A stretch of 64,000 nt of DNA from a virus: IMG/VR virus record IMGVR_UViG_3300042475_005534, positions 1 through 64,000 of that record. One strand, given 5' to 3'. The position numbers and the translations under genes are program-made. The stretch's first letter is position 1. The number at the start of each line of letters is the position of its first letter. Below are positions 1-64,000 of this stretch, one piece after another. The notes beneath the pieces are model-generated. The model did not search any database, was not told where the DNA came from, and saw only the letters and a list, made by a program, of their open reading frames with translations.

Positions 1-2848
1 CTGGCAAGTTGGGATTTGTACCAATCGCTCCACCGTTGGTGATATTGCCGTGGGCGTGTGCCACGGGTGTACGAGAATCACTGAGTCTGCTGTCGTTACC
101 TTGACAGAAAGAATTCGCAGTGTTTCCGAAAGACCCAGCGGTGAGAACTCCTCCCGCTCCGGTGATGATCGGAACATTGGCCGTGGCGCCAACACCAAGT
201 GGCGTTGAGCCAGCTGCTGTCAACCTCCCCTGTTGATCAACCGTGAGTGTGGCAACCTGAGATGCGCTTCCGTAAGTGCCAGGCGTGACCACGGTATTCG
301 CGAGGGAGATCGTGTTTCCCGCCTTGTTGAGACCTGTCCCCGCGGCGATCTCAATGGCAGCGCTAAACAGGATAAATTCGATATCTGAAGAGCCTATTTC
401 ACTAGCACCGAACAGATTGCTGCCACTTATACAGACAAAACTATCGCCCGCATTGACCAGGCCTTCTCTAACAAATACATAAGCATTTGGGACTTCCGAC
501 CATTCATCAAAGTCCGCCGTGCGCGTCCATGCTCCTGCTGCATTGTAGTTGTAAAAGCCATTCTTAGATTTATCAGTCTGGTCTTTTACAAGAACACGGT
601 CGCCCGTAGCTAAAGTAGTGACAGTATCAACAGTCTGGGCCCCCGATAGCGTGATGTTTGCCGTGGTTGCAACCCGGACGGCGGTTTTAGGCTTCAGGCC
701 TTGAGCCAGTGCATCCGTCTCCGCCTTGGTGTAGGCATTTGTAATTCCATACCCGGACAGAGTTGTCGGCGTTGAGGTGAGCGTCGAAAAGAGCTGCGTT
801 CCCGTGTGATTCGCCCTGTTCAACAGGAACGCGTCACTGGAGTTCGCAGTGGCCCCCGTGCTGATTCCATTGAGCTTGGTCTTGTCGGCACCAGACAGAA
901 GCCCAGCGTTACCAGCTGCCTCTACAAGCGGAAGCGTCGTACTCAGGCCAGTCGAGCTAGTGATGACCCTGGAAGAAGCCGTATAGCCGAGATTGGTTGC
1001 CAACCTGGAATCGTTTCCTTCGCAAAACGTGCCCCCTGTCGTCCCAAAAGAACCAGCAGCAAGGACTCCCCCAGTCGTCGTAATAATCGGGAGATTCGCG
1101 GTGCTGCCAATAGCGCCGCCATTGGTGATATTCCCGTGGCTGTGCGATGTGGGTTCTCGAGGGCCGCTCAGCCTTGAATCATTCCCCTCACAAAACGTGC
1201 CCCCTGCTGCTCCAAAGGAGCCGGTCGTAAGGACGCCCCCTGTCGTGGTGATGATCGGGAGATTCGCAGTGCTGCCAATAGCGCCGCCATTGGTGATATT
1301 CCCGTGGCCGTGGGCAGCTGGTGGGCGGTTATTGTCCAGACGTGGATCGTCGCCCCTGACGACCTGGCCCGAGAGAGCGGTCCCCCCAGCAGCCGCGGGA
1401 ACATCCAAGGCTGCAGCTGTCCCGAGAGTGGGTCGATTGGTTAGATCAAGAAAGGAGCCGCTTGTGGCGACCGTTGCCAAGCCTGAAATCGTGGAAGCGG
1501 CCTGGCTTCCCGTGTGGTTCGCCCTATTGAGCAAGAAGGCATCACTGGAATTGGCAGTGGCCCCCGGGGTGATCCCGTCGAGTTTTGTTTTATCGCTAGA
1601 GCCGTTCCACCAGCTTGCGATGGATTGGAAGACTCGAACTGGAGACCAGGCGCGCCTTTCCGTCGACGTACCCTGGGTGGCCTCCGCTTCCGTGGCTGTT
1701 GGAGCGCTCCATTCCCTGGAGTCGCTCAGCCTGGAATCTCCCGTTGCAACAGCACCAGAAACATCTCCGACACTGAGAACAACGCTTCCCGTGCGCCCCG
1801 CTACCGACTGAACAGGCGCTGCTGCTGCTGCCCTTTGCTCCGTGAAGTATTTGTTGACACTGCCCTCAGGGACAGCGTCCGTTGATCCTGGAGAAGCCGT
1901 GAGCTGGATGTAACTCGAGCCGCTCCATCGGTACTGCTTGTTTTCATCGAGTGCGACGTAAATGACTCCTGTCGTTCCCGGGTTGGGGAAACTTGCCAAA
2001 TTGGTATATTCCCGAACGTCATCCACGAATCCCGGTAGCTGTGAGGCCGGGACCAGGCCGTTGACCAGATCAGCCTTGAAAGACAGGGCGCTTGTCAGCT
2101 CCTCTGGCTGAACCGCCGTATCAGCAAGTTCCCCTTGCTCCCAGGTGGCGTAGTCTTCCGAGTCAGTAAAGGCTGCAGAGCCAAGGTCCGGCAGATCTGA
2201 CAGGTCGTCGTAGGAGCCAGTGAGTGCAACAAGCTTGAGGTCGTCAATTTTGGCCTTGTCCTCCCCGGTGAGGAGGCCTGGATCACCCTCCGGTTCCGCC
2301 AGTGGCAGTGTGACTCCTTCGCCCGTGGAGATATCGAGCTCACCGGTGACCGGGTCGTAGGACAAATCACTGCTGCTGACCCGTTCGTCAATCGCCAGTG
2401 CCGTGGTGTACGGAGTCATCAGCACTGAATTGCTGATGCTGTTTGGAGTCGAGAGATCCCCTGCTACGGCCTCCTGATTGGTCGCCCGATCAGAAGCGTC
2501 GTATTTGGTGTTGAACAGGAACTCGGTGTCCTCCCCCAGTTGTACGACTTCTTCTTCCAGGGTGTCGACCCTGTCTAGGAGGTCGCCAAGACCCACCCGC
2601 TGGTCCAGGGCCAATGCGGTGGTGTAAGGGGTCATCAGCGTTGTATTGCTGATACTGCCTGGTGTTTCCAGGCTCCCGGCTACAGCCTCCTCTTCTGTTG
2701 CCCTGTCATCGGGCGAGTATTTGTCATCAAGTGCATCCTCCGCCTCGTCAATGCGGTAAGTCAGCAGGCGCCAGTTATCGTCAACTTCCTGAAACGAAAG
2801 AGGCTCACCCTTCTCCGATCTTGTCGTAATGCCCGGCTGATCCGGCAT
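1..2848 (-). CDS. Tail fibre protein, partial (C-terminus beyond the left edge)
   Basis: An open frame of 949 codons starts at an ATG at 2848 and runs off the left edge, so the C-terminus is missing. The N-terminal 150 residues hold two copies of a SISNxxLMTPYTTALA segment. The rest is Gly/Ser/Thr-rich with repeats of the form HGNITNGGAIGS, LPIITTTGGVL and NDSRLSDSR, a pattern common in phage fibres (family knowledge). It should sit at the tail tip and bind the host surface. No lectin or peptidase domain is visible in the part present. The next genes upstream on the same strand are the LAGLIDADG pair. I am confident it is a fibre, less so of its exact place in the tail. Confidence 0.82.
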   Translation of the reverse strand, partial: MPDQPGITTRSEKGEPLSFQEVDDNWRLLTYRIDEAEDALDDKYSPDDRATEEEAVAGSLETPGSISNTTLMTPYTTALALDQRVGLGDLLDRVDTLEEEVVQLGEDTEFLFNTKYDASDRATNQEAVAGDLSTPNSISNSVLMTPYTTALAIDERVSSSDLSYDPVTGELDISTGEGVTLPLAEPEGDPGLLTGEDKAKIDDLKLVALTGSYDDLSDLPDLGSAAFTDSEDYATWEQGELADTAVQPEELTSALSFKADLVNGLVPASQLPGFVDDVREYTNLASFPNPGTTGVIYVALDENKQYRWSGSSYIQLTASPGSTDAVPEGSVNKYFTEQRAAAAAPVQSVAGRTGSVVLSVGDVSGAVATGDSRLSDSREWSAPTATEAEATQGTSTERRAWSPVRVFQSIASWWNGSSDKTKLDGITPGATANSSDAFLLNRANHTGSQAASTISGLATVATSGSFLDLTNRPTLGTAAALDVPAAAGGTALSGQVVRGDDPRLDNNRPPAAHGHGNITNGGAIGSTANLPIITTTGGVLTTGSFGAAGGTFCEGNDSRLSGPREPTSHSHGNITNGGAIGSTANLPIITTTGGVLAAGSFGTTGGTFCEGNDSRLATNLGYTASSRVITSSTGLSTTLPLVEAAGNAGLLSGADKTKLNGISTGATANSSDAFLLNRANHTGTQLFSTLTSTPTTLSGYGITNAYTKAETDALAQGLKPKTAVRVATTANITLSGAQTVDTVTTLATGDRVLVKDQTDKSKNGFYNYNAAGAWTRTADFDEWSEVPNAYVFVREGLVNAGDSFVCISGSNLFGASEIGSSDIEFILFSAAIEIAAGTGLNKAGNTISLANTVVTPGTYGSASQVATLTVDQQGRLTAAGSTPLGVGATANVPIITGAGGVLTAGSFGNTANSFCQGNDSRLSDSRTPVAHAHGNITNGGAIGTNPNLP
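1005..1320 (-). repeat. Intragenic tandem repeat in the tail-fibre gene
   Basis: Two adjacent copies of about 140 bp (near 1005-1147 and 1175-1315) encode nearly the same NDSRL...HGHGNITNGGAIGS...GGTFCEG segment. A third, more diverged copy lies at about 1-190. Such repeats let fibres change length by recombination (inference). Confidence 0.75.
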
Positions 2849-3023
2849 GCCAACTGATTGCCCTATCTAGCAATCCTAGAGAGTTTTACCAGGCGCTCCG
2901 CCCGGGGGCGACCCAAGCGGAGATCGGTTACCGCGATGGAGAAACGACAAAAATCCACCGCCCTGGCAATTGCCCTTGCGCTACCAACAAGGGCGACCCC
3001 CTGACGCCGTTCTGCTTCGGGGG

Positions 3024-3632
3024 TCAGACAAGGGTAGCAACTCGCATGATTGAGGTGCCATGCTTTGAACCCTCCCTGAGGGCATGGGCCATCGAGCGGT
3101 GGACATGGTGTCGAATCAGCCCGCTGAATTGGGCGAACTGCCGCTTTGAGAGGCGCAGGGTTGCCGGATTACCCCCCTTGCAGATTCCAGTAACGCCACG
3201 CCCGATCAGATGACTCAGCAGGGCATCTGCATTGGGCTCACTAGAGAGAGGGATCACAGCAGTTCCCCTATCCCAGTGGCCTAGGTCCAGCCAAATACTG
3301 GCCAGGCCCCTGCCTCCTCCGATTTCGAGGACTTCTTTGGAGAGAGAGATTTCACCTTCTGGAGCGAGCAGTTCAATGGCCCTCTCGAATGCATCGTGCT
3401 GCAGGCGGGCCCTGCAGACATCGTAAAAATGCCGGCCTGGAAGCATGTCAACAGCAGCGCGCACTGGGCCCGCTCCCGCTCGCTGCAGGGATCGCACCTG
3501 GTGCAGCATGTAGGTTCGCTCTGTTTCGAGCCGCTTCAGCTCCAGCCAAGGGCGCTGCTTGACCCCCTTGCACCTCAAAGTGCCACTGCCCATGGCATAG
3601 GCGACAGCCATGGAAACCAGACGAGCGCTCAT
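3024..3632 (-). CDS. LAGLIDADG-fold protein with degenerate active site
   Basis: A 202-residue protein whose ATG overlaps the stop of the preceding LAGLIDADG gene (ATGA), so the two are probably co-translated. It has the two-motif layout of that family: VAYAMGSGTL near residue 12 and, after a segment resembling the usual YPEG...KEVL region, GLASIWLDLGHW near residue 113. The acidic residues that normally bind metal are replaced (GSG instead of GDG; DLG instead of DDG), so cleavage activity is unlikely. It could be a binding partner of the upstream protein, a WhiA-like regulator, or a decaying homing endonuclease. A GACCCCC/GGGGGTC inverted repeat follows the stop. Family call is by motif reading only. 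Confidence 0.5.
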   Translation of the reverse strand: MSARLVSMAVAYAMGSGTLRCKGVKQRPWLELKRLETERTYMLHQVRSLQRAGAGPVRAAVDMLPGRHFYDVCRARLQHDAFERAIELLAPEGEISLSKEVLEIGGGRGLASIWLDLGHWDRGTAVIPLSSEPNADALLSHLIGRGVTGICKGGNPATLRLSKRQFAQFSGLIRHHVHRSMAHALREGSKHGTSIMRVATLV

Positions 3633-4240
3633 TTTTCCCCCGGGAGAAACAAATGCTTCCGGCTGATCGGGGCATAGGGAAGGAGGGCCTCCTTGACGAT
3701 TTCCGCATCCTTAGGGCTGAACGACAGTTGAGGCAGTATTCGAGAGGACTGGCCCGTGACGGACGACCTGGCGCCAGTCAAAAACTCGAGCCAGCCACTG
3801 ACCAATCGAGCCTCGTCGCGCAGGGCTCCAACTCTCCTCAGGCGATGGTCCTTGTCCCCCTTTCGATACCCCTCAGCCCAAAGCCAGGCTGCTGCTCTGA
3901 GTCCAAGAATGTCCAAGAGGGGGTGCGTGATTTCCCGAAATCCATCGGGATAGAACAAGTTGTAGACCGGATCTAGCAGTGGGCTCGAGAACCGGAATCG
4001 CAGCACCGTGGTCTGATGGCCGGTCCGGCTGGGGCGCATCTGATAGGTCGAGATCTTGGCCTGGGTTGGGATGACGAGCTTGATTTCACTTGCCTTCTCC
4101 TCGAGGAATTCACGCTCGTCGGCACCACCGTGGAAGGTGGCCTTGATATGGCCCTTGACCGCTGACCTGCTTTGAGAGAGGAAGCCGTCGCCCAGGAAGA
4201 CCCCCAGCAGGCCGCGAATGTCTGGTGCGTTCAATTTCAC
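3629..4240 (-). CDS. LAGLIDADG homing-endonuclease-like protein
   Basis: A 203-residue protein with GLLGVFLGDGFL near residue 10 and AAAWLWAEGYRKGD near residue 113, the two helices that form a LAGLIDADG endonuclease core. Acidic residues are kept in both motifs (D and E), so it could cut DNA. Between them SPLLDPVYNLFYPDG matches the typical linker region. It lies on the opposite strand to the capsid gene, 82 bp away, and not inside an obvious intron, so it would be a free-standing homing endonuclease next to the intron-bearing capsid gene. Start ATG at 4240. Its partner gene overlaps its stop. Confidence 0.6.
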   Translation of the reverse strand: MKLNAPDIRGLLGVFLGDGFLSQSRSAVKGHIKATFHGGADEREFLEEKASEIKLVIPTQAKISTYQMRPSRTGHQTTVLRFRFSSPLLDPVYNLFYPDGFREITHPLLDILGLRAAAWLWAEGYRKGDKDHRLRRVGALRDEARLVSGWLEFLTGARSSVTGQSSRILPQLSFSPKDAEIVKEALLPYAPISRKHLFLPGEK

Positions 4241-4322
4241 CCCACGCGTCCTTTCTAGTGTAAGAAGCAGCGGGCGGAATGCTTGCTATCAACATCCTTT
4301 ATCTTTCGGAGCGTGTCATCCA

Positions 4323-6476
4323 ATGTGGATAGACAATGATTTCCCGAAAATCCTGGGCGCCGAACTTTATCGACCCCATCCTGCCTACGTGGTAGAGATG
4401 GCGGTTGATCCTGTTGTCGTTCACGATTTCGGGGCACAACCAGGTCAAACGGTCGCCCTAGACCGCTATCGCTACTGGGGAAATCCTGGCACCAAGGACT
4501 CCCGAGAGCGCACTGCTGATCAGACGCTCGGCACGGCGTCGTCTCGCAACATCGTGAAGGACAAGGTCAATGTGACCCTTAAAGAGTTGGCTCAAGCCCT
4601 GACTGGCCTGTTCGCCCCTGAGGCGGACGTACCAGCTCTGGCTATCAGCTCCTTCGCGGCGTAATCCGCGTCGAACACGGAGTGAATTGCTGGAAGCCCT
4701 CCAACCGGTAGACTCTTACGGATGACACTGGGCCGGGTAATCAGCAGCCAAGCCAGCCAGGAATGGCTGGAAGGTTCAACGACTACCGTTGTCGACTCCC
4801 TAGGCAATCAAGTTGTGACACAAGCGTTTTTCATGGGATGTGCTCTTGGTGATGGCTGTCTGAGACGCGATAAGCGTTTCGGAACAGTTACGCTGTACAT
4901 CAGCCGCTGTCAGCGCCAGGCGCCTTACGCGCAATGGCAGCTGGCTCGGCTGAATCAAGAGCTCGGGACTGCTGCATCTCTGCGCTCGTTTATGGACAAA
5001 GGGAAATACCCCGCCGTCCGTTTCGGCGTCAGCAGCAAGCGGCACCTCGCCCCCGTGTATGACGTCTTATATCCAAATGGCGTCAAAAGATTCACCCCTC
5101 AGGCGTTCAGTGACCTCGGCCCCGAGGCGTTGGCACTTCTCTGGATGGACGATGGATCCCTGGAGGTCCGTCGCCGTCAGAGGCCTCGCTCGATCAAGGT
5201 CGAGCGCTCTGGCTGGCTGCCCGTCAGCAAGGATGAAGAGGAGGTTGATGTTGTCGCTTCTTGGATTCACGACGTCACCGGAGCCTCTGGCTCAGTTGTT
5301 CGTCACAAAGGTGGAATGCTGTATCTCCGATGGTTCGCCAAGCAGTTTCGACTACTTGTTGGAGCCATTACTGAGTACATACATCCCTGCCTTGCCTACA
5401 AAGTTGACCTCAGTCGAACGGGCACTGTTGCCCAATGGCTGAGCGAGTCCCAACACCTGCTTGCAGGAAGTGGACGATAAGGCGGCACGAGTGCTCCGCA
5501 CCCGAATCAGGTGGACCTGAAGGGTGATGATATAGTCTGAGCTGCAGCAATGGCAAAGCTGCAGAACTAGGGGATAAAGAGCCTCTAGGGTAACAACACT
5601 GATACCGGCCCCGCCGACCCTTCACAGGCTGACCAGCCCAGCACCTTCAAGGTGGCACGGGAGACGCTGATGACTTCTCAGCGCCTGCTGCTGGATACCC
5701 GCAATATCGCGGCGTTCCACCAGTCGATCGGCTCCTTAACACTTCTTGACGATTACCGCCGTTGGCGTGATCGGGTGTTCGCTGACGAGCTCTTCAAAGC
5801 AGAAGCCAACGGAAGGGCTGATTCCACCCAGGGTGGCTACTTCTTCCCCAAGAACAAGACCAAAACCGGCACCACGGTCGCAAGCTACGGCTCCGGCCAG
5901 TCCGCCAAATTTGGGGTCAAGGACGACCTCCTGGATGTCCTCGAGGGCATGCGTCGGCGCAACGTGCCAACCTTCCCGAATGGGCACTATCGCTGCATCG
6001 CCAGTCCCACTGCGATGAAGCACCTGCGCCAAGACAGCGATTTCCGCGAAATCGCTCGTTACCCCGGCAATGGCATGGCCAATCCGATGCAACCGCATCT
6101 GGCCCCCAATGCCATCAACTACCTGGGTTCTGGCGTTGGCTACGGCCAGGCTGGCTTTGTGGCCGGTCAGCCGGTCATGCCGACTGGATTCCTTTTCGAG
6201 GGGATTCAATGGTTTGAATCGACCAACCTGCCAGACAAGAGCTACACCACCACCATCCCTGTGGCCAGCATCTCTGCTGCTGTCACGGAAGCTGCTCCAA
6301 TCCTGTTCTTCGGGATGCAGGCCGTTGGCGTGGGCATTGGCGGTGACAATGCTCAAATCCTGCTCAACAACAATGATGACTTTGGTCGATTCATCATCAT
6401 GGTGTGGAGCCTCATGGCCGGCTTTGAAGTGCTGAACAAGGACTTCATCACGGTCGCCTACAGCTTCGTTTACTGA
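4323..6476 (+). CDS. Major capsid protein, interrupted by a group I intron
   Basis: Two coding blocks read as one capsid protein if 4589-5590 is removed: exon 1 at 4323-4588 (MWIDNDFPKIL... to VTLKE) and exon 2 at 5591-6476 (NNTDTGPADP... to YSFVY). The proposed join makes KEF-NNTDTGPADP, gives U before the 5' splice site and G at the intron end, and yields 383 residues, a normal capsid size. SIGSLTLLDDYRRWRDRVF and the RYRYWGNPGT segment are typical of cyanophage capsid proteins (recalled, not searched). It forms the icosahedral shell. The start ATG at 4323 follows CGGAG. The next gene follows 15 bp downstream. Exon borders are inferred from intron rules and could shift by a few bases. Confidence 0.8.
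4589..5590 (+). ncRNA. Group I self-splicing intron in the capsid gene
   Basis: Conserved core elements can be read directly. P is at about 4684-4695 (AATTGCTGGAAG) and Q at 4738-4749 (AATCAGCAGCC), with GCTG/CAGC able to pair as P4. R is at 4774-4786 (GTTCAACGACTA) and S near 5528-5540 (GATATAGTC), with GACTA/TAGTC able to form P7. A U precedes the proposed 5' splice site and a G ends the intron. Stops in the capsid frame on both sides of the gap make splicing necessary. About 95 nt between the 5' site and P leave room for P1-P3; I could not assign P1 firmly. The long insertion between R and S carries an endonuclease gene. Confidence 0.78.
4722..5480 (+). CDS. Intron-encoded LAGLIDADG homing endonuclease
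   Basis: A 252-residue frame inside the intron, between core elements R and S. It has FFMGCALGDGCL near residue 38 and LALLWMDDGSLEV near residue 136, the two catalytic helices with both aspartates present, and APVYDVLYPNGVKRFT in between. The expected role is to cut intron-less capsid alleles so that the intron is copied in. The ATG at 4722 overlaps intron elements Q and R; a GTG at 4816 just ahead of the first motif is an alternative start. It resembles the - strand LAGLIDADG protein nearby in layout but not closely in sequence. Confidence 0.8.
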   Translation: MTLGRVISSQASQEWLEGSTTTVVDSLGNQVVTQAFFMGCALGDGCLRRDKRFGTVTLYISRCQRQAPYAQWQLARLNQELGTAASLRSFMDKGKYPAVRFGVSSKRHLAPVYDVLYPNGVKRFTPQAFSDLGPEALALLWMDDGSLEVRRRQRPRSIKVERSGWLPVSKDEEEVDVVASWIHDVTGASGSVVRHKGGMLYLRWFAKQFRLLVGAITEYIHPCLAYKVDLSRTGTVAQWLSESQHLLAGSGR

Positions 6477-6491
6477 TCAGAGGCTACTGAC

Positions 6492-7139
6492 ATGACCAAG
6501 AAGATTTATCCGGGCAACTACGTTTCTGCGCTGAGCGCTTACCAAAGCCAGGGCGTCGTGACCATGCCCGGTCGGACCTACATTCACAGGGTCGGCTACA
6601 TCAAGGTCGATTCCACCGCTCGTACCGAGTTTAATGTCATTGTGCCATCGCCTGACAAGCGGCCCGATGACAAGCCCCGTCCCGACATCACCGGTCTGGT
6701 GATTCCCAACGGCGCATTTGTGTACTTCCTGGGTCTACGGATCCGGGATGCACGCAAGGACGCCGGCCAGGGCACTGCCCGTTCTGGACTGGTCTGGGGT
6801 GCTGGCACGGACCGCATCAAGCTCGCTAGCGCAGTGAGCGTGAACGGGGCGGCAATTACCGCCACGACACTCTCCACCACGCCGATTGATGACACCAGCA
6901 ACACTGCCGCTCCCCAGAGCTCGGTGTTTGGTGTGATCACCCCCGTCAAGACCACAGCTCAGATGACCCTGAAGCTGTTCTATGACAACGGGAGCACGGC
7001 AGCTGGCGACGCTGCTGGGCTGACCTCCAGCGAGCCTGGTGGCAGCTTCCTCATTGCTGAGGTGGCTTACTACCTGGATGACGAGGCCAGCGACGAAAGC
7101 GCGTTTGGTGGCCTGCCTGCCATCGTCGAGACCATCTAG
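6492..7139 (+). CDS. Virion structural protein (head-associated)
   Basis: A 215-residue protein 15 bp after the capsid gene, ATG at 6492 preceded by AGAGG. It is rich in beta-type, Thr/Ala/Gly segments (AITATTLSTTPIDDTSNTAAP), lacks membrane segments and has no cysteine pattern. Position directly after the capsid gene suggests a head decoration or minor capsid protein, but I recognise no family. A hairpin terminator follows. Confidence 0.65.
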   Translation: MTKKIYPGNYVSALSAYQSQGVVTMPGRTYIHRVGYIKVDSTARTEFNVIVPSPDKRPDDKPRPDITGLVIPNGAFVYFLGLRIRDARKDAGQGTARSGLVWGAGTDRIKLASAVSVNGAAITATTLSTTPIDDTSNTAAPQSSVFGVITPVKTTAQMTLKLFYDNGSTAAGDAAGLTSSEPGGSFLIAEVAYYLDDEASDESAFGGLPAIVETI

Positions 7140-7157
7140 GACTAACCCGTGGAATCA

Positions 7158-7195
7158 GAGCAGGGTGATCTCGGTCGCCCTGCTCCTTCCCCTTA
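7158..7195 (+). terminator. Hairpin terminator after the capsid genes
   Basis: Perfect 8-bp stem GAGCAGGG (7158-7165) / CCCTGCTC (7178-7185), 12-nt loop, then CTTCCCCTT. The T-run is weak, so it may attenuate rather than stop transcription and let capsid genes be made in excess. Confidence 0.5.
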
Positions 7196-7236
7196 GGATT
7201 ACTTAGAACAATGGCCTCTACCAAGAGAGCGCAAGC

Positions 7237-7668
7237 ATGTCTCTTTACCTCGAGCGGAAAACTGGGCAGATCGTTGAATTGATCAGCTTTCACGGCAAGG
7301 ACTGTGCCCAAGTCCAGACCCAGTCAGGAGCAGTGGTTTATCCGCTCCTGAAAGACCTGGAGGAGTACACCCCAGGCAAAGGCCGCACTGGTGGCAGCCC
7401 AGAGTCTCCCATGGCGGACAACTCCGCTGATGAGGACAAGATCCCTGAGCGGGCTATTCCTGTCGATACCCGATTGAATTTGAATCTGGCAACAGCTGAG
7501 CAGATTGCCAAGCATGTCAATGGTGTTGGCTTCTCAACAGCCAAGAAGATTGTTGAGCTGAGGATGAGCCTTCCTGGGGAGAAGTTCCAGAACCTGGAGC
7601 AACTCAAGTCCGTACCTCGAGTGGATTGGGAGCAGGTCCGCCTGGACGATTTGATCTATGTGGCCTGA
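7237..7668 (+). CDS. Virion-module protein with helix-hairpin-helix motif
   Basis: A 143-residue protein. The C-terminal half (from about residue 85) reads LNLNLATAEQIAKHVNGVGFSTAKKIVELR, a ComEA-type helix-hairpin-helix that binds DNA backbone without sequence preference. The N-terminal 60 residues (YLERKTGQIVELISFHGKDCAQV) look like a small beta domain. Placed among head genes it may sit at the portal or connector or contact packaged DNA (inference). Start ATG at 7237; an ATG at 7211 is in another frame. Confidence 0.6.
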   Translation: MSLYLERKTGQIVELISFHGKDCAQVQTQSGAVVYPLLKDLEEYTPGKGRTGGSPESPMADNSADEDKIPERAIPVDTRLNLNLATAEQIAKHVNGVGFSTAKKIVELRMSLPGEKFQNLEQLKSVPRVDWEQVRLDDLIYVA

Positions 7669-7705
7669 TCGCTAGACTTCACCGAGGCCAATTAGCCGCG
7701 GTGGC

Positions 7706-8191
7706 GTGGAGCTCAATCCTTACGACAAATCCCGCTGCCGGTTTCACCTGGGCTACAACCTAGGGGCGCAAATCCCGGCTGGCGATGCGGCCAGGCTAGA
7801 GGAAGCAATGGCCCGGGTTCCCGACAGCTTCTTCTATGACAAGGTTTTAGAGCATCTCAAACGATGCGACAACGCCTGGCAGCTCTCGGAAGTGCTTCGG
7901 GATGAAACCCAGCCGATGCCCAGCCGGATTGAGCGTATCACAGGCGACACGGATCGGGCCATCTTCCAATCGGATCCGTTAAAAGCGGACCAGATGTACA
8001 GGGAGATCTACCTCCGGGAAGTGGACCGATTGGCTGAAACCCTTTACGTCCCCAATTACCGGCGGGAGGACGTACATCGCTTTGCGTTTATTCGCAGCGG
8101 TGCTGAGTTCATCATGGCGGTTCCCGGTCCAGCTGATACGGCTGTCGGGACTCGCGTGGCGACCATGACCGGCGCCATCAACTGGAGGTAA
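7706..8191 (+). CDS. Conserved virion-module protein
   Basis: A 161-residue protein starting with GTG at 7706 (MELNPYDKSRCRFHLGYN). Mainly helical and charged in the first 120 residues (EEAMARVPDSFFYDKVLEHL), then VPGPADTAVGTRVATMTG. No known motif. Its size and place between a head protein and a Pro/Gly-rich protein fit a head-tail connector, but that is only context. The next gene starts 3 bp after its stop. Confidence 0.6.
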   Translation: MELNPYDKSRCRFHLGYNLGAQIPAGDAARLEEAMARVPDSFFYDKVLEHLKRCDNAWQLSEVLRDETQPMPSRIERITGDTDRAIFQSDPLKADQMYREIYLREVDRLAETLYVPNYRREDVHRFAFIRSGAEFIMAVPGPADTAVGTRVATMTGAINWR

Positions 8192-8194
8192 CAG

Positions 8195-9175
8195 ATGCCT
8201 GGCCAACCCGGAGCTTACGGCGGTGGCAGCACAAGGCAGCCCCGTCCCGCTGCCGCCCAGGGTGGTAATCGCTGGTGGAGTCCAAATCCAACGCAACCAG
8301 GCGGCCGGTTCGGTCCTAGGCGGATGCCAGGACTGCCTCCTTCAGCCAAGGTCATTGCAGATTACCCCCAGGGCGTTCCCACCGGCAGCGTCGGCGGCGG
8401 AAACGCCGGGGGCTCGAGACTGGCTTCAGCGCTTCCTCCTCCAACCCGGCAGGTCTCTGCTCGTATTCCCGCTTTTCAGGCTCCCCCACCCCGGACGCCT
8501 GGAATAAGCAATGTGGCCAGGCCCGTGACTGGCCCCTCTGGAAGAGAACGGGCCTACAACGCCATGGTCCAACAGGCGGGATTAACGCCAGAGCAGGCTG
8601 ATGCCGCACAGGCAAGAGGAAAGGCCGCACTGGAATACCGGAAAGGAGGAGCCCTTGATGGAAGACTGGATCCTTCCCAGCAGGAATACTGGGATCAGGC
8701 GGATATCAAGTCCTGGGCTGGCGCCAACAGGAAACTTGCAGACAAGCTCAAGGCCAAGCATGGCTACATGGAGCCAGCTTCGATCGAGGGCATTACTGGT
8801 TCGATCTCCAGACAGCTGCCAAATTTCTCTGGCACGGCAGAACAGGCCTATGCGTCAACTGAAAGCAATCCGTTCTTGCCAGAGGTGAATCTGGGCAGCA
8901 AGTTCAACATCCCCGAAGTCCAGCCCCGTCCCGATGCGTTTCAAGACACCGTAAGCAACATCCCAGCGTGGGAGCCTGACCCGGTGCAGGCCAATCGTGC
9001 GTTTTCCCCAGAGCAAGAGGCCATCTCCCCTTACGGCAAGGCGGGGGATCTTCTGGGTGAGCACCTCAACAGAATTCGCAAGGGGCGGCAAGATGCGCCA
9101 GCCGCGCCCTCTCCCCAGTCCGACGAGGAACTGCTGAGGGGAGTCAATCCTTGGAACCTTAATTGGAGGAAATGA
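8195..9175 (+). CDS. Proline/glycine-rich virion protein
   Basis: A 326-residue protein, ATG at 8195 (MPGQPGAYGGGSTRQPRP). The first 130 residues are low-complexity Pro/Gly/Ala/Arg, the middle (PEQADAAQARGKAALEYRKGG) is helical, the rest is again proline-rich. No enzymatic motif. Disordered proteins of this kind occur as internal or tail-linked virion proteins (inference). Its TGA overlaps the next gene's start region. Confidence 0.6.
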   Translation: MPGQPGAYGGGSTRQPRPAAAQGGNRWWSPNPTQPGGRFGPRRMPGLPPSAKVIADYPQGVPTGSVGGGNAGGSRLASALPPPTRQVSARIPAFQAPPPRTPGISNVARPVTGPSGRERAYNAMVQQAGLTPEQADAAQARGKAALEYRKGGALDGRLDPSQQEYWDQADIKSWAGANRKLADKLKAKHGYMEPASIEGITGSISRQLPNFSGTAEQAYASTESNPFLPEVNLGSKFNIPEVQPRPDAFQDTVSNIPAWEPDPVQANRAFSPEQEAISPYGKAGDLLGEHLNRIRKGRQDAPAAPSPQSDEELLRGVNPWNLNWRK

Positions 9176-9591
9176 TGAAGAACGCTCCATCACTGGCAGC
9201 TCTTTTCAGCGGGCATCCGACAGCGCCGGGTGATCCAAGGAATCAGCTCAACAACACGATGAATACCGCAGGATTGCGGCCAATGGAGATCGAGTACCGA
9301 ACGCCATATAACGACAACATCGTTCGATACCCCATCGCAGGGGTGCAACTTGTCGATGCACTGGCGACCCCTCCCCGCAGTCAGTTTCCGTTGACTCCAC
9401 AACAGGAGCAAGCCGCTGACTTTTTGAAAGGCACCACAACACTCCCCATGGGAGAGACAGAGCGCCGTGGACCAGGGAACCGCCTGGCTGGTGCCGACAA
9501 CGGCATCAACCCGGACATGTTCACCGGGCCGACCCGTGGGCCGAGGGGAATGAACACTGCTTTGAGGCGCGGGCCGCAATTGCGTGCCTGA
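9175..9591 (+). CDS. Small virion-module protein
   Basis: A 138-residue protein. ATG at 9175 sits 5 nt after GGAGG and overlaps the stop of the previous gene; ATG at 9172 is equally in frame. The sequence (PRNQLNNTMNTAGLRPMEIEYRTPYNDNIVRYPIAGVQL) shows no family I know. Arg/Pro/Asn-rich tail. Transcribed with its neighbours. Confidence 0.55.
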   Translation: MKNAPSLAALFSGHPTAPGDPRNQLNNTMNTAGLRPMEIEYRTPYNDNIVRYPIAGVQLVDALATPPRSQFPLTPQQEQAADFLKGTTTLPMGETERRGPGNRLAGADNGINPDMFTGPTRGPRGMNTALRRGPQLRA

Positions 9592-9631
9592 CTTTGCTTA
9601 GCATGACCAGGTCAGCAACTTGTAAGAAAAA

Positions 9632-10153
9632 GTGAGCAGTTCAAGCACCAACAAGCAGCCCCTGCTGGTTGATCGACCTCTTCACGAGTTTGCGACTCTT
9701 GGGGCAACGCCAGCCCTGTCGTCGCAGGCCAACCTAGCCAGCATCCTTGGTGGTGGCTGCACCATGCTGGTGGACTGCCTTGGCAACGATGGTGCTGTCA
9801 TTGACAGTCTCTCCCTTGTTGCCACAGAGGCCAATACCACGGCTGCTGTTGTCCTTTTCTTCCTGAGCTCCTCGCCAACACCGTTTGGGATCACAATAGA
9901 GAACACGGCTGTTGTGGCCTCCGCTGCGATTGTCTCAGGTGCTGCGGGACAAAGAACGAACGTCTCCCTGCCTCCTTTGTCTGTACCGGTTCCAAATCTT
10001 GGGGCTGACACGTCCACATCAGAGACGGCCAAGAAGAACACTGGGCTCCTGATCAAAGCCAATCAGCTGCTGTATGTGGGACTGGATCGGGCCATTACTG
10101 CCCCCAATCCCCTTACAAAAGTTAACATTTTTGCCCAAGGCGGGTACTACTAA
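9632..10153 (+). CDS. Hydrophobic beta-rich virion protein
   Basis: A 173-residue protein with a GTG start at 9632. Long stretches of small and hydrophobic residues (TTAAVVLFFLSSSPTPFGITI, shortened) are more like beta strands of a virion subunit than membrane helices. It ends AQGGYY. The stop TAATG overlaps the ATG of the next gene, so the pair is coupled. Confidence 0.55.
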   Translation: MSSSSTNKQPLLVDRPLHEFATLGATPALSSQANLASILGGGCTMLVDCLGNDGAVIDSLSLVATEANTTAAVVLFFLSSSPTPFGITIENTAVVASAAIVSGAAGQRTNVSLPPLSVPVPNLGADTSTSETAKKNTGLLIKANQLLYVGLDRAITAPNPLTKVNIFAQGGYY

Positions 10154-11583
10154 TGCGGGTGGATCGATCCCCTCGGGTCGATAACTTCGCCCGAATGGAC
10201 AGCGTGACCAGGCCGGCTCGGGCAACAAAAGCCGGAAGTTACCGCAGTAGCGCCCGTGGCGGGGGGCAGGGGCAAACAGGGGGGACGGTCTATCCGACCA
10301 TCCTTGAGGCGTACAACCGGGACAGTGATTACAAGAGGTGGCGCGCTGGCTGGGACTACTGGCAGGGCTCCGGCAAAAGCTGGGCCGACCTTGAGAGATA
10401 CTTCCTGGTCAGGAGCCTCAGGGATTATGGAGCGCTCCCGGGTCCGCAGCTGACGACTGTCACCTACTTCCCTAGCGGATCCTCCCCGGATGCATCCTGG
10501 ACGGTCGTCAATCGAAACCGAGGAGCCCTCATCCTCCCGCAACTGCTCAGGGCGGAGAACATGGTTCTCGACACGTCCCGCCCAGAAGCCGATCGCCACC
10601 GACTGATTCTTGATGTCAGCTCGACCCTGACCAGCACGCAAATCATGGAATGGTCTGCGTTTATCGGAGATCAATTTGAGGATTCGGCTGTTGGGACGGA
10701 GTCGCCCCAGGGATTGATTGCAGAGCCGATCGATACCATTGCTTACACGCTGGTAGATATCAATCCCGACCAGGGGCAACTGTTCTTTGATTTATCCCGC
10801 CCGTTCATGCGCAGGCGGCCCAACCCCAGGAAGGACAGAGCATTTTGGCAGCGCGTGAACTACGACCGCAGACTGCCACTCTCCTGGAGAAATAACGGAT
10901 CCCGCTATCTCTGCAGCAGTCATCGTTTCTTCTGCTCCTGCCCTGACTACAGCGGAAGTCGAATTGCTGACTTCAGTGGAGACAGCAGCGCCAGCCAGGC
11001 ATTGTTCCCCAGGCCCAGCGCTGGCCGATCTCTCGAGGGCCGATGGGAGTCGCAGGCTGTTGGCTACAGCAGCCGGTTTCGGACGCTCTCTGATCGCTCG
11101 GACCAACGAAGGGAGTGCAAGCATATTCATGCTGTGCGCTGGTCTGTTGGCTATCCGTTCTACGAGCCCAGCGACTATCAGATCAGCGGCAATGAAGACC
11201 GTGGTTTCCAGGGGATCTCTAGCGGGGAGGGACTAGAGAGCAGTGAGGTCCTCCGCTACCACAGACGGAGAGAGCAGACCCTGGACCGACTGGGGAATGC
11301 CCTGGCTGAATCCAGTCGCATCTCGATCGATGCGCGCAACACAATCCCCGCCGACGAAGAAGTCCCGACGGGTGACAGGTCTCCAGTCCTTTGGTCAACC
11401 GATACGGAGCCAGCGGCACTGAGATGCCGGAAGGACGATTGGTGGCTCCCAAGAGGGACCAATACCTTGAAGGTCTTCGATCCATCGACCGAGCGCTTTG
11501 TTGAACTGGTCACGGTCGGCTCCTCTAGGAAGCCGTTCCTCGAAGAGATCCCTGCCAAAGGATTGATCCCGCGGGAGCCCTGA
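10153..11583 (+). CDS. Virion protein with SWIM-type zinc finger
   Basis: A 476-residue protein translated from TAATG. The N-terminal part (YPTILEAYNRDSDYKRWRAG, then DYWQGSGKSW) looks structural. Around residues 258-330 lie FCSCPDY and, some 60 residues later, RECKHIHAV: the CxC...CxH ligand set of SWIM zinc fingers, which bind DNA or protein. Zinc sites of this kind are uncommon in virion proteins. It closes the structural block and is convergent with the zinc-ribbon gene, ending 1 bp away from it. Confidence 0.6.
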   Translation: MRVDRSPRVDNFARMDSVTRPARATKAGSYRSSARGGGQGQTGGTVYPTILEAYNRDSDYKRWRAGWDYWQGSGKSWADLERYFLVRSLRDYGALPGPQLTTVTYFPSGSSPDASWTVVNRNRGALILPQLLRAENMVLDTSRPEADRHRLILDVSSTLTSTQIMEWSAFIGDQFEDSAVGTESPQGLIAEPIDTIAYTLVDINPDQGQLFFDLSRPFMRRRPNPRKDRAFWQRVNYDRRLPLSWRNNGSRYLCSSHRFFCSCPDYSGSRIADFSGDSSASQALFPRPSAGRSLEGRWESQAVGYSSRFRTLSDRSDQRRECKHIHAVRWSVGYPFYEPSDYQISGNEDRGFQGISSGEGLESSEVLRYHRRREQTLDRLGNALAESSRISIDARNTIPADEEVPTGDRSPVLWSTDTEPAALRCRKDDWWLPRGTNTLKVFDPSTERFVELVTVGSSRKPFLEEIPAKGLIPREP

Positions 11584-11793
11584 TCAAGGCCGCCTTCCTT
11601 CTTCAATGCCATCGCCGACGACGGGTCGCGGCACAAAAGCATTGATCAGGCTTCCCGCCTCGATATCCTCGTAGGTGGTCCAGCGGATCTGGCATGCCCT
11701 GCAGCCCCTGCGACGACGGACAACTCCGTCCTCCCTATGAACCGTGTTGAGGACACAGGTGTGTTCCATCACCTGACACTGGGGGCAACGCAT
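11584..11793 (-). CDS. NrdR-like zinc ribbon, lacking the ATP cone
   Basis: A 69-residue protein. CPQC near residue 3 and CRAC near residue 31 frame VHREDGVVRRRRG, close to the N-terminal zinc ribbon of NrdR, the repressor of ribonucleotide reductase genes. The downstream ATP-cone domain of NrdR (about 150 residues in total) is absent, so nucleotide sensing is not expected. WTTYED after the ribbon is also NrdR-like. Start ATG at 11793 chosen because the conserved part begins there. It may be a small phage DNA-binding regulator. Confidence 0.6.
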   Translation of the reverse strand: MRCPQCQVMEHTCVLNTVHREDGVVRRRRGCRACQIRWTTYEDIEAGSLINAFVPRPVVGDGIEEGRRP

Positions 11794-11828
11794 GAACAGT
11801 GATTGACTTGTATGGCATAGTGCCAGAT

Positions 11829-12188
11829 ATGGCATATCCTGACAGAAGCAAGGAACATTCCGTGTCGACTTACGTGCAACTTGAGCTCCCCTTGGGGCCC
11901 CTCTCATCGGGAGAAGCTCCCCCGTGCGGGGGGTACTGCAAAGAGGTGCCGCCTGTGTCGTGGCTTCAGACAGAAGCCCTACTGGCTGCGCGGACTTTCC
12001 TGGGAAGCCTGATCGACCCCAGGCGCACCCCGAGAGTGCCCAGGGCTGTCAGGGCGGAAGCAAGGGCGCTGCTGGCCAGGTACCCCTCAAGGGGGGACAT
12101 GGAGGCAATGATTGAAAGGGTAAGTCCACGGGTAAGTCCAAAAACCACTCTCTCAAACCCACTGCTAGCAAAGGCTTTCAAGGAATGA
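11829..12188 (+). CDS. Small protein of BPSL0761-like type
   Basis: A protein of about 119 residues upstream of the integrase. The segment TPRVPRAVRAEARALLARYP followed by SRGDMEAMIE recalls the BPSL0761 family, a small family of unknown role (recollection, uncertain). Starts at 11799 (GTG) or 11863 (GTG) are possible. Its 3' end overlaps the repeats that may serve the integrase. Confidence 0.45.
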   Translation: MAYPDRSKEHSVSTYVQLELPLGPLSSGEAPPCGGYCKEVPPVSWLQTEALLAARTFLGSLIDPRRTPRVPRAVRAEARALLARYPSRGDMEAMIERVSPRVSPKTTLSNPLLAKAFKE

Positions 12189-12255
12189 ATCCCCCCTCTA
12201 TCAGCGGGAGGGGCGGAGACGGGCAAACCCACTGCTATTGCTAGAAAACCACTCT
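12141..12255. repeat. Repeat cluster ahead of the integrase, possible arm or attachment sites
   Basis: CAAACCCACTGCTA occurs at 12154-12167 and 12224-12237, and AAAACCACTCT at 12141-12151 and 12245-12255. The order is swapped between the two pairs. Paired short repeats beside a tyrosine recombinase gene are typical of arm-type binding sites or attP (family knowledge); no core site is proven. Confidence 0.45.
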
Positions 12256-12280
12256 GCCAGCTAGGTTTCGAGCTCTTGGA

Positions 12281-12310
12281 ACTGGAGGCAAGTGGAGGCA
12301 ACTGGAGGCA
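12281..12310 (+). repeat. Three 10-bp tandem repeats at the integrase start
   Basis: A(C/G)TGGAGGCA is repeated three times head to tail (12281-12290, 12291-12300, 12301-12310) across the proposed GTG start. It could bind a regulator or the integrase, or reflect slippage. Confidence 0.55.
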
Positions 12311-13449
12311 AAAGGGGTCAAAAAAGGGTAAACTTACCCTCGACCCCCCAGCAAAAGGTGGTCGATTTAACAGTGGCCCTCCTGTCGGAAAAGTGCGGTG
12401 GCACCTTTGGCAGGGGATTCCGTCTTAAGGCCATTGGACAGCGCTTGTACGTCCAGGTCAGTGGCCGAAAAATCCCACTGCACCTGGATTTTGAGGCGGG
12501 CCCGGAGGCTGTCCAAAAGCGTGCATGGGACCTCAAGAGCTACCTAAGTAAGCAGGCGGACGGCTTTGACTCGGATGCCTGGAGGGGTGCCTGCGCGGTC
12601 GAAAGGGTAAAAAAGGGTAAGACGAGCCAGTCGAGGCTGGACCTTGATGACGTTGTTGCGCGTTGGAAGAGGCTTAAGCTCGCAGAAGGGATTGCCGAAT
12701 CGACCTTCCAAAGGAATCACCTGCCGATCCTCCAGAGGCTTGATTCGCGTCGACCCCTCAGCGAGGAGTCGCTGCTGAGCGCAATCGAGGGGGCCAAGGT
12801 GGGAACGCTCGCCAGGAGGCGGCTGATCCCCTTCTTGCGCAAAGTGGTCAGGGTGTGCGGAGGGACGTGGAATGCTGACCTCCTGGACCCGCTTCAATCG
12901 GCGGTCAGGGAACCCCAACGGGGGCAACCCTTCTTCCCCGACGAAGAGGTGCTGCGAATTGTGATGCATCCATCTCTGACCATGCCATGGCGACGTGTTG
13001 TTGCTGTCATGGCTGTCTATGGATTGAGGCCCTGGGAAGCCTGGATTGCCGAGCCGTGCAACAAGCGCCCCGGGTGCGCATGGATCAAAGAAGGCAAGAC
13101 AAATAACAGGGGGACAACCAAGCCGCGTCAGGTGCCTCCTTTCCATCCTGAGTGGGTGGAGGATTTTGGGCTGGAACAACTATGGACGCAGCCCCTGCCG
13201 AGCCGAGCAGGAAAAGCAAGATCGGGCTGGAGCGTCAATCAGCGACTGCGCCAGACGGGAATCCTGCAACGCGGAAGTTCCACTGCCTATGGATTTCGGC
13301 ATGCATATGCCAGACGGCTTCATTCCCCCAGGTACCGGGTGACCGATACTCATGCGGCCTTGTTCATGGGCCACACAGTTGCAGTCCACAACCAGGTGTA
13401 CAGAGAGTGGCTCGGAGGGGAGGATCCAATCGGAGTGTACTTTGACTGA
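12292..13449 (+). CDS. int: Tyrosine recombinase (phage integrase)
   Basis: A 385-residue protein with the catalytic residues of tyrosine recombinases: Arg in YGLRPWEAW near residue 245, HxxR-type YGFRHAYARRL near 335, GH in FMGHTVAVHNQ near 362 and Tyr in QVYREWL near 370. Residues 1-190 form the arm/core-binding region. It would join phage and host attachment sites. The start is uncertain: GTG 12292 lies inside tandem repeats and no better ATG is near. Neighbouring repeats at 12141-12255 could be its sites. Confidence 0.85.
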   Translation: MEATGGKRGQKRVNLPSTPQQKVVDLTVALLSEKCGGTFGRGFRLKAIGQRLYVQVSGRKIPLHLDFEAGPEAVQKRAWDLKSYLSKQADGFDSDAWRGACAVERVKKGKTSQSRLDLDDVVARWKRLKLAEGIAESTFQRNHLPILQRLDSRRPLSEESLLSAIEGAKVGTLARRRLIPFLRKVVRVCGGTWNADLLDPLQSAVREPQRGQPFFPDEEVLRIVMHPSLTMPWRRVVAVMAVYGLRPWEAWIAEPCNKRPGCAWIKEGKTNNRGTTKPRQVPPFHPEWVEDFGLEQLWTQPLPSRAGKARSGWSVNQRLRQTGILQRGSSTAYGFRHAYARRLHSPRYRVTDTHAALFMGHTVAVHNQVYREWLGGEDPIGVYFD

Positions 13450-13488
13450 CCTGGCTAGCATGTCATCAGCCAGAGCTGTTGATTCGAG

Positions 13489-13746
13489 ATGCCTACACGT
13501 CGCGTCTATGGTCAGACCTATGACGAGATTGCGGTCGTCTCGGCTGATCCACTACTGGTCGAGGGCAGCGATGGGGGCATGCGCGTCCCTCCCCACGACT
13601 ACAGGGGTTTCACGTACAACGGCGCAGGGGATCCAACGGCAATTGTCTACAAGGTAGGCGGCAGCTCAGGAACGACAGTTGCGACCAAGGCCTTCACTTA
13701 CGACGCCGGTGGAAACGTCACCAGCATCACGCTGACCCTGGCCTGA
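13489..13746 (+). CDS. Small structural protein of the fibre operon
   Basis: An 85-residue protein, ATG 13489, one base before the next gene. Beta-type sequence ending DAGGNVTSITLTLA, like small baseplate- or fibre-associated proteins of phage tail operons. No enzymatic motif. Confidence 0.6.
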   Translation: MPTRRVYGQTYDEIAVVSADPLLVEGSDGGMRVPPHDYRGFTYNGAGDPTAIVYKVGGSSGTTVATKAFTYDAGGNVTSITLTLA

Positions 13747-13747
13747 G

Positions 13748-15109
13748 ATGGGCAAATACAAGCTCAATCCCACAACCAGTGAGCTGGACATGGTGGGCGG
13801 GGAGGCGGCACAAGGAACCCCCGGCGGCTCCAATACCCAGATCCAATTCAACGATGGTGGCACTTTCGGCGGTGATGTAGATCTCACCTACAACAAGACC
13901 ACCAACCTGCTGACCAGCAAGGGTGACATCCTTCTGGATGATGGTGGGTCTTTTACTACCACGCTTCAGACGGTTACAGCAACAGCGAATCGCACGATTT
14001 CATTCCCTGATGCAACCGGCACGGTGGCCCTGGTTGGTGGCAGCAGCGGCCAGGTCTTGGTTAATACCAATGGTGCTGTTGCGGGGCTAAGCACCCTCAC
14101 CTCTGACGCCTCGGGCAATCTCACGCTAACGGCCCGGCTGATCAATGCTTTCAACAGCCTGGCCAGCGCACCGGCCAAGTTGTTTAGCGGCACCTGGTTC
14201 ACGGGTGGGACATCAACCACCACGAAACCGCATGTGCTGATTGAGCCGGCGGGGACGACTTCGAATAATTTCAGCCCGCTTGGAACTGGGTTTGCGGTTA
14301 ATGCTCCTGCTGGGTTTGGGGGGGATCTGGCGTGGTTTGGGGTGGGGGGGCAATCAAGAATTACTTTGAGCTCAGCAGGCACAGTTGGTTGCGTAAACTT
14401 ACTTGCAACTACTGGTGCATTTGTCAATCTCCAAAACAACGGTGGGGGTTATCAAATAAATTCTAGCGGCAGGATTAACCTTAACGTCATTGGCTCTTTG
14501 TGCTGGGCCCCAGATGTATTTAATGGCAATCCAGATCTAATAGTTTTACGCGGCGCCGCCAACACCCTCGCCCAACGCAACGGCACCAACGCACAAACAA
14601 GTTGGATATTCAACACCTACACCAGTGATACAAACTTTGAGCGAGCAAGGCTGGGGTGGGCCAGCAATGTATTCCTCTTCGGCACAGAGAAAGGCACGGC
14701 AGGCGGCACAGCCCGCGCCATAGAGTTTCAGACCAATGGCATCACCCGCGTGCAGATCAGCCGGGATGGCTTCTACCGCTATAGCCAGCCCGCTCCGGCT
14801 GCTATTAATTCCACGGCGACTTTGACGGTTGCCAATCTGCAGGCGGGGATCATCACGACGACCACTGCCGCAGCGGTGGACCTGACGCTGCCCACAGGAA
14901 CCAACGTGGAGGGTGGTTTTGCGGTGAACAGCAACGACCTCACGATGGAGTGGAGCGTGATCAACACCGGCAGCAATAGCGCCACGGTGCTGGCTGCCAC
15001 GGATCACACGCTGGTGGGTTCTGGGGTGGTGGCTGCTGGCAGTTCCGGGCGCTTTGCCACCCGGCGAGCGGCGGCGAATACCTACGTCACCTATCGCCTA
15101 GGCAGCTAA
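13748..15109 (+). CDS. Tail fibre / adhesin
   Basis: A 453-residue Gly/Thr/Asn/Ser-rich protein. The N-terminus (GTPGGSNTQIQFNDGGTFGG) is a fibre-start motif frequent in phages; TISFPDATGTVALVGG follows near residue 85. The distal part (FATRRAAANTYVTYRLGS at the end) is variable in look. The region around 14380-14650 is AT-richer than its flanks, as expected for swapped receptor-binding domains. It precedes two small adhesin-operon genes. Confidence 0.75.
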   Translation: MGKYKLNPTTSELDMVGGEAAQGTPGGSNTQIQFNDGGTFGGDVDLTYNKTTNLLTSKGDILLDDGGSFTTTLQTVTATANRTISFPDATGTVALVGGSSGQVLVNTNGAVAGLSTLTSDASGNLTLTARLINAFNSLASAPAKLFSGTWFTGGTSTTTKPHVLIEPAGTTSNNFSPLGTGFAVNAPAGFGGDLAWFGVGGQSRITLSSAGTVGCVNLLATTGAFVNLQNNGGGYQINSSGRINLNVIGSLCWAPDVFNGNPDLIVLRGAANTLAQRNGTNAQTSWIFNTYTSDTNFERARLGWASNVFLFGTEKGTAGGTARAIEFQTNGITRVQISRDGFYRYSQPAPAAINSTATLTVANLQAGIITTTTAAAVDLTLPTGTNVEGGFAVNSNDLTMEWSVINTGSNSATVLAATDHTLVGSGVVAAGSSGRFATRRAAANTYVTYRLGS

Positions 15110-15111
15110 TC

Positions 15112-15510
15112 ATGAACTCCTTAACCATCACCATTTCTGACCTCCGCGCCATCGACGGCTGGGTCGAGGCCAGCAACAGGGCAGGCGTAACACCTGAGGC
15201 CATGGCCCTGGAGATGCTCCAGCATCAGGGGTTGCGGTATGCGGATCTGTTCAAGATTGGGCTGTTGACCAGTGCCGCATTTGTTCAGCGGTTCACGGCG
15301 GCAGAGTATGGCGCCATCAGGGCAGCGGCGACCCAATCGGCTGAGGTGGCCAGCTTGATTGGGGAGTTGGTGGATTCCCCCATGGTGGTGCTGACGGACC
15401 CGCGCATTGATCCAGGGTTGGCAATGCTCACAGCTGCTGGGCTGCTGGCCCAGGGCAGGGCAGCGGAAATCATGGCGTGGGAGCACCCCAGCCCGCAGGA
15501 GGAAGTATGA
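15112..15510 (+). CDS. Fibre-operon helical protein
   Basis: A 132-residue protein two bases after the fibre gene. Helical and alanine-rich (TAAEYGAIRAAATQSAEVASL), no cysteines. Its stop overlaps the ATG of the next gene (ATGA). Such proteins in cyanophage fibre operons may be assembly chaperones (inference from position only). Confidence 0.55.
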   Translation: MNSLTITISDLRAIDGWVEASNRAGVTPEAMALEMLQHQGLRYADLFKIGLLTSAAFVQRFTAAEYGAIRAAATQSAEVASLIGELVDSPMVVLTDPRIDPGLAMLTAAGLLAQGRAAEIMAWEHPSPQEEV

Positions 15511-16202
15511 CCCTGATCCTGAAGAAGGGGTTGAGGTTGCGTAGGGGCGGGCCATCCAGTTTGCTGATTACACCAAGACAGCCCGCACCTGCCGTCATTG
15601 GTGAGCCCTTTGGGGGTGGCTTTTTCGCTGGTTATATCAGCCATACCGCAGACGGAAATCCAACCCATGCTTTGATCGTGGCTCCAAGGGTGACAGGCGC
15701 CACTGGTACGGGGTACACGCTGACGGACAATATCGCTTGGAAGACCGCAAACAGTACTTCCTTGGGCGCTACCAGCACATTTGATGGCGCTGCCAACGCA
15801 GCCGCAATAGCAACCGCTGGAATCGCCGCTCATCCAGGGGCTCAATTCTGCGCCAATCTCAGCATTGGTGGTTTCACAGACTGGTATCTACCAGCAATAC
15901 TGGAGTTAGACATCGCTTATTTTAACCTAAAGCCCACTACTGCAAGCAACCTTACACAGTGGGGGATCAATGATTACTCTGTACCTAAACGAGCAGCAAA
16001 TTTTATCCAAACTCGACCTGAGCAAACGCCTGTGGCCATGTTTAATACATCAACACAATCGTTTTTGATTGGCAACCATTGGTCATCTACTCAAGCCAAT
16101 GAGACTGAGGCTTGGCTTCTTCGCTTTGAAAATGGCAATCGGTTTACCAGCAGTAAAACAGGTGCTTTTCTTGTCCGCGCCTTCCGCCGGATAGCACTAT
16201 GA
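15507..16202 (+). CDS. DUF1566 lectin-like adhesin tip
   Basis: A 231-residue protein. The C-terminal 120 residues match DUF1566 (Lcl C-terminal-like): GGFTDWYLPAILELD, NHWSSTQANETEAWLLRF, and an end with VRAFRR. This fold is C-type-lectin-like and is used by secreted adhesins; some DGR target proteins belong to it (family knowledge). As last large gene of the fibre operon it probably binds the host surface. ATG 15507 overlaps the previous stop. The stretch 15880-16150 is AT-richer than the surroundings. Confidence 0.65.
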   Translation: MTLILKKGLRLRRGGPSSLLITPRQPAPAVIGEPFGGGFFAGYISHTADGNPTHALIVAPRVTGATGTGYTLTDNIAWKTANSTSLGATSTFDGAANAAAIATAGIAAHPGAQFCANLSIGGFTDWYLPAILELDIAYFNLKPTTASNLTQWGINDYSVPKRAANFIQTRPEQTPVAMFNTSTQSFLIGNHWSSTQANETEAWLLRFENGNRFTSSKTGAFLVRAFRRIAL

Positions 16203-16273
16203 CCACCTCCCGCCGCGAGCACATCCTGCAGCCCCTGCTGGCCACCCTCAACGGCCTGGCGGGGGTGGGTTAG
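16199..16273 (+). pseudogene. Truncated tail-protein remnant (24 codons)
   Basis: An ATG overlapping the previous stop (ATGA) opens 24 codons reading MTTSRREHILQPLLATLNG and a few more before TAG. This matches the usual N-terminus of small phage tail-terminator-like proteins, but the body is missing and the opposite strand carries an HTH gene instead. Likely a remnant of a deletion. Confidence 0.45.
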
Positions 16274-16497
16274 ACCCAACCACGGGCATTCATCAGGCGC
16301 ACCACGGCTGGGAGATTGATTTCGATGGTTGCCCTCTGCCTGGCAGTGACCCAGCGCCAGTGGACCCCCTCTATCCAGTGCTCCTGCTCCAGCCGTCTGC
16401 GCAGAGTGCGTTCACTGCAGCCCAGGACAGCAGCGGCGGCCCGGGTCTTGAACCAGTCCCGCCTGGCGATAGGGACGGAAATCTTTACGGAGGACAT
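16270..16497 (-). CDS. Excisionase-like helix-turn-helix protein
   Basis: A 75-residue basic protein (start ATG 16497). RAAAAVLGCSERTLRRRL is a helix-turn-helix, followed by EGVHWRWV, as in small winged-helix excisionases and MerR-like Xis proteins. It could help the integrase in excision or act as a small regulator. Its stop overlaps the end of the remnant on the other strand by four bases. Confidence 0.55.
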   Translation of the reverse strand: MSSVKISVPIARRDWFKTRAAAAVLGCSERTLRRRLEQEHWIEGVHWRWVTARQRATIEINLPAVVRLMNARGWV

Positions 16498-16639
16498 GGA
16501 GCCAGCACCCGCGCTCCTGCGATGGGTTGTTGGCATAGGGGTCGAGGTGGGACTGGCGGAGCGTAAGACACATCATGCGCAAAAGCAAGATGAGTGAAGT
16601 TGCGCAGGCTTTAGATTGGGTCTAGGGCAGGAGCACTGA

Positions 16640-17011
16640 ATGACTGGTGAGCTGACGATGGAGGAGGAGTTCATCCTGCGTCGCATGAGGGACAGCCTGC
16701 ATCAAGCATCCCAAGCTGAGCTGCTGGATCTGGTGATCACTGCTCAGGCCAAGATCTTCTCCCTGGCCCACCACTTCCGAGAAGCCGCTGCAGAGGCGGG
16801 GATTGCCACGCAAATCGAGATTGTCGACGACTTCGATTGCGGTCTTCCTGATTCAGGGGAGGAGCTAGTACAGGTCTTCGGGGGGAGGCCCACCACAGAA
16901 GAAGTGGAGCGCTACGCAGAAGAGCGCATTCAAGCTTTCCAGGCTTTCCACGGCATGGACATTGACTTCAGTGATATCGCCATGGAAGAAGACGGAGATT
17001 GGGATCTATGA
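16640..17011 (+). CDS. NblA-like small protein
   Basis: A 123-residue protein, AGGAG before the ATG. Residues 5-50 (LTMEEEFILRRMRDSLHQAS, then QAELLDLV) align without gaps with the NblA pattern: EEEF, an Arg three residues later, and Ser 13 residues after the Phe. NblA proteins direct phycobilisome breakdown and occur in some cyanophages (family knowledge). The acidic C-terminal 70 residues are extra, so this is a variant or a look-alike. Its stop overlaps the endolysin ATG. Confidence 0.45.
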   Translation: MTGELTMEEEFILRRMRDSLHQASQAELLDLVITAQAKIFSLAHHFREAAAEAGIATQIEIVDDFDCGLPDSGEELVQVFGGRPTTEEVERYAEERIQAFQAFHGMDIDFSDIAMEEDGDWDL

Positions 17012-18291
17012 CAACAATTCAAGAGCGCGCCCTTCTCAATACCATCAGGCACGCAGAAGGCACCTGGCTGGGCGGGGACCCCAGCGGGTACCAGGTGATG
17101 TTCGGGGGAGGCAAGACACCGTCACTAGAGCGACACCCTGACCGAGTCATCAGAACTAGCGGCTACAGCAGTGCCGCTGCGGGTGCCTACCAGTTCATGC
17201 CGGGTACCTGGGGCCCACTGCAACAGCGCCTAGGGCTCAAGGATTTTGGGCCTCAGTCTCAAGACTTCGCAGCACTTGAGCTGGTCAGGCAGCGTGGCGC
17301 CCGGGACCTGATCAACAAAGAAGGCTTCACTCCGGATGTGGCCGCCAAGCTGGCTCCAGAGTGGGCATCGTTCCCGACGAGGAAAGGCACGAGCTACTAC
17401 GGGCAGCCTGTCAAGCAGTATCCAGAGCTCAAGAAGTTCTACGACTCACAGATTGCAGCTCTCTCTAAAGGCGGGGGCGCCCCGGCCCCGGCCCCAGTGA
17501 CGCCATCCCCTGACCCACCGGAAAACGACAGCTTTACGCGCACCCTGCTGAAATCCATGCTGGGCGGCGGTGATGACGACATGGCCTCGCCTGAGTCGAT
17601 CACATCATTGAGTGCCCCCCGGAATCGACAGGTCTCACCGTTCACGAGTGCCCTACTGGGCGGCGGTGTTGCTGGAGCCTTTGCTCCACTTGTTGGCGCC
17701 ATCGCTGGGCTGAACGGGAGAGGCGGAGCAGAGCGCTCCCAGAGCGCCGGGCAAGAAGCCCCCAGGATGGCCGCAGGAGGATTCTTTCCGTCGCTGGTGC
17801 AGGCCATCCTGTCGGATTCGCCAGAGGCCTCGCCAGCCCCTGCCGCCGCTGCCGCTGCCACGGGAGCGCCTCCAGCGGTGGCACGCGCCAGTGGAGGGGG
17901 CGGGGCGACAGTGAAAATCACAGACGTCGGGAAGATGCTTCAGGGCGCAGGACTCAGGGTGAGAGAGCATCCAGACTTTGGCGGAGTGGGCGGACACTCA
18001 AAGGGTTCCCTGCACTACGACGGCAAAGCCCTCGACATCACAGACTGGCAGGATCCAGGGGAATCCAAAAACTCCTGGCTCCCAAGGAAGGAGTGGTACG
18101 CGCAACAGGTCCAAAACGCCCTGGCTGGTACCGGAGCCGAAGTCTTTGGCCCCCACAATGATCCCAGGGGTCACGGAACACATATCCACCTGGGCCTTCC
18201 GAGCGGGAGCCTTTCATCGGAAGCCGCTGCACGATTGGTGGAATTACGACAGCAATCGATCAAGCGATTCCCGCTCCGTTGGAAGGGCTAA
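17008..18291 (+). CDS. Two-domain endolysin: lysozyme-like plus M15-type peptidase
   Basis: A 427-residue protein. Residues 1-150 are a phage muramidase/transglycosylase domain (LNTIRHAEGT, SSAAAGAYQFMPGTW, FAALELVRQRGA). Residues 160-300 are a Pro/Ala/Gly-rich linker. The C-terminal 120 residues hold GGHSKGSLHYDGKALDIT and HGTHIHLG, the His/Asp/His zinc set of M15-like peptidases. Together they would cut glycan and peptide bonds of the wall at lysis. ATG 17008 overlaps the previous stop. A holin-like gene follows 390 bp on. No signal peptide, so a holin would be needed. Confidence 0.8.
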   Translation: MTTIQERALLNTIRHAEGTWLGGDPSGYQVMFGGGKTPSLERHPDRVIRTSGYSSAAAGAYQFMPGTWGPLQQRLGLKDFGPQSQDFAALELVRQRGARDLINKEGFTPDVAAKLAPEWASFPTRKGTSYYGQPVKQYPELKKFYDSQIAALSKGGGAPAPAPVTPSPDPPENDSFTRTLLKSMLGGGDDDMASPESITSLSAPRNRQVSPFTSALLGGGVAGAFAPLVGAIAGLNGRGGAERSQSAGQEAPRMAAGGFFPSLVQAILSDSPEASPAPAAAAAATGAPPAVARASGGGGATVKITDVGKMLQGAGLRVREHPDFGGVGGHSKGSLHYDGKALDITDWQDPGESKNSWLPRKEWYAQQVQNALAGTGAEVFGPHNDPRGHGTHIHLGLPSGSLSSEAAARLVELRQQSIKRFPLRWKG

Positions 18292-18621
18292 TCACCGATC
18301 GTCCCCGCTGCCGCTGAGCACGCCCCTGTGTTGCCGGTTGGCCAGTTTGTCTAGGTTGTTGGCGGCGACATCCCCGAGGTCGATGTCCAGCTCATTGGCC
18401 AACTGCGCCACGTACCAAAGCACATCACCCAGCTCCAGAGTGATGGCCGTGATGGCGGCGCTATCAAAGTGGCCCTCCTTGTCACGAATCACCTTTTTGA
18501 CTTTCTCTGCCACCTCCCCTGATTCACCGCAGAGGCCCAGGGTGGGGTAGATGGGGTTGCTGCCGCAGTCGGGATAGATCGCGAACTGGGAGGAGCGAAT
18601 CTGGTACTCGCGGAGATCCAT
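18292..18621 (-). CDS. mazG: MazG-like nucleotide pyrophosphohydrolase
   Basis: A 109-residue protein. LGLCGESGEVAEKVKKVIRD and, 25 residues on, LELGDVLWYVAQLANEL give the ExxE...ExxD metal-binding set of the MazG/all-alpha NTP pyrophosphatases. MazG is common in cyanophages, where it is thought to shape the nucleotide or alarmone pool (family knowledge). Start ATG 18621 fits the family's short N-terminus; upstream in-frame codons overlap a + strand gene. Convergent with the endolysin, ending one base after it. Confidence 0.85.
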   Translation of the reverse strand: MDLREYQIRSSQFAIYPDCGSNPIYPTLGLCGESGEVAEKVKKVIRDKEGHFDSAAITAITLELGDVLWYVAQLANELDIDLGDVAANNLDKLANRQHRGVLSGSGDDR

Positions 18622-18682
18622 GGTGAAAGAGAGGTCATGCGTTTCTGCCAGAATAGGTTCGCATTGATTTGGTCCCGGCGCT

Positions 18683-18976
18683 ATGGCATCTACTCCTATC
18701 CCTGGTGTCGGAGCACGCCCAGCTGTTGCTGCTGGCTCTGTTGCTGTCCTTGCTATGGCAGCTAGCTTGGCTTTTGGTGCCGTGTATATCTGGGACTGCC
18801 GGCGCTCTGGCGGAGAGGTCAAGGCCTGTTGGCAGGACGGTCGCCAAGCTGCGGGGCTGAATTCAGAAGGCGGCCTCATCGCAGGAGCCATCGGCATGGC
18901 CAGCTGGGCTCTGGGCTTCAACACATACAACCCACGTCTTCGGAGGGAAGAGGGCGAAAAAGAAAAGCAATTCTGA
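18683..18976 (+). CDS. Membrane protein, possible holin
   Basis: A 97-residue protein with two hydrophobic stretches (AVLAMAASLAFGAVYIW near 20-38 and LIAGAIGMASWALGF near 65-80) and a charged tail (RLRREEGEKEKQ). Size, two helices and place near the endolysin fit a holin; no family match is certain. Divergent from mazG. Confidence 0.55.
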   Translation: MASTPIPGVGARPAVAAGSVAVLAMAASLAFGAVYIWDCRRSGGEVKACWQDGRQAAGLNSEGGLIAGAIGMASWALGFNTYNPRLRREEGEKEKQF

Positions 18977-19054
18977 AGTTCGCCTTGATGGGGTGAAACT
19001 GGTACATTTACCGCAGGGCGACAGCCCAGGCATGCACTACGTTCGCCAAGCCCC

Positions 19055-19537
19055 ATGATCTCTACCGGATTGATGTCCATCCTGTGGTTCCTCGGAATCG
19101 CAAGCGGGGCCAGCAGTGGCTGGTATTTCTCTCGCCGGAACAGGAGGTGGGTAGAAAGAACCCTCAGGGAATTTGGCCCGGCCTACGCCAAGCTGGTAGA
19201 GGAAACAGAAGGCATCATCGAGAACGAGCTCGATGGGATCGATGTGCGTATCCAGGAGATCGTCCAGCAACAAGTGTCTCTTGCCATGAGCGAGGTGCTG
19301 GCGGCCATGGCGCAAGCAGAGCAGCAAAAGATCGCTTACGCCCAGGCCCAGGCCCAGGCAGAGGAATTGGCTCGATTGAGAGCAGCCGCGGCATCAAGGC
19401 CCCAGCCAGGATTTGGTTCACCCGCTATTGATATGGGACAGTCCACCGCCCAGGCCATTGCTGAGATGAATGAGCGCATGGCAGGAATACAAGAGAAAAT
19501 GCGCCGAGCGGGAATGCCAGCCCCAGGGGATCGATGA
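19055..19537 (+). CDS. Membrane-anchored coiled-coil protein
   Basis: A 160-residue protein with one N-terminal membrane helix (LMSILWFLGIASGASSGWYF) and a long charged coiled coil (MAQAEQQKIAYAQAQAQAEE). Such an anchor plus rod resembles an inner-membrane spanin, but no lipoprotein partner is seen. It follows the endolysin and holin-like gene, which suggests a lysis role. Confidence 0.5.
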   Translation: MISTGLMSILWFLGIASGASSGWYFSRRNRRWVERTLREFGPAYAKLVEETEGIIENELDGIDVRIQEIVQQQVSLAMSEVLAAMAQAEQQKIAYAQAQAQAEELARLRAAAASRPQPGFGSPAIDMGQSTAQAIAEMNERMAGIQEKMRRAGMPAPGDR

Positions 19538-19658
19538 TGAGTGGAACCACCCCTAGACTGGGTTGGTCTCGGGGCCGGTTCACTTGGACAGGAGATATAA
19601 GCAGGCCCAGGGGGCGTCAAAGAATGGAGAAGCGCGCAGAGAAGCCTTGACCAGGTCC

Positions 19659-19910
19659 ATGCTGGCCTCCGCAAGAAGCCAGACCCGCTCAATCAATAGC
19701 GAAAGAGCCGGCTACGAAAGCGGTCCCAAGGGAACCGAGTTTGGCACTGGCGGAAGAGTCAGTGCTGCTCGAGCTGCTGAGCGCCGTTCGGCTGATCAAG
19801 TCTTCCAGGAGGAGGGGTCCGGGACTTACGGCGACTCGAAGAGCTTTGGCGGTTCGCCGGAGTCGGAGATCCGGTCCCGATCCAGGGGTTCAGCACTAAC
19901 GGTGTCTTGA
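19659..19910 (+). CDS. Possible small basic/serine-rich protein
   Basis: An open frame (ATG 19659; an in-frame TTG at 19563 is also possible) encoding a Ser/Gly/Arg-rich, low-complexity protein. It overlaps the 3' end of a convergent, better supported gene. A short coupled frame at 19537 (37 codons) is an alternative. Coding status is doubtful. Confidence 0.25.
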   Translation: MLASARSQTRSINSERAGYESGPKGTEFGTGGRVSAARAAERRSADQVFQEEGSGTYGDSKSFGGSPESEIRSRSRGSALTVS

Positions 19911-20388
19911 CGAGCGTTGCTTCAAGGTGCCTGTTGCTTACAGCGATCAGCCTGGCCGGTGGGTCTTGCTTGTACTTAGATTCCCAGCTGTACTTGGCCT
20001 CCCAGGCTGATTGAAAGACTGCTGCTGGCCTGTCCTCCAGTAGTGGACATGGCGGGTTGTAACGAAACAGGATGCAGCATCCCGTCTGCCATTCGTCATC
20101 AGCTTCTGGATCCCACCAACGGGAAACCCGAAACGGGGTGTCATCCAGATCTCCGTACCCGGGAATCGTCATGTGGACGTCATGCAGAGCCTGAGCCAGG
20201 AAAGCAATCGATGCGCTGACATCGAGCGGCATCTCTTGCCGAGCTTGCACGCAATCTGGAATGGCATGACGCCAAGAAAGCCATCCATCATGGACGATCG
20301 AGCGACTCAAGAGGTACCACCCGTGAGATGGATGGTAGAACTCGTCATCGTCGCTTTCTGCCCAGGGTAGGTGTGGCACTGAGATCAC
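19759..20388 (-). CDS. Hypothetical protein, last gene of the nucleotide operon
   Basis: A 209-residue protein starting with GTG at 20388 that overlaps the stop of the gene before it. Tryptophan- and aspartate-rich globular sequence (RWWDPEADDEWQTGCC) in the first 150 residues; the last 35 residues are low-complexity. I recognise no family. Confidence 0.55.
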   Translation of the reverse strand: MISVPHLPWAESDDDEFYHPSHGWYLLSRSIVHDGWLSWRHAIPDCVQARQEMPLDVSASIAFLAQALHDVHMTIPGYGDLDDTPFRVSRWWDPEADDEWQTGCCILFRYNPPCPLLEDRPAAVFQSAWEAKYSWESKYKQDPPARLIAVSNRHLEATLVKTPLVLNPWIGTGSPTPANRQSSSSRRKSRTPPPGRLDQPNGAQQLEQH

Positions 20389-21014
20389 TCCGCTCCAGGC
20401 AGTGCGTCGTCGTAATCACGCCTTAAAGAAGCGCGATAGGAATCCTTCCAGCGGCTTTCTCCGCTCCATTGATCGAGAACAACTCGCCCATGGTGTGACG
20501 CTGCTGCATGGAACCTGGCCAGGGACGAATTGAATGCAGTGGAGGGGAACGCACTAGGGAGGTAGACGATCGGGGACCAGTCCGCTGGCGGTACACGAAC
20601 GGCCTCCTCCAGTTCGTCATCCCAGAACTGGGGAGCGAGCCTGCTGAACGGGAAGCAAACTGGAAAGTCCCAGATCCAGGGACATCGCGTAATGACCTCG
20701 TTGGAACCGGGCCAGAGGATGGCCTCCCAGATGTGGCCGGCTCGGTATTCCTCCAGAAGCTTGTTGGCCATGGCCTTACCAAGGGGCACCCCACTGGGAA
20801 CTCCCAGGAAGACACGCTTGCTTCCCGATGGACTCCAGTGGCGCCCTGCTGCAATATCAATGTGGGGCGATCGATCCAGATAGCGAGCGGCCTGGACGAC
20901 ATGGTTCACCTCCGCGGTGCTGTAGGGATCAAGATCAATCCCACCCATGGTGCTTCTAGCGATCTCAATAACAGCCCTTGGTGGTATCAACTCACGCCGG
21001 GGCTGCTGACTCAT
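20385..21014 (-). CDS. Dam-like DNA adenine methyltransferase fold without the NPPY motif
   Basis: A 209-residue protein. MGGIDLDPYSTAEVNHVVQA and GRHWSP resemble the start of phage N6-adenine methyltransferases (DLDPCAS...W), and the later SEVITRCPWI and FSRLAP parts follow the same order. Where those enzymes have vwvNPPYs this protein has VFLGVPSG, so the catalytic NPPY is lost. It may bind DNA or SAM without methylating, or be a decayed enzyme. Start ATG 21014 overlaps the upstream gene's end. Confidence 0.5.
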   Translation of the reverse strand: MSQQPRRELIPPRAVIEIARSTMGGIDLDPYSTAEVNHVVQAARYLDRSPHIDIAAGRHWSPSGSKRVFLGVPSGVPLGKAMANKLLEEYRAGHIWEAILWPGSNEVITRCPWIWDFPVCFPFSRLAPQFWDDELEEAVRVPPADWSPIVYLPSAFPSTAFNSSLARFHAAASHHGRVVLDQWSGESRWKDSYRASLRRDYDDALPGAE

Positions 21015-21202
21015 GGCTGGGGATCCATCACTGGAAGAGTTCCATCCAGTTCGCCCATGATGCGCCGAATCGTCGGACGGTGAATTCGGGCATGCGTGCC
21101 ATGGTTCCAATCGCTTCCATGGCAAAGGCCGTGGATCGCTTCGTAGAGCTCCTTGGGAATAAGGATATTTCCATCATCCGTTGTAAACGTATTGGAACTC
21201 AT
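21011..21202 (-). CDS. Small hypothetical protein
   Basis: A 63-residue protein whose start and stop both overlap neighbours by four bases (ATGA), a strong sign of real coding. TFTTDDGNILIPKELYEAIH and several histidines; no known family. Confidence 0.6.
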   Translation of the reverse strand: MSSNTFTTDDGNILIPKELYEAIHGLCHGSDWNHGTHARIHRPTIRRIMGELDGTLPVMDPQP

Positions 21203-21642
21203 ACCGTGAGTCTCTCCTGCAGCTCCTGGATTCCCTTGGCTGGATGATCTCGGGGGATAGGAAGCAAGCTGCTTTGGCTGTTGTCAATCAACATGAGCAG
21301 GACCTTCTCCTTGAAGTTGGCAGCTTCGATTTCCTTGATCAGGGATTCAAGCATCTGATGGATGTCGATCTGGTCAAGGCTTTTGGCAACTTTGAGGTCA
21401 GCTTGAAAATCATCAATCGTGAGGTAGTAGGCCGCTGAGCCCTTGTTGGCCAAATTGATGCACATGATGCCAGGTCCCTGTTTTTCGTAGAACCGATCGA
21501 AATGCTTGATGTGGTCCGCGAGGATCACTTCACAGGCCCTGGTATTGAGGGCGATTTGCTCCTCCGTATCGGCCTTCGTGAGCGTGTCGCCAAGTTCCTG
21601 GAAGAAGCTCTTGAGCAGGGTGGCGCGATCGGGTCTCTTCAT
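21199..21642 (-). CDS. Hypothetical protein between ThyX and a small ORF
   Basis: A 147-residue acidic, mostly helical protein (LLKSFFQELGDTLTKADTEE). Overlaps both neighbours by four bases. No motif recognised. Confidence 0.6.
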   Translation of the reverse strand: MKRPDRATLLKSFFQELGDTLTKADTEEQIALNTRACEVILADHIKHFDRFYEKQGPGIMCINLANKGSAAYYLTIDDFQADLKVAKSLDQIDIHQMLESLIKEIEAANFKEKVLLMLIDNSQSSLLPIPRDHPAKGIQELQERLTV

Positions 21643-22439
21643 GGGGCAAGCCGGGCTTTGCCCTGGCGGTTAGCTGAGTACCAATTGGCAATCTCGGGAA
21701 TCCAATTTCGAATGGCGCCAGTCAGAAGTTCCATAGCCCAGCGAATTTCGTACTGAGCATCTGGCTTGAGGCGCACATCAAGCAGGTGCAACCACATACG
21801 AGCATTCATGGTCAGAAAAACATTCTGGAGAAAGGCTCCCGGCAAAACCTGCCTGGCGTGCTCCTCTGATATCCCCTGCCTTCTAAGTTCGTGATACTGG
21901 TGGCAAGCATTCTGGTAGACGATGGCCAGCTTGGCGTTGTCATGCTTGCTCCAGAGATATGGGTCCCCTTGGCGATCCCTGTAGGTGCCAGGGGGCCGGA
22001 AATGGAAAGCTTCCTGAACCGGGAGCGCACCAGTGGCGACATCAATAAAGCGCTGCCCTGTGTATCGATTGGACTGAACATCGAAAGAGGCAATGCGATG
22101 CGTCCTTAGTTGAACCATCGTGTCGTGATCCACTTGGAGTAACACCGATAGATGGGCGTGCTCCAGGGGGCCGTAATGTCCGCGCTCTCCCTTAAGCAGA
22201 CGGCGAACAACAATTTCCCCGCAGCGGTCCTCAGGCAAATCGGTATCCCAGACAGGGACTTCCGAGTAATCGTTGTGAAGAGCAAGGTAGATACGCCGCT
22301 GCGGCATATCACCTGTAGGTCCTATCACCCACAGCTTGAAGGGATTTTCTGATTTGGGCGGAACAGGTAGGGGCGCAAGGGCAACCTCCCCGTCTGGGGT
22401 GGTTTCCATGAGCCACTCTGGGGCGGGCGCTGCAGTCAT
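21639..22439 (-). CDS. thyX: FAD-dependent thymidylate synthase ThyX
   Basis: A protein of 266 residues (288 if the ATG at 22505 is used). The ThyX signature appears as RTHRIASFDVQSNRYTGQR near residue 120, with Thr in place of the first His-preceding Arg of the usual RHRxxS. GHYGPLEHAHL upstream and the final NARMWLHLLDVRLKPDAQYE also fit. It makes dTMP from dUMP with folate and FADH2 and is frequent in cyanophages. It sits with dNMP kinase and mazG in the same operon region. Confidence 0.88.
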   Translation of the reverse strand: MTAAPAPEWLMETTPDGEVALAPLPVPPKSENPFKLWVIGPTGDMPQRRIYLALHNDYSEVPVWDTDLPEDRCGEIVVRRLLKGERGHYGPLEHAHLSVLLQVDHDTMVQLRTHRIASFDVQSNRYTGQRFIDVATGALPVQEAFHFRPPGTYRDRQGDPYLWSKHDNAKLAIVYQNACHQYHELRRQGISEEHARQVLPGAFLQNVFLTMNARMWLHLLDVRLKPDAQYEIRWAMELLTGAIRNWIPEIANWYSANRQGKARLAP

Positions 22440-22533
22440 GAGGAAGTCAATACGGGGGTGAGGCCCGGATGATTCACATGGCACAACGTACTCTAAAGCG
22501 CGCAATCGTGCAAGCTATGTCTTGCAGTCTCAA

Positions 22534-23178
22534 TCACTCGGACTCCAGGGGTCCTTCCACTCTCTGCCTGATCCATTCGGCATTGGCTCGCTCAAGCCTG
22601 GCGAATGCGGCTGGAGAACAGTCACGAGCAGCCTCGATGTAGGACTGGGTGTCAGAGACCAGGACGGAGGCGGCAGGGAATAGTTTGATCGTGGCCAATT
22701 TCCTGTTGGCGTAAAAGTGTGGGACCCCTTGCACTCGAATATGCAACGGGTTGCAACAGAAGGGATTCTCACAGATGTTCTTAACCGGCAGCCTTCCGAT
22801 GTCGCCCCATGTGAACCAAGTGGCCACACGAGGCGCAGAGTATTGACGGCCTCCACCCCAATGCCTCTTAAGGCGGAAGTAGGTGGAGCTGCCGTCCTTG
22901 TAATAGGAGCCCTGCCAGTCCCAGCACTCCATTGGGTCACTGATGTCCACGAGGGACCAGAACTCAAGAAATCTCTTGCGGAACTGTGGATGAATCCGTG
23001 GCAGGCTTAGCTCTACTCGTCCCTCAGTGAGGGCCCCGATGCAGCGGACGCAAGCGTGGCTGTCGTCGTAGCGGGGAATCTGACCGTCCAGGGATCCATG
23101 GGAGTGATCCAGGAATGGACACAGTGGACCTTGGATGATCCTGCTGTGGAGATCGTTAGGAATTTTCCAGCGTGGCAT
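22534..23178 (-). CDS. HNH endonuclease
   Basis: A protein of 214 residues from the ATG at 23178 (234 from 23238). The centre reads ECWDWQGSYYKDG, then YSAPRVATWF and CENPFCCNPLHIRV, the layout of HNH endonucleases of phages (C-x-NP-x-C-x-NP-x-HL). Likely a free-standing homing nuclease in the nucleotide operon. Confidence 0.7.
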   Translation of the reverse strand: MPRWKIPNDLHSRIIQGPLCPFLDHSHGSLDGQIPRYDDSHACVRCIGALTEGRVELSLPRIHPQFRKRFLEFWSLVDISDPMECWDWQGSYYKDGSSTYFRLKRHWGGGRQYSAPRVATWFTWGDIGRLPVKNICENPFCCNPLHIRVQGVPHFYANRKLATIKLFPAASVLVSDTQSYIEAARDCSPAAFARLERANAEWIRQRVEGPLESE

Positions 23179-23413
23179 GGTGTTGCAGTCGGGAGACAGC
23201 GTGCATGGAGGGAGACTTGAGCCCGTCCCAAATGACATGGGCGTAATTCACGCAAACGCCTGATTTGCCATGCATGGAGACGGTGGCAACAATCCTGCCA
23301 ATTCGCCGGCTGAAGCGCTTGCCCTTCTCTAAAGAGGAAGGCGCAAGATGCCCGCCTGGGTTCGGGCGTTCGATGACCCTGTCACCTGCAGTAAAAACGC
23401 TTCCTTTGGTCAT
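23156..23413 (-). CDS. Small hypothetical protein
   Basis: An 85-residue basic protein; GDRVIERPNPGGHL and YAHVIWDGLKSPSMHA look like a compact beta domain. ATG overlaps the stop of the upstream gene; its 3' end overlaps the HNH gene by 23 bp. No family recognised. Confidence 0.55.
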   Translation of the reverse strand: MTKGSVFTAGDRVIERPNPGGHLAPSSLEKGKRFSRRIGRIVATVSMHGKSGVCVNYAHVIWDGLKSPSMHAVSRLQHHATLENS

Positions 23414-23697
23414 TTGGCATCATCCGATGGAATCATTGGGTAGCCCTTTGGAGGCTTGAACGATCCGCCAAGACTCTCTAGCTGTTTCTCCTGCGGGAGA
23501 GGCTCGAAGTCGGTTAGTCGCCATGTTCGCGGTCTGCCATCGGTACATCCTTCTGGGATGACATCGATAACTGGAATGCCAGACTCCATGCGCTCTGCCC
23601 CTGTAACAATTGCAAGGCGCCCTCGCCCATCAAGGTTGGTCCGTCGAACTCTTTGGTGCATGGGATGGTTCGAGTTGGTGTTCACCACAGATTTCAT
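23410..23697 (-). CDS. Small hypothetical protein
   Basis: A protein of about 95 residues. VRRTNLDGRGRLAIVTGAER and WRLTDFEPLP suggest a small beta-rich domain similar in style to its downstream neighbour. Starts at 23745 or 23661 are alternatives. It overlaps the 3' end of the deaminase-like gene in another frame. Confidence 0.5.
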   Translation of the reverse strand: MKSVVNTNSNHPMHQRVRRTNLDGRGRLAIVTGAERMESGIPVIDVIPEGCTDGRPRTWRLTDFEPLPQEKQLESLGGSFKPPKGYPMIPSDDAK

Positions 23698-24217
23698 AAT
23701 GCGCGCCAAAGATAGCGTCGAACTGTTCTCTGACCAAGAGGACACCTGCTTCTGCGGCCATTGAGCGAATCAGTCGACGAGCATCTTCCCGTGATGCGGG
23801 GATTTGATAGTCAGGCTCAACAATCACCGACACCCCTGCAGCAATTAACAGAGATGCGTCGTGGCATGAATTGAGCATGGGCCAGCAATACACGGTGCTG
23901 CCTCGCAGGGAGGCCCCATGCAAGGCCGCGTGAGAAACCAGGGCTGCTTCCGCACCGAGGTGCATGCCATCCCAACAGGCAAAATCTGCCTCCCTGGCAG
24001 CTGAATTGTTGACACAAGGAGGAAAGCCATCAACAGCTGCGGCAATGATTTGCCCATCTCTTCTGGCTAGAGCAGAGGATGCCCTAGTCCGACGCCGAGT
24101 TGCTGAAAGACCAATCAGGTCTCGAGCCATTCGAAGCCAGAACTGATTGGCATTCGTGGACTCAGGAGGAAAGGCGGCTCCGGGCAGCCTCACGTCCAAT
24201 TGAAAATCAGGCATCAT
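23630..24217 (-). CDS. dCMP-deaminase-like protein with zinc site mostly lost
   Basis: A 195-residue protein laid out as a deoxycytidylate deaminase: LIGLSATRRRTRASSALARR at the start, then LGAEAALVSHAALHGASL-RGSTVYCW and AAGVSVIVEP. The canonical HAE motif reads GAE and PCxxC reads LNSC, so at least two of three zinc ligands are missing. Deamination is therefore unlikely. It could be a regulatory or structural relic. It overlaps the dNMP kinase gene by four bases. Confidence 0.6.
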   Translation of the reverse strand: MMPDFQLDVRLPGAAFPPESTNANQFWLRMARDLIGLSATRRRTRASSALARRDGQIIAAAVDGFPPCVNNSAAREADFACWDGMHLGAEAALVSHAALHGASLRGSTVYCWPMLNSCHDASLLIAAGVSVIVEPDYQIPASREDARRLIRSMAAEAGVLLVREQFDAIFGAHYEICGEHQLEPSHAPKSSTDQP

Positions 24218-25098
24218 GAGGCCTTCGTGATGGATAGAGCGTCTTCGATATAGGCAAGAGCAAGGTCCTCAGCAGGGGTATTCAGGTTTAGGGCTTGGCG
24301 ATGCATCCCCTTGGTGTAGATAGTGTATCCCCGGGGAATGGAATAAAGGTGATTAGCCTTTCCAAGAACAGAAGCCATAGAAGGGCAGGCCTGCTGCACT
24401 TCGTCCTTCAGTAAAAAATTGACCGTGGCCTCGAGGTCGTCCAGGGAGCCATCATTGACAATCCGGAGATTGAATCGGGGGTAATTCCTTAGGCGCCCTT
24501 CACTTGCATGAAAGCGGGATCGCCAGCGCCTAGGGATGAGGCGAGACGCCCAGCTGAGCCACTCCGGCAGTGGGTGATGACGAGGCGTCCCAGGGCGGAT
24601 GATCTCCCAAAGCTGACCGCCCAGCCGGAGGATTGTGTCGGCTTCATCCGGAAAACGGACATCATCCGCGACAACCCGCAAGTCGGCCAACTCCGGGAAA
24701 TGAACGCCGGTCATGGGATGGGATCGAACGTTGAGGTAGATCTGGTACGTGTTCTCCCAACAAAGAAGCCAAAGTCGGCGATTGATCTTCTTTCGCCCCC
24801 AGTCGGTGCCAAGGGTCTGGAGGATATGACGCCCCGTGACACCAAGTTCTGGAATGACTTTTGCTTTGTTCTCGTAGAGATACTCCTCTGCATCTGCAGG
24901 TAGAACACCAGCATTGATCAAAACACCCAAGGCGCACTCCTTGATAGGGCCGGCAAATGGCTCACAGATGAAACCATGGTAGATATCCAGGATTTCAGCA
25001 ATAGCACTTTTGCCGGATCCGGGCGCGTGCGACACCAAACCGATGAGAGGCGGCTTGGCGCGAGCTGGATGGCTGGACTGATTCGTGGTCATCATCAC
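24214..25098 (-). CDS. Deoxynucleoside monophosphate kinase
   Basis: A 294-residue protein. SHAPGSGKSAIAEIL near residue 24 is the P-loop; GRHILQTLGTDWGR and DLRVVADDVRFPDEADTI match phage dNMP kinases (as T4 gp1). It phosphorylates dNMPs for phage DNA synthesis. Overlaps both neighbours by four bases within the operon. Confidence 0.75.
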   Translation of the reverse strand: MMMTTNQSSHPARAKPPLIGLVSHAPGSGKSAIAEILDIYHGFICEPFAGPIKECALGVLINAGVLPADAEEYLYENKAKVIPELGVTGRHILQTLGTDWGRKKINRRLWLLCWENTYQIYLNVRSHPMTGVHFPELADLRVVADDVRFPDEADTILRLGGQLWEIIRPGTPRHHPLPEWLSWASRLIPRRWRSRFHASEGRLRNYPRFNLRIVNDGSLDDLEATVNFLLKDEVQQACPSMASVLGKANHLYSIPRGYTIYTKGMHRQALNLNTPAEDLALAYIEDALSITKAS

Positions 25099-25358
25099 TC
25101 CTGAAATGAAATGTTTACAGTTATCTGGTAGGGAACCGCATCATACAAACTGTCGCGGCATTTCCCTTCGCCTAGCGGTTCTTCGCTTGCGCTGTCTGAA
25201 ACCGTTTTCGGTTCCGTGTATGGAATGAAAGGGGTACCTATACGGATGTCATCCCATTTCCTAATGGCAAAGCAATCCTTGAGTACCCCGTACACGATCA
25301 CGTCGCCATCACCGTCCCCATCCTCCTTGGTTGGCGCTCGATGAGTAATCCAGCTCAT
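25095..25358 (-). CDS. Small hypothetical protein
   Basis: An 87-residue protein (ATG 25358, overlapping the stop of the upstream gene). APTKEDGDGDGDVIVYGVLKD hints at a single acidic loop and a beta sheet. Similar short domains lie downstream in this operon. Unknown function. Confidence 0.55.
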   Translation of the reverse strand: MSWITHRAPTKEDGDGDGDVIVYGVLKDCFAIRKWDDIRIGTPFIPYTEPKTVSDSASEEPLGEGKCRDSLYDAVPYQITVNISFQE

Positions 25359-25681
25359 TGGTCCGCCTCGCATGAATCTGACCAGAGCATGCATGCAAGC
25401 TCCTTGTGCTGGGCTGGCATGTCCTCCGGTCCTTCCCAAATCACCTCACTGGCAGAGAGGCCGTCGGCCTCCCTCATGCGCGTTGCTATCCACTGATCAA
25501 TGCTCCATTCAGTATTGGCCTGCGTGCACATCTGCCGCGCCTTGGGGGCGTTAGTGGCGTAGGCAATGACATGAAAATCCAAGTTCCGAGGGGAACAGGA
25601 GTAAGCCCTGAGTCGCCGTTGGGTGATCGATAGCCGGCTGCGACCAGGCTTCGCGTGGCTCGCTTTGGTTGCTTTGGCCAT
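25355..25681 (-). CDS. Small hypothetical protein
   Basis: A 108-residue protein with a basic N-terminus (MAKATKASHAKPGRSRLS) and an acidic tail. ATG at 25681 preferred over the in-frame TTG at 25687, because the upstream stop ends at 25684. No family recognised. Confidence 0.55.
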   Translation of the reverse strand: MAKATKASHAKPGRSRLSITQRRLRAYSCSPRNLDFHVIAYATNAPKARQMCTQANTEWSIDQWIATRMREADGLSASEVIWEGPEDMPAQHKELACMLWSDSCEADQ

Positions 25682-25683
25682 GA

Positions 25684-26007
25684 TCAACCCTCCACGTCGG
25701 CGCCGGAGCCAACAGCTTGAACGGCAATGCTTTCGACAACGTTGGGCTTCCAGCCGGACTCCCAGATCTCCCTGGCGCGAGTCATGAGTTGGTCACGGGT
25801 GAGGAACCCCCACCGCTTAGCGATAGACCTGAGGCGATCAAGGAGATCTCCTGAGAGGAGAGAGCCCTCGTAACGCAGGACAAGACGGGCTGCATGAGCG
25901 ATGTCGGCCTCACAAGGAGTGCCTGCTTGTTCAAGGGAGAGGACGATCTGCCTGTCGATGCCGTCCATTGGATGGCCGCCTGTGGCTGTGGTTCCAGCAG
26001 GATTCAT
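25684..26007 (-). CDS. Hypothetical protein, first gene of the nucleotide operon
   Basis: A 107-residue helical protein (ADIAHAARLVLRYEGSLLSG, then RAREIWESGW). The start ATG at 26007 is preceded by CTTCACCCC, a leader also seen before other - strand genes. It is the first gene after the repeat-rich gap at 26.0-26.6 kb. Confidence 0.55.
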   Translation of the reverse strand: MNPAGTTATGGHPMDGIDRQIVLSLEQAGTPCEADIAHAARLVLRYEGSLLSGDLLDRLRSIAKRWGFLTRDQLMTRAREIWESGWKPNVVESIAVQAVGSGADVEG

Positions 26008-26577
26008 GGGGTGAAGGTCTGGCGTGCGGATTGTAAGCCTTCTGACGCAGATGGGCAATGGTTTGGTATGTAAAGAGCCGGCGGGGTGCCTATCAGGAGG
26101 CTTCCCAGAATTTGGAAAAGTACATCTTGATACAGTGCCGCGAGTGCCTTCGAGCTTGACACGGGCAAAACGACTGGGGCGGAAGGAGTTTGACGAGGTG
26201 TGTCAAGGTCGTCAAGCTTTTCCTATACCTTCCTAGGGAAATTCCCTTATTCCAGGAAATCCCTTGTCAGCACTGTCTTGTCAAGGATAGCAAGAATTCA
26301 ACGAGCTAGGCAAGGAAAAAAGCTTGACACCAAGGGGAACCCAGCAAGAGAGACCTTGGAATTTATTTTTCCCAGAAAAGGTTTGGAGAAAGCTTGACAC
26401 AGCCAACACCGCAGCTCAAACCCCTTGCCACAACAGGCGTTTCCCCGTGTCAAACCCCTTGACACGCAGGCGGCAAGTGGGGACATTCCGGGCGGTAGTC
26501 CAGCGAGTCTCACCCGCAAGCAAGAAAAAGCCCCGCAAGACGCGTCTGACAGGATGCAACACAGGTAGTCGCAGGGG
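26008..26577. other. Gene-free region with repeated CTTGACAC boxes (candidate origin or operator array)
   Basis: No convincing gene in 570 bp between the primase-helicase stop and the nucleotide operon. CTTGACAC occurs at 26155, 26323, 26393 and 26458, its reverse complement GTGTCAAG at 26200, and near matches GTCAAG at 26211, CTTGTCAAG at 26277 and GTGTCAAA at 26447. An AT-rich patch (26358-26370) lies between copies. No -10 box stands at the right distance from the TTGACA cores I checked, which argues for protein-binding iterons rather than promoters. Location beside a replication gene suggests a replication origin (inference). Confidence 0.5.
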
Positions 26578-29061
26578 CTACCAGTCGAGCGGAATGTCGC
26601 TCTTCTCAGAGGGCTCTAACTCCGTGTTGGGATCGTCAGGGTCGCCCTCCATCCAGTAGTTCTGAGGATTCCGTTTGCCTGGAGGTCTGATCCGGACCTT
26701 TCGCAGGCCCAGCCTCTTGAGGACATCACCGATCGGCTGCCTCACTCTGTGGAAGTCTTTTTCCTCGATGCTCAAGTGCTTGCAGATATCAGCCATCAAG
26801 TAGGCGGGTCGCCCCATGTGGATCGTGCTGGGATGGAGCTGCAGGACCCTGGAGACGGCATCCATCAATGGGTCGTCCACCATGAAGTTGGTCATGTACT
26901 CCTCCACCTGGCTGATCTCGTCAGAGCTGAAGCCATGGGGCTCGCCATCGAGGTAAGCCTTTCGAGCAGCAGACCAGATGGCATCCCGATCGGTTTTGAC
27001 TTTGTCGAGGTCGATGATCAGGTTCTTCTCGCTGCGAGGGGCGAGAACCTTGCCGGTAACTCGGATGGGAAGAAACCTCCGATTTCCGGTGGGATCCAGC
27101 ATGAAGCTGTCATGGTTGGTGTTGCCCGCCAGGACGAAGGATCTGGGATAGGACCTTTCGTTTTGGTATTTGGGAGCGGATCTGTCGGTGGCTACTGAGA
27201 CGAGGTTCTTGAGTTCTTCGACGTAGCGGCGCTCAAAGAAGCGGTCGCATTCATCAAGGAGGACAACCCAGCCTGCATGCAAGACGTGGGGCCTGTCCTT
27301 GAGGTAGCCGATCCCCTGCTGCACGGTGGCGCACATGGGGTAGCGATTGAGGTGGTCCGGCGGGGTGAGGTATTGGAAGAAGAAGGACTTGCCCTTGTTC
27401 TGGTCACCGATGAGGATCATCATCCAGCTGTGCTCACAGCCAGGTTCAGTGGCCCGGGCAATGGCGCCAATCAGGAATCGCTGCAGGATGACATTGGCCA
27501 GCAAGCGGCCATCAGGGAGTCGGGGGTTGAGGATCTCGTCGTAGGACACCCCGAGGAGTTCTTCTGCGATGGTGTCCCAGTAGGGAGCAGGTGCAGTGGC
27601 AGCGCAGGATTCCAGGTAGTCAGTAACTGGGTTGTAGCGCCGCTCCCATGCCTCCACCTGGAGGATGTCGTGAACGCCACCCTTGGGATAGAGGTCCCCC
27701 TTGCGCCCTCTGGAAATACGGGTGTAGACAGTGGAGGGGTCGGGAACTTCAGTGATGCCGTCCTTGCCGTCGTATTCGATGGTCTGGGTCAGGACGTTCA
27801 GTCGCAGGCCTGGATAGAAGATGCGGATGCGATCCAGGATCTCGTCAGCGGCTCCACCTGCTGATTTGTCCTTGCTACCTGTGGGGCGGCCTCGGCCTCT
27901 TTTGGGCGGAGGAGTGACGGGGTCTGGACTGACGTCGCCGTAACTGATGGTTTCGAAATCGTCATCGAGCTGCGATTCGATTCCTGCGTCATCAAAGGGC
28001 GGCGGCTCGGGCATGGGTAGATCGCTGTCTGCAGGTGCGGGACTGGAGGAATAGGAGGCGCCCCACTCCAGGAGGGATGGGGTGGAAGCTCCCAGGACGG
28101 GATCATCTGGGTCGATCTCGTGGAGACCCAGGAAATCCTGGTGGGAGTAGCCAGCTACACCTGGGATGCCGGCATCGCTGTATTCACTGCGGAGATGATC
28201 AGGCAGGTGCTTGCGCCAGCTGGGGTCCTGCTCTCCCGCCAAAAAGAAGAGAGTCGCCAAGGTGGTATTGCCAGAGAAGCCGCGGAAGAAGCGCTCGCTG
28301 GTTTGCCGGCGATTCTTGCCCTGGCCGTGGTGACCGCGGGAGGCCCAATCGGACCAGACCCCATAGAGAGCGTCACCAACGGATGCTGCTGCTGCTGTGA
28401 TGCGGATGAAGAGATGCCGCTCGCCGTCAGCGGTGGGACTGATGACGTTCTGCAGAACCCATTCCGCCTGGGCAATGGAGATGGGATCTGCCTCCTCTGT
28501 AGCCTGCCGGCGACGCTTGAGGTCCTCTTGTAGCTGTTCCCGTGCTGCATTGATAATGGCTTCTGGGAGTGTGGCTTCTGGGTGGAGGAGTTTTTGGGTA
28601 CCGCCGGAATAGCTATAGAAGATGCGGCAGGGGTCTGAGCAACTCTTGTCGCTGCCAAGGGTGCCGATCAGCTGGGTAACGACGGCTTTGTAGAGCTCGG
28701 GGTCGTCGATGCGGCAAGGGAGACGGAAGACCACCCGGAAGCGATTGGCTCCGGCTCGAGGCTGATGACTGGCGGTTGTGTAATAGAGGAGGGCGGAGGC
28801 AGCGAGCTCATGGGCCAGGAAGTCCTCCAAGTCCATGCCGTAGTCGATGTCGACCACTGCCAGATCTGCGTACTTGAAGGCGGACGTGGTGCGGTGGGTT
28901 GAGCTCATGGCAGCAGCAATCCAGCCAGTGCCCGCCCGGATCAACTGGAGGAGGCCGTCGCTATCGACTGTTCGCTGCTGCCAGTTACTGCCGTACTCCT
29001 CACGCCAGGCTGGCTTGTCGTGGATTGCCGGGTTGAGTGAGATCGGGAAGGATGGCGGCAT
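26578..29061 (-). CDS. VapE-like primase-helicase
   Basis: An 827-residue replication protein. Near residue 70 LAVVDIDYG fits the metal motif of archaeo-eukaryotic-type primases. Residues 360-400 are a Pro-rich hinge with GRGRPTGSKDK. The C-terminal part is a superfamily 3/VapE ATPase: GDQNKGKS Walker A near 552, VVLLDECDRF Walker B near 600, FVLAGNTNHDSF and GNRRFLPI near 645-665. It would prime and unwind phage DNA. It is divergent from the HTH regulator, across a 250-bp gap. Gene-free repeats follow its 3' end. Confidence 0.82.
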   Translation of the reverse strand: MPPSFPISLNPAIHDKPAWREEYGSNWQQRTVDSDGLLQLIRAGTGWIAAAMSSTHRTTSAFKYADLAVVDIDYGMDLEDFLAHELAASALLYYTTASHQPRAGANRFRVVFRLPCRIDDPELYKAVVTQLIGTLGSDKSCSDPCRIFYSYSGGTQKLLHPEATLPEAIINAAREQLQEDLKRRRQATEEADPISIAQAEWVLQNVISPTADGERHLFIRITAAAASVGDALYGVWSDWASRGHHGQGKNRRQTSERFFRGFSGNTTLATLFFLAGEQDPSWRKHLPDHLRSEYSDAGIPGVAGYSHQDFLGLHEIDPDDPVLGASTPSLLEWGASYSSSPAPADSDLPMPEPPPFDDAGIESQLDDDFETISYGDVSPDPVTPPPKRGRGRPTGSKDKSAGGAADEILDRIRIFYPGLRLNVLTQTIEYDGKDGITEVPDPSTVYTRISRGRKGDLYPKGGVHDILQVEAWERRYNPVTDYLESCAATAPAPYWDTIAEELLGVSYDEILNPRLPDGRLLANVILQRFLIGAIARATEPGCEHSWMMILIGDQNKGKSFFFQYLTPPDHLNRYPMCATVQQGIGYLKDRPHVLHAGWVVLLDECDRFFERRYVEELKNLVSVATDRSAPKYQNERSYPRSFVLAGNTNHDSFMLDPTGNRRFLPIRVTGKVLAPRSEKNLIIDLDKVKTDRDAIWSAARKAYLDGEPHGFSSDEISQVEEYMTNFMVDDPLMDAVSRVLQLHPSTIHMGRPAYLMADICKHLSIEEKDFHRVRQPIGDVLKRLGLRKVRIRPPGKRNPQNYWMEGDPDDPNTELEPSEKSDIPLDW

Positions 29062-29313
29062 TCGGCCGAGGGAGACTGGAGGGTCTTAGGGCTGCTTAGC
29101 TAGTCTGGCGCCTTGCGTGACTTGTTTTGCAGCACAGGCGCGAAGGCTACTGGGGATCGGGGAAGTTCGCCAGATGTGGTTTATTAAATCTTGCATAAGG
29201 GATTTAATGTGCAAAAGTTTAAGCAGAACTATCTCAGAAGCGCAGCCCGACTGGGCGTGAGCGATTGACAGGTGCTACTGTCCGATCTCGCTCAATACGC
29301 AAGGTAGGACCCA
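29062..29313. promoter_or_regulatory. Divergent control region between primase-helicase and regulator
   Basis: A 252-bp gap between divergent starts, AT-rich near 29175-29225 (GTGGTTTATTAAATCTTGC). It must hold promoters in both directions and probably sites for the regulator. I see no clear palindrome or convincing -35/-10 pair. Confidence 0.4.
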
Positions 29314-29934
29314 ATGCCGGCAAGACGAAGCTCAATCAAGGATAACGACTCCACCTATTACGAGAGATTCGCTGCGGCACTCCGTCAAGTGATGGCAAGA
29401 CACGAATGGAGCGAGAGGCGTCTTGCATCGGAACTGGGTATCACGATAGGAACGACTCAGAAATATTTTCGTGCAGGGGTGCACCCATTACGGGTGTCGA
29501 CTGGGATCAACAAGCGCCTCTCCGTGCTGATGGGGATCACGTTGGACGCGCTGGTCGCGTACTACGAAACAGGAGTCTACGAAAGCGATATCTCGTTTGA
29601 GGATGTCGTGTCGTGGATTCGCTCCAGTGCAGGTGCAGGGCACATCTCGGGAATGCTGGAGGCCATGACGACAGCGAGCCAGAGGAGTATCCCGGCTGCG
29701 GCTCTCCCACCGGCAGAAGAGAAGTCGCTTTACTCGTGGCCCAGGGAGGAGCTTGTAGCAGCGGAGGTGCCCGAGTGGTTGCAGGAGAAGATGGGATTGA
29801 CGACCGAGGCGCTGGACCTGCTCGAGAGGGAGGGGACGTTTAGCGATGAGTTGGTTGCTGCGTTCGCGGTGGCCACCAACCTGGAGGAGGAGGCGGTCCG
29901 AGAAGCATTCACCAATAGGGAGGCGGTTGCCTAG
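29314..29934 (+). CDS. Cro/CI-like HTH transcriptional regulator
   Basis: A 206-residue protein. RRLASELGITIGTTQKYFRAG near residue 35 is a Cro/CI-type helix-turn-helix; ALVAYYETGVYESD follows. The C-terminal half (residues 140-206) is helical and acidic and lacks the Ser/Lys peptidase of LexA-type repressors. Divergent from the replication gene and followed by a palindrome and a strong terminator, it is the best lysogeny/early regulator candidate here. Confidence 0.7.
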   Translation: MPARRSSIKDNDSTYYERFAAALRQVMARHEWSERRLASELGITIGTTQKYFRAGVHPLRVSTGINKRLSVLMGITLDALVAYYETGVYESDISFEDVVSWIRSSAGAGHISGMLEAMTTASQRSIPAAALPPAEEKSLYSWPREELVAAEVPEWLQEKMGLTTEALDLLEREGTFSDELVAAFAVATNLEEEAVREAFTNREAVA

Positions 29935-29963
29935 GCGGGCAGGATGCATGCTATGGTAATCAC

Positions 29964-29991
29964 GTTCCTTCGATTGAAGGGTCGAAGGAAC
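29964..29991 (+). repeat. Perfect 10-bp inverted repeat downstream of the regulator
   Basis: GTTCCTTCGA (29964-29973) and TCGAAGGAAC (29982-29991) are exact complements around an 8-nt spacer. No T-run follows, so it is more likely an operator or RNA structure than a terminator. Confidence 0.6.
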
Positions 29992-30048
29992 CTCTTGGTG
30001 TGACCGGGGTGAGCCGGACATTACGACTAGAGGGTAAGTGGGATTCAG

Positions 30049-30078
30049 AGCTCTCCGTGGTAGGGGAGCTTTTTTTTT
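30049..30078 (+). terminator. Rho-independent terminator
   Basis: Stem AGCTCTCC (30049-30056) / GGGGAGCT (30063-30070), 6-nt loop, followed by eight T. Canonical shape; ends the regulator transcript. Confidence 0.85.
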
Positions 30079-30172
30079 GGCAAGAAGACAGCGGAGCTAT
30101 CACCAAGGTGCACGACCAGGATGGCGGCAATTTCTGGGTGACTAGGATAGGTCGAGAAATAGATCGGTCCCG

Positions 30173-30508
30173 ATGGCGAGAATGGCCGGTCGGTCGGACA
30201 TTGCACAGCTGCTTCAGGCGGACAAGGACCTGAAGTATGGCTTTGGCGAATTAACGGACGGGGACCTCGGCTTGATTGCAAGAGCCGGCAACGAGTACGA
30301 CCCAGATTCAGCAAGGGTCGAGACTGAAAGAATGTCCGCTGTTCCTGGTAGTGCTTATTTCACTGATGGCCAGGGGTTCGAGAGATATCTGTCTCCGGCA
30401 GAGGGCAAGATGATGCTTGCGCAGGCAATGGCGGATCCCCAGGGATTCATGCGGAGTTACGGGGTACCAGCAGCGGACTTCCTGGGTGCCGTTGCAAGGC
30501 AGGGATAA
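30173..30508 (+). CDS. Hypothetical protein
   Basis: A 111-residue helical protein (ATG 30173 or 30182). IAQLLQADKDLKYGFGELTD; ends two bases before the next gene. It starts the small + operon at 30.2-32.0 kb. No family recognised. Confidence 0.55.
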   Translation: MARMAGRSDIAQLLQADKDLKYGFGELTDGDLGLIARAGNEYDPDSARVETERMSAVPGSAYFTDGQGFERYLSPAEGKMMLAQAMADPQGFMRSYGVPAADFLGAVARQG

Positions 30509-30510
30509 AC

Positions 30511-31518
30511 ATGAATCGTGCACGACGAAGGATACCCCTTGGAACAAGCGCAGCACGACGCCTGCAGCAACTGAGCGCAAGAACCTCACGGCAACGACAG
30601 GGACAGTTCAGGGCCGAGCTTGAGGAGCGTCGCCAGTTCGAAGACCTAGGACTGGATCACGAGGCGGTCCAGAGAGCCAGGGCTGCTGCCTACCTAGAGG
30701 CAATGACTGGAGTCATGGAAGAGCGAAGAGAGCCGTATCAGTTAGAGATTCCTGGGATCAAGGCGACGCTTATGTCGCTGCGCTCTCGAGAACCAATGAC
30801 AGATGACGAAGCCCGCGCCATGGGAATTGTTCTACCCATCGAGCCGGTTGCTAGAGGCCCAGCGGGAGAACAGATGGAAATTAACTTTGATGCACCTACG
30901 GCTGCCAATCAAATCACCCTCCTTCCGCGCCAGGTCACGGGTGAATCCGTTTCGGACTATATCGATCAGTTACCTAGACTTAGGGAACAACCAAGGACCA
31001 GCAAGGCAATGAGAGGGCTCCCACCAGGAAACACTCGCATGGCAGGAGACCCCGCAATCCAGGCTATGGCGCTCAGTATTTTACTGGGACAGGCGGCACC
31101 AGGAGCCTATGGCTTGTACGATGCCGCGACAGGGGAAGAGAGCGGCATAGGCGAGCTGGCGATGAATTACGCCTTGACTGGCTTACCGGCCCTGGGATTC
31201 GTTGGAGGAATAGCAGGAGCTCTAGCAGCAGATCCGGCATCTCGGGCTGCGGCCGATGGATTACGCATTTGGTCAGCCAAGGCCAAGGAAGGTAAACCTC
31301 CAACGGCGGAGGAAATGGCAAGCTTTATGCAAGCCGCTAACGCAGCAGCTGCTCAGAGAATGAAGCAAAACCCAGACATGTCAAGACAGGAAGCGGTGGC
31401 CCTGACCGGGAAGAGGGGACAACGGAATCTCATGGGAGGCGCGTTGGCGGGCACCTTGGCAGGTGGGATTCCAGCGATAATGCTCATGCAAGATTCCCCT
31501 CGGGAGCAAGAGGGTTGA
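30511..31518 (+). CDS. Hypothetical protein, probably virion-associated
   Basis: A 335-residue protein. Residues 1-60 are strongly basic (RARRRIPLGTSAARRLQQLS). A hydrophobic Gly/Ala stretch lies near residues 210-245 (LPALGFVGGIAGALA) and another at 305-325, which may be membrane-active. Basic head plus hydrophobic segments fits an internal or ejection protein. Context: two virion-type small genes follow. Confidence 0.5.
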   Translation: MNRARRRIPLGTSAARRLQQLSARTSRQRQGQFRAELEERRQFEDLGLDHEAVQRARAAAYLEAMTGVMEERREPYQLEIPGIKATLMSLRSREPMTDDEARAMGIVLPIEPVARGPAGEQMEINFDAPTAANQITLLPRQVTGESVSDYIDQLPRLREQPRTSKAMRGLPPGNTRMAGDPAIQAMALSILLGQAAPGAYGLYDAATGEESGIGELAMNYALTGLPALGFVGGIAGALAADPASRAAADGLRIWSAKAKEGKPPTAEEMASFMQAANAAAAQRMKQNPDMSRQEAVALTGKRGQRNLMGGALAGTLAGGIPAIMLMQDSPREQEG

Positions 31519-31522
31519 CCTG

Positions 31523-31642
31523 GTGACACGCAAAGCCGGAGACAAACTTGCCGCCGCCTGTTGGAAGGGCTATGAGGCTATTGGCACCAAGGTGAAAGAT
31601 GGTCGCACGGTGCCGAATTGTGTACCTGTGAAGAAAGCTTGA
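31523..31642 (+). CDS. Tiny conserved phage protein (39 residues)
   Basis: GTG at 31523 opens 39 codons with the motif CWKGYEAIGTKVKDGRTVPN and then CVPVKK. I recall the same CWKGYE...VPNC pattern in small virion-associated proteins of many marine phages. Its stop overlaps the ATG of the next gene. Confidence 0.65.
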   Translation: MTRKAGDKLAAACWKGYEAIGTKVKDGRTVPNCVPVKKA

Positions 31643-31926
31643 TGGCCAAGATCCGTGTTGCTGGTGAGATCTTTGAGGGATTAAACCAACCCAAGCGCAC
31701 GCCAGGCGACAGCAAGAAGTTTGCAGTCGCAGTGCGGGGACCAGGGGGCGACCCCAGGATCGTGCGCTTTGGAGATCCTTCGATGCAGAATTACCGCAAC
31801 GGACCCCAGGGACAGGGAGGACACGGGGACGACGGACGCAGGGCCAACTTCAAGAGTCGCCACAATTGCGATGAGAAAACTGACAAGACCAAGCCTGGCT
31901 GGTGGAGTTGTAACTGGAGCTGGTAG
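31642..31926 (+). CDS. Conserved small phage protein with FKSRHNC motif
   Basis: A 94-residue basic protein from ATG 31642. DPRIVRFGDPSMQNYR, then ANFKSRHNCDEKTDKT and WWSCNWSW at the end. This C-terminal pattern recurs in small phage proteins (recollection) and may bind zinc through Cys/His. Coupled to the 39-residue gene before it. Confidence 0.65.
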   Translation: MAKIRVAGEIFEGLNQPKRTPGDSKKFAVAVRGPGGDPRIVRFGDPSMQNYRNGPQGQGGHGDDGRRANFKSRHNCDEKTDKTKPGWWSCNWSW

Positions 31927-31937
31927 GCACCCCCCCA

Positions 31938-31972
31938 GCTAGCGAGCAAAGGGATAGTCCATCCTTGCTAGC
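31938..31972 (+). terminator. Hairpin after the small + operon
   Basis: GCTAGC (31938-31943) and GCTAGC (31967-31972) flank a second pairing AAGGGAT/ATCCTT. The T-run is poor (CTGGTCTT), so it may be an RNA structure rather than a true terminator. Confidence 0.4.
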
Positions 31973-32009
31973 CTGGTCTTGCGCTTAAACCCCGGCGAGA
32001 CTAAGCCCT

Positions 32010-32324
32010 TTGTCTCACAGGATTGAAGGATCGGAGTTGGTCTCGAAGCGGGCCACCAAGAACAGTTTCAGGCGAGAGATCATCAACGCGTGGGACGGCT
32101 GCTGCAGTTACTGCGGATGCCAGCCCGAGAAGGTCACCCTTGACCATGTCGTCCCCAAGATCAAGGGCGGCACCACGAAGAGATCGAATCTGGTGCCAGC
32201 CTGTGCTTCGTGCAATGTCTCAAAGAATCACTGCGACGTTTGGCAGTGGTACATGGAGCAGCCGTTCTACTGCGCCGACAAGGAGCAAGCGATCAGGAGC
32301 TGGCTATCGAATGGACCGGGCTAG
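32010..32324 (+). CDS. HNH endonuclease (McrA-like)
   Basis: A protein of up to 104 residues with a TTG start at 32010 (a TTG at 32037 is also possible). CCSYCGCQPEKVTLDHVVPK, then GGTTKRSNLVPACASCN, is a complete HNH with two CxxC zinc knuckles. Such small HNH genes are either homing nucleases or packaging-related; no terminase is near. Convergent with the dCTP deaminase gene. Confidence 0.75.
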   Translation: MSHRIEGSELVSKRATKNSFRREIINAWDGCCSYCGCQPEKVTLDHVVPKIKGGTTKRSNLVPACASCNVSKNHCDVWQWYMEQPFYCADKEQAIRSWLSNGPG

Positions 32325-32330
32325 CGCTGT

Positions 32331-34016
32331 TCACACTCTTGCGAGTACAACCTTCTCCGGCTGGTGCTGATACTTGCCATCGCGGTCCTCGTAGGTGACA
32401 TCACAGGGATCCCCCTCGAAAAACAGGAGTTGACAGATCCCTTCATTGGCGTAGATGCGGCAGTCAGCCCCTGAGGAGTTGCTGAACTCCAGGGTGAGGT
32501 GGCCTTCCCAGCCGGCCTCGGCGGGAGTTGTGTTGAGAATGATACCGCAGTTCTTGACAAAGACTCCCGCAGACAGGGCAAAGTTTCCTGTCCTGGGAGC
32601 GGCGAGGCAGTAGGTTGGATGAAGACCAGGAACGCGGCGCACATTGCAAATCTTATGGTTTGCAGCCAGCGTTCCTGCCCGGAAGCCTTCGATGATGCTG
32701 TGGAACCGGCGAAAAGCGGAGCGATCTACGCTCAGCATCCTGGCAGCTCCACGAATGGAACCCGTAGCCAGTAGTGCGTTCGTCAGACTTTCAGAAGTGA
32801 CATCTTTTCGGCGGCGAAGCGCTCCCGCGCCAGCGTGTGCCACGGCCGACTGTTTGGCCCTGGCGTCTGGCTGAAGCCAGCGCTTCTTTCTTGCCTTAGC
32901 AAGGTTTTGACGGCTCTCTTCCGAGTCGAGATAAGGACGTCGTCCCTCTAGGGCCTTGCGCTTGCTCTCGTCACAGTGCAAGGCATTCAAGATTTTTTTC
33001 CGGTGTTGCGAATCCAACGCAAACTTCTCCGCGCTTTTCCGGCCACCATGCAAATGCCTGAGATCTTCCTGGTTGTGAAGTCGCGTGTGCTGCGCTTGCG
33101 TCAACAATGCAAGGTTGTCCGGGTGATTGTTTGTCTTAATTCCGTCTCGATGATGGACGTGCAGATCTTCGCAGTCAAGGATATCCCTGGCGACCATCCG
33201 GTGAACCGATGTGCGTGCACCTCGCCTGTCACTTCCTTTGGAGGCCAGCGCCGAAGCGTGAACCGGATCGTAAACGCCGGGATAGCCGTGGTCCTCCCAG
33301 TCGTAGAAAGCGTGCAGGGAATCCCCAGGCTGGAGGTGCTGGGCCTCTTTCTCAGTACCGTCTCGAAGCAGGAATCCGTGGTCAGGCGTGCAATGAATCA
33401 ATTCTCCGTTGTCCAGTTCAACTTCAAGAAGTTGGCTTTCCTCGATAAGACGCGGCGCAACCAATTCCTGAGCGATGATTCGACCGTCCAGGACTCCGAA
33501 GCCGTACAACCTTTCTCCAGCCTTTGCTTTGTCGATCAATTCCAGAAAGGTGAAATCTCCGTCAACAAGGCGAACCTTGGTGTCACCACTGAAGCAACGC
33601 GCATAAGTGCTCTTGCCCAGGCAGATGACCGTGACATTGGCTGGGACCTTGAGCTTTTCCAGGGCGACCCCGAGTCCGTAGGAGTGGGCCGGGAGAATGA
33701 AGTAGGCCCCATCACTGTCTGAGTGCAGGGCAGCAGGCTCCAGGTTGTCGGGGTTGAACCGCTTGGGGTCCATCACCGTGCCGGGTATATGGCGGAAGAT
33801 CAGGAACTCCTTGGGCGAGAGACGCAGGTCATAGCCGTAGGAGCTGCAGCCGTAGGACAGGGCCGGGACGGTGTCGATCTCCCAGACGACCTTGTCCAGT
33901 ATGGGATCAAAGGAGTAGGGATGCCTCAGCTCAATGCGGCGTACCAGCTCCGGAGTGAACGGTTCGATCATCCCAGCAGAGGCCTGCTGCTTAATCCAGC
34001 GGTCGTTCTTCAGCAT
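32331..34016 (-). CDS. dcd: dCTP deaminase precursor with an intein
   Basis: A 561-residue precursor. N-extein (residues 1-140) and C-extein (last 72) join to a 212-residue dCTP deaminase: [36 protein letters not shown], then [15 protein letters not shown] and [13 protein letters not shown]. The enzyme turns dCTP into dUTP, feeding ThyX after dUTP hydrolysis. The intein sits directly after the KSTYAR motif of the active site, a typical conserved insertion point. Start ATG 34016 fits the family; upstream codons to 34070 are probably untranslated. Confidence 0.85.
32550..33596 (-). other. Intein with HNH endonuclease domain in dCTP deaminase
   Basis: A 349-residue insertion starting Cys ([13 protein letters not shown], block A) and ending FVKN before the extein Cys. 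[16 protein letters not shown] is block B (TxxH). The middle has [20 protein letters not shown] and HTRLHNQ, an HNH homing domain, followed by a KSAEKF...RKKI region like nuclease-associated DNA-binding repeats. The end lacks the usual His before Asn (VKN rather than VHN), a known tolerated variation. It should splice itself out. Confidence 0.82.
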
Positions 34017-34020
34017 GGGT

Positions 34021-34233
34021 TTAGGGCACGTAGCCCATGACGATGCCCAGGGGAACGACCCCGATCCCAATAGCCCGGATCACAACCACGCCGCCCAGGG
34101 GGTCGAACGACGAGCCAGCAAGCTTGATGATGTTGCTGGTCCAGCCGTAGGAGCTACCGCCCACGATGGCAGCGAAGAGTAAGCCAACACCGATGCTCTG
34201 AAGGCGAAAGACAATCGAAGGACCGCGGGCCAT
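34021..34233 (-). CDS. Small membrane protein
   Basis: A 70-residue protein from ATG 34233 with two hydrophobic stretches ([18 protein letters not shown] and [20 protein letters not shown]). Four bases upstream of the dCTP deaminase start, so co-transcribed with it. Function unknown; leader TTTCACCCC precedes the ATG. Confidence 0.55.
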
Positions 34234-34364
34234 GGGGTGAAAGGATGGGGCTTTCATTATGACCGCCACGGCAGGCAGTGGCAAGCAATTGGTGCTCGGG
34301 GGTGTAAGCACTTATACTCACTGCTCATTCGGTAGAATGCTTTTGACCTGAATGGAGCGTAAGC

Positions 34365-34655
34365 TTGCACAGGAAAGCAATCAATTGGTCAGGCACAGCA
34401 CACATCCCCTGGGCGGCGCTGCTGCTTGGGCTGGCGCTAGGGCAGGCCGTTGCTGCAAATGCAGCACCCGAGGGGCACATGGTGCAGACACTGCGTTACG
34501 GGGACAGGCGCCACTGCGTCAATGCTGGCGATCTATACGCCCCGGATCGATGGAAGCTGTGGCTGATTTGGGCTCCCAGGAGGGATTGCCAGGAAACGCC
34601 TGTAAATCTTGTCGCGCATCGCGGGGCTGTTGGCGTTTGGCACCCCTTCCAGTGA
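34365..34655 (+). CDS. Small secreted protein
   Basis: A 96-residue protein with a TTG start at 34365. Residues 15-34 (IPWAALLLGLALGQAVAANA) form a signal peptide with an AxA cleavage site. The mature part has two cysteines (HCVNAG and RDCQET) that could form a disulfide. No family recognised. A longer frame at 34352 overlaps in another phase. Confidence 0.45.
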   Translation: MHRKAINWSGTAHIPWAALLLGLALGQAVAANAAPEGHMVQTLRYGDRRHCVNAGDLYAPDRWKLWLIWAPRRDCQETPVNLVAHRGAVGVWHPFQ

Positions 34656-34775
34656 ACGCCCCGGAACGTAAGGAGTGTCCACCCTGAAGCTAGGCCCCCC
34701 CGCAATGGCGTCTTGCAGGAGGGGCGCTACTTTAGGGCTGAATGCCATTCGCATGGTTAATTGGGGGAGGTGTCC

Positions 34776-35219
34776 TCAATAGCCGCGAAGAAGACGTCTT
34801 TTTTGCTCTTCCCGATCCAACGCGCCACTACCCCCCTGAGCGAAAGTCTTTAAGTCATTGCCGCGGGCATATCGCCTCCAGGCCTCCTCCCCTGGACTGA
34901 GCTGTCCGGGGCGCGATGGAGCGCCTCCCCCGCCCCTCCCAAAGACAGCGTCATTGATTCGCTGTAAAGAATCAGGTGGAGCCACGTCGGGATTGAGGAA
35001 ATCGGTAGCCCCTTTCACTACCCCGCCAAACAGTCGACGAGGGTCCATAGCAACTTCGTTACCGTCGTCAGGCATGTATGCGCCAAACTTGGCAGCGTTG
35101 AAGCCGTCTGGCCGTCCACCGCCCTTAGGGATCCCTCGCTGATAATCCTTGATTCGGTCGAGGTAAGGGCTTACGAAGTCACGCAAATTCATGAAGGGGT
35201 CAAGAATCCTGTAACCCAA
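34776..35219 (-). CDS. Hypothetical protein
   Basis: A protein of 138-147 residues (ATG 35219 or 35192). Gly/Pro/Arg-rich with MNLRDFVSPYLDRIKDYQRG near the start; probably partly disordered. It ends in a 120-bp gap without features and lies 10 bp after the exonuclease gene. Confidence 0.5.
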   Translation of the reverse strand: MGYRILDPFMNLRDFVSPYLDRIKDYQRGIPKGGGRPDGFNAAKFGAYMPDDGNEVAMDPRRLFGGVVKGATDFLNPDVAPPDSLQRINDAVFGRGGGGAPSRPGQLSPGEEAWRRYARGNDLKTFAQGGSGALDREEQKRRLLRGY

Positions 35220-35229
35220 TCATAGTGAA

Positions 35230-35982
35230 CTAGGAAGCGAGGGCTAACGCTTCCTTCTCTAGTGCGACCAAGCGCTTGTATTCGGCGACCTTCTGCAGCC
35301 ACTTGAAGCGGAAACTCCGCAATTCATGGGGGCGCAGGATGAAGGACTGGACGGTCTCTGGAGTTGTGACCAACATGCCACCGAACTCGACATCGATGCC
35401 AAGGGTCTCTTCGATTGCGATGGAGTAGGCGCCGAGCTGGAGGCCGCACTTATTGAATTTCATCCAGCCAGAGAAGTGTGCTCGGTTCTCGTCCTTTGGG
35501 AAGTAGCGGCAATAGGGAGAGACAGAGGATTTGACGTCAGCCAGCCAGGCGACGCCGCCTCTGAGGCCAACGATGTCAGGACATCCGGAGTAGCCGTGCT
35601 CGTGAGACCAGATCCTGGAGATGCCATCTTCTCCAGTGCAGAAGTCCCATTCCTTACGGAGCGGCTTTTCCGACCAGAGAAAGCCTTCGTAGCGATCGAG
35701 GTGCTGGGCAACACCCTCCCAGTAGGGCAGGAGGTCATCAGGCAGATTGACCTCCTTGCCACGGATGTAGTCTTCGCAGGCGGCGTGGATTGCCGTCCCT
35801 CGTTTCGCTGCTGCTTCTCTTGCGCCAGGGTTATTGAGATTCCATGCTTGGAGCCTCTGATTGGCTTTGGCTCCTGCTGTTTTTCCGAGAATGGAAGTTA
35901 CCGAAGGGTAGACCCGATTGGGGTCATCTCCGGCCCTGTAATGCCGAACCCCGTTGATTTCGAATCGGGTCGGCGCTTGCAC
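35230..35982 (-). CDS. PD-(D/E)XK exonuclease
   Basis: A 250-residue protein starting with GTG at 35982. YPSVTSILG near residue 25, RGTAIHAACEDYI near 62, and GCPDIVGLRGGVAWLADVKSS near 132 form the RecB/lambda-exonuclease-type nuclease core (H, D, DxK). QLGAYSIAIEE is the following conserved Q-motif. It likely degrades host DNA or serves in recombination. AAGGA lies 12 nt before the start. Confidence 0.75.
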   Translation of the reverse strand: MQAPTRFEINGVRHYRAGDDPNRVYPSVTSILGKTAGAKANQRLQAWNLNNPGAREAAAKRGTAIHAACEDYIRGKEVNLPDDLLPYWEGVAQHLDRYEGFLWSEKPLRKEWDFCTGEDGISRIWSHEHGYSGCPDIVGLRGGVAWLADVKSSVSPYCRYFPKDENRAHFSGWMKFNKCGLQLGAYSIAIEETLGIDVEFGGMLVTTPETVQSFILRPHELRSFRFKWLQKVAEYKRLVALEKEALALAS

Positions 35983-36093
35983 ATAGGAATTGATTTCCTT
36001 GAGTGTAACTAGATCTCATGGGGTGAAATTGCGAGCGGCTGATTCGGAAAGCAGGGCCGTCCAATCCGGAATGGAATCAGCTAGGAGCAGCTA

Positions 36094-36348
36094 TCACGGC
36101 AATGGCCCATAGGGCTCGTCGTCACTGGCGTCAGCATCGACGGTCTCGATGTCCCTCCATTCGCCACAAAGCGCCCGCATGCATCCCTGGTACCATGTGA
36201 AGTATCCCTGGAGTTTTAGGTGCGTCCTGCCTTCCTCGGTCTGGAAGCGAGCCAGGCGGTAAGCGTCGGGCAAGGTTTTGTCGATAGTGGGCGCGCCAAT
36301 TTGCATCAACATCTGGGAGTCTTCAGGTCCAGTAAGTGAAATCGTCAT
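36094..36348 (-). CDS. Small hypothetical protein
   Basis: An 84-residue protein; ATG overlaps the upstream stop. Helical start, then WYQGCMRALCGEWRD and a strongly acidic tail (DADASDDEPYG). No family recognised. Confidence 0.5.
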   Translation of the reverse strand: MTISLTGPEDSQMLMQIGAPTIDKTLPDAYRLARFQTEEGRTHLKLQGYFTWYQGCMRALCGEWRDIETVDADASDDEPYGPLP

Positions 36349-36662
36349 GGTGTTTCAGGGGTAGGTGAACAGGCAACTGGCAGGGCGCGTACAGCGTGAG
36401 CAAAGCTGATTAAGTCCCGACCGAGCGTGTGTGAACACATGCTGACAGGGATAAAGCCCGAGCCATAGTCGTCACCTCGCATATGGGGGAAGTGCTCACC
36501 CGCAAGGCGCATGATGTCGTCGTCCAGGGTGGGAGGTTTCTGGGCTTCTGCCCAGTAGGCCTCGATGTCGGCTCTCACGTCAGAAAATGCAATCGTACAT
36601 AAATTTTTTCGGATGTCATTAAAACGGGCTGATTCTAAATCAATTGTAGATCGGTCGGTCAT
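36345..36662 (-). CDS. Small hypothetical protein
   Basis: A 105-residue protein (MTDRSTIDLESARFNDIRKN). Single domain, likely helical, with CSHTLGRDLISFAHAVRALP near the end. Overlaps the next gene by four bases. Unknown function. Confidence 0.5.
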   Translation of the reverse strand: MTDRSTIDLESARFNDIRKNLCTIAFSDVRADIEAYWAEAQKPPTLDDDIMRLAGEHFPHMRGDDYGSGFIPVSMCSHTLGRDLISFAHAVRALPVACSPTPETP

Positions 36663-36667
36663 GGTAG

Positions 36668-37069
36668 TTAAAAATCATCTGGATTGATGCCAATGGATTC
36701 AGCAAAATCGTCTAAATCTTGCGAATCTGAATCCCATAAAACTCGTCCGTTTTCTGTGATTTTCTTGGGAGAGGCATAGCCATCCATTGCTTCAGATAGC
36801 GCTTGAATTACGGCCATTCTCACTGACTCACACGGGTTAGTCATTGAAGTCATGCATCTGATCTTGTGATAGACAACGCTCTTGCCTTCATCAGGCCTGA
36901 TCTGCTTGTCAGGCACCGGCACGGGCGTTTGCTGTGGGCACCAGCGTGAACCAGGATGCTCAAGAATGGCTTTCGCCAAGGACGTGGCCTCCTGATCCGT
37001 GCAGTGCTCGCAAGACTCCTGAATGATTTGGGCCAAACGAAAAATGTGGCCAACTTTGGGAGTAGTCAT
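36668..37069 (-). CDS. Protein with duplicated VGHI...HPGSRW module
   Basis: A 133-residue protein from ATG 37069. Residues 3-45 (PKVGHIFRLAQIIQE, then AKAILEHPGSRW) are a copy of a module in the next upstream gene (PRVGHILRLAEIIRE, AEAILSHPGSRW). The remainder (CESVRMAVIQALSEAMDG) differs. It shows module shuffling between neighbouring genes. Confidence 0.6.
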   Translation of the reverse strand: MTTPKVGHIFRLAQIIQESCEHCTDQEATSLAKAILEHPGSRWCPQQTPVPVPDKQIRPDEGKSVVYHKIRCMTSMTNPCESVRMAVIQALSEAMDGYASPKKITENGRVLWDSDSQDLDDFAESIGINPDDF

Positions 37070-37073
37070 GGGT

Positions 37074-38147
37074 TTACGGGCTCTCCTGGCTAGTTGGCAC
37101 CGGCAGGGCGTAGTGGGGGAGCACCTCGACACGCCGAATCTCTAGAGAATGTGGGCCGTCCTGTGAATACTCGGACAAATAGTGCTGGCCTTCGCTCAGT
37201 GCTTGGGCGTAGGTGGGAGCGGCTCCACCGGCCTGTTCTTCGTATTCATTGTTGAATACCGAGAACTCAAACCGCTCCGCCACGGGCGCGGGCTTGATGA
37301 CGGGGCGGGCGTAGCGGACGAGGACGGCGCTGCACAGATCGGCAACATCTTCAGCGCAGACGTTGCCGATCACCTGGACATCGGGTTCCCAGCCGAAGGC
37401 GCACTTTTGGACTGCCTTTGCAATAGAGATGATACGCTCACTCGGCCCCTCCGGATCGGGCTGGGCTGTTCGCTGTTCGGCGCGGTTGAGGGAGGCCACA
37501 ACCTCCTCAATCGGAACCATCACGCCGTCACGAAGAATTGCTGCTCCATTACCGCAGATTCCTTCCGACCATTGCACAGCCGCCACCGGCTCAGGCTTGG
37601 CCAGGGCGGCGTGTGCCGAATCTTCCAGGCCTTTCAAATAACCCAGCCGCCGCTCTTCGGTGGGGTCGGAGTACGGCTGGGCCAGCTCGGCGCGGGTGCG
37701 CCAGCGGCTACCGGGATGACTCAAGATCGCCTCGGCCAACGCACCAGCGCCTTTATCGTGATTGCCGTCAACCTCGCGGATGATTTCAGCTAGGCGCAGG
37801 ATATGGCCCACTCTGGGTGGAAGCCCCTCCGGCTCGGGCTGAGCCAGGGCGGACTTGAGCCGTTGCCTAATGTCCTGCCAAGCATCAAAAGCAGCATTAT
37901 CCCTGTCATAAGGTTTTAAGCTAGAAAAGTTATAGCAACCTTCTCCATTGTTAAATGCCAAGACTTCGGCACAAAGCCCTCTCCAATGGGCAAGGCTCAC
38001 CCCCTCCGGCTCGGGCTGGGCCAGCTCGGCGCGGGTGCGGGCGATCAGTTGTCTCATGCTTCGCTCAGTGTCACTTTGGACCGTATAGGTCAGCGCGTCG
38101 TCTAGGCGATCAGCCAGCTCAGCACACCGGGCTTTCCAATCAGTCAT
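37074..38147 (-). CDS. Modular protein with AQPEPEG linkers
   Basis: A 357-residue protein made of 40-60-residue helical modules joined by linkers ALAQPEPEG, AQPDPEG and related forms (at about residues 44, 100 and 240). One module is shared with the next gene downstream, and SDLMLAVLARWGRPAIKP of the upstream gene resembles its CSAVLVRYARPVIKP. The linkers are also repeats at DNA level. I recall such PEPEG-linked modules from Synechococcus phages and hosts; no biochemical role is known to me. Confidence 0.6.
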   Translation of the reverse strand: MTDWKARCAELADRLDDALTYTVQSDTERSMRQLIARTRAELAQPEPEGVSLAHWRGLCAEVLAFNNGEGCYNFSSLKPYDRDNAAFDAWQDIRQRLKSALAQPEPEGLPPRVGHILRLAEIIREVDGNHDKGAGALAEAILSHPGSRWRTRAELAQPYSDPTEERRLGYLKGLEDSAHAALAKPEPVAAVQWSEGICGNGAAILRDGVMVPIEEVVASLNRAEQRTAQPDPEGPSERIISIAKAVQKCAFGWEPDVQVIGNVCAEDVADLCSAVLVRYARPVIKPAPVAERFEFSVFNNEYEEQAGGAAPTYAQALSEGQHYLSEYSQDGPHSLEIRRVEVLPHYALPVPTSQESP

Positions 38148-38733
38148 TTTTCAGATCCTCGGTTGTGATAGTAGATAACTGTTGAAGCAGGGTGGCGATG
38201 CGTTCGCGCTCCTCCAGCAATGGAATGGAATGCCAGTCCCGCAGTCGCCTGACCAGCTCTTCCACCTCTCCCTCCCCCACCTCCGGCTTGATGGCGGGAC
38301 GGCCCCAGCGGGCGAGGACGGCCAACATCAGATCACTCAGTTCACAGTGGGCTGATTCCAGGCAGCCACCTCTCCGCAGCCACGTTGCCCATGGCTCCCT
38401 CGCAAAAGCAAAGCCAATTAGGTTTACGTGGTCCGGCGTCACCCCCTCCGGCTCGGGCTGGGCCAGGGCGTCGTCCGGGGCCCAGCCCCCCAGCTCGGCG
38501 GCGATGGCGTTTATCTTCCGAAGCATCCTGATCCGCTCAGTGAGAACCGCAACCTCAAGATCGCTACTCATGGGAGCTGGCTTGTCTTGCGCGAGTTGCT
38601 CTTCCAGGGCGAGAAGGGCTTCGGCAATAAGGACTACCTCAGGGCACTTGGGGCCTTCATGATCGGCCCGCATGTGATAAGCATCCAGTACCGCCTGAGC
38701 GGCGGGGGATAACTGTTTAGAATCGTTGTCCAT
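38140..38733 (-). CDS. Modular protein with AQPEPEG linker
   Basis: A 197-residue protein; one ALAQPEPEG linker near residue 93 joins an N-terminal helical module (AQAVLDAYHMRADH) to a module ending VLARWGRPAIKP. The C-terminus (LRDWHSIPLLEERERIATLL) is a leucine-rich helix. Overlaps the next gene by eight bases. Confidence 0.6.
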   Translation of the reverse strand: MDNDSKQLSPAAQAVLDAYHMRADHEGPKCPEVVLIAEALLALEEQLAQDKPAPMSSDLEVAVLTERIRMLRKINAIAAELGGWAPDDALAQPEPEGVTPDHVNLIGFAFAREPWATWLRRGGCLESAHCELSDLMLAVLARWGRPAIKPEVGEGEVEELVRRLRDWHSIPLLEERERIATLLQQLSTITTEDLKND

Positions 38734-38923
38734 GGTAATCGCAGGAAGAACAGTGGATTTTGTATTGAAGAGGGTTGGTTAAGAGTGCTCCGCTTGGGTC
38801 GGAGTCATATAGCTCCTCCCCGCAGACTGGGCAAGCGATTCCATTGAGACGCGGGCTACTAAGCAAAAAGGCCTTTGCTTGGTGCTTGCGATTGTGGTCA
38901 TATAGTGAGATGAGGTCAGTCAC
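38717..38923 (-). CDS. Small zinc-ribbon protein
   Basis: A 68-residue protein with CPVCGEEL near residue 31 and HCSSCDYHG near 57, two CxxC knuckles of a zinc ribbon. Overlaps the subtilase stop by four bases. Probably a small nucleic-acid- or protein-binding factor. Confidence 0.6.
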   Translation of the reverse strand: MTDLISLYDHNRKHQAKAFLLSSPRLNGIACPVCGEELYDSDPSGALLTNPLQYKIHCSSCDYHGQRF

Positions 38924-41142
38924 AGCTCTCGTAGCGATGAATATGGGTTGGGGGTGAATTGTTGGAATGGGTGATCAGCCGTAGCAAAACCGGTCTGGCC
39001 ATACAACTTCAGATCTGCGATTTGCATCATGTTGCCATCCGCTCTAAGAGTTGGAAAGACTAGGCGATAACTATTAAATGCTGACAGCCCATCCATTGAC
39101 ACCAATGGTGCTTCCGTATGTCGCGCAGTGGGCAGCTGCAGCCCACCTGAGATGAGAAGATCCCAGGATCCGTTGCGCTGTCCATAGATCTGGTAAGAGG
39201 CAGGATCCCTGCCGGGCATGTCATTTGCTGTAGTTATCCTGAACCCAGTGAGACGGGTTGCTGTTGAATATGAGAACTCAACACCTGACCGAGACCCCCC
39301 GATATTCAGGTACTTTGTTAAGGGATCATTATCAAAGGCGTTTTCTACCTGCTCGAACACCGGGGAAGCAGTGAAACCATCAAGATCCACCGCAGTGGTT
39401 CTTGATGGCGAGGGGAGAAGCCCTGGTGGCGCAGGGGCTGGCTTCGGCGGAACTGGCTCAGGGGCTGGTGTTGGAGGTGCTGGTGCCGGTGGCACAGGAG
39501 CAGGAGCAGGAGCAGGTGGCGCTGGAGTGGGAGCTGGCGAGCTGGATTGAGTGCCAAAAAGCTTAAGCTCGGCGATCTGCACGAACCAGTCTTGAACACG
39601 CACAGCCGTAAAGATGAGGCGGTACTGCGTGAACAGGGACAGTTCGGGGAGCGTGACTGGTGCTGAGTCGGTCTGCCTGGCCTGTGGGAGCGACAGTGCA
39701 CCCGAGCTGAGTATCTGCCAAGAGGAACCGTCGTTGGAACCCTCAAGGCGGTAGGCGGTCGGATCGTACTGGGGATTGTCGTGAGCTGAGGTGACGATGA
39801 ACGACGTCAGGCGGTAGGGAACATCGTATGTAAATGAGACGCCCGTGGTTCCGTTTCTTCCGTGGTTGTTGCGGTGTGTGGAACTTCTGTTGTTGTCGAA
39901 CGCATTGCCCACCTGCCAGCCACTGTCTACCAAGCCGTTGACGAAACCAGAGTTCAGGGGCGCGGGCAGGAGGTACGGGGTGGACGACGGCGGGGCTGGT
40001 GTTGGAGGTGCTGGTGCCGGTGGTGCAGGAGTAGGAGCAGGAGTGGGAGCAGGGGGTGGGGTTGGCACCGGAGCCGGTCTTGGAGGTACCGGGGCCGGTG
40101 TTGGAGCTGGAAAAACGCCAGTTGGTGGGGTTGCAAGGAATGCCGCTACATTCAGCCGACCGCCTGTCGCCGTTTTGCCCGCCAACGAGGCTGTTGGAGT
40201 GGTACTCGCTAGCAACGCTTCTCGAATCTGTTGAGCACTGGCGGTGGGATACTTACTGGCATAAAGTGCAATGGCTCCCGTAACATGCGGCGCCGCCATA
40301 GAACTGCCGCTCAGGGTTGTGTAATTGTTCCCCGGCAGGGTGGAGTAAATACCAGACGCGGGTGCGCCAAGGTCTACCGTTGTCCTTCCATAATTAAATT
40401 GTTGATTCCCGTTGCTATCTAGTCCTGTTACAGAGATGACGGCTTCGTAACCGGCTCTCTGCAAGGTGCTTATCCCAGATGGGTAGGAGACATGAACATC
40501 ACTGTCCCGACCGGCATTGCCGGCAGCCGCGACGAAGAGAATGCCCGCTTGCGCGGCTCTAACCATGGCGTCTTCCATCCATGGCCCAGTTCCACCTCCC
40601 CATGAGTTGTTACTGGCTACGATGTTGAGACCATGACGACGCTTTAGATCCGTCAGGTAATCCAGGGCCAGCTTGACTCCATAGGTCGTTCCGCCCAAAT
40701 TCCCCAGGAACTTGAGGGGGATAATCTTCACGTTCCAGGCCACTCCAGCGACCCCTTCGCCATTGCCGCCAACAGCCCCGATAATTCCGGCTACATGGGT
40801 GCCGTGGCCGTCTTGGTGACCATCGAAAGTCGTATTGTCATTGCGGTCGAAATCCCAGCCGCGAATATCATCAATGTAGCCGTTTCCATCATTATCAATT
40901 CCGTCTCCCTCTATTTCGAAGGGATTGCGCCAGATATTCGCAGCCAAATCTGGGTGGGTATGATCAATTCCCGTATCAATAATTCCGATGTAAACATCCC
41001 TCGAACCCGTGTGGCCCGTTTTCCATGCTGCTTCGGCATTGGAGCCGAAGCCAGGGCCCATGCCCCATAAGTGGCCATTGGTGAGGGCGGGGTCATTGAT
41101 GGTGACGTTGCTCGTGAAGAGCTGATCCTGTAGCGGTTTCAT
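38920..41142 (-). CDS. Subtilisin-like serine protease with two discoidin-type domains
   Basis: A 740-residue protein. Residues 1-345 are an S8 peptidase with Asp56 (IIDTGIDHTHPDL), His113 (DGHGTHVAG), Asn209 (AAAGNAG) and Ser281 (GSSMAAPHVTG). IEGDGIDNDGNGYIDD near 78 is a calcium-type loop. Two Pro/Ala/Thr-rich linkers (about 345-395 and 548-595) separate two galactose-binding-like domains ending IAELKLFG and IADLKLYG. No signal peptide and no long propeptide are visible. Such enzymes are rare in phages. It could act on host surface proteins or in virion maturation. ATGA overlap with the upstream gene. Confidence 0.85.
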   Translation of the reverse strand: MKPLQDQLFTSNVTINDPALTNGHLWGMGPGFGSNAEAAWKTGHTGSRDVYIGIIDTGIDHTHPDLAANIWRNPFEIEGDGIDNDGNGYIDDIRGWDFDRNDNTTFDGHQDGHGTHVAGIIGAVGGNGEGVAGVAWNVKIIPLKFLGNLGGTTYGVKLALDYLTDLKRRHGLNIVASNNSWGGGTGPWMEDAMVRAAQAGILFVAAAGNAGRDSDVHVSYPSGISTLQRAGYEAVISVTGLDSNGNQQFNYGRTTVDLGAPASGIYSTLPGNNYTTLSGSSMAAPHVTGAIALYASKYPTASAQQIREALLASTTPTASLAGKTATGGRLNVAAFLATPPTGVFPAPTPAPVPPRPAPVPTPPPAPTPAPTPAPPAPAPPTPAPPSSTPYLLPAPLNSGFVNGLVDSGWQVGNAFDNNRSSTHRNNHGRNGTTGVSFTYDVPYRLTSFIVTSAHDNPQYDPTAYRLEGSNDGSSWQILSSGALSLPQARQTDSAPVTLPELSLFTQYRLIFTAVRVQDWFVQIAELKLFGTQSSSPAPTPAPPAPAPAPVPPAPAPPTPAPEPVPPKPAPAPPGLLPSPSRTTAVDLDGFTASPVFEQVENAFDNDPLTKYLNIGGSRSGVEFSYSTATRLTGFRITTANDMPGRDPASYQIYGQRNGSWDLLISGGLQLPTARHTEAPLVSMDGLSAFNSYRLVFPTLRADGNMMQIADLKLYGQTGFATADHPFQQFTPNPYSSLREL

Positions 41143-41591
41143 GTTGATGCAGTAGCAGGTGGTTCAGTTGGCGGCTTGATATCTCCAGCCACATGCTCCA
41201 GGTAGCTGCGTCCGTCTCCGCGTTCCTGGTAAGCGTCAAGCTCTCGGAGTAATCGGCGTGCGTAAGGAATAGCGCCTTTGATCATGAGATCCTCGTAGTC
41301 GGCCGCCTTGGCAACAACCGAATCCAATCGGTCACCCAGGATGGGACCAAGGATGGAGGCGTAGACGATCACCATGGGATCAGTCTGGTACGAGCGGAAG
41401 CTGCTGCCACTGGAGGTGAAGCCGTCGATTAGGCGGTTCAACTCCGAGAGCTGCTCCAGCTGCTTCTGTTGCAATTGCTTCGTCTCCTGAAGAAGCGTGA
41501 GCCCCGAAGTGATCCCCATGCGGATCGCTCGGAGCTCGATCCCTACTAGATCCTTCGGGGGTGTCGGAGAGTCTTTGGACGAGGACGCCAT
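41139..41591 (-). CDS. Helical protein upstream of the subtilase
   Basis: A 150-residue protein. QETKQLQQKQLEQLSELNRL is a coiled coil; PMVIVYASILGPILGD is hydrophobic. Its stop overlaps the protease ATG. The first 210 bp overlap the preceding gene in another frame, so a frameshift fusion with it is possible. Confidence 0.5.
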   Translation of the reverse strand: MASSSKDSPTPPKDLVGIELRAIRMGITSGLTLLQETKQLQQKQLEQLSELNRLIDGFTSSGSSFRSYQTDPMVIVYASILGPILGDRLDSVVAKAADYEDLMIKGAIPYARRLLRELDAYQERGDGRSYLEHVAGDIKPPTEPPATAST

Positions 41592-41754
41592 CGAATGCTC
41601 GGCAGAATTGGAGTGATGCTCGGTGCACAGGCTCGAGCTGTTTCCAGGCTTGATTGACCTGGCTTACACCGTAGCGCTCAATCAGTTGGCGCACATCCGA
41701 CTTCTGTACCGCCTCCTGCAGAAGCTGCAGAAGGCCTGGGTCTGAGAACGACAT
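41380..41754 (-). CDS. Hypothetical protein overlapping two neighbours
   Basis: A 124-residue frame with AGGAG eight bases before ATG 41754. Residues 1-60 (LLQLLQEAVQKSDVRQLIER) look genuine; the rest, which overlaps the next gene by 212 bp, is Ser/Gly/Pro-rich and may be read only if no frameshift occurs near 41590. Confidence 0.45.
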   Translation of the reverse strand: MSFSDPGLLQLLQEAVQKSDVRQLIERYGVSQVNQAWKQLEPVHRASLQFCRAFDGVLVQRLSDTPEGSSRDRAPSDPHGDHFGAHASSGDEAIATEAAGAALGVEPPNRRLHLQWQQLPLVPD

Positions 41755-42037
41755 ACGCGTAATCTCCTGTTGCGGAAGTCATGCCTTCAAGGGGCGCGAA
41801 AGAAATGATCAACGCAGTGTCCACCAGCTCACGCAAGCAGGCTTTGTGGGTCCACCCAATAGCAGCCTCGCTGTACCTGGAGGAAGGGGGGAGAGTCAAG
41901 AGAATGACCTCCCCCTCCCGGGCTTCGAGAACCGTCGGTGCCGAAGCGACCTGCTCGCAAGCTTCGACCAGGGTGGCTACGAGCCCACTGGTCGTTGAGT
42001 GCGTGACAGAACTGTCATCCTGGAGACTTTGGCTCAT
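41678..42037 (-). CDS. Hypothetical protein
   Basis: A 119-residue protein from ATG 42037 (MSQSLQDDSSVTHSTTSGLV). Mixed alpha/beta (AREGEVILLTLPPSSRYSEA). Its 3' end overlaps the next gene by 77 bp. Divergent from the NblA-like + gene. Unknown function. Confidence 0.5.
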   Translation of the reverse strand: MSQSLQDDSSVTHSTTSGLVATLVEACEQVASAPTVLEAREGEVILLTLPPSSRYSEAAIGWTHKACLRELVDTALIISFAPLEGMTSATGDYAYVVLRPRPSAASAGGGTEVGCAPTD

Positions 42038-42071
42038 AGCAGTTAGCGTGTAACGAGAGTGGGCGCAATGA

Positions 42072-42347
42072 ATGACGACTGGATCAGGCATGGAGATGGA
42101 GGCAACCCTTGAGGCCCATTTCCAGTACAGGCAACTGGAGCTTCTTGTTGAGAAGGCAGGGCTCAAGGATCTCAAGGAGTTGTGCCTATTGCTGGGAAAG
42201 CACGCGCTGGTTGCACAACCAGCCGCCCTCCGGTGGGCAGCGATGGAGGCGGCCAGGGCCTTATCCCTTGGGATGCGCAATGACGCAGATCCCGGGGAGG
42301 CCCTCCTCCAGCAACTGCAGGAAAACAGCCAGCCGCCCCACGAGTGA
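42072..42347 (+). CDS. Second NblA-like helical protein
   Basis: A 91-residue protein (ATG 42072; 42090 also in frame). EAHFQYRQLELLVEKAGLKD followed by LKELCLLL has the same Phe-x-x-Arg spacing and helix pattern as the NblA-like protein at 16.6 kb. A general small helical hairpin is the alternative. A lone + gene between - operons. Confidence 0.4.
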   Translation: MTTGSGMEMEATLEAHFQYRQLELLVEKAGLKDLKELCLLLGKHALVAQPAALRWAAMEAARALSLGMRNDADPGEALLQQLQENSQPPHE

Positions 42348-42368
42348 GCGGCCGGGCGTTACAAGCAG

Positions 42369-43064
42369 TTACCAGCCACCACCTGCAGCAACAGCAGTGC
42401 TTTCGAGTTCCTCGTCAGCACCGAGCACATCCCTCCCACCGGCTGGAATCACAGTGGCATTCAGTTGCAGATCTGCACCTGTAGCCCCTGCTGGGGGACC
42501 GGCAAAGGGATCACCACCCTCAAACATTGCAGGCAGCCAGATCGAGGAGCGGGATGCTTCCCACATCTTGAATGGGGCATCGTTCTTCGAGACGGCCTTC
42601 AGCGTTGGAATCGCCGTGTAGGTGGGCTTGTTGTTTTTTGAAACCTTAGAGATGGTCAGGTAAAAATTCGCAGGCTTACCGTCATCGACCTGGTAGTCCT
42701 CGAGGGCGAGGGTCTGCTCGATTGATGTCTGGAGGGAGGGCTGGGTGATTTCAAAGATCACGGGCTCGTCAGCTCCTTTCATCAGGGCTGCCCAGCTCAG
42801 GAAGTAGAAGGGCTCCGCCTTCTCCTGGCCGTTGAAGGCCATGCCAATGTCAGCGGCGTAACCCCTCGGGAAGAGGGGGAACAAACGGGGGCGCTTCTCC
42901 ATTGTGAAGTATTTGTAGCCGGAGATCACATGCCCAGTGGCAGCAGTGCCGCAGAGGCGGATCTCAACTGTCTTTCCCTCTGATAGGGACTTGGCATTGA
43001 AGAAGCGGTTACTGGAAAAGCGTTCGTCGGTCGGTTTGTAGTTGGTTGGGAATGGTGATGTCAT
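42369..43064 (-). CDS. Conserved replication-module protein
   Basis: A 231-residue protein next to SSB. TVEIRLCGTAATGHVISGYK, FPLFPRGYAADIG and NFYLTISKVSKNNKPTYTAI read as beta strands of an OB-type or similar DNA-binding domain. The final 50 residues are low-complexity (Ala/Gly/Thr). Likely binds single-stranded DNA, but no family is certain. Confidence 0.5.
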   Translation of the reverse strand: MTSPFPTNYKPTDERFSSNRFFNAKSLSEGKTVEIRLCGTAATGHVISGYKYFTMEKRPRLFPLFPRGYAADIGMAFNGQEKAEPFYFLSWAALMKGADEPVIFEITQPSLQTSIEQTLALEDYQVDDGKPANFYLTISKVSKNNKPTYTAIPTLKAVSKNDAPFKMWEASRSSIWLPAMFEGGDPFAGPPAGATGADLQLNATVIPAGGRDVLGADEELESTAVAAGGGW

Positions 43065-43078
43065 GAATTGGCTTGAGT

Positions 43079-43747
43079 TTAGTTCCAGTTGGGATGAATG
43101 TCGTGATCGGCCTCAAAAGAGGCCTGGTCGTAGCCGACTGCCGCAGTACCCGTAGCGGGATCACTGCTGCCGCCGCGCCCTCTGTGGACTCGGAAGGAGC
43201 GAACCTTAACCTCACAGTAGGGCTCATTGGTAGAGGATGTCATCTGGGAGAACGATCCAGAGACCTCCACCAGTGCACCGATATCCACCCTGGAGAAGCG
43301 CTCCTGGGTGGTACCGAATACCCGACAACCATACCAATCGGTCTGCTCAATCGGGTCTCCCCCTTGCGGATTGGGGAGGTACCGATTCAGGGCTACAGAG
43401 CGCCGGGTTGATTTCCCGGCTGGCTTGGGTTCGCTACCGATGCGACCGACAAGAGTGACCTCGTTGAGGTACTGCTCGTCAGTAGCAGGGCAACAGACGA
43501 AAGCCGTAATGACAGGCTGGCTGGAGCCTTCCATGAGCAGGACATCGCCGGAGACCAGGATGCGATCACCGACGATCTTCTGTGCAAGGAGCCCAGCTGA
43601 GGGCCCATCCTTGAAGGCCCTCACGTCCACAAGGACGGGGGTCTGGCCTGAGGGGATCTCCCCAGTGGCGCAGAGAAATTCACGACTGCCGTCTATAACG
43701 GACTGGGGGTTCCCGGTCAGGACAACGACAGCTGCCGCATAGGTCAA
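43079..43747 (-). CDS. ssb: Single-stranded DNA-binding protein, tandem OB folds
   Basis: The second half (YLNEVTLVGRIGSEPKPAGK, WYGCRVFGTTQERFSRVDIG, GALVEVSGSFSQ) is a standard SSB OB fold. The first 90 residues (VVVLTGNPQSVIDG, ILVSGDVLLMEG) look like a second OB fold. The C-terminus lacks the acidic PF tip. The open frame reaches 43798, but bases 43771-43798 read as a promoter, so the TTG at 43747 is preferred as start; the tract has no ATG. It protects single strands during replication. Confidence 0.75.
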   Translation of the reverse strand: MTYAAAVVVLTGNPQSVIDGSREFLCATGEIPSGQTPVLVDVRAFKDGPSAGLLAQKIVGDRILVSGDVLLMEGSSQPVITAFVCCPATDEQYLNEVTLVGRIGSEPKPAGKSTRRSVALNRYLPNPQGGDPIEQTDWYGCRVFGTTQERFSRVDIGALVEVSGSFSQMTSSTNEPYCEVKVRSFRVHRGRGGSSDPATGTAAVGYDQASFEADHDIHPNWN

Positions 43748-43770
43748 GCGAATTCGAGCAGGGCGCAACC

Positions 43771-43798
43771 AAGATATCCAAAATGCGCGAAGTGTCAA
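43771..43798 (-). promoter_or_regulatory. Sigma70-type promoter for ssb
   Basis: On the minus strand TTGACA (43798-43793), 16 nt, TATCTT (43776-43771). The -35 is inside CTTGACAC, the same octamer that is repeated at 26.1-26.5 kb, which may link the two by a shared factor. Confidence 0.45.
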
Positions 43799-43825
43799 GC
43801 ATTGCCCGATACATCAGGCATTGCA

Positions 43826-44443
43826 CTAAGCGCCGTACTCCAGTAGCCAGTCAGGCAGGGGCGGGATGGGGACTGCTGTCTGGGGCATCAGCATGGCCAC
43901 AAGAGAAAGATCCTCTCTCTGTAGACGTAGGGGGCCATTGGGGTAGGGAGAGACAACCAGTGATTGGGTTGCATCAGCCATAGACCGCATCGCAGAGAGC
44001 AGCAGGGGCAAGTCGTATCGCCCAGAGGATCCCAGCTGGATTGGCGCAGAGCCCCAGAACTCGACGGCCCTGGCAATGACAGAGCGAACCGGGGGGAAGG
44101 GGACACTTGTTGTGGCGATGGGAAATGATTTACCGACGGAGTGCGACTGGTAGTACGTGGTCACTGTGGCCAGCCCGTCTTCAATGGCCAGTTCCCTTTC
44201 AGCGCTTTTGATCCCCTTGCTGGCGGTCTTGATCTCAGGGGTGGGGAGGAACACCGTTGCGGGTTCATCTGTGACGCCCTTGGGGTCGTAGCCGATGACG
44301 ACCATGGCCTGGGAATCGGCAAGTGCTGTGACGGTGACGCCCTTGCCGGAGGGGTGCGGTGCTAGCTCAATTCCCTGACAGGGAGCGAACTTCCCGACGA
44401 CATCGGCTGCGTGGGAGAAGAGGGAAGAATTGAGGCGAAACAT
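43826..44443 (-). CDS. Sliding-clamp-like protein
   Basis: A 205-residue protein. The C-terminal part GRYDLPLLLSAMRSMADATQ, PNGPLRLQRE and LVAMLMPQ follows the last domain of bacterial DnaN (NvkYLldaL...P..i...ymLMP). The N-terminal half also reads as clamp-type beta-alpha strands. Length fits a two-domain clamp rather than the three-domain bacterial one. It would tether a phage polymerase, none of which is in the window. Confidence 0.5.
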   Translation of the reverse strand: MFRLNSSLFSHAADVVGKFAPCQGIELAPHPSGKGVTVTALADSQAMVVIGYDPKGVTDEPATVFLPTPEIKTASKGIKSAERELAIEDGLATVTTYYQSHSVGKSFPIATTSVPFPPVRSVIARAVEFWGSAPIQLGSSGRYDLPLLLSAMRSMADATQSLVVSPYPNGPLRLQREDLSLVAMLMPQTAVPIPPLPDWLLEYGA

Positions 44444-44578
44444 AGATGGATTAGATGAAAGCCACCAAGCGGAGATCGCTAGGCTAAGGGTGGGCCCCGC
44501 GTCGTTCGGTCGTGGTGATTGACCAGTGAGTCATTCTGCACGAGCTGTCACGAGCTGGGCTGTTTTCAGGGCACTACC

Positions 44579-45415
44579 ATGTCTCAGCTTCCCGACAAGC
44601 CGGAACCAAAGCCCACCTGGCTGCCGATGGAGGCAGTCGTGGTCTGCGTGAACTATGCAGACTTCCTAGCCCACACGTTGCCGCATAACAAAAGCCAGTT
44701 CGATCGCATGGTCGTGGTCACGGCACCTGGGGACGAGGAGACCGTGAGCCTTTGCCGTTACTACAACGTTGAATGCGTCGAAACAGATGTGTTCTACAGG
44801 AACGGGGACGATTTCAACAAGGGTGCGGGCATCAATGAAGGGCTAGCCAAGCTATCTCTTCGTGGCTGGACAGTCCACATGGATGCAGACATTTACATGC
44901 CTCCGCAGACGAGGTCGATAATCGATCGCCTGCAGCTGGATCCACAGAAGGTCTACGGGGCTGACCGACTGATGTGTCCCAGCTACGAGGCATGGGCTGA
45001 ATTCATGTGTGCTCCAAAGCCGATCCAGGACAGTTGGGTTTTCATTCACCCAACAGCATTTCCGGTTGGGATTCGCTTGGCCCAGTACATGAGCTACTGG
45101 GGTGGATACGAACCGCTGGGATACTTCCAGCTGTGGAATCCACAGAGTTCTGGAATCACCAGATATCCAACAGAGCATGGAGCGGCAGATCGAACTGACG
45201 TGCTGTTCTGCAAGAAGTGGCCAAGAGCCAAACGGGAATTGCTTCCAGAGATTCTCTTGATCCACTTGGAAAGCACTGACGAGATGGGGGCTAATTGGTG
45301 GGGGAGGAAAAGCCCCAGGTTTGCCCCACCGGCAAGGAAGCCGAAGCGGTCCCTACTGCGGAGATTCGTCGAGTGGTTCAGGGGTCCCGGGCCGCACGTC
45401 ACCTGGAGCCATTGA
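44579..45415 (+). CDS. GT-A type glycosyltransferase
   Basis: A 278-residue protein (ATG 44579). AVVVCVNYADFLAHTLPHNK and FDRMVVVTAPGDEET form the nucleotide-sugar binding start; GWTVHMDADIYMPP near residue 105 carries the DxD metal motif. The C-terminus is basic (RKPKRSLLRRFVEWFRG), as in membrane-associated enzymes. It may glycosylate virion proteins or the host surface. Confidence 0.75.
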   Translation: MSQLPDKPEPKPTWLPMEAVVVCVNYADFLAHTLPHNKSQFDRMVVVTAPGDEETVSLCRYYNVECVETDVFYRNGDDFNKGAGINEGLAKLSLRGWTVHMDADIYMPPQTRSIIDRLQLDPQKVYGADRLMCPSYEAWAEFMCAPKPIQDSWVFIHPTAFPVGIRLAQYMSYWGGYEPLGYFQLWNPQSSGITRYPTEHGAADRTDVLFCKKWPRAKRELLPEILLIHLESTDEMGANWWGRKSPRFAPPARKPKRSLLRRFVEWFRGPGPHVTWSH

Positions 45416-45562
45416 GGCAAGGACCCACTTCCATGGGAGGTTGCGCGCCTGGAGCCCATGATTGGCTTCCAGTAGTTCGTCCATGGTGATCGTTGGCGTC
45501 CAGTCAGCGAGGATGGGCGCACCGGTTTCACGATGGACAAGTCTGACCATCCGGAATGACAT
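45353..45562 (-). CDS. Small protein antisense to the glycosyltransferase end
   Basis: A 69-residue frame (MSFRMVRLVHRETGAPILAD) with protein-like composition, overlapping the 3' end of the glycosyltransferase by 63 bp. It may be real; the 110 bp after it hold nothing obvious. Confidence 0.35.
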   Translation of the reverse strand: MSFRMVRLVHRETGAPILADWTPTITMDELLEANHGLQARNLPWKWVLASMAPGDVRPGTPEPLDESPQ

Positions 45563-45673
45563 GACAGCTTCATCAGCTGAACCAGGCTAGGAAGTCTGGA
45601 GGCCTGCGCTTGATGTGTAAAGCATTGTGCCAGCTGGGTTTCAATAGGATAGAAGGCGATTAGCCGCCTTGCC

Positions 45674-45910
45674 TTGAGCGACGAACAGGATCGGGAGGAC
45701 GTCGATTTCTGGTATCAGATTCGACTGAATGCTGTCTCCGCTTTGGTGATGGCAGGTGGTGCTGCGATCTTGTGGATTGGTTACAAGGTGCCACTGCAGT
45801 TGGATGCCATCCTCGATAATCAGAAGGAGCAATCAGAGGAGATCGTGCAGATCAAGGTAGACCTCAAATCACACGATCGCCGAATCACCCAGCTGGAGCT
45901 GAGGCCGTGA
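45674..45910 (+). CDS. Holin-like membrane/coiled-coil protein
   Basis: A 78-residue protein with TTG start. A membrane helix (AVSALVMAGGAAILWIGYKV) is followed by a charged coiled coil (ILDNQKEQSEEIVQIKVDL). This plan matches cyanophage holin-type proteins I recall. Its stop overlaps the GTG of the next small membrane protein. Confidence 0.55.
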   Translation: MSDEQDREDVDFWYQIRLNAVSALVMAGGAAILWIGYKVPLQLDAILDNQKEQSEEIVQIKVDLKSHDRRITQLELRP

Positions 45911-46107
45911 CTTGCCAAGGAAACGAGCGCTGCTGCCGCAGGACTGAGAACGCCATACTGATTGGCGGGTTGGTCATTACGGCAGCGACGTTGATTCTGG
46001 GTATCACCTTTAGTCGGCATCTACGGGCCTTGGTCACAGGCGGTACCCCGTCGGGATTGGTACGAGTGTTGTCGCCCGCTGCCGAAGCGGCAGGTTCTAA
46101 TCGCTAG
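45907..46107 (+). CDS. Small membrane protein, partner of the holin-like gene
   Basis: A 66-residue protein from GTG 45907, with four cysteines near the start and one membrane helix (AILIGGLVITAATLILGITF). Coupled to the holin-like gene, so it could be an antiholin or spanin piece (context only). Confidence 0.45.
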   Translation: MTCQGNERCCRRTENAILIGGLVITAATLILGITFSRHLRALVTGGTPSGLVRVLSPAAEAAGSNR

Positions 46108-46342
46108 TGTGCGGCGCTCTCGTGTTGGCAGGTGCGAAACGTTTTTGGTAGTAGGGCTCAAGGATCTTAAGCCACTGCTTGGCTGAGTAAATCCGCCGCG
46201 TCTTGAGATTAAGCTCTCGATCCGCCCTTTGGCAGTAGTGGTCAATACGGGCGGCCTCGAGGGAGAGGGCAACGTAGTAACGCAAGAGGCAGTGGCTAGT
46301 GATCTCGATGGAGTCAGGCTCCTGATTTGCGCTTGCTTCCAT
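46097..46342 (-). CDS. Small hypothetical protein
   Basis: An 81-residue protein (LRYYVALSLEAARIDHYCQR). Helical, basic. Overlaps the Gp88-like gene by 29 bp. No family recognised. Confidence 0.5.
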   Translation of the reverse strand: MEASANQEPDSIEITSHCLLRYYVALSLEAARIDHYCQRADRELNLKTRRIYSAKQWLKILEPYYQKRFAPANTRAPHTSD

Positions 46343-47117
46343 AGCCTGTGAACTCTCCGTTGCGACGACGTATTTTGATGGCCTCTGCGGCGGGGGTGCC
46401 AGGGGGCTGGAAGCCGTGGCTCAGGTGGCAGAAGTGGGAGGGTGTCTCAGTCCAGGCCAGGTAGTCCGTCTTGTCAATGGGGAGTCCCAAGGCTTCTGCT
46501 TCGTGCTCATAGTTGAGGACGCGAGCAGAGCGAGGGAAGATGCCCTGCTCGATCAGGTGATCGAACTTGCCGCCCCATGATGCCGTGACCCTGAGGTTTT
46601 GTGGCAGGGGCAGAAGTCTTGGAGGATTCCCCACCACAAAGAGCGGCAGATTCTTGGTGTAGAAGTAGTGGATCAAGTCAGGAGTTCTTTCCGCGGCGGC
46701 AATGATGCCATCACGGAGGGCCACTGAGAAGCAGTCGCCGCCAGCAAACCAGCGGACATGGGTGGTCTTGTGCTGCCTGGAGCGCTCGATGCCGCCGAGG
46801 AGGATGTCCCTGAGGGCATCTGGAGCGGCATGGCGCACAAGATCGAAATTGCGCCAGCGGCTATTGCGAGCCGTGGGATAACGCTGCTCCGTGCTGACCT
46901 CGTAGCAACGAATGATCTGTTGAGGGCCATCCGTAATTTGGCCGGTATTCCGATCGGAAAGCGCAAGGCAAGCTAAGGCGCCAGGGCAGGTGTGCCCAGA
47001 AGGAAGTGAAAAGGTCAAGAAAGAATCAGGGAGTTTGCCATTGCCTCGACCGAAGAATGGCAACTCACGGAAGGTGCTGACCTCAAGCGCACGGGTGGGA
47101 CGAACAAGGACCGTCAT
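46314..47117 (-). CDS. Gp88-like phage protein
   Basis: A 267-residue protein. LTFSLPSGHTCPGALACLAL near residue 35 with paired cysteines, VRWFAGGDCFS near 120, IHYFYTKNLPLF and VTASWGGKFDHL match the phage Gene-product-88 family, which I recall as having conserved Cys and a TIM-barrel-like order but no assigned activity. Start ATG 47117. Confidence 0.6.
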   Translation of the reverse strand: MTVLVRPTRALEVSTFRELPFFGRGNGKLPDSFLTFSLPSGHTCPGALACLALSDRNTGQITDGPQQIIRCYEVSTEQRYPTARNSRWRNFDLVRHAAPDALRDILLGGIERSRQHKTTHVRWFAGGDCFSVALRDGIIAAAERTPDLIHYFYTKNLPLFVVGNPPRLLPLPQNLRVTASWGGKFDHLIEQGIFPRSARVLNYEHEAEALGLPIDKTDYLAWTETPSHFCHLSHGFQPPGTPAAEAIKIRRRNGEFTGYGSKRKSGA

Positions 47118-47119
47118 GA

Positions 47120-47371
47120 TCACTTAGCCGAGTCAGCAGAGACATCACGCTTGAGCTGCTGCAGCTGGACATCAGCCAGGGCTTGCGCTTTTTCAAGTTC
47201 AGACTTGAGGCGTGACAGGGTGTTAGCCAGGGTAAGCGCTTCATCGGTGGTCAAGGGACTGGATGGACCCAGGGAGTCGTAATGCGACTGAAGAGCCAGG
47301 AGCTCCCAGTAGAGGAACTCCGCCTGCCTGGGAGTGTGATCCAGGCGGATCATGTAGGGACGTGGATACAT
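47120..47371 (-). CDS. Small coiled-coil protein
   Basis: An 83-residue protein (ATG 47371). RQAEFLYWELLALQSHYDSL and LSRLKSELEKAQALADVQLQ form coiled coils. Its leader carries the repeat centred at 47414-47430, 43 nt before the start. Confidence 0.55.
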   Translation of the reverse strand: MYPRPYMIRLDHTPRQAEFLYWELLALQSHYDSLGPSSPLTTDEALTLANTLSRLKSELEKAQALADVQLQQLKRDVSADSAK

Positions 47372-47413
47372 GTGATTAGTGGTTGAATAGAAAAACGAAA
47401 GCCCGCCCAGCAA

Positions 47414-47430
47414 GCAGTGCGCACTGCTGA
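47414..47430 (-). repeat. Leader repeat copy 1
   Basis: Contains AGCAGTGCGCACTGCT, a perfect 16-bp palindrome, followed by GAG. Best-formed member of a family whose consensus on the + strand is CAGGYGGTGTGCACTGCTGA. 43 nt before the 47371 start. Confidence 0.7.
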
Positions 47431-47440
47431 GAAAGGGCAA

Positions 47441-47465
47441 TAAAAAAGCCGACCCATTGGCCGGC
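47441..47465 (-). terminator. Terminator after the 47.5-kb gene
   Basis: On the minus strand GCCGGCC-aatg-GGTCGGC then six T: 7-bp stem, 4-nt loop, strong T-run. Confidence 0.8.
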
Positions 47466-47516
47466 GAGGTGGTGAGTTATGCGACAGTGGAGGCAGTAGC
47501 TTGCGCCCCCGTGGAA

Positions 47517-47921
47517 TTAAAGATTCGACTCTATCAAGTCAGCGATCTGAAGGAACGAAAAACCGTTGTCATTAACATCGGTCAGATTTTGACTGCTTAG
47601 GTCATATTCGTGGTTAGCGCAGGAAGGGTCGTCAACCCTAAAGTCGGGCAAACTGACGTTGAACTCCCCTGTCAGCGCGAAGTCGGGATCAACAGCAATT
47701 ATTCCTGCCCACTTGGCAACCTCCCCAGGGAGAAGCGCGTCGCAGCGCAGATAGGTCGTGTCTTTGTCGTCCCACCCTGGCCCACCCTGGTCGCGATCGT
47801 AGAGATCGCAGAGGACCCCCAGACAGCAGTAAGTGTCCCCGCAGCGGAGCTGGCCAATGCCCTGCTGGTAGTTACCTGAGCGCAGGGCGTCGACCCAGAG
47901 TTTTTTGATGTGTTCGTGCAT
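47517..47921 (-). CDS. Conserved phage protein with CCLGVLCDL motif
   Basis: A 134-residue protein. WVDALRSGNYQQGIGQLRCG and YCCLGVLCDLYD match a small protein often annotated only as hypothetical in many phages. FALTGEFNVSLPDF follows. No function known to me. Followed by a strong terminator. Confidence 0.65.
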   Translation of the reverse strand: MHEHIKKLWVDALRSGNYQQGIGQLRCGDTYCCLGVLCDLYDRDQGGPGWDDKDTTYLRCDALLPGEVAKWAGIIAVDPDFALTGEFNVSLPDFRVDDPSCANHEYDLSSQNLTDVNDNGFSFLQIADLIESNL

Positions 47922-47934
47922 GAGAATTACCGGC

Positions 47935-48225
47935 TCAGGGCCGGGGGGAGGGGATGCGGTAAAAGGGGTTTTCGTAGCGATGAATGACTTCCATGGCGGC
48001 TTGGACTTCCGCCCTGATCAGTCCTTGAACGTAGCGATGTCTATCATCCTGGTGGGCGTTCCCACACTTGAGTGCCATATCAATAGCAGCAACATGCCTG
48101 GCAAGAGCGGCGTAGGCATGAGCCAGATCTGGTTGGATGATTTCGGGCGTTTCCATGAATAGGCCTGGTTGGGTGATCTCGGTCATTTCGATTCGTGTTG
48201 GAAGCGAGGGAAGCGTTTTACCCAT
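47935..48225 (-). CDS. Small helical protein
   Basis: A protein of 83-96 residues (ATG 48225 or 48186). AHAYAALARHVAAIDMALKC is helical. Overlaps the upstream gene by eight bases. Unknown function. Confidence 0.5.
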   Translation of the reverse strand: MGKTLPSLPTRIEMTEITQPGLFMETPEIIQPDLAHAYAALARHVAAIDMALKCGNAHQDDRHRYVQGLIRAEVQAAMEVIHRYENPFYRIPSPRP

Positions 48226-48616
48226 CAGGGAGAGCCGCTATAGCGCGGCGGAGGATTGCTTTGTGGGCAGGTCGATAAGTTGGCACGCCGGCTTCTATGG
48301 CATCAAAGTGCGCCTCAAGCGCTTCCAAGGCCTGCTCCTTCAAGCTCGGCGGCTTGGGGCGTCGGGCGACGCGGAGATCATCGATCACGGCTTGTGGATA
48401 CCACTCGGCACGTAAATGATGCAAGCATGCTTCCAGCTCAGCATCTGCAGCGGCCTGAATCTCCGGCTCGCGCTGGTCCCAGGCCCATCGGGCGGCCTGG
48501 GCAATTAAATAATCAGAGAGTTTGTCATAGTCGGGATAATCCCATGGAGCTTCTTTTCTCCATTTGACTCGCATCTCTTGAGGCGGGCTGCTGGGGTGCT
48601 GCTGTTGTTCAGTCAT
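48218..48616 (-). CDS. Modular helical protein
   Basis: A 132-residue protein. AADAELEACLHHLRAEW and RRPKPPSLKEQALEALEA resemble modules of the AQPEPEG-linked proteins of Synechococcus phages (recollection). No catalytic motif. Confidence 0.55.
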   Translation of the reverse strand: MTEQQQHPSSPPQEMRVKWRKEAPWDYPDYDKLSDYLIAQAARWAWDQREPEIQAAADAELEACLHHLRAEWYPQAVIDDLRVARRPKPPSLKEQALEALEAHFDAIEAGVPTYRPAHKAILRRAIAALPDG

Positions 48617-48630
48617 GGGTTTAGGTGTTG

Positions 48631-48692
48631 AACTCAGAGGTTTTTCCGGATAGTTGGATTAGGCGGTCAACACCAGGAGTCAGTCATCGTCA
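48631..48692. repeat. 62-bp direct repeat, copy 1
   Basis: Identical to 49185-49246 at 60 of 62 positions. On the minus strand it contains the last codons (DDD stop) of a small gene and the following gap, so gene ends were duplicated. Confidence 0.85.
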
Positions 48693-48760
48693 AAGAAGGG
48701 TTGGGCGCCGAACAAGGCAACTTCCACGGCAGGGGGAGCAATCAAAAGTAGTTGTTTCAT
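48680..48760 (-). CDS. 26-residue peptide, truncated sister of the 54-residue gene
   Basis: ATG 48760 to TGA 48680 (MKQLLLIAPPAVEVALFGAQ and six more residues). It ends FDDD, and its 3' end lies in the same 62-bp repeat as the 54-residue gene at 49.2-49.4 kb. ATG overlaps the stop of the upstream gene. Confidence 0.4.
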   Translation of the reverse strand: MKQLLLIAPPAVEVALFGAQPFFDDD

Positions 48761-48978
48761 GGGGTAAGGGGGTCACAAGCCCGGGCGAGGTGAGTCACGA
48801 CGTCTTCGTAGTAGATCCAGCGCCAGCATTGGACGTAGGCGCCGTCTTCGTCTTCCCTGCTAATCTTGGCGTCGTCGTCGAACTCAAGTTCGCCATCGCG
48901 GCCATAGAGTTCGTTGGCGACCTGGCGGAGGACCTCATCGTTGGGACCTGGAAATAGGTCAGGCATTGAGTGGCTCAT
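48757..48978 (-). CDS. Small acidic protein
   Basis: A 73-residue protein from ATG 48978; VANELYGRDGELEFDDDAKI and VQCWRWIYYEDVV. Overlaps both neighbours by four bases. No family recognised. Confidence 0.5.
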   Translation of the reverse strand: MSHSMPDLFPGPNDEVLRQVANELYGRDGELEFDDDAKISREDEDGAYVQCWRWIYYEDVVTHLARACDPLTP

Positions 48979-49175
48979 GGCAGGAAGTAAGCAGTAGCCC
49001 CAGGAGAAGTGGCTTCCCCTTGGCTGACGCCGATCAGCCTGCGAGAGGTGTCGAGCGTGCGCCACTCCGAGCGGTAGGGCCAGCGGTCGTTGACAATTCG
49101 CGGATGAATGTTGATACCTGCTGTTGAGAGGCGATTGATTTCAGAAAAGAACTGGTTGCGGTCGACGGGTTTCAT
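48975..49175 (-). CDS. Small hypothetical protein
   Basis: A 66-residue protein (MKPVDRNQFFSEINRLSTAG). TLDTSRRLIGVSQGEATSPG suggests a small beta domain. Overlaps the downstream gene by four bases. Confidence 0.55.
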   Translation of the reverse strand: MKPVDRNQFFSEINRLSTAGINIHPRIVNDRWPYRSEWRTLDTSRRLIGVSQGEATSPGATAYFLP

Positions 49176-49184
49176 TGGGCTTTG

Positions 49185-49246
49185 AACTCAGAGGTTGTTC
49201 CGGATAGTTGGATTAGGCGGTCAGCACCAGGAGTCAGTCATCGTCA
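49185..49246. repeat. 62-bp direct repeat, copy 2
   Basis: See copy at 48631-48692; two substitutions in 62 bases. Confidence 0.85.
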
Positions 49247-49398
49247 GACTCTTCTGCGATGTCGATCTGTCGCTGAACCCAGTCCCAGTAGCCGAGACGG
49301 GTGTCGCCCTCAAGGGCTTCGTGGGCCCAGTCACTAGGCGGAAAGGCTGGGTGTTCACCCCAGTGGCCGCCGTAAAGGGAATCCAAATGGATAGTCAT
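49234..49398 (-). CDS. 54-residue protein
   Basis: ATG 49398, overlapping the stop of the upstream gene, to TGA in the direct repeat. Tryptophan-rich: LYGGHWGEHPAF, LGYWDWVQRQIDIA, ending EESDDD. The overlap and composition support coding. Unknown role. Confidence 0.55.
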   Translation of the reverse strand: MTIHLDSLYGGHWGEHPAFPPSDWAHEALEGDTRLGYWDWVQRQIDIAEESDDD

Positions 49399-49700
49399 TG
49401 CGAAATGCGAGAACTGAGTGAATAAGGGAGGGGCTCACCGTGCAGCACAACAAACGTCAGTGGTGGACACAACGCTTCTCGTGCATCACAGGAGGTTCGC
49501 GCCAGGATGTGAGCAATCCCGGGCAGGGTGAGATGGCGACCTGGGATTGATCTGGGCCAAGCCAGGGCAAACCGGTAGGTAGCCAAGTGGTGTGGATCAT
49601 CAATGAGTTGATCCAGCCGAACTCTCCCCTGAAGAAGCAGGTAGAGATCGGTAGCCAGGAAACGCAGCGCCGCATGCAAGGCACCCAGGATCAAGGTCAT
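49395..49700 (-). CDS. Hypothetical protein
   Basis: A 101-residue protein from ATG 49700. ALHAALRFLATDLYLLLQGR and LPGIAHILARTSC are hydrophobic helices. Its start lies 100 bp inside the upstream gene, in another frame. Moderate support. Confidence 0.4.
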   Translation of the reverse strand: MTLILGALHAALRFLATDLYLLLQGRVRLDQLIDDPHHLATYRFALAWPRSIPGRHLTLPGIAHILARTSCDAREALCPPLTFVVLHGEPLPYSLSSRISQ

Positions 49701-49923
49701 TGTCCAGGGCCTCGTAGTGAAATGCGGCTGCGATGAAGCCCCCGTATTCCGGGTGCTCAGGGAGGGGATCTCCCTCAAGGAGCCAGTCCCGTTCAGGGAT
49801 CGGCTTTCCGTCGTGGTGGAAGGGTGCATACCAGGTGCCTTCATGGAGGGACCATCCAGCAGAACGTCGCACACGGGCGACAGGGCTCAGAAGTAAGACA
49901 AGTCTGTCAAGGATGTTGATCAT
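49600..49923 (-). CDS. Hypothetical protein
   Basis: A protein of 107 residues (ATG 49923; 49938 also possible). WSLHEGTWYAPFHHDGKPIP and a pattern of aromatic residues suggest a small globular fold with CLACG near the end. Confidence 0.5.
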   Translation of the reverse strand: MINILDRLVLLLSPVARVRRSAGWSLHEGTWYAPFHHDGKPIPERDWLLEGDPLPEHPEYGGFIAAAFHYEALDNDLDPGCLACGAAFPGYRSLPASSGESSAGSTH

Positions 49924-49941
49924 TGGGATAAGTGGCACAGG

Positions 49942-50100
49942 CTAGGGTCTGGGAAGGTGACAACGCTCGTCAGCAATCACAACAACGCACGGACCATAGG
50001 CCCGCTCGTGTTGTCTTGCAAGCCGTGCGAGGTCTCTGGCAGTGCCATTGGCCTCGAGGAAGGGTTGCTTTTTGTTGGGCTCGTAGATCTTGAGGGTCAT
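49942..50100 (-). CDS. 52-residue protein
   Basis: MTLKIYEPNKKQPFLEANGT then ARDLARLARQHERAYG and CVVVIADERC. Beta-alpha-beta-like order. It lies between the GHKL gene and the next gene; good composition. Confidence 0.5.
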   Translation of the reverse strand: MTLKIYEPNKKQPFLEANGTARDLARLARQHERAYGPCVVVIADERCHLPRP

Positions 50101-50138
50101 GATGAGTCAGGAGGGGTGAGTGGAGGGAAGGAGTGGGA

Positions 50139-51536
50139 TCAGTTGGCGCCGATGCAGGCAGCAGTAGCGGCGAGGGCTGGCGGGGTGGACTGCTCCATCA
50201 AGGAGGCGACAGCCTTGGCCCAGATGGCAGCTTGCGCCCGGTCGTGTTGCACGCTGCCGTCAGTGCCGCAGTCGTGGGCCAACTCATGGACTAGGACCGA
50301 TAGGAAGGATTCCATCGATACCAGGGAGCAGCGGGAGACCCTGATTTTTCCAGTGGAGGCGTGATGGGTCCCGAGGATGGTGGGACTAGAGAAGTCGACG
50401 ATGCTGACGCGCCCGAGCAGGGGTGCCAACTCGAGCGCAAGTCCAGCGCCGCCGACCAATCCCATGCCACGCAGGTAGATCACCTGCTCGCTTTCTGTGA
50501 GATCAGCAATGGTGTAGGTCTGAGTGATGGCACCGACCTCGCTCTTTTTGATCTGATCAAGATCAAGGTCGCTGCCCTTGAAGAAATCACAGAGGAGCTT
50601 GGAGGAGAGGATTCCCATCCGTCCGTAGTGGCCGGCCTCCTTGTAGTCGGAGGCGGAGTGGACAGGGATGGCGGTGTCGCCATGGGCATCTCGGAAGAGT
50701 CCCTCGACGCAAGCGCGGAGGCCATGATCGGGAGTGGCGAACTCGTAGTAGCAGAGGTCTTGCTTGCCAGAAGCCAGGAGATCCAGGACTTGCTGGGCCA
50801 CGGATTCGGAGCCGATGCTGTCGGTGAATGCTTCTCGGCTCTCCTCGAAGTGGTTAAACAACTGCTCCCACAGCTTGACCCTGTTGTACTTGGCGTCATA
50901 GCTGTTGACCATGCGCCGGTCCCGATCGGTCGAGGCATGGAGAAAGTTGTAGCCGTACTGAAGGTTGTCATCGCCTTCCACCCAGATGCCTTTGACGTAG
51001 GACTGGCTGTGGAATTTGGGCTCCATCAGGACCTGGCCGCTGGTGGTCTTGATGGCTGTTGTGTCCTGGAAATCGAGGAAGCGATCACGGAAGGAACGCC
51101 ATTCGGCAAGAGTGATTTGGACTTCAACGACGAAATCCTCTGCGGCCCTAGGGAGATGACGGGTGCGGATGGTCAGAACGTCCTGGCCGAACTCCTTGGA
51201 TGGAGCAATGAGTGGCGTCCAGGATTCGTCACCATTGAGGAAGCGGATCTGACGACCAGCCCGGGCTAGAGCAAGGGCGCCGAGCTTGAGGCCTTCACCG
51301 AAGTGACCGCGCTGGGAGTCATCACCAGCCTTGGTGGTCTGGCCCATGAGCCAGACATTGCGCTGCAGCTTGGCGCCACTGCTACTGACACGCAAGTGGC
51401 GGCCGGTGTGACTGATGGAGAGCTCGTGGCCGATATCACGGGCATCGAGGGCGTTCTGGATGACTTCGCGAACACCCTCGTAGATGCCCCAGTCACTGAC
51501 GTATTCGGGGCTGATGGTGAGCTGAAATGTTGCCAT
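50139..51536 (-). CDS. GHKL-type ATPase fused to an HExxH metalloprotease-like domain
   Basis: A 465-residue protein. Residues 20-35 (VREVIQNALDARD) are the N-box and GHFGEGLKLGALALARAG near 78 is the G-box of GHKL (gyrase/Hsp90/MutL-type) ATPases. Residues 100-400 follow as a helical/beta region of unknown kind. VHELAHDCGTDGSVQHD near 417 is an HExxH zinc-peptidase motif with a downstream Asp. ATP binding coupled to proteolysis is unusual; it may counter host defence or remodel a host complex. Leader repeat 54 nt before the ATG. Confidence 0.7.
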   Translation of the reverse strand: MATFQLTISPEYVSDWGIYEGVREVIQNALDARDIGHELSISHTGRHLRVSSSGAKLQRNVWLMGQTTKAGDDSQRGHFGEGLKLGALALARAGRQIRFLNGDESWTPLIAPSKEFGQDVLTIRTRHLPRAAEDFVVEVQITLAEWRSFRDRFLDFQDTTAIKTTSGQVLMEPKFHSQSYVKGIWVEGDDNLQYGYNFLHASTDRDRRMVNSYDAKYNRVKLWEQLFNHFEESREAFTDSIGSESVAQQVLDLLASGKQDLCYYEFATPDHGLRACVEGLFRDAHGDTAIPVHSASDYKEAGHYGRMGILSSKLLCDFFKGSDLDLDQIKKSEVGAITQTYTIADLTESEQVIYLRGMGLVGGAGLALELAPLLGRVSIVDFSSPTILGTHHASTGKIRVSRCSLVSMESFLSVLVHELAHDCGTDGSVQHDRAQAAIWAKAVASLMEQSTPPALAATAACIGAN

Positions 51537-51589
51537 GAATGAAATGAGGTAGAGAGTTCAGGGATAAGGGGAACTGCGCACCGAAACAG

Positions 51590-51606
51590 GCAGTGTGCAC
51601 TGCTGA
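51590..51606 (-). repeat. Leader repeat copy 2
   Basis: GCAGTGTGCACTGCTGA: inverted arms GCAGTG/CACTGC around TG. 54 nt before the GHKL-protein start. Confidence 0.7.
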
Positions 51607-51656
51607 GTGGGCCCAACGAACTAGGAATCAGCGGCTCCGGGGAAAGCGCTGAATAC

Positions 51657-52088
51657 TCAAACCACTGAGCGCTGTGGGGGTGCTTCCTTGAAAAGATGTC
51701 TGTAGGCTCCTCGCGGCATGAGCCAATCTGTTCTCCATTCCCCATCGGAAGAGAAGGAGAAAGCGGGGCAGTGGTGGGCTATACGCAAGAGACAGAGACA
51801 GACGGCTAGGTCATAGGGTTTGTGCGCTGTTTTGCAGAAGTTGAATTCCCTATCAGCGCGACCAGGACTGAATGGGACATGAAAAGTCTCGTAGCCGTCC
51901 CCACCAGCACCGTTAAGTCGAATTTCCGACTTTGTTACAAGAGGAGGGAGATTGTTGTCGTATTCGGCCTGTAGAGCGATTCCCTGCTCCCCGCAGTACG
52001 AGACAATCTTGCGAGTATCTCTGCAGATTGCAGACCATTGATCAAGGGTAAAGTCTTTGGATTGCTGCCAGTAATGTGTGTAGCCCAT
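51657..52088 (-). CDS. MGYTHYW-family phage protein
   Basis: A 143-residue protein with the MGYTHYW start seen in a widespread family of small phage and bacterial proteins. LTLDQWSAICRD-like helix, ETFHVPFSPGRADREFNFCK. Function unknown. Confidence 0.65.
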   Translation of the reverse strand: MGYTHYWQQSKDFTLDQWSAICRDTRKIVSYCGEQGIALQAEYDNNLPPLVTKSEIRLNGAGGDGYETFHVPFSPGRADREFNFCKTAHKPYDLAVCLCLLRIAHHCPAFSFSSDGEWRTDWLMPRGAYRHLFKEAPPQRSVV

Positions 52089-52156
52089 TTGATAGTGGGT
52101 GCAGGTGGAAATAGAAGGAGAAGGGCCGCCAAGCGCGGCCCCGTTGGCGGAAGCGA

Positions 52157-53245
52157 TCAGGCATGGACCAGTTCGCGGGCGACTTCATTGGCCCGCTTGA
52201 TGACACCAGCGCCGGTGCCGAAGAGGGCCGAGTGGATGCGGCGCTTGCCGGCGCCTTGGGTCTTGCCGGAGGATTCGACTTCGGTGACGGCATTGAGGCC
52301 CCAGTAGAGGGTGCCTGCAACGCCCGGGATGTCACGGCCGAGGCCGTAATTCCAGGCGTGCTCGAGCTTGGCCCACTTGCGGGGCATGTCTTCGATGGAG
52401 CCAGGGCGGGTGTCGCCGTTGTCCATGCGGACAGATGGGATTTGCTTTTCGTAGACCTGCTCAAGGAAGTGCCGGTAGAGATCGGTGGTCATGGGCACCT
52501 CCCGCATGGCGCGGTACTCATCGACGACCTGGGCAAAGCTCTGGCGAGCAATGTCGATACTGGAGAGGATGCGATCGATTTGGGCCACATCGTTCTCGGT
52601 GTGCTTGATGGTGAACTGCCGGCCGTGGCGGTTAGCGTCGTTCATGGCGTAGCCGAGGGTGTTCAAACAGACGACCCTGGTGTCAGTGAAGATCCCTCCG
52701 AAGGCAGTGCTGCCGTCGTGGCCGAGGTAGCCGACGATGTTGCGGTAGACCTTGTCACCAGGGATGACCTGCTGGTCAGTGCCGCGGATCTTGGCAGTGA
52801 AGGCCACCTTGGCACCCTCGCGCAGGACGATCACAGCATCCATGTCGCATTCTTCCCGTAGGGCAGAAGCGAAATCCAGCAGGCGCTGGTTGGGGATGAT
52901 CTTGTAATCGGGGCTGGCGGTGCCGAGGATCTTGCGGGTGTCGGGACGCCAGATGGCAACACGGCTGTCCGCCATGCTGATCAGGTGCTGATACGCGGCC
53001 TGGTGGATGGCTTCTCCACGCTCTTGCGGGGTAGAGAAGGGCTGGTCAGCCGCCAGGGCAATGGCATCGAGGAGCTCAGGATTGCTGAGGTCGCCGGCCC
53101 AGAGCTGGAGCTTCTCCACAGGGAAGAGAGCTCCGTAGCGACGGAAGGCGTCAGGGGCGGGCATGGTGCCTTCGATGACGTCGCCTTCGGGGTGCCAGGC
53201 GGCAGTGCCGTGCATGAAGACTGCAGAAGTGACTTCGTGTGCCAT
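52157..53245 (-). CDS. DUF932 phage/plasmid-like protein
   Basis: A 362-residue protein. The order SRVAIWRPDTRKILGTASPD, YKIIPNQRLLDF, GDKVYRNIVGYLGHDGSTAF and CLNTLGYAMND is that of the DUF932/TIGR03299 phage-plasmid protein family. That family is common on mobile elements but its biochemical role is not known to me. Confidence 0.75.
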   Translation of the reverse strand: MAHEVTSAVFMHGTAAWHPEGDVIEGTMPAPDAFRRYGALFPVEKLQLWAGDLSNPELLDAIALAADQPFSTPQERGEAIHQAAYQHLISMADSRVAIWRPDTRKILGTASPDYKIIPNQRLLDFASALREECDMDAVIVLREGAKVAFTAKIRGTDQQVIPGDKVYRNIVGYLGHDGSTAFGGIFTDTRVVCLNTLGYAMNDANRHGRQFTIKHTENDVAQIDRILSSIDIARQSFAQVVDEYRAMREVPMTTDLYRHFLEQVYEKQIPSVRMDNGDTRPGSIEDMPRKWAKLEHAWNYGLGRDIPGVAGTLYWGLNAVTEVESSGKTQGAGKRRIHSALFGTGAGVIKRANEVARELVHA

Positions 53246-53288
53246 GGGATTTAAGAAATGGATGAGAAAGTGAAAGGAGAAGACGGGG

Positions 53289-53873
53289 CTAGCGGCTGGG
53301 GAGGGCCACTACCCCTTGCTGAAGGGATTGATTGATTTGGGCGATGGCTGCAACCATGTCGGCTTTGGAGCCGCCGATGTTTTCAGCTCTGACCTGGGCG
53401 ATGGATTCCCAGTCAGGACCGCAGACGCAGACATTGATGAACGTCGGCTTGCGGTTCTTGACTCGACCCTCACCCTTTGAGGTGATCAGCTTGACTGCCT
53501 GGGTAGTCAGATCAAGAACGAGCAGCGCCCCTAGAAGGCTTTTGATGGAGTTGGAAGTAGAAACCTGGCCAGGTTCTCTGTCCACGGGACGCTCATCAGC
53601 GGGCAGAAGCAGACGAAACGGCTGAGTAGGAGCACCAGAGATCATGCGTACCTCGAGGTAATCACGAGGGCCTGACTCGGTGTTCCCTGCTAGCTGGATC
53701 AAGCGGAGGGCAGTGATTGCCCCGCGGATCTCAGGGAAGATGACGTCCTTGCGGTCATACAGGTAGAAATTGGCTAGGGGGTCGATGCCGATGGTCATCG
53801 GCTGAGGAGGGGGAGGAGTGGGAGTCGCCCAGTGGGGTAGCTCGGGTGATTGAGTGGATAGAGAGGAAGTCAT
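53289..53873 (-). CDS. Hypothetical protein with beta domain
   Basis: A 194-residue protein from ATG 53873. FYLYDRKDVIFPEIRGAITA, DYLEVRMISGAPTQPFRLLL and INVCVCGPDWESIAQ read like an OB or similar beta barrel. It ends NQSLQQGVVALPSR. Leader repeat is 25 nt upstream of the ATG. Confidence 0.5.
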   Translation of the reverse strand: MTSSLSTQSPELPHWATPTPPPPQPMTIGIDPLANFYLYDRKDVIFPEIRGAITALRLIQLAGNTESGPRDYLEVRMISGAPTQPFRLLLPADERPVDREPGQVSTSNSIKSLLGALLVLDLTTQAVKLITSKGEGRVKNRKPTFINVCVCGPDWESIAQVRAENIGGSKADMVAAIAQINQSLQQGVVALPSR

Positions 53874-53897
53874 GGGCAAATGAAATGAACGCAGCAG

Positions 53898-53914
53898 GTC
53901 GTGCGCACTGCTGA
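53898..53914 (-). repeat. Leader repeat copy 3
   Basis: GTCGTGCGCACTGCTGA, arms partly degenerate. 25 nt before the 53873 start. Confidence 0.65.
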
Positions 53915-53931
53915 ACAGGCGCAAGAATTTG

Positions 53932-54513
53932 TCACATGGTCATGCCTTTGACGTCGTCCTCACTGAGTTCGACGCCTGCTGCCCTGTAATAGGGAATACA
54001 AGCAATAGCTGTAAGTTTCTGAGCGACGTCAGCTCGGCGTGCCTCGTTGACGACAGGCGAGATCAGCCTGTATATCATGCAGTAGCAGGAGGCAATTTCA
54101 CTTGCGATCCGGACGAGGGCAGCTGGAAGGGTTTGAGCCCCCTCCTCCCTGGCCCGCTTACGGGCGGTATGGGGATGGGGCGGTCGATGCCCGTTGCTGC
54201 CGTGTCCTAATTCCGCGGTAGGGAGACAGTCAGGATCTCCCCACCCGGCCTCAGGGTTAGGAGGGATCGAAGGCTCTTCCATTTGCTGCGGCTCATGGAA
54301 GTCCAATTCGAGGACAGAAGCACCGAGAGTTGGTTCGAAGCGGAGCTGGCTTTCGTCGAACTGAAATCCAGGTTTGATGATGTCTGAAATTGCGGGCGAG
54401 AAGACAGCGACGGACTGCCCGCCTGCGTTGGTGGGTTTATCGAAGTAGGAATAGTCCCAGCCGGGGATTTTGTAGCTGGGCTTGGGATGGGTTGTGACGG
54501 TGTGAATTGGCAT
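53932..54513 (-). CDS. Hypothetical protein
   Basis: A 193-residue protein (ATG 54513). YKIPGWDYSYFDKPTNAGGQ near the start, a Pro/His-rich middle, and LVRIASEIASCYCMIYRLI at the end. It starts inside a longer overlapping frame; see that entry. Confidence 0.5.
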   Translation of the reverse strand: MPIHTVTTHPKPSYKIPGWDYSYFDKPTNAGGQSVAVFSPAISDIIKPGFQFDESQLRFEPTLGASVLELDFHEPQQMEEPSIPPNPEAGWGDPDCLPTAELGHGSNGHRPPHPHTARKRAREEGAQTLPAALVRIASEIASCYCMIYRLISPVVNEARRADVAQKLTAIACIPYYRAAGVELSEDDVKGMTM

Positions 54514-54707
54514 TGGAGGGATGAAAGGAAAGAGCACATCGCGCTCAGCTGCTCAGGAGGGAGCAGGACTGATTCGCCGATGCGCTCAAATTGGTAGAGA
54601 GGGAAGAGGGTGATGAGTGCGCTTTTGGCCCGACCATTGATGGGCGTGATTAGCCCATCTCCGGTCGGGGTGTAACTCACTTGCAGCCATGGCGGCTGGA
54701 GCGTCAC
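54207..54707 (-). CDS. Hypothetical protein, C-terminal half doubtful
   Basis: GTG 54707 overlaps the upstream stop (GTGA). Residues 1-58 (LQVSYTPTGDGLITPINGRA) look real; after about 54545 the frame turns into Ser/Pro-rich sequence antiphase to the 54513 gene. A frameshift or a sequencing slip near 54545 is possible. A degenerate leader-repeat-like stretch lies there. Confidence 0.4.
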   Translation of the reverse strand: MTLQPPWLQVSYTPTGDGLITPINGRAKSALITLFPLYQFERIGESVLLPPEQLSAMCSFLSSLQCQFTPSQPIPSPATKSPAGTIPTSINPPTQAGSPSLSSRPQFQTSSNLDFSSTKASSASNQLSVLLSSNWTSMSRSKWKSLRSLLTLRPGGEILTVSLPRN

Positions 54708-55546
54708 TTGATGGACCAGGTCTTCTTGCGAACGACCTCAGCGCCAGGGACTGCGTCTGATCTCAGGACGACCGCATGCGTTGCTGGGCCGTAAGCCGCT
54801 GAGAGGGAGCGGACTTCTTCGGGGGCTGGATTTTGCTTGATGCGTTCCTTGACAAGATTCTTGATTGGATAGGAATTAAGGGTTGGCAAGAGATAATCAC
54901 CTCCCGACACACCAGTGATGAGCTCAGCAATGAAATCACTGATTTCCTTGTGAAGCATGGGGCCTAAATCACCCTTGCCAGCAGGGACTTGGATGATGAT
55001 TTCGTGCCGGCACAAATCCGGCGGGACCTGCTGGTCATCCAGGATCTCGGTGGAGTCACTCTGACGTGAGCAGAGGTCGTAATCCGAAAGATGGAATTCC
55101 TTCTTGCCAGGGTGGAGGGCCGCCAAGGTTCGAACCAGGTAGCGGAGCAAGCGATCGGAATCGGCCTGGTCGCGATTGCTCTTCTCCTTGTAGGTCTCGA
55201 CCTGCTGCTTGAAGTAATCAGCACGGTTCTCCAGTGACTTAACAACAAAGGCCATTTGATTGACCTTGTCCAGCAATGACTGCTGGCTGGTATTGGCGCG
55301 TTGGAGGATAGAGGAGATGAGCTCTTCTGCAGTAGCTACCTCTTCGGGGTCCTCAGAGGAGAGCTGGGCGACGGCAATCGCAAGCTCGCCGTCAATCTCC
55401 TGGGCCTCCATGGCCAGATGGAAGAGGGATCTGCCATTGGCCTGAACAATGGGCTCAAAGGTGGTGGGCTTGGGTGGTGGAGCGACGGTCATAGGAGTGA
55501 GATGGAAGGATGGAGTGTCTGGCGGTATGCCCGACGTGGCGGTCAT
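54704..55546 (-). CDS. Siphovirus Gp157-like protein
   Basis: A 280-residue protein (ATG 55546, or 55492). Residues 85-140 form a coiled coil (VKSLENRADYFKQQVETYKE). EFHLSDYDLCSRQSDSTEIL and DDQQVPPDLCR follow the layout of Gp157 proteins (basic coil, then frl.l...v...d...iP). That family was linked to phage resistance in streptococci; the role here is open. Confidence 0.5.
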   Translation of the reverse strand: MTATSGIPPDTPSFHLTPMTVAPPPKPTTFEPIVQANGRSLFHLAMEAQEIDGELAIAVAQLSSEDPEEVATAEELISSILQRANTSQQSLLDKVNQMAFVVKSLENRADYFKQQVETYKEKSNRDQADSDRLLRYLVRTLAALHPGKKEFHLSDYDLCSRQSDSTEILDDQQVPPDLCRHEIIIQVPAGKGDLGPMLHKEISDFIAELITGVSGGDYLLPTLNSYPIKNLVKERIKQNPAPEEVRSLSAAYGPATHAVVLRSDAVPGAEVVRKKTWSIK

Positions 55547-55554
55547 TGAAGCAG

Positions 55555-55578
55555 AAAAGCCCCGGCTTGCGCCAGGGC
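55555..55578 (-). terminator. Terminator after the 55.6-kb gene
   Basis: Minus strand GCCCTGGC-gcaa-GCCGGGGC then four T: 8-bp stem with a GNRA-type tetraloop. Confidence 0.75.
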
Positions 55579-55605
55579 TCGTTGCTACCGAAACAGATGT
55601 TGGTC

Positions 55606-56025
55606 TTAGGCGGTTTGAGCCTCGCCGGAGTCGTCGGACTTGCTGGGAGCGTCAGTGATGTTGATCACTTTGGCTTGCTTCCTGGCGTCCTGCAGCTGCT
55701 TGAGCTGACAGGCACGCATGCCGACCTGGAGGGCGCTCAGCCGGTATGGCTTCCCTTCCTCCGGGGATTGGACGATCTTGGCGAAGTAGGTCACTCCGTT
55801 GATCTCGACGGACTCGGATGGATCATCCTCGCCAAACATCTCGATGGCGTGGTCGGACTTGAAGCCAACCTTGACGGCTGTCTCACGAACAGCGATGCCG
55901 TCCTTGCGGCCGGTCACGAAAGCCAGGGTGGCCTCAGTCCAGTTGGACTTTTCGGAGTTGTCGCTGTCGAGAATGTTGTACCAGCGAAGCTCGATGGGAA
56001 CGAGGGGAAGAGAGATTTGGGGCAT
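55606..56025 (-). CDS. Hypothetical protein
   Basis: A 139-residue protein. IELRWYNILDSDNSEKSNWT and VTYFAKIVQSPEEGKPYRLS are beta-rich, then a helical, charged tail (MRACQLKQLQDARKQAKVIN). Leader repeat 42 nt upstream. Unknown. Confidence 0.55.
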   Translation of the reverse strand: MPQISLPLVPIELRWYNILDSDNSEKSNWTEATLAFVTGRKDGIAVRETAVKVGFKSDHAIEMFGEDDPSESVEINGVTYFAKIVQSPEEGKPYRLSALQVGMRACQLKQLQDARKQAKVINITDAPSKSDDSGEAQTA

Positions 56026-56066
56026 GATCAGAGGAAAGGGTAAAGGGACATTGGCCCGCTCAACAG

Positions 56067-56083
56067 GCAGTGTGCACTGCTGA
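56067..56083 (-). repeat. Leader repeat copy 4
   Basis: GCAGTGTGCACTGCTGA, same as copy 2. 42 nt before the 56025 start and 50 nt before the divergent + gene. Confidence 0.7.
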
Positions 56084-56132
56084 GAAGGCTCACAAAACAG
56101 GAACTAGACTGAGAGGGATCCAGGATCGAGTT

Positions 56133-56636
56133 ATGGGCATGAATCCGCTGAAATGGCTGGGTGGCATCGAGCAGAAGATGATCGATAAAGCCATTGCAGA
56201 CGAGATTGCCCATAGGACGTCGGGCGTGGCAAGGCAGGCCAACCTCGTCGGGAAGCTCTACAAGGACAATCCCGACAGAATGATCCAGGAGATTGCCGAT
56301 CGGGCCAGGGATGGATCTGGTAAGCAGATCGAGATGGGAGCGATTCGGAAGGACTTCAGCGAGATGGGGGAGAGCGACTTCGTGGCAAGGTATTCATCCC
56401 AGATGAAACGAGGAATGGGTGGACATGGCTCACTGGGGCCAAGGGAGCGCCTGAGCCACCAGTTCGCGAATAGTGCGCTTGTGCGGCGTGGCGCCTACCC
56501 AGCATTGGCCGCTGGCGGTGCAGTGGCCGGCGGTGCGGCCATGACTGAAGGCGCTCAGCAACTGATGGCTCTGATGGGCTTCATGCAGCAGGGGCAGCAA
56601 CAGGTCCAGCGGACTGAGGAGAGCCCACTGGCCTGA
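56133..56636 (+). CDS. Hypothetical protein with hydrophobic tail
   Basis: A 167-residue protein from ATG 56133. Charged helical N-terminus (LKWLGGIEQKMIDKAIADEI), then PALAAGGAVAGGAAMTEGAQ and a Gln-rich end. It resembles the basic/hydrophobic protein at 30.5 kb in style. First gene of a three-gene + island inside the - block. Stop and next ATG overlap. Confidence 0.5.
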   Translation: MGMNPLKWLGGIEQKMIDKAIADEIAHRTSGVARQANLVGKLYKDNPDRMIQEIADRARDGSGKQIEMGAIRKDFSEMGESDFVARYSSQMKRGMGGHGSLGPRERLSHQFANSALVRRGAYPALAAGGAVAGGAAMTEGAQQLMALMGFMQQGQQQVQRTEESPLA

Positions 56637-56818
56637 TGCGATACGCAGGGGAGGAGACTGAGCTGGCGCAGTTGATCGAGGACGCCATGCGGCGCGATTT
56701 AGAGCTGGCCATTCTTCAGCACTCCCTGCTGGAGGGATTCCGCCGGAAGTTCGCAACTGAAGACCTGGCGGGCCTCCAGCTGCCTGGATGGGATGCACTA
56801 ATGCATGACATGGGGTAA
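56636..56818 (+). CDS. Small helical protein
   Basis: A 60-residue protein starting on the last base of the previous stop. EETELAQLIEDAMRRDLELA then LLEGFRRKFATEDLAG: amphipathic helices. Unknown. Confidence 0.5.
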   Translation: MRYAGEETELAQLIEDAMRRDLELAILQHSLLEGFRRKFATEDLAGLQLPGWDALMHDMG

Positions 56819-56845
56819 GTTGTCGGGCATTGCGCAACACACGTC

Positions 56846-57244
56846 ATGCAGTGCGAATGCGGTGGTGAGACAAAGGTGGCTCACACCTACAAGGGGGAAG
56901 ACGGGATACGAGTGAGAGCTAGGAAGTGCGACTGTTGCAGTCAAATGCTGTGGACGTCTCAACAGCCAGAGGAGGTGATCCCAGCTGAGCTGAGGCAGTG
57001 GACAGATGGGAAGCCATGCCGTGCGGCGGAGCCGAGACAGAAGGGGTCTCGCATGCCACCGACGATCGAGGAGTGGGAGGCCAATCCAGAGATGGCCTAT
57101 GGCCTCAAGGCTGACGAGTTGAGGACGCTGGCAAGGCTCAAGGGTTTAACTGGAGCATGGATGTTCAACAAGACTGAGTTGCTGGAGTTCCTGATGGAAG
57201 GAGCCTGGCAGACGGGCCTAGCGAGTGAGAACCACGCGCAATAG
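56846..57244 (+). CDS. Zinc-ribbon plus SAP-like protein
   Basis: A 132-residue protein. CECGGETKVAHTYKGEDGIR and RKCDCCSQ form a zinc ribbon with spacing CxC...CxxC. Residues 90-125 (LKADELRTLARLKGLTGAW, then NKTELLEFL) look like a SAP or Rho-N helical DNA/RNA-binding domain. Probably a nucleic-acid-binding regulator. Confidence 0.55.
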   Translation: MQCECGGETKVAHTYKGEDGIRVRARKCDCCSQMLWTSQQPEEVIPAELRQWTDGKPCRAAEPRQKGSRMPPTIEEWEANPEMAYGLKADELRTLARLKGLTGAWMFNKTELLEFLMEGAWQTGLASENHAQ

Positions 57245-57366
57245 GGCCCTCCAAGGAAGAAGTCCTTGGCATCGTTAGCTGCTGCAACCCCGAGGTAGAG
57301 GAATAGGGCCGCAGAAATGGAGAGCCGGAGGCTTTTACCGAGCTTAGGTCGATGGAGAGAAGTCAT
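57097..57366 (-). CDS. Small protein with signal peptide or membrane helix
   Basis: An 89-residue frame (ATG 57366, CAACCCC leader). KSLRLSISAALFLYLGVAAA is a signal or anchor. The 3' half overlaps the zinc-ribbon gene by 148 bp, so the true protein may be shorter in practice or absent. Confidence 0.35.
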   Translation of the reverse strand: MTSLHRPKLGKSLRLSISAALFLYLGVAAANDAKDFFLGGPYCAWFSLARPVCQAPSIRNSSNSVLLNIHAPVKPLSLASVLNSSALRP

Positions 57367-57395
57367 GGGGTTGAGAAAGAAGTGAAGTGTGTTGG

Positions 57396-57827
57396 TCAGG
57401 AGGGCGGAAGACAGATCACACGAAAGCCGATGTAGTCGTCGGTATAGCCGGGCAGGTCAATGCCGCGGTGAGCCAAGCGGCGGTCTGAGGGGAGACTGTC
57501 CCAGCCGCCGCCGCGCAATACCGCCCGGCATGGTGCTTCTTCCTGGGGGAGGCACACCACGCGAAACCCGATGACGTCGTTGGCATAGCCGGGCTGGTCG
57601 CGGTAGCGGTAGACCGAGCGGCAGTTCCTGGGGAAGTTGAACCAGGAGCCACCGCGCATTGACAAGTCGCAGCGTGCGGTGGAGGCCCCTGGAGGGACGC
57701 ACACCACGCGGAAACCGATGTTGTCGATTGGCTCGCCGGGTTCTCCGGGAAAGCGATGGGCAGAGCGGCAATGCCTAAGGAAGAAGTCCCAGGGACCGCC
57801 GCGTAACGCCCGATTGGGGATCGTCAT
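57396..57827 (-). CDS. Three tandem FGE C-terminal modules (array B)
   Basis: A 143-residue protein, ATG 57827 overlapping the stop of the previous module gene. It is three copies of the end of an FGE-sulfatase domain: RGGPWDFFLRHCRSAHR...NIGFRVVCVP (residues 1-51), RGGSWFNFPRNCRSVYR...IGFRVVCLP (52-100), RGGGWDSLPSDRRLAHR...GFRVICLP (101-143). In the second, all 12 codons at the variable sites end in C (TTC AAC TTC, GTC TAC, TAC CGC GAC, GCC AAC GAC GTC). Such half-domains should not fold as a full lectin fold alone. Confidence 0.7.
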   Translation of the reverse strand: MTIPNRALRGGPWDFFLRHCRSAHRFPGEPGEPIDNIGFRVVCVPPGASTARCDLSMRGGSWFNFPRNCRSVYRYRDQPGYANDVIGFRVVCLPQEEAPCRAVLRGGGWDSLPSDRRLAHRGIDLPGYTDDYIGFRVICLPPS

Positions 57828-58276
57828 GGTGTCATCCCCCGCGGAAGACAGATCACACGAAAGCCGAGGTCGTAGTCGGCATAGTCGGGCGAATGGGAAA
57901 TGCCGCGACAGGTCGAGCGGCACCAGGGGTAGCTGAGCTGGGCGTGGGAGCCGCCGCGCATGGTTACCTGCGTGGGCTTGACCCCCAGAGGGAGGCACAC
58001 CACGCGGAAGCCCAAGCCGCTGCTGGCATAGCCGGGCTGGAAGCGTCCGAAGCCGCGGCAGGCCGAGCGGCAGAACCCGGGGTTGTTGCCCCAGGAGCCA
58101 CCGCGCAGTGGCGGTAGCATCCGAGGTGGTGCCACCTCCCGAGGGAGGCACACCACGCGGAAACCGACGAGATCGTCTTGGTAGTGCGGAGCGGCGCGTC
58201 GGTAGGACAAGCGTAAATACGCCTGTTGTTCCGTCCTGAAAAACCAAGTACCGCCGCGTTGCACTTGATACGTCAT
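57824..58276 (-). CDS. Three tandem FGE C-terminal modules (array A)
   Basis: A 150-residue protein, ATG 58276 overlapping the upstream stop. Modules: residues 1-50 (RGGTWFFRTEQQAYLRLSYR, with CRSA lost), 51-101 (RGGSWGNNPGFCRSACRGFG), 102-150 (RGGSHAQLSYPWCRSTCRG). Each ends GFRVVCLP or GFRVICLP. Variable codons are mainly of NNC form. Framework DNA between modules (around GGGAGGCACACCACGCGG) is nearly identical, so recombination between modules is easy. Confidence 0.7.
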   Translation of the reverse strand: MTYQVQRGGTWFFRTEQQAYLRLSYRRAAPHYQDDLVGFRVVCLPREVAPPRMLPPLRGGSWGNNPGFCRSACRGFGRFQPGYASSGLGFRVVCLPLGVKPTQVTMRGGSHAQLSYPWCRSTCRGISHSPDYADYDLGFRVICLPRGMTP

Positions 58277-58638
58277 GACCTGCTCAGCAGGAGGAGCAGG
58301 TCAGAGCGGCGAGCTCGGGAGACCTTGTTGCCGCGGTGCCCCCGCTCGCGAGCCAGGGCACGCAGCTGGGACACATTGAGGCTGAGGTCGATTCCATTGA
58401 GAGCGCAGCGGAAGGCTGTTAGCTCCGGGTCTTCTGTAATGGGCACAGAGAGAGTCATAGGAGGGATGGATTGGGGTTCAGGGGGAGTGAGGCCGAGGAG
58501 GTGGAGATGGAGGGCTGCTAGCTGCTGGCTGCGCTCTTCCAGGGCAAGACGCAGCTGGCCGCCGGCGGCGTAGGAGGCGTCGGCAAGATGCCAGAGCAGG
58601 GCAATAGCAATGCAGAAAAAAGGGGCGGCTTGATGCAT
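58273..58638 (-). CDS. Membrane/SAP-like protein inside the FGE cluster
   Basis: A 121-residue protein (ATG 58638; a shorter 61-residue form from 58458 with GGAGG nearby is possible). PFFCIAIALLWHLADA is a hydrophobic segment; SQLRALARERGHRGNKVSRA then RRSDLLLLL resembles a SAP/Rho-N helix pair. Coupled to array A by ATGA. It might anchor or handle the modules, or be the accessory protein of the cluster (speculative). Confidence 0.45.
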   Translation of the reverse strand: MHQAAPFFCIAIALLWHLADASYAAGGQLRLALEERSQQLAALHLHLLGLTPPEPQSIPPMTLSVPITEDPELTAFRCALNGIDLSLNVSQLRALARERGHRGNKVSRARRSDLLLLLSRS

Positions 58639-58687
58639 GAAATGTCGAAGCCGGCCCCCAATCAGATCGGAATGCATGGGCAGGGAA

Positions 58688-59407
58688 TCAATAGGGCCTG
58701 TATTCGTTGCGGCACCACTCGAAGACCTGGCCGTGCATGTCGTAGAGGCCCCAGGCATTGGGTTGGTACTGCTTGACATCGCAGGTGGAATCTGCGTTGA
58801 AGCGTGCCTGGGACTCATCGAGGGTGTCACCGAAAGCGAATTCAGTGGTGGTGCCTGCGCGGCAGGCGTATTCCCACTGTTCTTCTGTGGGGAGGGTGTA
58901 GGTCTTACCTGTAGCCCGGCTGAGGCGGGCACAGAATTCCATGGCGTCATACCAGGAGACGCATTCGACGGGGCGGTCATCGCCCTTGAAGCGTGAGGGA
59001 TCGGGATTGAGATCGCGCTCGACCTTGGGCAGGTTCTCGGCGACCCATCGCCACTGGGCTTGAGTGGTCGGAGTTTCCGCCATCTCAAAGCCCTCGTCGA
59101 TGATCACCTCATGGACCGGCTTCTCATCAGAGAAAGCGGACGGTGAATCAGATCCCATCATGAAGCGCCCTGGAGCGATGGAAACCATCGGCAGGTTGAG
59201 GGCGGAAGCGGAGATGCTGTGATTGGAGGTAGTCATGGTTCCTGAAGAAATGGAAGATGGATGGAGGAGGCGGCAGGGGCGAATCCCGATGATGGGGAGG
59301 GCGCAGGCCTTGTTGACGCTGCCCCGGAGGGTGGCACGGCAGTTGCGTGGTTCGTCACTGATCCAGGAGCCACCGCGCAGCTGCCGATGGGCGTCAAGGG
59401 CTGTCAT
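58688..59407 (-). CDS. FGE-sulfatase (SUMF1-type) core lacking its C-terminal module
   Basis: A 239-residue frame. Residues 1-57 hold a stray module (LRGGSWISDEPRNCRATLRG). From residue 58 (in-frame ATG 59236) starts a SUMF1/FGE domain: PMVSIAPGRFMMGSDSPS, VSWYDAMEFCARLS, YTLPTEEQWEYACRAGTTTE, NAWGLYDMHGQVFEWCRNEY. It stops two residues later, precisely before the RGGSW...GFRVV part that completes the fold and holds the catalytic cysteines of true FGE. So it is a scaffold, not an enzyme. ATG 59407 overlaps the stop of the upstream module gene. Confidence 0.75.
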   Translation of the reverse strand: MTALDAHRQLRGGSWISDEPRNCRATLRGSVNKACALPIIGIRPCRLLHPSSISSGTMTTSNHSISASALNLPMVSIAPGRFMMGSDSPSAFSDEKPVHEVIIDEGFEMAETPTTQAQWRWVAENLPKVERDLNPDPSRFKGDDRPVECVSWYDAMEFCARLSRATGKTYTLPTEEQWEYACRAGTTTEFAFGDTLDESQARFNADSTCDVKQYQPNAWGLYDMHGQVFEWCRNEYRPY

Positions 59408-59766
59408 GGCGCCACCTCCCGAGAGAGGCGGACCACACGAAAGCCGAGGCCGTAGCCGCGGTAGCTACCGACGGGCGGGTCGTCTTCGCGGAAGGCCGAG
59501 CGGCAATAGCTGGGAGCTTCGTCCCAGCCGCCGCCGCGCAGCACCGCCCGGCATGGTGCCACTTCCCGAGGGAGGCGCACCACGCGAAACCCGACGTCGG
59601 TAAGGTTTCCCTCTTCGCCTAAGACGGCCTCACTTAGCTCTGCCTCGTGGCGGCCAGCCGAACGGCAGGTATAGGAGGCTTCGCCATAGGAACCACCGCG
59701 AATGGAGTTTCCCAGGGAAAGCGGTAAATCAAGAGACAGTAGAAAAGGGGACAAGCGATAACCCAT
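59404..59766 (-). CDS. Two FGE C-terminal modules (array C)
   Basis: A 120-residue protein, first gene of the FGE cluster. Modules: IRGGSYGEASYTCRSAGRHE...DVGFRVVRLP and LRGGGWDEAPSYCRSAFRED...LGFRVVRLS. The linker REV-APCRAVLRGGGWD is almost the same as in array B, also at DNA level. Stop overlaps the next ATG. Confidence 0.7.
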   Translation of the reverse strand: MGYRLSPFLLSLDLPLSLGNSIRGGSYGEASYTCRSAGRHEAELSEAVLGEEGNLTDVGFRVVRLPREVAPCRAVLRGGGWDEAPSYCRSAFREDDPPVGSYRGYGLGFRVVRLSREVAP

Positions 59767-59798
59767 GAGACATCAGAGAGGGGTGCATGCCATGGTGA

Positions 59799-60458
59799 TC
59801 AGGAAGGGGTCACAACAGGCGCCTCTCGGATGAGCCGCAACAGGGATTCCCGCTGCCGGCGAGTTTCGGCGGCCCTGGCGGCGGCCCCGGCGGCGTCCCT
59901 GGCGGCGTCCCAGGCGGCCCAGGCGGCCCCGGCGGCGTCCCTGGCGGCGTCCCAGGCGGCCCAGGCGGCCCTGGCGGCGTCCCTGGCGGCGTCCCAGGCG
60001 GCCCAGGCGGCCCTGGCGGCGGCCCCGGCGGCGGCCCAGGCGTTTTTCTCCCAGACGTTGCCAGAAGCCAGTAAATCCATGCCATCAATAACTGGGTCAA
60101 TAACGGCCTGGATTTCGAGCCGCTGAGGAGGGAGATTCCTTAGGGTTTCACCGAGGAAGGCCCAATGGATCAAGGAGAGGTCTTTACCGTCCGTAGCCAC
60201 AGCGTCGGGGAAGTCGTAGAAGAATTGCTTAGCTTCCTCGAGCGGAAGAGATTCAAAGATGTGTTCCGCGATGCGAAGAATGGACTCAGTGAGCCCAAAT
60301 CGCTCCACAGCAGGAGTGGAGTCGTTTGAATGGGTCAGGCACCCGATGAAGCAGCCTTTGCCGTCTGACCAGTAATTACCCTGGACGACGGAATCCGCCG
60401 TGATGTGTTCGTGGACCTCCTGTTTGAGGAGGTCGGTGTTCTTGGTGAGGGTGGTCAT
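59799..60458 (-). CDS. Phage protein with alanine/tryptophan repeat tail
   Basis: A 219-residue protein. Residues 1-130 (YWSDGKGCFIGCLTHSNDST, LPLEEAKQFFYDFPDAV) are a conserved phage domain of unknown role. Residues 138-195 repeat a 14-residue unit AWAAWDAARDAAGA three times. The ATG overlaps the stop of the small gene upstream. Confidence 0.65.
   Translation of the reverse strand: MTTLTKNTDLLKQEVHEHITADSVVQGNYWSDGKGCFIGCLTHSNDSTPAVERFGLTESILRIAEHIFESLPLEEAKQFFYDFPDAVATDGKDLSLIHWAFLGETLRNLPPQRLEIQAVIDPVIDGMDLLASGNVWEKNAWAAAGAAARAAWAAWDAARDAARAAWAAWDAARDAAGAAWAAWDAARDAAGAAARAAETRRQRESLLRLIREAPVVTPS
59886..60020 (-). repeat. 42-bp tandem repeat, about three copies
   Basis: Head-to-tail 42-bp units built from GGCGGCGTCC, CTGGCGGCGT, CCCAGGCGGC and CCAGGCGGCC. 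Encodes the Ala/Trp/Asp repeat; likely to vary in copy number. Confidence 0.8.
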
Positions 60459-60589
60459 AAGAAAAGAATTGAGAGGAGGTTAGCCCGCATGCCATGGCTA
60501 ACAAGTCGCCCGGCACGGCTCTGTAAGAGCGCTAGGACACGCAATTGCTTAATGGCCATGGACTCCAGGAGAGGCCGAGCGACGGCCAT
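60455..60589 (-). CDS. 44-residue basic protein
   Basis: MAVARPLLESMAIKQLRVLA, then QSRAGRLVSHGMRANLL. Its stop overlaps the ATG of the 59.8-kb gene (ATGA), which supports translation. The 34-residue form from an inner ATG is possible. Confidence 0.4.
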   Translation of the reverse strand: MAVARPLLESMAIKQLRVLALLQSRAGRLVSHGMRANLLSILFL

Positions 60590-60647
60590 GGAAGGGGCCA
60601 CTGGATGGATTAGGGCCCCGCCCGGGTGGATGGGGCCTGGATGTACC

Positions 60648-61211
60648 TCAGAAGGGAACTTCCTCTGAGGTGGGCTCACCCGAGAAGGGAGCCTCGGGCT
60701 CGCTCATCGGAGAGGGGCTATCCAGCCTTGCAACGGGCTGGAAGGACACAACGATCCATTCGGTGTTGCGAGTGCTTACAGGGCCCTCTGGACCGGCAGT
60801 GGTGCCGTGCCAGGGGCGCTCGTATGCAGTGATGCGCACGAGGCGATCGTCTGTGTTGAAGAATTCACCGATGGTCTCAGCGAGTTCGCCGTATGCGGTG
60901 AAGTTCTTCCAGTCGCCGAAGACCCTGGAATTGGTCTTCTTGCTGAGGTATCCATATTGGGCACCAAACTTGATAAAGGCTGTGCCGTTAGGAGTGAAGC
61001 CTTGGCGAGAGCCTTTGGGGGGAGTCCTTTGGAGCCAAAGGGTCTGATTGAGCTGTTCGCCTGAGGACTCCAGCTCAGTGATTCTTGCCTTGGCGGCTTC
61101 GAGCTCAGCGACGAGCTCTTCGTAGATGCCAAAGATGGGCTGTTCTTCGGGAGCTTCAGGTGCCACGGGGGTGGCGGTAGAGGAAGGCTTGGACTTGGTG
61201 GCAGTGGACAT
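60648..61211 (-). CDS. SSB-like protein with acidic PF tail
   Basis: A 187-residue protein (ATG 61211). A coiled coil (EELVAELEAAKARITELESS) precedes a beta domain (FIKFGAQYGYLSKKTNSRVF, DDRLVRITAYERPW, EWIVVSFQPV) of OB type. The C-terminus is TSEEVPF, very close to the acidic DDIPF tip by which SSB proteins recruit partners. It may be a second phage SSB. Leader repeat 38 nt upstream. Confidence 0.55.
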   Translation of the reverse strand: MSTATKSKPSSTATPVAPEAPEEQPIFGIYEELVAELEAAKARITELESSGEQLNQTLWLQRTPPKGSRQGFTPNGTAFIKFGAQYGYLSKKTNSRVFGDWKNFTAYGELAETIGEFFNTDDRLVRITAYERPWHGTTAGPEGPVSTRNTEWIVVSFQPVARLDSPSPMSEPEAPFSGEPTSEEVPF

Positions 61212-61248
61212 GGGGATTTCCAGTGAGGGGTATTGAGCCGCACAACAG

Positions 61249-61265
61249 GCGGTGTGCACTGCTGA
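61249..61265 (-). repeat. Leader repeat copy 5
   Basis: GCGGTGTGCACTGCTGA, followed by TTTGGCTC. 38 nt before the 61211 start. Confidence 0.7.
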
Positions 61266-61325
61266 TTTGGCTCAGTGAATAGGATCAAAGGGAGGGGTGC
61301 CAGGTATGACACCCCAGAAGATACA

Positions 61326-61595
61326 TCAAGCAGCCGCTCGCCGCAGCTGGCGAAGCGTTTGCTGATTATCGAGGCAGAGGGTGCGTGCTGTGGTGACAGC
61401 GGCGACCATCTGCTGGGTGATGGTGAGGCCATCTTGCTTGGCCCAGAGGGCATCAAGGATGACCTCACGGAGGGCTTCGATTTTGCGATCGATAGAGCCT
61501 TGGAGGACCCGCCCAGTGGAGGGGCAGGTCCAGATGCTTGCCCTTGCGAGCAAGCGTAGATCAATAGACAGAGAATGAAGGTTGTTCTCGGTCAT
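61326..61595 (-). CDS. Small helical protein
   Basis: An 89-residue protein. LHSLSIDLRLLARASIWTCP, RKIEALREVILDALWAKQDG: helical and amphipathic. Leader repeat copy 6 lies 55 nt upstream. Unknown role. Confidence 0.5.
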   Translation of the reverse strand: MTENNLHSLSIDLRLLARASIWTCPSTGRVLQGSIDRKIEALREVILDALWAKQDGLTITQQMVAAVTTARTLCLDNQQTLRQLRRAAA

Positions 61596-61649
61596 TGAGG
61601 GGTAGCCCGGTTGCTAACCGGGGCGAAGGGATGTGAGCCGTAGACAGCA

Positions 61650-61663
61650 GGTGGCACTGCTGA
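61650..61663 (-). repeat. Leader repeat copy 6 (short form)
   Basis: GGTGGCACTGCTGA, three bases shorter in the centre than other copies. 55 nt before the 61595 start. Confidence 0.6.
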
Positions 61664-61674
61664 GAAGGCTCACT

Positions 61675-61709
61675 AAAAAAGCCCCACCCGGGGGATAGCC
61701 GGATGGGGC
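61675..61709 (-). terminator. Terminator after the 61.7-kb gene
   Basis: Minus strand GCCCCATCCGG / CCGGGTGGGGC, 11-bp stem with one wobble, then six T. A GTGCCA/TGGCAC hairpin (61720-61735) precedes it. Confidence 0.85.
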
Positions 61710-61739
61710 GGGGTAGGGGGTGCCAGATGTGGCACTAGC

Positions 61740-61886
61740 TCATCGGTGGATGAGGGGATAGAGGGGGTCGAAGAACAGACCCATGTCGCCATGGCATAGA
61801 GCCAGGCGAAGAATGAAGCCGAGAGCCAGACACCCAGCGAGGTAGGTCTTGGGGTTGGCTTCGGCGAAGGAGGCGATGGTGCGCAT
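61740..61886 (-). CDS. 48-residue membrane protein
   Basis: ATG 61886 to TGA 61740: MRTIASFAEANPKTYLAGCL, then ALGFILRLALC and FFDPLYPLI. One hydrophobic helix. It has its own leader repeat and terminator, so it forms a single-gene unit. Confidence 0.55.
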   Translation of the reverse strand: MRTIASFAEANPKTYLAGCLALGFILRLALCHGDMGLFFDPLYPLIHR

Positions 61887-61934
61887 GTGAGTAGCCGGCG
61901 GCTAGCCGGGGGCAAGGGATGTGAGCCGTAGCAG

Positions 61935-61951
61935 GTGGTGTGCACTGCTGA
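61935..61951 (-). repeat. Leader repeat copy 7
   Basis: GTGGTGTGCACTGCTGA within a longer conserved block CAGGTGGTG...TTTGGCTCAATGG shared with copy 9. 49 nt before the 61886 start. Confidence 0.7.
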
Positions 61952-61963
61952 TTTGGCTCAATG

Positions 61964-61995
61964 GAAAGCCCCACTTGGATGGTTCCGAGCGGGGC
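61964..61995 (-). terminator. Terminator after the 62.0-kb gene
   Basis: Minus strand GCCCCGCTCGGA / TCCAAGTGGGGC, 12-bp stem with two wobbles and loop ACCA, then TTT. The stop codon of the gene lies in the adjoining GTGCCA/TGGCAC hairpin. Confidence 0.75.
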
Positions 61996-62020
61996 GGGGT
62001 AGGGGGTGCCAGATGTGGCA

Positions 62021-62212
62021 CTAGGTGTACCAGCGGGGATCATCCTCCTCCGGGGAGAGGAGCATGTCCCCTATGGGCATGAAGGAGGAGGAGGAGAAGA
62101 GATCCCATCCGGCGTTGTAGTCGGGATGGGATCGGTAGTCTCCATCGCTATCGATAGCACGCATGTGCATGCATTCGATCGCGGAGCCCATCCAGGCGTG
62201 GTTGATGCTCAT
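62021..62212 (-). CDS. Small hypothetical protein
   Basis: A 63-residue protein (MSINHAWMGSAIECMHMRAI, DLFSSSSFMPIGDMLLSPEE). Ends two bases after the next gene's stop region. No family. Confidence 0.5.
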   Translation of the reverse strand: MSINHAWMGSAIECMHMRAIDSDGDYRSHPDYNAGWDLFSSSSFMPIGDMLLSPEEDDPRWYT

Positions 62213-62214
62213 AA

Positions 62215-62433
62215 TCAGTTGATGACAGGGATTTCGGCTACTTGCTCACGGCAGGACGTGTCGAAGAAAGCCTGCATGGAGTGGTCATCTATGGCGTGCT
62301 CACGGCGGGATATTTCGCGGAAGACCTCCATGAGGCGATCATCCACAGATGGGTCTTCCGTGAGGCGGTATTGGTCGGCGAGCTGGTCAGCTAGCTGATG
62401 GAGCTGGAAATCGGAAAGGGATGTAAGGGACAT
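62215..62433 (-). CDS. Small hypothetical protein
   Basis: A 72-residue protein from ATG 62433. LSDFQLHQLADQLADQYRLT and FREISRREHAIDD: acidic, helical. Leader repeat copy 8 is only 14 nt before the ATG. Two bases separate it from the next gene. Confidence 0.5.
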   Translation of the reverse strand: MSLTSLSDFQLHQLADQLADQYRLTEDPSVDDRLMEVFREISRREHAIDDHSMQAFFDTSCREQVAEIPVIN

Positions 62434-62446
62434 AGAAACGAAGAAG

Positions 62447-62463
62447 GTGGTGTCCACTGCTGA
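62447..62463 (-). repeat. Leader repeat copy 8
   Basis: GTGGTGTCCACTGCTGA. Here GTCCACT and AGTGGAC form a 7-bp stem around CAGC on the minus strand, so base changes keep a hairpin possible. 14 nt before the 62433 start. Confidence 0.65.
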
Positions 62464-62474
62464 GTGGACTCAGT

Positions 62475-62508
62475 AAAAAAGCCCCACTCGGATGACTCCA
62501 AGCGGGGC
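62475..62508 (-). terminator. Terminator after the 62.5-kb gene
   Basis: Minus strand GCCCCGCTTGGA / TCCGAGTGGGGC, 12-bp stem with wobbles, then six T. Same family as the two terminators at 61.7 and 62.0 kb. Confidence 0.85.
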
Positions 62509-62534
62509 GGGGGTAGGGGGTGCCAGAGGTGGCA

Positions 62535-62831
62535 CTAGAGGGGAGTGTGCTCATGATCAAGGGTGTCGCAGAGGCGATCCCAAATGCTCTGGAGCCTGTC
62601 GGGTCCGGAGCCCCGGAGGCTCTCCCACCAGGCATCACGGGGGCGATACCCGAAGGCATCTTTGTGTAGGTCGCTAAAGAGATCAATGCGGTAGGAATAG
62701 CCCTCGAGCGGGAAGGACTGGGTGGACCAGGCCTCCGGGGAGATATAGGAGCCGTAGATTTCGCGGTCGAAGGATTCCCGTTCTTGCCGCCAAGCAAGGT
62801 CTTCAGGTGAAAGGGTTGCGGAATTAGTCAT
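62535..62831 (-). CDS. Conserved phage protein with DLHKDAFGYRPR motif
   Basis: A 98-residue protein. LFSDLHKDAFGYRPRDAWWE is a motif I recall from small conserved phage proteins of unknown function. Acidic overall. Leader repeat copy 9 is 39 nt upstream. Confidence 0.6.
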   Translation of the reverse strand: MTNSATLSPEDLAWRQERESFDREIYGSYISPEAWSTQSFPLEGYSYRIDLFSDLHKDAFGYRPRDAWWESLRGSGPDRLQSIWDRLCDTLDHEHTPL

Positions 62832-62869
62832 GGAAATTGCGGGTAGCGAATGGATGTGAGCCGTAGCAG

Positions 62870-62886
62870 GTGGTGTGCACTGCTGA
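62870..62886 (-). repeat. Leader repeat copy 9
   Basis: GTGGTGTGCACTGCTGA, in the same longer block as copy 7. 39 nt before the 62831 start. Confidence 0.7.
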
Positions 62887-62899
62887 TTTGGCTCAATGG

Positions 62900-62932
62900 A
62901 AAAAGCCCCTGATCCAGTAAAGGACCAGAGGC
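62900..62932 (-). terminator. Terminator after the 62.9-kb gene
   Basis: Minus strand GCCTCTGGTCC / GGATCAGGGGC, 11-bp stem with two wobbles, loop TTTACT, then TTTTT. Confidence 0.75.
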
Positions 62933-62939
62933 GAAGGGA

Positions 62940-63119
62940 TCAAGCAATCGCTTGAGTCCGAAGTGTGGCGAGAAGGCGGCGAGCCCTCTCGATGCAGTAA
63001 CTCGTGGACTGGGGCCATAGTCCACGCGCTCCCTTGAGGGGGTAGACGCTAACTGCAACGGTCTCAGGATTGAGAGTGCTGAAGCGGTAGACCCGATCAG
63101 CAAGAATGACGGTAGCCAT
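62940..63119 (-). CDS. 59-residue protein
   Basis: ATG 63119. MATVILADRVYRFSTLNPET then SVYPLKGARGLWPQ and ERARRLLATLR. A small beta-plus-helix protein. The first gene of the long - block; leader repeat copy 10 is 72 nt upstream. Confidence 0.5.
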   Translation of the reverse strand: MATVILADRVYRFSTLNPETVAVSVYPLKGARGLWPQSTSYCIERARRLLATLRTQAIA

Positions 63120-63190
63120 TGAGGTTGCTGCTGCAATAGCAGTAGTTGTCGGGCGCTTATCTCCCGTGAAAGCGCTATGCTTCTCAACAG

Positions 63191-63207
63191 ATGGTGTGCA
63201 CTGCTGA
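63191..63207 (-). repeat. Leader repeat copy 10
   Basis: ATGGTGTGCACTGCTGA. 72 nt before the 63119 start, the largest distance of the set. Confidence 0.65.
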
Positions 63208-63816
63208 GTTGCTTCACTGATGATGTGATCATGAGTAGTGCAACCGCGCTGCGTGCGTGAGTGTGTGCGAAAGGGAGCGGGAGTGGGAGCGTAGCGTAGG
63301 GAGCTAGGGAAGCGAGAGATAGCAGGTGCTGCAAGGGAAGGGGAGGATGAGAGATGTAAGGGTAAGATAGAGATAGTGAGGGTAGAGTATAAGAGTAGAG
63401 CGTAGTATAGGGAGTGTAGCAAAAGTATAGAAAGGATAAAAGGAACCAGGGAGGCATAGCATATGCCGCAACTATCGCTGCTGCTGCTGCATCCGCTGCA
63501 TTGGCGCTAGCTGCTGCTATGCATTAGCTACGCGACCTGCTGCTACGCGTTGCGGCAAGGCACGTATCCCCCCTCGCTGCTCCGCTCGCGGCGCTTGCTG
63601 CTGCTGCTGACAGGGGCGCTACATGCCTAATCTTTTTTTTCCTCCCAGGTTCCCATTTTGCGTGGGGGGTTTTTGATGTATGGAGCGCGCCGCAAAAAAT
63701 TTTCAGAATTCCATAGGGGAGCTTGCTTCTGTTGCTTGATTCATGGGGTGAAAGGCGTTATGATTCGCAGTGCGCGACACAGCATGCAAGCGCAACCAAC
63801 CATCGGAGCAACCCCA
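63208..63816. other. Non-coding divergent region with polypurine tract
   Basis: About 600 bp without a plausible gene. From 63250 to 63460 the + strand is almost all purine (GGGAGCGGGAGTGGGAGC, AAGGGGAGGATGAGAG) broken by regular TA steps, so the minus strand has several TATACT-like boxes. 63470-63610 is rich in GCTGCTGCT runs and short palindromes. Then a T8 run at 63632. It separates the - block from the next + gene. It may hold promoters, an RNA gene, a packaging site or an origin; I cannot tell which. Confidence 0.5.
63736..63764 (+). promoter_or_regulatory. Sigma70-type promoter for the right-edge gene
   Basis: TTGATT (63736-63741), 17-nt spacer, TATGAT (63759-63764), 52 nt before the ATG. 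Good match in sequence and spacing. A tiny minus-strand frame (13 codons from an ATG preceded by TTTCACCCC) lies in the spacer. Confidence 0.65.
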
Positions 63817-64000
63817 ATGACCGATCCAAAACCCCAGCACCCAACGAATCCCCCTAATTCGCCGGATCACTTCTGGGCTGTGGAATCCGGACGACAGGGC
63901 TGGCGTCTCCCCACAGGAGGAAGCGCAGGAGGAGGGGCTGCTGCGGCGTCTTGTAATCCGGCTAGCGGCCTGTCCGCTTTTGCAGGGCGGGTCCCTGGGC
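63817..64000 (+). CDS. Start of a + strand gene running off the right edge
   Basis: ATG 63817 after CGGAG, open to the window end (61 codons). DHFWAVESGRQGWRLPTGGS then Gly/Ala-rich. Too short to identify. It begins a new + operon behind a good promoter. Confidence 0.5.
   Translation, partial: MTDPKPQHPTNPPNSPDHFWAVESGRQGWRLPTGGSAGGGAAAASCNPASGLSAFAGRVPG

Follow-up and report, generated by a model that had tools for sequence, protein, structure and literature searches.

A small protein whose gene overlaps an endolysin gene in the virus record IMGVR_UViG_3300042475_005534 is, judged by its sequence, a divergent NblA-type protein. This protein, ORF1, was studied in a window comprising 64,000 nucleotides (positions 1 to 64,000 of the record), in which a second and more distantly NblA-like frame, ORF2, is located at 42.1 kb. 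In the phage lineage to which Synechococcus phage S-EIV1 belongs, genes for NblA-like proteins are repeatedly found next to genes for wall hydrolases. The features on which the analysis is based are as follows.

16270..16536, minus strand: excisionase-like HTH gene, divergent from ORF1 (phrog_539, E 5.5e-8)
16640..17011, plus strand: ORF1, putative NblA-type protein of 123 aa, ATG to TGA, opening with MTGELTMEEEFILRRMRDS
16649..16771, plus strand: NblA-like part of ORF1, residues 4-44 with N-terminal LTMEEEF..R, gap-free alignment
16772..17008, plus strand: C-terminal extension of ORF1, residues 45-123, with an acidic end; residues 45-64 align with the tail of the LYS family (see below)
17008..18291, plus strand: endolysin (phrog_90, E 2.1e-31; searched as 17014-18288)
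42072..42347, plus strand: ORF2, second NblA-like frame, 91 aa (cyanopodovirus NblA profile, E 1.8e-4)
43079..43798, minus strand: SSB-domain gene, preceding the ORF2 gap by two genes along the minus-strand gene direction (PF00436, E 1.9e-7)

Kinship of ORF1 with NblA and its linkage to the endolysin gene

A gap-free NblA pattern at 16640-17011 had been described in an earlier sequence-only reading, and the alignments bear this out. Cyanophage NblA could be aligned without gaps to residues 4-44 of ORF1, and the residues L5, E8, F11, R14 and S24 have the same spacing as L9, E12, F15, R18 and S28 of host NblA in the host alignment. The helix motif LxxExxFxxR is complete in ORF1 (LTMEEEFILR), and L5, E8 and F11 fall into invariant columns in an alignment of 17 NblA-type proteins. 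Four helix-2 residues that are invariant in 12 host NblAs (Y, K, W and G) were not matched in the alignments by either ORF1 or ORF2. Among 24736 Pfam families, NblA (PF04485) was the top match of ORF1 (E 0.0091), spanning profile columns 1-31 of 50, and its 16.9 bits did not reach the curated cut-off of 25 bits. ORF1 is the sole PF04485 match within the 88,123-base record (E 4e-4). PHROGs held no family for ORF1 or ORF2 and none that was convincing for the relatives of both. With full-length ORF1, five loci were detected in viral contigs, each 96-100% identical, and of 166 pattern matches in genome contigs none was confirmed.

Relatives of ORF1 were identified in cyanopodoviruses. By tblastn against 50,697 phage records, ORF1 matched seven records (E 0.03-0.1), six of which are Synechococcus phages or cyanophages and one an uncultured Autographiviridae. 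A small frame positioned after, or overlapping, the end of an exonuclease frame accounts for the match in S-TIP37, S-RIP2 and MedDCM S28-C3, and two of these three frames pass the NblA cut-off of Pfam. The three nblA-type frames carry no annotation (S-TIP37 ~2498-2683, S-RIP2 ~2001-2186 and MedDCM S28-C3 1947-2186; L007, L008 and L009). Cyanopodovirus NblAs are the sequences closest to ORF1, with 31-35% identity to those of S-TIP37, S-RIP2 and MedDCM S28-C3 and at most 49% over 41 residues among 75 viral loci. They differ in being exonuclease-adjacent in the three phages, whereas ORF1 is located at an endolysin and has a longer tail.

The 75 loci were obtained by searching viral contigs with an alignment of ORF1 and the phage frames, which yielded 161 relatives, 80 of which were kept: five at 96-100% to ORF1 and 75 cyanopodovirus-type NblAs. 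A cyanopodovirus NblA profile was made from 23 non-redundant sequences of the 75, with ORF1 excluded; its members had been fetched by similarity to ORF1, which favours the score of ORF1 but not that of ORF2. Among the 1317 frames of the window, ORF1 ranked first (E 2.6e-10, 36.3 bits) and ORF2 second (E 1.8e-4, 17.6 bits), and the third frame reached only E 2.2. The sequence-only reading had proposed a second NblA-like frame at 42072-42347; this frame reads open throughout, has the F-x-x-R motif and with its second rank of 1317 stands up to the search. In 150 shuffled frame sets the top score was 12.2 bits with the cyanopodovirus profile and 12.8 bits with a host plus viral profile, and none of the 150 sets matched the cyanopodovirus-profile scores of ORF1 and ORF2. 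By hhalign, the cyanopodovirus-type alignment matched ORF1 with E 8.9e-10 and ORF2 with E 1.9e-4 (probability 47%), and a profile to which 30 host NblAs and the NblA of Ma-LMM01 had been added gave E 1.8e-7 for ORF1 and E 5.1e-5 for ORF2. With a narrow profile of the 30 host NblAs alone, ORF1 ranked first but at E 4.6, and ORF2 was absent at E <= 5. BLASTP detected no similarity between ORF1 and ORF2. As the host-only profile gives weak scores and likeness to ORF1 was the criterion for the 75 loci, it is the viral branch that connects ORF1 and ORF2 to NblA. Profiles, relatives and synteny together uphold the NblA kinship of ORF1 that had been proposed earlier.

Searched against the PDB, the cyanopodovirus NblA profile gave six matches, of which four were NblA (E 0.03-0.41) and two were uteroglobin constructs (E 0.066, at rank 2, and E 0.23); with ORF1 directly, no NblA was among four weak matches. 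A comparison of folds, which the earlier reading had set as the test that could refute it, was performed with AlphaFold single-chain models of low confidence, which were too weak to use. The models contain helices at 7-20, 25-38 and 40-52 in ORF1 (mean pLDDT 55) and at 13-28, 31-43 and 50-65 in ORF2 (mean pLDDT 66), and with these low-confidence models Foldseek matches at E 0.001 were absent and the matches listed did not include NblA. In a tree that FastTree built from 66 short sequences on ~50 columns, with modest supports, ORF1 grouped with the cyanopodovirus NblAs (support 0.81), a set that was itself fetched with ORF1.

At the downstream end, the stop codon TGA of ORF1 (17009-17011) overlaps the start codon ATG of the next gene (17008-17010) in an ATGA junction. 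The downstream protein belongs to the PHROG endolysin family phrog_90, and the coupling to an endolysin gene that had been read from the sequence was thereby confirmed. Because a divergent excisionase-like gene lies 103 bases off and ORF1 overlaps the endolysin gene, ORF1 appears to be the leading gene of the endolysin transcription unit, as far as a unit can be read from gene order, and the 103-base gap (16537-16639) is likely to be its control region. A sigma-70 scan of 16537-16639 gave no sites. Promoter-like sites numbered 0 and 1 (shuffle means 0.3 and 0.4) and terminator-like sites 1 and 3 (shuffle means 2.0 and 1.3); the promoter and terminator scans were set aside as evidence.

Among the five near relatives, L002 is identical throughout the shared stretch, and in L003-L006 the DNA aligns at 94-96% from ~16200 onward. 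The interval 13.8-16.2 kb of the window gave no alignment in three of L003-L006 and three pieces of 79-90% in L006. This interval (13800-16200), with tail-fibre-like and Lcl_C-domain genes, is a swapped module that is unaligned or piecemeal in four of the five near relatives. Directly behind the endolysin gene, a MazG pyrophosphohydrolase is encoded on the opposite strand (18292-18621, minus; PF03819, E 4.1e-12). An integrase-like gene is present at 12292-13446 (plus; phrog_1, E 8.6e-7; no Pfam match at E 0.01), and together with the excisionase-like gene it suggests that the phage is temperate or was so formerly.

Phage lineage and NblA-like genes beside wall hydrolases

The terminase of the record matched that of Synechococcus phage S-EIV1 (47.6%, with 98% of the query covered, 528 bits), and the other records listed reached at most 91 bits. 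For the frame at 5652-6473 S-EIV1 was the only match (59%), and a 761-aa frame behind the terminase gene matched S-EIV1 with 42% over 758 aa. When S-EIV1 frames of at least 100 aa (stop to stop, both strands) were compared by blastp at E 1e-8, 15 matched the record of the window, 18-21 matched each of four further records and none matched 50 kb of Ma-LMM01, which served as control. By its shared terminase and conserved genes, the record is a member of the S-EIV1 lineage. S-EIV1 was isolated on Synechococcus sp. PCCC-A2c and originates from a lake in the high Arctic, and this lineage supports the earlier assumption of a cyanobacterial host. The cyanophage marker psbA was detected in none of 28 records carrying the LYS family, and the host is therefore assigned through the S-EIV1 lineage. 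The 245 records for the endolysin are mostly of Escherichia phages, and the best-ranked isolate among them was Synechococcus phage S-T4 (E 1e-13); Synechococcus phage S-LBS1 (E 1e-26) led for the primase, ahead of a Marinobacter phage and then cyanophage S-2L. PF04485 was found at E 0.1 in none of five picocyanobacterial genomes (L093, L122, L100, L098 and L154), as compared with 77 of 194 genomes at E 0.001 in a sample of the phylum. The window further encodes a dCTP deaminase with intein-splicing and HNH endonuclease domains (32331-34070, minus; PF22769, PF14890 and PF13392) and, at 57396-58247 (minus), a protein with a C-terminal FGE-sulfatase domain (PF03781, E 6e-12).

A scan with the endolysin of the window gave 68 loci, five being of the same kind as the window. 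Of the remaining 63 endolysin loci, at least 14 have directly upstream a frame for a small protein whose core reads GLTLEDEFVLTRIR...CRERAYKTVM.EVG; this family is designated LYS. Scanning with LYS yielded 92 relatives, and 80 were kept. A same-strand window-type endolysin follows directly in 48 of these 80 loci, four loci are cut short and 28 are without it; among the 68 LYS loci on contigs outside the endolysin scan, 36 precede a window-type endolysin. Ten of the remaining 28 loci were listed, and a large frame is located downstream in nine of them and none at L337. Eight of these nine downstream frames were subjected to Pfam analysis, and seven were SLT transglycosylases and one (L349) an M23 peptidase.

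NblA was the best Pfam family in five of seven LYS members (E 0.0075-0.041, columns 2-47 of 50, sub-threshold), and a Pfam NblA match was absent in the other two. In searches of ten LYS members at a search size of 1317 sequences, the host profile gave E values from 0.0043 at best to 9 at worst and the cyanopodovirus profile 0.26 or worse. By hhalign, LYS matched residues 4-64 of ORF1 (probability 84%, E 7e-6), the cyanopodovirus NblAs over 15 columns only (E 6.8e-4) and ORF2 with E 0.41. Within helix 2 of LYS an RE..YK pattern lines up with RE..YK of the hosts. In the PDB, NblA was third of three matches of the LYS profile (E 0.9), and for one LYS member nothing in the phage records matched at E 0.1. 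The LYS profile was also run against 386 cyanobacterial genomes, where one weak match, interrupted by stops, was rejected.

S-EIV1 itself encodes an NblA-like protein, AHV82245.1, directly after its lysozyme gene (Phage_lysozyme). AHV82245.1 was the top of 1405 frames with the host profile (E 0.0072) and with the combined profile (E 0.0049), and was not listed at E <= 3 in these 1405 frames by the LYS and cyanopodovirus profiles. Its best Pfam family is NblA (E 0.014, sub-threshold, columns 2-48). In the FastTree, AHV82245.1 was placed with the host NblAs (0.79) and LYS stood apart (0.99). The placements of ORF1, S-EIV1 and LYS suggest that NblAs of different branches came to be encoded next to different wall hydrolases.

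ORF2 and a second NblA-type family

ORF2 is a lone plus-strand frame among minus-strand genes, in a region that is marked by the SSB gene as one of replication genes. Its motif, ATLEAHFQYR, corresponds to LxxExxFxxR without the leading Leu. Relatives of ORF1 and ORF2 occur together in two viral contigs (3300036719_006244 and 3300033981_002454), and a 64-kb record with ORF2 (G006), possibly a fragment, gave no PF04485 match. In 201 Cyanobium-family genomes, the ORF2 alignment (A4) gave four weak matches (E 0.003-0.009). A subtilase-family protease that also has an F5/8 type C domain is encoded about 0.9 kb away from ORF2 (38920-41142, minus).

In three of four long LYS records (G635, G637 and G654, not G646) another NblA-type frame was found near an exonuclease gene, and a scan with these frames gave 37 loci of a second NblA-type family. 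Within 1.5 kb on either side, the longest neighbouring frames run antiparallel to the gene in 34 of the 37 loci, so that the gene is a lone reversed one among replication genes; the exceptions are L407 and L408, with a longer same-strand frame on one side, and L427, which is cut on one side. With the cyanopodovirus NblA profile, 12 of 19 non-redundant members had E values of at most 0.0061; the lowest value of the host profile for these 19 was 0.15. Five members were examined with Pfam: L407 passed the NblA cut-off (29.7 bits, E 8.9e-7), NblA was the best family of L416 (0.0015) and L435 (0.0041) and the second of L442 (0.072), and L413 had no NblA match. The family was present in 19 of the 28 LYS records (E 3.1e-17 or better), which had been picked from the 80 mostly by length. 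NblA-type genes of the S-EIV1 lineage are mostly below the Pfam threshold, often occur in two copies, and one copy is tied to a hydrolase gene.

The record of the window contains no second-family gene. ORF2 was rejected as an orthologue of this family (hhalign E 0.13), and the neighbours do not align either. Support was likewise lacking for AHV82171.1, a lone reversed gene near SSB, as the S-EIV1 equivalent of ORF2 (phmmer E 0.12, 25 sequences). Given its lone reversed placement near the SSB gene and the lack of alignment to the relatives, ORF2 is called an analogue by position. By profile, ORF2 is a candidate distant NblA-like frame and a positional analogue of the second family, a weaker case than ORF1.

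Possible function and biological meaning

NblA binds ClpC via an N-terminal-proximal motif and phycobiliproteins via a C-terminal-proximal motif, according to PMC4103541, and its role as a ClpC adaptor is treated in passages of a review (PMC7966870). Expression of phage nblA is accompanied by loss of phycobilin (nblA passages of PMC9602691), and nblA of Ma-LMM01 is expressed early (passages of PMC4103541). On balance, we consider it somewhat probable that ORF1 and, less certainly, ORF2 are phage NblA-type proteolysis adaptors by which host ClpC degrades phycobilisomes. Each would fold as an NblA helical hairpin, the conserved N-terminal helix of which would dock on the host ClpC chaperone, while the variable second helix and tail would hold phycobiliproteins for degradation by ClpCP. 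The retained N-terminal motif and the loss of a host-type helix 2 in ORF1 and ORF2 would point to ClpC adaptors with altered cargo contact, and phycobilisomes would still be the likeliest cargo, because the tested phage NblAs in the cited work act on phycobilisomes. From gene position, ORF2 would act early and ORF1 late, ORF1 being made with the endolysin through the overlapping start and stop codons. Antenna protein would be converted to amino acids and light absorption would drop in the final phase before lysis.

Whether ORF2 is a gene at all was weighed separately. As a chance open frame opposite minus-strand genes, which we hold to be unlikely, it would explain that Pfam NblA gave no match at E 1 and that ORF2 is limited to three viral contigs (each 96-98% identical), with none found in phage records. 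Substitutions in ORF2 among the three relatives are mainly at third positions, which does not prove translation because the overlapping minus-strand frame shares them. A chance frame is, however, at odds with E 1.8e-4 for a profile that was not selected for ORF2, a score matched by no shuffled set, and with its position in a gap of ~330 bases, provided that the gene at 41678 begins at its own ATG; the lone reversed placement is the same as in 34 of 37 second-family loci.

ORF1 and its positional relatives could instead be proteins of a lysis or virion module (a partner, chaperone or inhibitor of the hydrolase) with a hairpin that merely resembles NblA. This we regard as rather unlikely, even though the hydrolase linkage is tight (48 of 80 LYS loci before a window-type endolysin and, of the others, all eight tested before SLT or M23), the NblA matches of LYS are sub-threshold in five of seven members and lacking in two, and the low-confidence models were too weak for a comparison of folds. 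It is opposed by separate members giving NblA as the best of 24736 Pfam families, by the grouping of ORF1 with cyanopodovirus NblAs (themselves fetched by likeness to ORF1), and by a second NblA-type gene that is distant from the hydrolase in the same records and hits the Pfam cut-off in one of five. NblA-derived ClpC adaptors with a changed cargo, be it some further host protein or, for timed turnover, the wall hydrolase that the phage itself encodes, would account for a retained N-terminal motif without the host-invariant helix-2 residues in both frames, for the long ORF1 extension with its acidic end, which has a likeness in the copy of S-EIV1, and for the overlap with the hydrolase gene; LYS relatives, however, retain RE..YK in helix 2 in line with the hosts, and we judge such a change of cargo quite improbable.

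Seen as phage NblA-type adaptors, ORF1 and ORF2 deviate from the known proteins in several respects. With cyanobacterial NblA (PF04485; PDB 1ojh, 3cs5, 2qdo, 2q8v) ORF1 shares L-x-x-E-x-x-F-x-x-R and the Ser spacing, whereas the cyanobacterial chains have 54-65 aa compared with 123 aa in ORF1 and 91 aa in ORF2, the helix-2 Y, K, W and G are unmatched and the Pfam match is sub-threshold (ORF1) or lacking (ORF2). NblA of the Microcystis phage Ma-LMM01 (YP_851019.1) is likewise a cyanophage NblA, but its gene overlaps nrdA and it groups with host NblAs in the tree. AHV82245.1, annotated as a hypothetical protein, is like ORF1 in lineage, NblA likeness, adjacency to a wall-hydrolase gene (in S-EIV1 a lysozyme gene) and acidic tail, and differs in lying downstream of the lysozyme gene, whereas ORF1 lies upstream of its hydrolase gene, and in grouping with host NblAs. 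More speculatively, and with considerable doubt, cyanophages of the S-EIV1 lineage may run a two-stage NblA programme, early at replication genes and late beside whichever wall hydrolase is in use, drawn from at least three NblA branches; the late adaptor would tie shredding by ClpC to lysis, its cargo possibly being other than phycobilisomes and including the phage's own hydrolase.

Phage NblA as such is already known, marine podoviruses included (nblA passages of PMC9602691), and these passages mention no linkage of nblA to an endolysin. Table 2 of PMC5332604 gives hli and ptoX, and no nblA, for the S-EIV1 group. If the proteins described here are functional, destruction of the antenna may be timed with the bursting of the cell, and counts of nblA-bearing viruses obtained by standard annotation would be too low.
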